15,045 nucleotides of DNA from Planctomycetota bacterium (lineage in GTDB: Bacteria; Planctomycetota; UBA1135; UBA2386): contig JAGQRA010000812.1 of assembly GCA_020425885.1 (NCBI GenBank), positions 1 through 15,045 of the forward strand. The letters are read 5' to 3'. The position numbers and the translations under genes are program-made. The notes under the pieces were generated by a model. The model was given only the letters and a program-made list of their open reading frames with translations. It was not told the origin of the DNA and did not search any database. Below, in pieces: positions 1-15,045 of the stretch; the first letter of the stretch is position 1, and every line of letters begins with the position of its first letter.

Positions 1-120
1 ATACCGAGAGGCCATCGGTAAGCCGTGTGCGGGAAATCCGCACGCACGGTTTGAAAGGGGGTCTCAGGTGGTGGGGCGTCGGATTGCATTCCTCTCCTTC
101 ATCACCTGAGATCTACCAAT
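1..120 (+). mobile_element. 3' end of a group II intron (partial, cut by window edge)
   Basis: The first ~120 bases look like the last part of a bacterial group II intron: a domain V hairpin (20-53) followed by a long domain VI hairpin (62-111) and a CTACC-type 3' end (113-117). The intron-encoded reverse transcriptase and domains I-IV would lie upstream of base 1 and are not visible. A small stem (3-7 with 15-19) precedes domain V. The 3' splice site should fall around 117-121, practically on the start codon of the following glycosyltransferase gene. Class and full length cannot be judged from this fragment. Recognition rests on the very characteristic domain V sequence. Confidence 0.8.
20..111 (+). 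ncRNA. Group II intron domains V and VI
   Basis: Domain V is a 34-nt hairpin at 20-53. Its lower stem carries the AGC catalytic triad (21-23), pairing AAGCCGTG with CACGGTTT. A two-base CG bulge (44-45) separates it from an upper stem GTGCGG/CCGCAC capped by a GAAA-type loop. This is the usual domain V layout and the catalytic heart of the ribozyme. Domain VI is a 12-bp stem, 62-73 with 100-111, with one G-T wobble. The A at 115 in CTACC is the best branch-point candidate, six or seven bases from the likely intron end. Stems were paired by hand. Confidence 0.75.
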
Positions 121-1051
121 GACCTCGGACCCGACTCAGCCTGACATCACCCCGCCCGATGGTGGCGAGCGGGACGTGATCGTCTCGGTCGTGTTGCCGA
201 CCAAGGATCGAGGGCCCGAGATCGACCTCACGCTCGATGCCCTGTTGCGGCAGGATCACCGCGGCTTCGAGGTCGTGATCGTCGACAATCTCTCCTGCGC
301 CGAGGATGCCGAACGTCTGCGGGCGCGAGCCGCGGCGGCGCCCCAACGGTTGCGCTACGTCCGCGAGGACCGGCTCGGCCTCAACAATGCCCGCAACCGT
401 GGCATCGCGGCTTCGCGCGGCCGGATCCTGGCGTTCCTCGACGACGACGCGATCGCGCCGCCGAGTTGGGTGGCCAACATCGAGCGCGCCTTCGCCGCGC
501 ATCCCGCGGCCTGGGCGATCGGCAGCAAGGTGATCTCGCGCTTCACGACTCCGCCGCCCGCCTGGCTCGACGAGCGGCTGCAGCTGTTCCTCAGCGGCTT
601 CGATCGCGGCGAATCGATCGAGACCCTGCACTACGACGACTATCCCCGCGGCGCCAACATGGCGTTCCGGCGCGAGGCCTTCGCGCGCTGCGGGCCGTTC
701 CGCGATTGTCTCGATCGCAAGGGCGACTCGCTGCTGAGCTACGGCGACATCGAGATGTGCTACCGGGTCGAGCGGTCCGGGCACGACGTGCTCTACATCC
801 CTGATGCCGGCGTCGAGCATCTGATCCGCGGCGACCGTCTGACGCGTGAGTGGTTCCGGCGGCGCTTCTACTGGCAGGGTCGATCGATCGCAGTGTTCGA
901 ACGCATGCACTTCGGTCGGCTGCGCGTGCTGCGCAAGCTGCCGTACCGGTTGGCGCGCTGCGTGTTCGGCGGTGACGAGTTCAGCCGGCAGCTGTACCGC
1001 GGCACCATCGCCGCCGCGGCCGCGAGCCTGTTGCGGTCGAGGTTCGAATGA
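119..1051 (+). CDS. Family 2 glycosyltransferase (GT-A fold)
   Basis: This 310-residue protein transfers a sugar from a nucleotide-sugar donor to an acceptor, probably in a cell-surface polysaccharide or glycan pathway. The GT-A domain begins at residue 22 (VSVVLPTKDRG). The donor-binding Asp follows at 56 (IVDN), then the GLNNARNRGI segment (87-96) and the metal-binding DDD motif at 108-110. PRGANMAF (176-183) and GDIEMCYR (209-216, candidate catalytic acidic residues) complete the fold. No transmembrane segment is obvious. ATG 119 is forced, because an in-frame TGA lies at 107-109; it overlaps or abuts the group II intron end and has no clear Shine-Dalgarno. The stop overlaps the next start by four bases (ATGA), so the two glycosyltransferases are coupled. 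Acceptor and sugar are unknown. Confidence 0.88.
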   Translation: MTSDPTQPDITPPDGGERDVIVSVVLPTKDRGPEIDLTLDALLRQDHRGFEVVIVDNLSCAEDAERLRARAAAAPQRLRYVREDRLGLNNARNRGIAASRGRILAFLDDDAIAPPSWVANIERAFAAHPAAWAIGSKVISRFTTPPPAWLDERLQLFLSGFDRGESIETLHYDDYPRGANMAFRREAFARCGPFRDCLDRKGDSLLSYGDIEMCYRVERSGHDVLYIPDAGVEHLIRGDRLTREWFRRRFYWQGRSIAVFERMHFGRLRVLRKLPYRLARCVFGGDEFSRQLYRGTIAAAAASLLRSRFE

Positions 1052-1896
1052 GCGGCGTCGAGGTCAGCGTCGTGATCCCGACGTGGAACGGCGGCGCGTT
1101 GCTCGACAAGACACTGCAGGCGATCTTCGCCCAGCGAACGGCGAGATCCTTCGAGGTCGTCGTCGTCGATTCGGGGTCGGACGCGGCGACGATGGCCATC
1201 CTGCGGCGCCATCCTGTCGAGCTGATCGAGATCCCCAATGCCGAGTTCAACCATGGTCTGACCCGCGACCTCGGCGCCGATCGAGCCTCGGGCCGCTACC
1301 TGATCTTCATCAATCAGGATGCGACGCCTGGCGACGAGTCCTGGCTCGACGAGATGGTGCGTCCCCTGGTCGACGCCCCTGAGGTCCTGGCCGTGCAGGG
1401 CGGCATCCGCGAGCGCGACGACGTGCCGCGGTTCTACTGGGATTCGTGTGGGCCGCGTTTCTACTTCACCTCGGAGGCGACGCGTTGGATCCGCCGATAT
1501 CACGGCATCGGCTTCTCGACCGTCAACTGCGCGATCCGCCGCGAGACCTGGGCGGAGCATCGGTTCGGTCGCATGGACACCTTCGAGGACAAGGCCTTCC
1601 AGCGGCAGATCCACCGCACCGGGCGCGAGATCGCGAGCACGGCGGCGTTCGTGCGCCACACCCATGACTACGACTTCGAGCAGCTGCGTCGCCGCTGTCG
1701 CGAGGAGGGCTACGGTTGGCGGTTGGTCGGCGAGGACTATTCGTGGTGGCGGTCGGTGCGGGACATGTTCAGCGCGCGCAACTGTTGGCGACTGCTGCGA
1801 GGCCTGGCGACCGGTCGCATCCGCAGCTGGGCGGAGATCGTCTACCCGTTCATGCGGTCGCGATGGGTGTTCCAGGGCAACCACCGGGGCCCGTGA
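1048..1896 (+). CDS. Family 2 glycosyltransferase, rhamnosyltransferase-like
   Basis: This 282-residue GT-A enzyme follows the preceding glycosyltransferase with an ATGA overlap. Visible motifs are VSVVIPTWNGG (6-16), the nucleotide-binding VVDSGSD (39-45) and EFNHGLTRDLGA (66-77). INQDATPGD (88-96) takes the place of the DXD metal motif, and MDTFEDKAF (176-184) carries the likely catalytic acids. The FNHG segment together with a QDA metal site is typical of O-antigen and capsule rhamnosyltransferases that use dTDP-rhamnose, so rhamnose is the best-guess donor. No membrane span is seen. Work on the same surface glycan as the upstream enzyme is inferred from coupling. No export or polymerisation genes are present in the window. 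About 190 bp without a gene follow. Confidence 0.87.
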   Translation: MSGVEVSVVIPTWNGGALLDKTLQAIFAQRTARSFEVVVVDSGSDAATMAILRRHPVELIEIPNAEFNHGLTRDLGADRASGRYLIFINQDATPGDESWLDEMVRPLVDAPEVLAVQGGIRERDDVPRFYWDSCGPRFYFTSEATRWIRRYHGIGFSTVNCAIRRETWAEHRFGRMDTFEDKAFQRQIHRTGREIASTAAFVRHTHDYDFEQLRRRCREEGYGWRLVGEDYSWWRSVRDMFSARNCWRLLRGLATGRIRSWAEIVYPFMRSRWVFQGNHRGP

Positions 1897-1901
1897 AGTC
1901 G

Positions 1902-1927
1902 GCGCCGCGGCGCGACCCGGCGCGCCG
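1902..1927 (+). terminator. GC-rich inverted repeats after the glycosyltransferase pair
   Basis: The 193-bp gap 1897-2089 holds no supported gene. Just after the stop are a 12-bp perfect palindrome (GCGCCGCGGCGC, 1902-1913) and an alternative hairpin with a 7-bp stem (1908-1914 with 1921-1927, loop ACCCGG). No T-tract follows, so this is at most a weak or factor-assisted terminator. In such GC-rich DNA it could also be chance. The rest of the gap shows nothing recognisable. Confidence 0.25.
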
Positions 1928-2089
1928 AGGCGCGACGTGGCCGCCCCGCGGCGCGAGGGGAGAAGGGACGTCGACAGTGCAGCCTGGGCGGTCCACACTG
2001 CCGACACCGGAGTCTATCTCATGAACGTGCCTGCGGCGGCGTAGCGGTGTCGGTCCTGCACGACAGGTCTGGCCCGATCCTCCGGCCGA

Positions 2090-2680
2090 TCATCTGGCCG
2101 AGCGGAACTGCCCGATTCCGCGCCGGAAGTAGAGCATCGTGCTGGTCACCGCGACCGCGGCCGAGATAGCCAACAATGGCATCAGCAGTTCGGCCGCGAT
2201 GCCGGCGCTGACGAGCACGAGCAGCACGAACAGCAACAGGCTCGAGATCCTGCCGTGCAGGCAGTGTTCGGTCTCGACCGCGCCGCAGCGACGCCGGAGG
2301 ACGAAGAAGCCGAACAGCAACAGGCCGTCGCGACCGATCAGGATGCCGAGGAACCACAGCGGCACGGGGGCGAATGCCGGTCCCGTTCGCAAGGCCAGAT
2401 AGGCGAACAGGACGACCTGGGTCAGCTTGTCGGCGATCGCATCGAGCGCAGCGCCGAGGCGGCTCTGCAACCCGAACCGCCTGGCCAGCCAACCATCGAG
2501 GATGTCGGAGGCCCCGATCGCGAGCAGCACGCTCGCCGCGCCGGCGCGGTGGACGGTCGCGTCGCCGTCCCGGGTGGCAACGGCATTCGCCGCCTCGGCG
2601 AACAGGACCCAGATCGGTACGAGGAGAACTCGCAGCAGCGAGATCGAGTTGGGCAGCCAGCGGGGGATCGCACGCGCCAT
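2090..2680 (-). CDS. CDP-alcohol phosphatidyltransferase family membrane protein
   Basis: This integral membrane enzyme swaps CMP on a CDP-alcohol (usually CDP-diacylglycerol) for another alcohol, making a phospholipid such as phosphatidylglycerophosphate. With ATG at 2680 it has 196 residues, normal for the family. The signature D-x2-D-G-x2-A-R-x8-G-x3-D-x3-D is perfect (D59, D62, G63, A66, R67, G76, D80, D84); these Asp residues bind the metal and CDP. It opens with RWLPNSISLLRVLLVPIW, as PgsA-type proteins do, and has several hydrophobic helices. HGRISSLLLF (142-151) resembles the PgsA GK-type segment, but substrate cannot be assigned. The frame stays open upstream to ATG 2830 (246 residues); the extra 50 residues look non-conserved and less GC-rich at third positions. 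It is divergent from tusA. Confidence 0.87.
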   Translation of the reverse strand: MARAIPRWLPNSISLLRVLLVPIWVLFAEAANAVATRDGDATVHRAGAASVLLAIGASDILDGWLARRFGLQSRLGAALDAIADKLTQVVLFAYLALRTGPAFAPVPLWFLGILIGRDGLLLFGFFVLRRRCGAVETEHCLHGRISSLLLFVLLVLVSAGIAAELLMPLLAISAAVAVTSTMLYFRRGIGQFRSAR

Positions 2681-2872
2681 CGACACAGGCGGTGCAGTGT
2701 CGATCTCGGCGCTCACCGCGTCGACCACGTTCTCGAAATGAGACCGGGCAGCGACCGTGGGGGGCCTCGTCGTTGTCAGACGGGCATTTGCGTACTCAAG
2801 AACGGAACCGGCCGAGTCGATATCCACCATGCTCCACCGCCGGCGTTCGCCAGGGTGGCAAGGCGTGCTTTC
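2681..2872. promoter_or_regulatory. Divergent intergenic region between phosphatidyltransferase and tusA
   Basis: If the phosphatidyltransferase starts at 2680, these 192 bp lie between divergent genes and must hold both promoters. The part around 2765-2830 is visibly richer in A and T than the flanks. A TTGTCA at 2773-2778 could be a -35 element for tusA, but no convincing -10 hexamer follows, so I do not assign a promoter. If the longer phosphatidyltransferase (ATG 2830) is real, only 42 bp remain. No inverted repeat that looks like an operator was recognised. Confidence 0.3.
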
Positions 2873-3106
2873 ATGGAGAGAACAGTAATCGACTGCAAGG
2901 GCCTCAAGTGCCCATTGCCGATCGTCCAGCTGGCCCTGGCCATCAAGGATCTGCCGGCGGGATCGGAGGTCTGCATCGAGGCAACGGATCCGGCGTTCCT
3001 GCCCGACCTGCGCGCCTGGGCCGAGGTCTCCGGCAACACCGTGGCCGCCACCGAAGAGGGCGAAGTCAAGCGCACCACGATCCGCAAGAAGGCGGGGGGC
3101 CAGTGA
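2873..3106 (+). CDS. tusA: TusA-family sulfurtransferase (sulfur carrier)
   Basis: This 77-residue cytosolic sulfur carrier accepts sulfane sulfur as a persulfide on Cys13 and hands it to partner proteins. The family signature is clear: DCKGLKCPLPIV (7-18), with the CPxP motif at 13-16 and the upstream conserved D and GL. The length matches the two-layer alpha/beta TusA fold. An additional Cys8 sits five residues before the active Cys. The start is ATG 2873; the preceding GCTTTC gives no strong Shine-Dalgarno. The stop TGA overlaps the GTG start of dsrE2 (GTGA), so translation is coupled. TusA next to DsrE2 is a known pairing in sulfur-trafficking loci, but here no hdr, rhodanese or tRNA-thiolation gene accompanies it. 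Confidence 0.9.
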   Translation: MERTVIDCKGLKCPLPIVQLALAIKDLPAGSEVCIEATDPAFLPDLRAWAEVSGNTVAATEEGEVKRTTIRKKAGGQ

Positions 3107-3627
3107 CCGCAACCTCGACGATGCCCTGTGAGTGCCCGGCGCCGACGGCCCGAGCCGCCAAGGCGGACGCGACCTTCATCCTCTTCAGCGGTGACATGGA
3201 CCGTGCCCTGGCGGCCTTCACGTTGGCCAATACCGCCGCCGCGGCCGGCATGAAGACGACGCTGTTCTTCACCTTCTGGGGCATCACGGCGGTGCGCGGT
3301 GCCAAGCGGAAGGAACCAGGAGGATTCATGGATCGCCTGTTCGGCGCGATGCTGCCGCGCGGCGCGGGCAAGTTGCCGACGTCGAGGATGAACTTCCTCG
3401 GCCTCGGGCCGCGGCTGTTCCGCTGGCGCATGGCCAAGAAGCGCCAGCCCAGCCTCGAGCTGCTGTTGGATCAGGCCAGGCTGCTCGGCGTTCGCCTGCT
3501 CGCCTGCGAGGCATCGGCAGACATGCTCGGCTTCGGCGCCGGCGACCTCGTCGAGGGCGTCGAGATCGCCGGCGCCATGAGCTGCCTGCGCGACGCTGCC
3601 GCTTCCGAGGTGTCCCTCTTCATCTGA
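3103..3627 (+). CDS. dsrE2: DsrE2-type (DsrE/DsrF/DrsH-like) sulfur-trafficking protein
   Basis: This 174-residue protein belongs to the DsrE2 group, persulfide-carrying partners of TusA that are often membrane-associated. Matching segments are FILFSGDMDRALAAFTLANT (25-44), the hydrophobic MKTTLFFTFWG (50-60), the basic middle with FMDRLFGAMLPRGAGKL (75-91), and LLACEASADMLG (132-143). Cys135 in that last segment is the conserved reactive Cys. Further Cys are at 9, 11 and 161. I chose GTG 3103 because it overlaps the tusA stop by four bases; an ATG at 3121 would drop six residues. The stop TGA shares its A with the next ATG (TGATG), so all three small genes appear co-translated. The role is inferred as sulfur relay; the physiological sulfur donor is unknown. 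Confidence 0.88.
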   Translation: MTATSTMPCECPAPTARAAKADATFILFSGDMDRALAAFTLANTAAAAGMKTTLFFTFWGITAVRGAKRKEPGGFMDRLFGAMLPRGAGKLPTSRMNFLGLGPRLFRWRMAKKRQPSLELLLDQARLLGVRLLACEASADMLGFGAGDLVEGVEIAGAMSCLRDAAASEVSLFI

Positions 3628-4007
3628 TGGAAACGCTCCAGAAGGACCGCCTGCAGGTGCTGCTCAGCGTCGGCACCGACGACCCCATGCGCGCCGAGCT
3701 GGCGTTGCAGACCGCGCTCGCGGCCGCGTCGTGCGGCGTGTCCGTCACGCTGTTCCTGACCCAGGCCGGCAGCGTGTGGGGATGTCAGGGTGTCCTGCCA
3801 GGCAGGGCCGGCGAGCTGCAGGGCATGGTCGATGTCCTGCTCTCACTCGACGTCGCGATCGAGTGCTGCGCGTCCTGTGCGGAGCGGACCTGCAACGACT
3901 CGGTGGTCGCGGGCGAATGGGGCTCACTGCGCAAAGGCGTCGTGCCGACCGGCCTCGTCACCTTCGCATCACGTTCGGCACAGGGTTGTCCTACCGTGAC
4001 CTTCTGA
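3627..4007 (+). CDS. Cys-rich DsrE-like protein
   Basis: This 126-residue protein has a DsrE-like alpha/beta pattern: strand LQVLLSVGTDD (9-19), helix MRAELALQTALAAASCG (21-37), strand VSVTLFLTQAG (38-48). VDVLLSLDVAIECCASCAER (68-87) then corresponds to the DsrE strand ending in the reactive CxxCxxR-type loop. It carries seven Cys (36, 53, 80, 81, 84, 89, 121), four clustered at 80-89. That would suit persulfide or polysulfide transfer, a disulfide switch, or metal binding. No signal peptide or membrane span is seen. It starts on the last base of the dsrE2 stop, and the kinase gene starts 17 nt after its stop. The family assignment is by fold pattern and context, weaker than for dsrE2. Its place between dsrE2 and a sensorless kinase makes it the best candidate adaptor. 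Confidence 0.72.
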   Translation: METLQKDRLQVLLSVGTDDPMRAELALQTALAAASCGVSVTLFLTQAGSVWGCQGVLPGRAGELQGMVDVLLSLDVAIECCASCAERTCNDSVVAGEWGSLRKGVVPTGLVTFASRSAQGCPTVTF

Positions 4008-4012
4008 CCGAC

Positions 4013-4017
4013 GAGGA
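4013..4017 (+). promoter_or_regulatory. Shine-Dalgarno GAGGA that fixes a TTG start
   Basis: GAGGA at 4013-4017 lies seven bases before TTG 4025-4027. It is the best ribosome binding site in the region, and no in-frame ATG exists between the DsrE stop and the first conserved part of the kinase. It therefore supports a TTG start for the histidine kinase rather than the longer frame running back into the DsrE gene. Confidence 0.7.
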
Positions 4018-4024
4018 CCATCCC

Positions 4025-5692
4025 TTGCCATCCGACGCCAGTTCGATCGAGCAGGAACTCGCGCTGCTGCGCCGCGAGAACGAGCGGCTTCGCGATGAGG
4101 CGCGGAGCGTGGCCAGCGCCAACGTCAACGCGGCGCAGCAGATGGTCGAGATGAGCATGGCGCGGCAGCGCGAGCTCGAGGAGCAGAACCGGCGGATCGA
4201 GGCGGCGCTCGCCATCGCCGAGCAGGCCTCGGTGCAGAAGACGATGTTCCTGGCCAACATCAGCCACGAGCTGCGGACGCCGTTGAACGGCATCATCGGC
4301 ATGGCCTCGGTGCTGCTCGAATCCGAGCGTTCCGGCGAACGCCGCGAGGACATCGAGATGCTGCTGCGTTCGGGCGAGATGCTGCTCGAGATCGTCAACG
4401 ACATCCTCGACTTCTCCAAGATCGAGGCCGATCACTGCGATCTCGAACGCGAGCCGTTCGATCTCTGGAAGATGAGCGAGGACCTCACGGGGCTCCTGTA
4501 CGCCGGCAATCGCGGCAAGGACTTCGAGGTGCGCCTCGAGATCGATCCGATGTTGCCGCGGACGATCATCGGCGACCAGCTGCGGCTGCGTCAGGTGCTG
4601 ATGAACCTCGCCGGCAATGCGACCAAGTTCACCGACCGCGGCGAGGTCGTGATCCGCATGCGGGCGATGGGCCCCGTGCTGCACGTCGAGGTGACCGATA
4701 CCGGTTGCGGCCTGGACAGCAAGTCGATCGGGCGCCTGTTCGAGCCGTTCACCCAGGTCGACAACTCAGCTGCGCGGCGCAAGGGCGGAACCGGGCTCGG
4801 GCTCGCGATCAGCCGTCGGCTGATCCGCAAGATGGGCGGGGACATCCTCGTCGAGAGCGAACTCGGGCGCGGCAGCCGCTTCTGGTTCGTGATGCCGCTC
4901 GAGGTTCCCGTGGCGAAGGCGCCACCGCTCGAGGCTCGGTTCGGTGTCGCGGTGCTGCACACCGACGACGGCAATGCGCGGCGGACGGTCGAGTCGCACC
5001 TGCGCGCGATCGGTATCGATGTCCGCGATGCTGCGGAATCACCGATGCCGCCGGTGAACGGTCCGGCACTCTGGCTGCTGGACACCGCGGCAACCGGTGT
5101 CGCTCCGGAACGATGGTCGGCGATGGTCGGCCAGGATGATCGGGTCGTGCTGCTCGGCAGCTCGGATCCCGATCAGACCTTGCCGTGGCGCGACGCCTAC
5201 CCCGCCGCCCGCGTCCTGCGCCGGCCGCTGTTGCCAACCGCCCTGCTGCAGCTGTGCACCGGTGAGCCGGAGCGCGGGGCAGCGAGTGCTGACCGGGCCG
5301 TGGTCGCCGAGGTGGCGGCGACCCGAGTGCTGCTGGTCGAGGACAACCCGATCAACGCCCGCGTCGCCAGCTCGCTGCTGCGGAGCATGGGGTGCTCGGT
5401 CGACGAGGCCGCGAGTGGGGTCGAAGCCCTCACCGCCGTCGGGCGATGCGCCTACGACGTGATCCTGATGGACTGCCAGATGCCCGAGATGGATGGCTAC
5501 GAGGCGGCGGCCAGGATCCGGGAGCTGGAGCGGGACACCGGGCACCGCGCGCGCATCGTGGCGCTGACGGCGCACGCGATGGCCGAGGACCGCCACCGCT
5601 GCTTCAGCCTCGGCATGGACGACTACCTCACCAAGCCCGTGAGCCGCGCCGCGCTGGCGGCGGCGGTCGGGTCGGCGCGTTCACCGAGCTGA
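4025..5692 (+). CDS. Cytosolic hybrid histidine kinase without sensor domain (HisKA-HATPase-pseudoREC-REC)
   Basis: This 555-residue kinase starts at TTG 4025. Residues 5-70 form a Glu/Arg-rich coiled coil; no PAS, GAF or membrane span is visible. HisKA follows with phospho-His81 in ISHELRTP, then HATPase with N-box N198 (LAGNATKF), G1 DTGCGL (225-230), FEPFTQ (239-244) and G2 GGTGLGL (254-260). Residues 306-411 resemble a degenerate receiver: DD at 314-315 and D353 are present, but the conserved Lys is Arg (RP at 400-401). The last receiver (434-550) is complete: E439/D440, phospho-acceptor D483 (LMDCQMPEMDG), T515 and K537. It probably autophosphorylates and passes phosphate to D483, then to an HPt protein not in the window. 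Its position right after tusA-dsrE2-dsrE suggests sulfur status as input (inference). Its stop lies 21 bp from the convergent kelch gene's stop. Confidence 0.9.
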   Translation: MPSDASSIEQELALLRRENERLRDEARSVASANVNAAQQMVEMSMARQRELEEQNRRIEAALAIAEQASVQKTMFLANISHELRTPLNGIIGMASVLLESERSGERREDIEMLLRSGEMLLEIVNDILDFSKIEADHCDLEREPFDLWKMSEDLTGLLYAGNRGKDFEVRLEIDPMLPRTIIGDQLRLRQVLMNLAGNATKFTDRGEVVIRMRAMGPVLHVEVTDTGCGLDSKSIGRLFEPFTQVDNSAARRKGGTGLGLAISRRLIRKMGGDILVESELGRGSRFWFVMPLEVPVAKAPPLEARFGVAVLHTDDGNARRTVESHLRAIGIDVRDAAESPMPPVNGPALWLLDTAATGVAPERWSAMVGQDDRVVLLGSSDPDQTLPWRDAYPAARVLRRPLLPTALLQLCTGEPERGAASADRAVVAEVAATRVLLVEDNPINARVASSLLRSMGCSVDEAASGVEALTAVGRCAYDVILMDCQMPEMDGYEAAARIRELERDTGHRARIVALTAHAMAEDRHRCFSLGMDDYLTKPVSRAALAAAVGSARSPS

Positions 5693-5713
5693 GCAACAGC
5701 GGCCGCGTCCCGG

Positions 5714-7117
5714 TCAGGTCCCCAGCACGGCGTGCACGGCGTTGGTCATGCCGCAGATCCCGTTCGGCGCCGTCGCGTCGAGCACGACGGCCTGTGAGTA
5801 GATGGCCTGGCCGATGAGCGAGGCGACGACCGGGAACGTGAGGGTCTGCGTCCCGGTGCCGGTGACGAGGATCAGCGTGGTCGCCTCGGGCCGGACCTCG
5901 AGCTGACAGCCGCCGATGCCGAACGGCGACAGATCGGCCGGCAGGCTGCCGAGCTGCCAGCTCAGGTTGGAGAAGCCGTGCGTCATGAAGGCGCTGGTTG
6001 CGGCCGGGCCATTGGCGATGTCGAGCACGTAGTTGCTGCCGAGCACGGGCGTGGTCGTAGGCGTCAGGGTCGTGGTGCCGACGCCGGTCGGGCACGAGCT
6101 GCCGAACGGCGCCGCGATCGCGTCGGTCGGACCGGTGTAGAGCCAGGTCTCGTTGTTGCCACCGGACGGGCCGCTGCCGCCGAAGTAGATGGTCGATTCC
6201 AGCGCGTCCGAATAGGCCATGTAGCCCTCGGTCATCTTCGGTGGTCCACCGGCGGCGAGCACCTGGGTCCAGTCGTTGCCGTCGTATTCCCAGGTGTCCT
6301 GCAGGCCGCCGCTGCCATAGCCGCCGTAGAGCACGACGCGGCCGCGGGCGTCGTCGTAGACGCAGCCGGCGCGATAACGGGCCGGCGGCGGGTTGGCAAT
6401 CGTGCGCAACGTCCAGTCGACGCCGTCGAACTCGTAGGTCGTGTCGTACATCGTGCCCGGCGAGGTTCCGTTCCAACCGCCGAACATGACGGTGACGCCG
6501 CGGCCCTTGTCGTATGCCATCGCCGGCGTTTCCAGGCCGGGTGGGGTCGTCGCGGTCGAGGCCTGGGTCCACGTCGAGCCGTCGTACTCCCAGGTCTGAT
6601 TGCCGCCCGAGAGGGACGATCCGCTCTGCACGCCGAAGAGGACGCACCTGCCGCGGCGTTCATCGTAGACCATCGAGTAGAAGGCGCGCGGATTGGGCGA
6701 CGCGGCCGGGAACACCTGATGCCAGTCGTTGCCGTCCCATTCCCAGGTGTCGTTGGCCGTGGCCGTGATCGTCGGCGAGCGGCCGCCGAAGGTGACGACG
6801 ACCATGCGGCGCGAGTCGAGCACCATGCGGTGACCCCACCGCAGCGGTGGTGTCGTGGTCGCCGGAGTGACCTGGGTCCAGGTCCCGCCGTCGAAGGCCC
6901 AGGTGTCGTCCAGAGCCGCCGTCGGTCCCGACTGCAGGCCGCCGTAGATCAGCACCTTGTTCTGGATCGGGTCGAACACCGCGCCGCCGCTGCGTCGGGC
7001 GCTGAGGTTCGGGTACGGGGCCGGTGTGAGCAGGGTCCAGGTCTGGGCCGCGGCTGCGCCGGTGAGCGTTGCCACGAGGAAGATCGAGGTGGCGATCGGG
7101 AATCGGGTCGAGGTCAT
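5714..7117 (-). CDS. Secreted kelch-repeat protein
   Basis: This 467-residue exported protein has a signal peptide at about 1-24, with a hydrophobic core and cleavage likely after AAAA before QTW. Six kelch-type repeats span about 27-330. Each has a small-residue strand ending in (Y/F)GG or similar, then (D/E/Q)TW-x-(F/W/Y)DG-x-(T/D)W; examples are DDTWAFDGGTWTQV (70-83) and DTWEYDGNDWTQV (274-286). Six repeats would close a six-bladed beta-propeller. A C-terminal domain (about 340-467) with Cys at 342, near 407 and near 456 is rich in beta-forming residues; I do not recognise it by name, but it recalls tails of Planctomycetota surface or secreted proteins. No catalytic residues could be assigned. 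It lies 44 nt after the hybrid kinase gene on the same strand and may be the last gene of that operon. No Shine-Dalgarno precedes the ATG. Confidence 0.85.
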   Translation of the reverse strand: MTSTRFPIATSIFLVATLTGAAAAQTWTLLTPAPYPNLSARRSGGAVFDPIQNKVLIYGGLQSGPTAALDDTWAFDGGTWTQVTPATTTPPLRWGHRMVLDSRRMVVVTFGGRSPTITATANDTWEWDGNDWHQVFPAASPNPRAFYSMVYDERRGRCVLFGVQSGSSLSGGNQTWEYDGSTWTQASTATTPPGLETPAMAYDKGRGVTVMFGGWNGTSPGTMYDTTYEFDGVDWTLRTIANPPPARYRAGCVYDDARGRVVLYGGYGSGGLQDTWEYDGNDWTQVLAAGGPPKMTEGYMAYSDALESTIYFGGSGPSGGNNETWLYTGPTDAIAAPFGSSCPTGVGTTTLTPTTTPVLGSNYVLDIANGPAATSAFMTHGFSNLSWQLGSLPADLSPFGIGGCQLEVRPEATTLILVTGTGTQTLTFPVVASLIGQAIYSQAVVLDATAPNGICGMTNAVHAVLGT

Positions 7118-7161
7118 GGGTGGAGGGGAGCAGGGGTCCCCGGAAGCGTAGTCGAAGTCGG

Positions 7162-8783
7162 CTACGGCGCCTGATCCATGAGTCGCTTCATCATGGCGAG
7201 CAGCGATGCCCGGTCGATCGGCTTGGTGGCGAAAGCCGAACAGCCCGACTCCAGCGCGCGGGCTCGGACGTCATCGGTCGCACCCGCGGTCAGTGCGATG
7301 ACCGGGGTGCGGATGTTGCGGGCCCGCATCTCCATGGTGGCTTCGAACCCGTCCATGACCGGCATCTGCATGTCCATCAGGACCAGGTCGTAGAGCTCGC
7401 CGTCCTGGATCCCTTGTTCCAGGGCCACGAGGGCCTTCGCGCCGTTGTCGACCACGGTCACGCTGGCGCCGGCATGGCTGACGATGTGGGTCACCAGGCG
7501 TTGGTTCATCGCGGTGTCTTCCGCGAGGAGGACACGGCCCGAGAGGCGTGTCTGCGGGGGCGAGGCGCCATCGTGCGGTACAGTCCCGGCGTCGATGCGT
7601 AGTTGCCGATGCGCTGCCTCGGTAACCAGGGGGATGCCCTCCAGCATCCCGGTGGCGACCGAGAGGTGGAACGTGCTGCCGCGACCGGGCTCGCTGGAAG
7701 CGCTGAGCTGACCGCCGAGCGCCCTGGCCAGGCTGCGGCTGATCGACAGGCCGAGTCCCGTGCCACCGAACATCCGGTTCGTCGATGCATCGGCCTGGGC
7801 GAAGGGCTCGAAGATGCGCGTCAGGGCCTCGGCGGTCATGCCGACGCCGGTATCCGAGACCTCACAACTGAGCAGGCTGACGCCGTCCTCGTTCCTCGCC
7901 ATCGACAGTCGGAGCTCCACGCTGCCAGTCGAAGTGAACTTGATCGCGTTGCCGATGAGGTTGATCAGGATCTGCCGGTAGCGGGTCGGGTCGGTGGCGA
8001 TCGACTCGGCCAATGGAGTGTCGTAGACGGCACGCAGGGTGAGGCCCTTCCGATCGGCCTGCACCCGCATCGCGCGCAAGACATCGGCGACCAGTTCGTA
8101 CGGAGACACGCGGCAGATCTCGACCTGGAGATCGCCCGACCCGACCTTGGCGAAGTCGAGGATGTCGTTGACCAGCCGCAGAAGATGTTGGCCGTTGGCG
8201 AGGACGACGCCGATCATCTCCACGTCATCCGGGTCGGCCAACCTCTCGCGCAGCAGCTCGGTGAAGCCGATCACGGCGGTCATCGGAGTCCTCAGCTCAT
8301 GGCTGGCGTTGGCGAAGAACGCGTCCTTGGCCTGGGTCGCCTCCTCGGCGCGGAGGAGGGCCTGCTGCAACGCGTCGTTGGTCGCCGTCCTCTGCTCCAC
8401 CAGCTCCTCCATGGAGCAGAGCCGCTCGAAGACCTTCACCTTGGCCATCAGCTCGGCGTGGACGAAGGGCTTCGTCACGTAGTCGTCCGCGCCGGCCTCG
8501 TAGCCCTTCAGGCAGTCGGTGACCATCGCCTTGGCCGAGACCAGGATGATCTTGATCGAGTGACCGTTCGGCATCGCCCGTAGCCGCCGGCAGGTCTCGT
8601 AGCCGTCCATCCCGGGCATCATCACGTCGAGCAGGATGATGTCCGGTCGCTCGCGGTCGACCACCTCGATGGCCTCCTCGCCCGACGCGGCGGTGGTGAC
8701 CGGGTAGGTGTCGGCGAAGATCTCGGTGATGATCTCCAGGTTCGTGGCGTCGTCGTCGACGGCCAGCAATCGCGTCGGGGAGA

Positions 8784-8787
<4 letters not shown>
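7162..8787 (-). CDS. Hybrid histidine kinase REC-HisKA-HATPase-REC
   Basis: This 541-residue soluble kinase has receivers at both ends. REC1 (about 5-122) has D11/D12, phospho-acceptor D54 (LLDVMMPGMDG) and K106. A coiled linker (125-155) leads to HisKA with H163 in SHELRTP. HATPase has N280 (NLIGNAIKF), G1 DTGVGM (312-317), FEPFAQ (326-331) and G2 GGTGLGL (341-347). REC2 (about 418-538) has E423/D424, D472 (LMDMQMPVMDG), T500 and K522. All catalytic residues look intact. The N-terminal receiver probably takes phosphate from, or is regulated by, the transmembrane kinase encoded immediately upstream, whose TGA overlaps this ATG by four bases. GAGGAG (8796-8801) is a good Shine-Dalgarno. The output is unknown: no HPt or DNA-binding regulator is nearby. 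Confidence 0.93.
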
Positions 8788-10352
<1,565 letters not shown>

Positions 10353-10356
10353 CGTT

Positions 10357-11268
10357 CTAGTGGAACACCTGGTCGGCGTGGGTCGTGACGGACGGCGGCA
10401 GGTCGATCGAGAGTCGGGCCGCCACGGTCAGGTTGATCGCGATCATGAAGACGGGAGGTTCGGGGCGGCGCGAGTCGACCTTCGCACCTTCGAGGACGCG
10501 GTGGGTCAAGGCGCCGGCCTGGGCACCGTGGGCCGTCGGGTCGATGCCGACGCCGAGCAGCGAGCCGGAACGCACGAAGGACGTCGAGAAGCCGAACACC
10601 GGGGTCCGCGAGCGCAGCGATTTCACCAGCAGCGAGCGGACGGACTTGCTGTTGTAGACGGCCGAGTCAGGAGTGGTCCAGACCATGTCGATGTGCCGGG
10701 ACAGCAGCTCGTCGAGGGCATCGCTCACCGTCGCGTGCTCACCGAGGGCGACGGCTTCGATGGTCCACCCCTCTGGCAGGGAGGCGCGAGCCTGCTCCAT
10801 CAGGGCGAGGCTGGTCGCGTTGTCCGATTGGTAGAGGAGGCCCAGGCGCCGGCATCCGGGCATGGCCTTGCCGATCAGGGCAAACTGCTCGGGAATCGGG
10901 ACCGCCATGTCGACGCCATGGATCGACTTCTTGCCGGTCAGCCGGGCGCCATCCGGATCGGCGATCATGCAGTAGGTGAGCTTGACGTCGGCGGGAAGGC
11001 GCGGTGTCAGCCAGGTGGCTGCCGCCGTCCCGATGGCGACGACCGCCTTCGGCCTGGCCGCGCCCACGAGTTCCTCCCAGCTCACCTTCGCCGGGGCCTG
11101 CAGCGTGAGCATCTTCGATTGTCGGCCATGCTTCGACAGCTCGGCCGCCACGGCTTCGGCGGCGGCGACATATGGGGTCGCGGAGCCGCTTCGTACGATG
11201 ACGACGTCCTGTGCCGCGACAGGGCTCAGGAGCGAAGGCAGTGCCAGGAGAAGCAGCGGGCGAAGCAC
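10357..11268 (-). CDS. Periplasmic ABC-type substrate-binding protein (PF04392-like), no transporter partners
   Basis: This 303-residue exported binding protein has a signal peptide at 1-19 (hydrophobic LLLLALPSLL, cleavage after VAA). The mature part alternates beta/alpha as in the PF04392 ABC_sub_bind group. Segments include VVAIGTAAATWL (76-87), GVDMAVPIPEQFALIGKAMPGCRRLGLLYQ (118-147), LLSRHIDMVWTTPDSAVYNS (188-207) and TPVFGFSTSFVRSGSLLGVGID (222-243). Family members bind small ligands, in some cases aromatic amino acids, but no ligand is predicted here. The start is GTG 11268; no clear Shine-Dalgarno is seen. No permease or ATPase gene is in the window. Instead it lies 34 nt after the TonB receptor gene and 4 nt before a transmembrane kinase, which points to a sensing role, possibly docking on the kinase's periplasmic domain (inference). 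Confidence 0.87.
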   Translation of the reverse strand: MLRPLLLLALPSLLSPVAAQDVVIVRSGSATPYVAAAEAVAAELSKHGRQSKMLTLQAPAKVSWEELVGAARPKAVVAIGTAAATWLTPRLPADVKLTYCMIADPDGARLTGKKSIHGVDMAVPIPEQFALIGKAMPGCRRLGLLYQSDNATSLALMEQARASLPEGWTIEAVALGEHATVSDALDELLSRHIDMVWTTPDSAVYNSKSVRSLLVKSLRSRTPVFGFSTSFVRSGSLLGVGIDPTAHGAQAGALTHRVLEGAKVDSRRPEPPVFMIAINLTVAARLSIDLPPSVTTHADQVFH

Positions 11269-11302
11269 GGTCGTTGGCGGCAGCGAGTCGGCTCTCGGGT
11301 GA

Positions 11303-13321
11303 TCAGAAGTGCAGCGTGCCAGCGATGAAGAACGTCGTTCCCGGGGTCTCGTGGGTCGAGATCACCGGTCCCGACTGATCGAGAATGTCGCTGACTCCGA
11401 GCGAGACATCGCCGTGGTCGAACGACCTCGTAACGGTCAGGTCCAGGCGATGGATGTCGCCGTATGTCTTCGGGGTGGGGAAGTTGTTCACGTACGTTTC
11501 CCCGGTGTACTTGTAGTTCAGGTTGAGGGTCCAATCCTCGGCCACGGTCGTACGCGCGTTCGCGCCCGCCTTGTGGCGTGCCGGCTCGGCGGCCCGGATC
11601 GACTGACCGACTTGATCCATGCGGAAGTCCTCGTAGCCGTACCACATGGACATCTTCAGGTCGTCGCTGCTCCAGGTGCCTTCGAACTCGCCGCCGGCGC
11701 CGTTCGCACCCGCCAAGTTCTGGCTCTGCACCGGCACCGGGAACCCCGGCAGGCTGACGTAGCCGATCAGGTTGTCGTAGTCGTGATAGAAGCCGTCGAG
11801 CCGGAATGACAGGCTCCGGGAATAACGGAGCGTGTGGCCGGCCTCGTAGGAGGTGAGGCGTTCGTTCTCGAGGTCGGCGTTGGATGCGAACAGGAATATC
11901 GGCGTGCCGATCGGGTCCGAGAACACCGCCGACACCTGTCCGAGGCCCGAGAGCGGCGCTCGGAACGCCCGCGCCACGCTTAGGCGGCTGACGTGACGAT
12001 GTGAATCGTCGAACGAGTAGAGCAGGCTGGATCGGCCCGACCAGTCGAACTGCGTCTCGGAGTAGTAGTCACCCCGGAGCTGCGTCTCGAGGGTCACGGC
12101 GTCACTGAAGGCGAACCGGTCGACGGCGAACAGACCGGCCCAGTACTCGTCTCTGGGCCCGGACGCGAACGTGACCTGGTTGGGGAGGTAGGCGTCGGTG
12201 TCGAGGTGCTGCCAGCGCAGATTGCCGCCGACGCTGAGCTCGTGATTCGAGGTCAGCGTGAAGTCGAGTTGCCCTTCCAGGTCGGTCTCGTTGGCGTCGA
12301 AGACGCTGATCGATCTCCGGGTCGTATCCTGGTAGTTGTTGAAGAGCTGCAGGTAGCCACGGGTGGAGTCGCTCAGGGTCTCGTCGATTCGGACGAAGGC
12401 GCGCAGCGTCTCACGGCTGCCATCCGCGAGCGTCGGCAGCCCGAAGAGCGCGAAGTCTCCCTCCTCGCGGTTGGAGTAGCCGACTCCCGCCGACAGCCTC
12501 GCGGTCTCCGATATCCGGTGGGCCACAGACGTGTCGATCACGGCACCGCGGGCGAAGTCCTTCGAGCTGAAGCTCGACGAGTCCAGGGCGTCCGAAGACG
12601 ACGCGTAGTCGACGTATCCGGCGGAGACCCTCCAGCTGGTGGCGCCGTCGGTGCCTCCCCAGCGCAGCTGGGTCTCGGAATCACCGAACGTGTTGATCGT
12701 GCTGCGCAGCAGCACCCCCGAGGTGTCCTCCGGCTTCTTGGTGATGATGTTGATGACGCCGTTGAACGCGTTGGCACCCCAGGCGGCGCCGCCAGGACCG
12801 CGCACGACCTCGATCCGCTCGATGTCCTCGACGAGCAGAGGCAGGCGCAGGAACTCGGGACCGCCGAACATCGGACTGCTGGCGTTGCGGCCGTCGACCA
12901 GGGCGATCGTCCGATCCGATGTGACGTCGTGCAGGCCGCGGATGCCGACCGAATAGCGGTTGCGGTCGGCGCGCAGCATGTCGATTCCCGGCAGGAACTG
13001 GAGCAGCTCCGGGATGGTGGTCAGGCCCGAGTAGTGGATGTCCTCGGCCGTGAGCACGCTGACGGGGACCGGCGCGTAGTTGATCGGTCGCGCGTTGCGG
13101 GCGGCGGTGACGACGATCGGCAGTTCCTCGAACATCAACAGGTCGTCAGCGGTCTCCTGTTGGTCGGCTGCATCCGGCTGTTGCGTTGCCGCCTGACAGC
13201 GCAGCTCGGGCAGCATCAGCCAGGCGGACGTCATCAGGGCGACCCCGACGGCGGTTCGGCACCGTGGGGCGGATCCGACGATTCGCCGGGCAGACTTCCA
13301 TGATTCCATCCGCATGGGCAT
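11303..13321 (-). CDS. TonB-dependent outer-membrane receptor
   Basis: This 672-residue outer-membrane receptor has a long positively charged N-terminus and a hydrophobic stretch (24-38), with probable cleavage near AAT (44-46). A TonB-box-like segment EELPIVVTA (65-73) follows. The plug domain (about 78-195) contains SVGIRGLHD (124-132), LVDGRN (141-146), IERIEVVRGPGGAAWGANAFNGVINIIT (167-194) and the like. A beta-barrel of about 470 residues ends in Phe (GTLHF), the assembly signal for outer-membrane barrels. Such receptors import siderophores, cobalamin, thiamine, sugars or other ligands with TonB energy; the substrate is not deducible and no riboswitch was found upstream. It is the first gene of a five-gene minus-strand run. 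ATGs at 13321, 13315 and 13309 are all possible starts. An insertion sequence lies 151 bp upstream in the same orientation. Confidence 0.9.
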   Translation of the reverse strand: MPMRMESWKSARRIVGSAPRCRTAVGVALMTSAWLMLPELRCQAATQQPDAADQQETADDLLMFEELPIVVTAARNARPINYAPVPVSVLTAEDIHYSGLTTIPELLQFLPGIDMLRADRNRYSVGIRGLHDVTSDRTIALVDGRNASSPMFGGPEFLRLPLLVEDIERIEVVRGPGGAAWGANAFNGVINIITKKPEDTSGVLLRSTINTFGDSETQLRWGGTDGATSWRVSAGYVDYASSSDALDSSSFSSKDFARGAVIDTSVAHRISETARLSAGVGYSNREEGDFALFGLPTLADGSRETLRAFVRIDETLSDSTRGYLQLFNNYQDTTRRSISVFDANETDLEGQLDFTLTSNHELSVGGNLRWQHLDTDAYLPNQVTFASGPRDEYWAGLFAVDRFAFSDAVTLETQLRGDYYSETQFDWSGRSSLLYSFDDSHRHVSRLSVARAFRAPLSGLGQVSAVFSDPIGTPIFLFASNADLENERLTSYEAGHTLRYSRSLSFRLDGFYHDYDNLIGYVSLPGFPVPVQSQNLAGANGAGGEFEGTWSSDDLKMSMWYGYEDFRMDQVGQSIRAAEPARHKAGANARTTVAEDWTLNLNYKYTGETYVNNFPTPKTYGDIHRLDLTVTRSFDHGDVSLGVSDILDQSGPVISTHETPGTTFFIAGTLHF

Positions 13322-13447
13322 GCCCGCCTATCGGAAGCCGAGTCGAGTGCCCTTGATGTTGACGGGTCCTCTTCGCCGCCGATCTGCGGTCGAGAATCAG
13401 GTCGTCGCCGATGGTCGTCGAGGCCTCGGCGCGTGGTAAGGGAGAAC

Positions 13448-13457
13448 CCTGATCAGG
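13448..13457. promoter_or_regulatory. Palindrome in the leader of the TonB receptor operon
   Basis: CCTGATCAGG is a perfect 10-bp palindrome 127 bp upstream of the receptor start and about 15 bp from the insertion sequence. It could be an operator half-pair or chance. The rest of the 147-bp stretch 13322-13468 shows no gene and no convincing promoter or riboswitch. Confidence 0.25.
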
Positions 13458-13468
13458 TCAGGCGGCGA

Positions 13469-13472
13469 CTAG
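13469..13472. repeat. CTAG flanking the IS, candidate target-site duplication (other copy 15041-15044)
   Basis: CTAG occurs directly outside both inverted repeats. A 4-bp duplication at a palindromic target would give this picture, but because CTAG is self-complementary it cannot be told apart from the outer bases of the inverted repeats using this copy alone. Confidence 0.5.
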
Positions 13473-13488
13473 GAGTCTGCGTCACGGG
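13473..13488 (+). repeat. Left terminal inverted repeat of the insertion sequence
   Basis: GAGTCTGCGTCACGGG is the inverse of 15025-15040 with one mismatch (T against C at the tenth base). With the flanking CTAG included, the match is 19 of 20. Confidence 0.85.
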
Positions 13489-13637
13489 TAGCCACGCGCG
13501 CGAGAATCCGACTTCTGGAATTGCGGGGGGCTACGTGGCGGCGGGTTGAGCGCCGACGCCTTGCTGGAGCGCTCGCGATGGTTGGCGACTGCTCGAGGCC
13601 GCAGGCGCCGGCATGAGGCTTCGACGACCTTCCTCGT

Positions 13638-14954
13638 TCACACCGCCACCCCCTTCGCTGCCATCCGCCGCAGGTTCAGCGCCAGGCAGATCAGGCTCCA
13701 CTCGCCTGCGACCTTGCGCAAACCGCGAAGACTGAAGGCGCGGAAGCCGAGCACCTGCTTCACCCACCCGAAGACAGGTTCGACGATGCCCTTCCGCTGC
13801 TTGTAGCGCGCGCGACCGCGCTTGGTCCGCAGCTTCTTCAGCATCGCCTGGCTGCATGGCGAGTCATCACTCGGAGGACGCACGGCCTTGCCCTCGCGAC
13901 CGAGCGAGACGTAGCCATCGATACCGAGCTCTTCGAGCAACTGAAGATCGCGCTCGTTCTTGTAGCCGGTGTCGGCGAGCACGCGCTTCGGGATCGCGTC
14001 AGTGCTCTCGAAGGCAGCGTTGACGGCCGGCATCAGCAGGCCCATGTCTTTCGGGTTCTGGCTCACGGTCGCGGCGACGACGATCTGCGCCTTCGCATCG
14101 ACGGCGACCTGCGCGTTGTAGCTCTGCTGAAAGACCTTGCCAGCCAGCGGCATGATGCGGCTGTCCGGATCCGTGAAGTTCTCCTGATCGCGCGGCTGCG
14201 GCAGCACGCGCTCGCTCTTGTCGGGATCGGCTGCGTGCTCGCCCTCCTTCTCCGCTGCCTGCTTCGCGGCAGCTTCGGCAGCCTTGCGCTCTTCGAGACG
14301 CTTCTTCGCCGCTTGGATCGTCTGCAGCCGCGTCTTGCGGCTGGCCAGCTCCGCTGGCAGCTCGTCGCCACGGAAGTCCGGGCCGAAGGACTGATCGTCG
14401 ATGTCGTCCTGGTCGCGTGCCGCCTGCGTCAGCTTGCGGATCTCGCTGCGCAGCCGCTTCTCCTCCATGAGCATGCGGTCGTAGCTCATTGCCTTGTGCT
14501 TGCTCGCGTTCGCCTTCACCTTGCTGCCGTCGATCGCGACAGTGCCCATCTTCACGAGCCCGGCCTCCTTCGCGAGCTGCACCACCTGGACGAACAGGCG
14601 CTGGAACTCGTCGAGATTCTCTTCGCGGAATCGGCAGATCGTGCGGTGACTCGGCGACAGGCCGGCGGCGATCACGCGGAAGGCGACGCTGTCCTCGACC
14701 TGCGCAGCGATCTTGCGGGAGGCGAAAGTGCCCGTGCAGTACGCGTAGATCAGGAGCGCCAGCATCACGCGCGGCGGGTAGGCCTGCTCGCCCTTGCCGC
14801 CGCTGCGGTACTTCGCCAGCAGGCGATCGATGTCGAGCTGCTCGACCGCGTCGATCACGAACCAGGCAAGGTGGCTGTCCGGCAGCCAGTCGCTCGGTGA
14901 CGGCGGCAGCAGGAAACCCTGACGGCGATCCTCTTGCTTGCGGAACGAGCCCAT
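13638..14954 (-). CDS. IS1182-family DDE transposase
   Basis: This 438-residue transposase cuts and rejoins the element's ends. The N-terminal DUF772-like part has DWLPDSHLAWFVIDAVEQLD (22-41) and PPRVMLALLIYAYCTGTFASRKI (60-82). The DDE catalytic triad is D142 (VAIDGSKVKANAS), D328 (LADTGYKNE) and E392 (GIVEPVFGWVKQVLGFR). A charged, Lys/Glu/Ala-rich insert (about 155-245) separates the first two Asp, as is usual in IS1182 and related IS5-like groups. Length and motifs are complete with no frameshift. The start is ATG 14954, with weak GGGG just upstream. Its transcription points toward the TonB receptor operon, so read-through could affect that operon. Confidence 0.93.
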   Translation of the reverse strand: MGSFRKQEDRRQGFLLPPSPSDWLPDSHLAWFVIDAVEQLDIDRLLAKYRSGGKGEQAYPPRVMLALLIYAYCTGTFASRKIAAQVEDSVAFRVIAAGLSPSHRTICRFREENLDEFQRLFVQVVQLAKEAGLVKMGTVAIDGSKVKANASKHKAMSYDRMLMEEKRLRSEIRKLTQAARDQDDIDDQSFGPDFRGDELPAELASRKTRLQTIQAAKKRLEERKAAEAAAKQAAEKEGEHAADPDKSERVLPQPRDQENFTDPDSRIMPLAGKVFQQSYNAQVAVDAKAQIVVAATVSQNPKDMGLLMPAVNAAFESTDAIPKRVLADTGYKNERDLQLLEELGIDGYVSLGREGKAVRPPSDDSPCSQAMLKKLRTKRGRARYKQRKGIVEPVFGWVKQVLGFRAFSLRGLRKVAGEWSLICLALNLRRMAAKGVAV

Positions 14955-15024
14955 GCCCCACTTACGATAGGGTGCTGGGCCGCAGGGTTTTCCTTCGCCG
15001 GAATCTTCAGCCTCGGGGCATCAT

Positions 15025-15040
15025 CCCGTGGCGCAGACTC
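15025..15040 (-). repeat. Right terminal inverted repeat of the insertion sequence
   Basis: CCCGTGGCGCAGACTC on the plus strand reads GAGTCTGCGCCACGGG in reverse complement, matching the left end except at one base. The CTAG at 15041-15044 follows, and the window ends one base later. Confidence 0.85.
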
Positions 15041-15045
15041 CTAGC

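Follow-up and report, generated by a model that had tools for sequence, protein, structure and literature searches.

Sulfur carriers of the TusA and DsrE types are familiar from tRNA thiolation and sulfur oxidation. In a 15,045-nucleotide stretch of DNA from a Planctomycetota bacterium (GenBank assembly GCA_020425885.1, contig JAGQRA010000812.1; hereafter the window), genes for three such proteins form a tight operon with a gene for a hybrid histidine kinase (positions 2873-5692) (Table 1), which raises the question of what sulfur carriers might contribute to signal transduction. The answer that we favor, with a probability of roughly 60%, is that TusA, DsrE2, and the DsrE protein would together constitute a sulfur-relay sensor in the cytosol and would act on their partner enzyme in trans, much as the H-NOX and NosP sensors work.

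Table 1. Features of the sulfur-carrier/kinase operon in the window
Feature	Positions	Strand	Description	Basis
tusA	2873..3106	+	Sulfur carrier of 77 aa; Cys13 in a CPxP motif	PF01206
dsrE2	3103..3627	+	174 aa, DsrE2 family, invariant Cys135, GTG start at 3103	PF13686
dsrE	3627..4007	+	126-aa DsrE-fold protein, C81-x2-C84-x4-C89	PF02635
Hybrid histidine kinase	4025..5692	+	555 aa, TTG start	Pfam, starts of relatives, AlphaFold2
Kinase N-terminal helix	4067..4234	+	VAxANxxAAxxxVEL; proposed signal receiver	Alignments A7 and A10, genome searches, held-out test

The coordinates agree with the gene order given in a preliminary description of this locus, in which tusA and dsrE2 overlap by 4 nt, dsrE2 and dsrE overlap by 1 nt, and the kinase follows after 17 nt; its start is a TTG at 4025, and the 17 nt are counted from the dsrE stop codon. 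The Shine-Dalgarno site of the kinase, there called strong, is present as a GAGG about 8 nt upstream of the TTG but is acceptable rather than exceptional; the start itself is supported by relatives having ATG at the corresponding place (GTG or ATG in locus L027). Comparison of the four genes with those of the nearest locus (L001) gives dN values of 0.24-0.38 against dS values of 0.71-1.10, indicating purifying selection on all four. For any one stop codon, a same-strand HisKA gene would start less than 30 nt away by chance with a probability of about 1e-4 per genome, an estimate based on 55 HisKA genes in 7.7 Mb.

By Pfam, the window kinase contains HisKA, HATPase_c, and one REC domain, with a middle segment that has no domain assignment, and, as originally described, it contains no PAS, GAF, or HAMP domain. 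AlphaFold2 predicts a single continuous helix over residues 5-100 (model from 6 sequences, mean pLDDT of 68, residues 296-424 not reliable), and a hidden sensor domain was rejected, being found neither by Pfam nor in this model. The initial proposal relied on the kinase N terminus being free of known sensor domains, which holds for the window and, by Pfam, for five further kinases of contiguous operons that were scanned (L020, L026, L029, L062, and L063) but not for one variant locus (G140), whose kinase has a GAF domain.

The same four genes stay together elsewhere, a point that the preliminary description put up for checking: the gene order is identical in 13 further planctomycete genomes, in up to 12 distinct neighborhoods, and the kinase begins 1-26 nt behind dsrE in every four-gene locus. 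Apart from two weak matches, flanking genes are common only to L024/L025 and L062/L063, and no other gene is conserved beside the operon across neighborhoods. That sulfur carriers are kept with a sensorless signaling enzyme suggests that the carriers themselves act as its sensor. The output, moreover, can differ, since in three genomes of another class (G461, G562, and G625) a gene for a PAS-GGDEF-EAL protein adjoins dsrE2 and replaces the kinase; these GGDEF-EAL partners carry their own PAS domains.

Loci that depart from this pattern bear on whether the association is functional. The preliminary description held that the kinase should not be missing or variable where the sulfur genes persist, and indeed no sulfur-gene trio without a signaling gene was found among the loci examined; the signaling gene is not, however, a kinase in the three genomes just mentioned, and G117 has a tusA-dsrE2 locus with neither kinase nor dsrE. 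Conversely, the kinases of G140 and G321 have no dsrE beside them, so that dsrE is not the indispensable part that it was first taken to be; a third kinase locus without dsrE, in G478, retains only a decayed dsrE2, with no tusA or dsrE in the 13 kb examined. Of the loci in the 48-53 bit range that were examined, 12 of 12 hold a tusA-dsrE pair with neither dsrE2 nor an adjoining kinase. Such kinase-free arrangements favor an explanation in which the carriers serve an ordinary role in handling or detoxifying sulfur and the kinase, sensing something else via another partner, is no more than coexpressed with them, and so does Bacillus licheniformis, in which DsrE and TusA homologues are clustered with NreB, a sulfide-sensing PAS kinase (PMC9918477). 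We regard this explanation as unlikely, given that no further gene is conserved beside the operon, that a GGDEF-EAL enzyme takes the place of the kinase beside the same gene set, and that the N-terminal helix of the kinase is largely tied to the locus, as follows.

In the genomes searched, the kinase N-terminal helix is largely specific to the sulfur locus. Where present, it occurs in one protein per genome among the candidates scored, which in some genomes were the best of a larger number (e.g., the best 42 of 66 in G001), and in each of four genomes counted from the class of G001, 53-60 HisKA matches compare with 1 helix match. Across 154 genomes of this class, 12 of 13 strong helix matches adjoin dsrE2 and the remaining one lies on a contig edge, noting that 17 of the 18 rows of the profile used (A7) come from counted loci and that 11 of the 12 linked class matches are themselves profile rows. 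In a held-out test, a profile of ten class kinases recovered eight held-out kinases (E < 0.01), six of which adjoin dsrE2 (one a remnant) and two of which are on contig edges. G124 and G324, at contig edges, have no dsrE2 match elsewhere in the assembly. Used as the query of a protein search, the helix region of the kinase in G333 returned 6 proteins. The helices of the kinase and GGDEF-EAL partners look alike by eye, but a single common helix is unsupported by profile comparison (hhalign probability of 10 percent), and we therefore handle them as two types. When only the GGDEF-EAL helices are used to build a profile, it picks up two linked (L064 and L127) and two unlinked (L161 and L163) proteins, and this second type occurs in G492, G504, and G432, the first two of which have no dsrE2 anywhere.

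The three small proteins belong to families known as sulfur carriers. TusA scores 58.6 bits against PF01206 (cutoff, 28.6) and has the CPxP motif, with C13, P14, and P16 conserved across all 12 aligned loci; at 28.9 bits it is below the cutoff of 78 for the NCBIfam equivalog NF001423 and is thus a TusA-family protein rather than that equivalog. DsrE2 scores 133.5 bits against PF13686 (cutoff, 25), keeps C135 in 12 of 12 aligned loci, and, as a 12-row profile, matches PDB 3pnx (E value of 1.3e-40), whereas its score against the NCBIfam sulfur carrier DsrE2 (NF047629) is 55.8 bits, below the cutoff of 210. DsrE passes PF02635 (26.1 bits; cutoff, 22.7), yields an AlphaFold2 model with a pLDDT of 91 and a pTM of 0.85, and matches YchN, 3mc3, TusD, and DsrE in the PDB. 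Its best profile match there is 3mc3, given as the structure of a DsrE3A in PMC4175335.

The cysteines of this DsrE are strongly conserved. C81, which falls at the active-site position of DsrE, and C84 occur in 14 of 14 aligned sequences and in 53 of 53 aligned relatives, and C89 is present in 13 of 14; in those 13, C81 and C89 form the Cys-X7-Cys of DsrE3A-type proteins and align with the cysteines of 3mc3. The window DsrE shares this motif and the placement of its first cysteine with DsrE3A of Metallosphaera cuprina (PMC4175335), from which it differs in an extra CxxC, whose second cysteine is missing from 3mc3 in the profile alignment. As no dihydrolipoamide dehydrogenase gene occurs among the 13 window genes scanned, we call the protein DsrE3-like rather than DsrE3A. 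The extra cysteine, universal among the relatives yet absent from 3mc3, is what gives some weight to the idea that DsrE is not a sulfur carrier but a thiol-disulfide or metal sensor that signals redox state or metal to the kinase through CxxCx4C. This is improbable: a pure redox or metal sensor would need neither the TusA CPxP nor the DsrE2 cysteine, both kept in 12 of 12 loci, and no dsrE was found to adjoin the G140 and G321 kinases.

How a sulfur-relay sensor might operate is suggested by M. cuprina, whose dsrE3A-dsrE2B-tusA module encodes the same three kinds of protein; its DsrE3A reacts with tetrathionate and binds TusA, and thiosulfonate formation has been shown (PMC4175335). We infer that the ligand would be a sulfur species, either sulfane sulfur or a thiosulfonate derived from tetrathionate, loaded on TusA Cys13 and the CxxCx4C cysteines of DsrE, and that a DsrE/DsrE2 complex, loaded or unloaded, would make physical contact with the N-terminal helix of the partner. 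Binding may then shift partner output, i.e., autophosphorylation of the kinase or cyclic di-GMP turnover by the PAS-GGDEF-EAL protein, with the target, the sign of regulation, and the step that follows REC all presumptive. The original idea of sulfur or redox sensing by DsrE proteins as kinase input is accordingly upheld in part: linkage, the sensorless kinase, and the largely locus-specific helix agree with it, but dsrE is not indispensable, and the persulfidated DsrE that it envisaged differs from the chemistry shown for the nearest studied relatives, which is thiosulfonate formation with tetrathionate rather than persulfidation (PMC4175335). The reverse flow, with control of the sulfur-relay proteins lying with the kinase or its REC domain, would account for the lack of an HPt domain or output-regulator gene to receive the REC phosphoryl group among the 13 window genes scanned, but it is highly improbable, because a GGDEF-EAL enzyme in the place of the kinase and the Hpt domain that the L064 kinase itself carries better suit an output than a relay regulator.

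The proposed sensor resembles several described systems without matching any of them. H-NOX and NosP are stand-alone sensors that act in trans on histidine kinases or, in other species, on cyclic di-GMP enzymes (PMC8738867); the proposed likeness would lie in a separate sensor protein for either kind of enzyme and extends only to the manner of working. The window kinase and the five others scanned have no sensor domain of their own, as such a likeness would require, but the GGDEF-EAL partners have PAS domains and the G140 kinase has a GAF domain. H-NOX and NosP are heme sensors of NO, whereas the window system consists of DsrE-fold proteins and TusA. The M. cuprina module is linked to sulfur oxidation and to genes for Hdr-like proteins and dihydrolipoamide dehydrogenase (PMC4175335), whereas modules of the window type are linked to a kinase or a GGDEF-EAL gene. 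The yrk-NreBC cluster of B. licheniformis likewise combines DsrE/TusA homologues with a two-component system and a sulfur signal, but NreB is a kinase with a PAS domain, which the window kinase lacks, and senses sulfide; no input to it from the sulfur carriers is proposed there, and sqr and pdo are also present (PMC9918477). For SoxT1B-SoxR of Hyphomicrobium, TusA has been proposed as a possible carrier of a sulfur signal to the regulator, although the regulators are repressors, not kinases, and a YeeE-like transporter takes part (PMC11582611). A DsrE/TusA-kinase pairing of the present form was not found in the titles, abstract openings, and passages, mostly from openly readable papers, that we consulted.

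More broadly, the chances seem evenly balanced that DsrE/TusA carriers are a general plug-in sensory module among planctomycetes, which when loaded with sulfur would bind a short helix at the N terminus and thereby switch histidine kinases in some of these bacteria and cyclic di-GMP enzymes in others, a sulfur-relay counterpart of H-NOX/NosP. If so, TusA/DsrE-type carriers would become signaling inputs, and the reading of internal sulfane sulfur or tetrathionate by such cells would become directly testable, the four-gene system being small enough to test in vitro.

Two further placements of the operon were considered and set aside. Membership in a Sox/Dsr sulfur oxidation pathway is unsupported: 0 of 20 genomes (completeness not given) passed the SoxB or DsrA cutoff, a result of unproven sensitivity in that no control genome passed either (0 of 14 for DsrA), and no Dsr or Hdr genes occur among the 13 window genes scanned. 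A plasmid-borne cassette was rejected because a tblastn search of plasmids with the window DsrE returned no match; a search with a distant DsrE matched three places in Paracoccus plasmids. DsrE relatives of 128 aa also exist in sequences labeled Myxococcota and Kiritimatiellota.

The sulfur-relay genes of the window are linked with certainty to the histidine kinase gene that follows them, and their products are the likely sensor of that kinase. tusA, dsrE2, dsrE and the kinase gene lie where the preliminary description had placed them and belong to the families it had named, with 4 nt common to tusA and dsrE2, 1 nt common to dsrE2 and dsrE, and a kinase start (a TTG codon) 17 nt past dsrE. Its reading of the kinase as sensorless is borne out as well, the Pfam domains being HisKA, HATPase_c and REC only. 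An AlphaFold2 model gives a single helix from kinase residue 5 to 100, continuing into HisKA; only secondary structure was taken from this model because its alignment is shallow and its pLDDT along the helix about 60-87. Residues 15-70 hold the pattern VAxANxxAAxxxVEL.

Features of the window and their coordinates
Feature	Position	Strand	Remarks
tusA	2873-3106	+	
dsrE2	3103-3627	+	
dsrE	3627-4007	+	
Hybrid histidine kinase gene	4025-5692	+	
Kinase helix pattern	4067-4234	+	VAxANxxAAxxxVEL
Second signalling row	7162-13321	-	TonB-dependent receptor, ABC-type substrate-binding protein (PF04392), HAMP kinase, REC-HisKA-HATPase-REC hybrid; closely spaced
IS1182-family element	13469-15044		inverted repeats flank transposase gene
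Transposase gene of element	13638-14954	-	
Inverted repeats of element	13469-13488, 15025-15044		20 nt, 95 percent complementary

The sole named close relative of the window DsrE is a planctomycete protein, and a contig search with four DsrE sequences found one complete operon, in Planctomycetota HKST-UBA81 (locus L001). Within the class of that genome, DsrE matches occur in 14 of 154 genomes, 11 of which have the order tusA-dsrE2-dsrE-kinase (L001, L020-L029), counting L025, whose contig stops within the kinase, and L029, whose kinase is of a different kind, without a HisKA match; the other three (G056, G137, G141; E values of 5e-6 to 3e-4) are without this order. A sample of 392 genomes from the phylum yielded 66 DsrE matches. 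The top eight (at least 71 bits) are all part of the system: four known loci, complete operons in G333 and G392, a divergent arrangement in G216 (dsrE-kinase opposite in strand to tusA-dsrE2) and one with another output (G461). Twelve loci at 48-53 bits have a tusA-dsrE pair without dsrE2 or an adjacent kinase match, and G321 alone was inspected among the other 46. At loci L066-L077, the common planctomycete tusA-dsrE pair is mostly followed by another TusA-profile match, with no adjacent kinase, and contig C573 of genome G001 holds similar matches.

The contiguous operon is thus known so far from 13 genomes and the window. Among these 14 loci, only L024/L025 and L062/L063 have matching flanking ORFs, apart from two weak matches (26-30 percent identity), giving up to 12 distinct neighborhoods (the L028 flanks, under 1 kb, are uninformative, and L025 is without a downstream flank). 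The gap from dsrE to the kinase is 1-26 nt in 14/14 loci; by chance, a same-strand HisKA start within 30 nt is expected in about 1 in 10,000 genomes.

The gene set stays together in these 13 genomes and the window; several other loci are variants of it. With dsrE2 as query, 21 of the 154 class genomes gave matches, 13 of them above 190 bits: the 11 operons, G140 and G117. G140 has dsrE2-tusA-kinase, the kinase with a GAF domain, and dsrE was found there neither by the class DsrE search nor at the locus; G117 has tusA-dsrE2 and no kinase. The remaining eight matches are at most 47 bits, and the two looked at (G089, G095) are without this gene set. Outside the 154 genomes of this class, as are G333, G392, G216 and G461, G321 has the kinase with tusA-dsrE2 and lacks dsrE, and in G478 the kinase adjoins a decayed dsrE2, with neither tusA nor dsrE in the 13 kb covered there. 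The remnant lies at about 5800-6045 of L162, and the neighboring kinase frame is open. In the class of G461, DsrE matches occur in 26 of 198 genomes; among the eight loci inspected, three (G461, G562, G625) show tusA-dsrE in convergent orientation to dsrE2 and to a gene for a PAS-GGDEF-EAL protein, and five showed no dsrE2 or kinase match near the DsrE gene. Besides its GGDEF-EAL partner, G625 has an extra kinase-profile match next to tusA-dsrE on the opposite strand (L120, 4814-6121, minus strand).

A profile of kinase residues 15-70 (A7; 18 rows, 17 from relatives) gave 13 strong matches in the 154 class genomes, 12 adjoining dsrE2 and one at a contig edge (G124), as well as two marginal matches (E values of 0.008 and 0.010) unlinked to dsrE2. 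The 392-genome sample gave 13 matches at E <1e-4, nine by an intact dsrE2, one by the G478 remnant, one at a contig edge (G324) and two in genomes where dsrE2 was found nowhere (G492, G504), plus three weaker, unlinked matches. G124 and G324, with no dsrE2 in the rest of the assembly, were counted neither for nor against linkage. Since most linked matches were themselves profile rows (11/12 in the class, 7/9 in the sample), the independent part of this evidence is small. A profile built from ten class kinases alone and run against a background of retrieved loci only recovers, among held-out kinases, L063, L062, L159, L026, L029 and L162 beside dsrE2 (at L162, the remnant) and L145 and L160 at contig edges (all E <0.01); three weaker matches (E values of 0.03-0.1) are unlinked. 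In each of four genomes, 53-60 HisKA matches stand against a single helix match (42 of 47-66 helix candidates scored in three of the four). Between helix and HisKA, the kinases of G140 (L127, 7191-9395) and G478 (L162, 6184-8457) have in common a segment of similar cysteine pattern, CExxxxxxxCFYxxDVxxKFP, where Pfam finds GAF in the former and nothing in the latter.

A second pattern, AQADALVxSA..xELE, is carried by the GGDEF-EAL partners and by the kinases of G216 and G140; profile comparison does not support homology to the first. Of the held-out proteins recovered with the profile of this second pattern, two are linked and two unlinked. It occurs in 6/198 genomes of the G461 class; of the five inspected (all but G432), three have it by dsrE2 and two (G492, G504) are without dsrE2. 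The G492 bearer is a PAS-GGDEF-EAL protein (L163, 5749-8172), about 5 kb from a gene that resembles one for a hydrogenase small subunit.

The CPxP of TusA and the DsrE2 cysteine are each kept in 12/12 loci, and DsrE C81 and C84 in 14/14 sequences (C89 in 13/14) and in 53/53 wider relatives. The DsrE model is confident (pLDDT of 91, pTM of 0.85; 53 alignment rows, being 52 of 106 DsrE relatives and one further protein, P0007), with YchN, 3mc3, TusD and DsrE as the nearest solved structures; 3mc3 is also the top PDB match by profile. According to PMC4175335, 3mc3 is the structure of a DsrE3A, and the window's C81/C89 correspond to the Cys-X7-Cys described there for DsrE3A; C84 is additional. In the same study, DsrE3A and TusA of Metallosphaera cuprina react with tetrathionate and not with GSSH or polysulfide, and bind each other with a KD of 0.1 nM, whereas DsrE2B neither reacts nor binds either. 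The preliminary description had proposed persulfidated DsrE proteins as the kinase input; by analogy with M. cuprina, tetrathionate or thiosulfonate would be equally likely signals. Of 20 genomes that carry the system or one of its variants, none passes the SoxB or the DsrA cut-off, and neither does any control genome. Filing the system as DsrE3A or Hdr-linked DsrE2 was rejected because the gene links that define them were not found among the window genes scanned.

The simplest explanation would be a sensor acting in trans, with the sulfur-relay proteins signalling their loading state to the partner's helix. H-NOX and NosP, which PMC8738867 describes as separate sensors that serve either kinases or c-di-GMP enzymes, depending on the species, are a precedent for such alternative partners. 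Since DsrE2 and TusA are present at every linked locus but G478, the docking role may fall to DsrE2, with DsrE perhaps a loader or modulator; the inert M. cuprina DsrE2B speaks, by analogy, against DsrE2 as sulfur acceptor. Among the window genes scanned, neither an HPt nor a DNA-binding regulator was found as a candidate for the next phosphoryl step.

Elsewhere in the window, the PF04392 binding protein of the second signalling row may be the sensor of that row's kinase. The window end coincides with the edge of the IS1182-family element.
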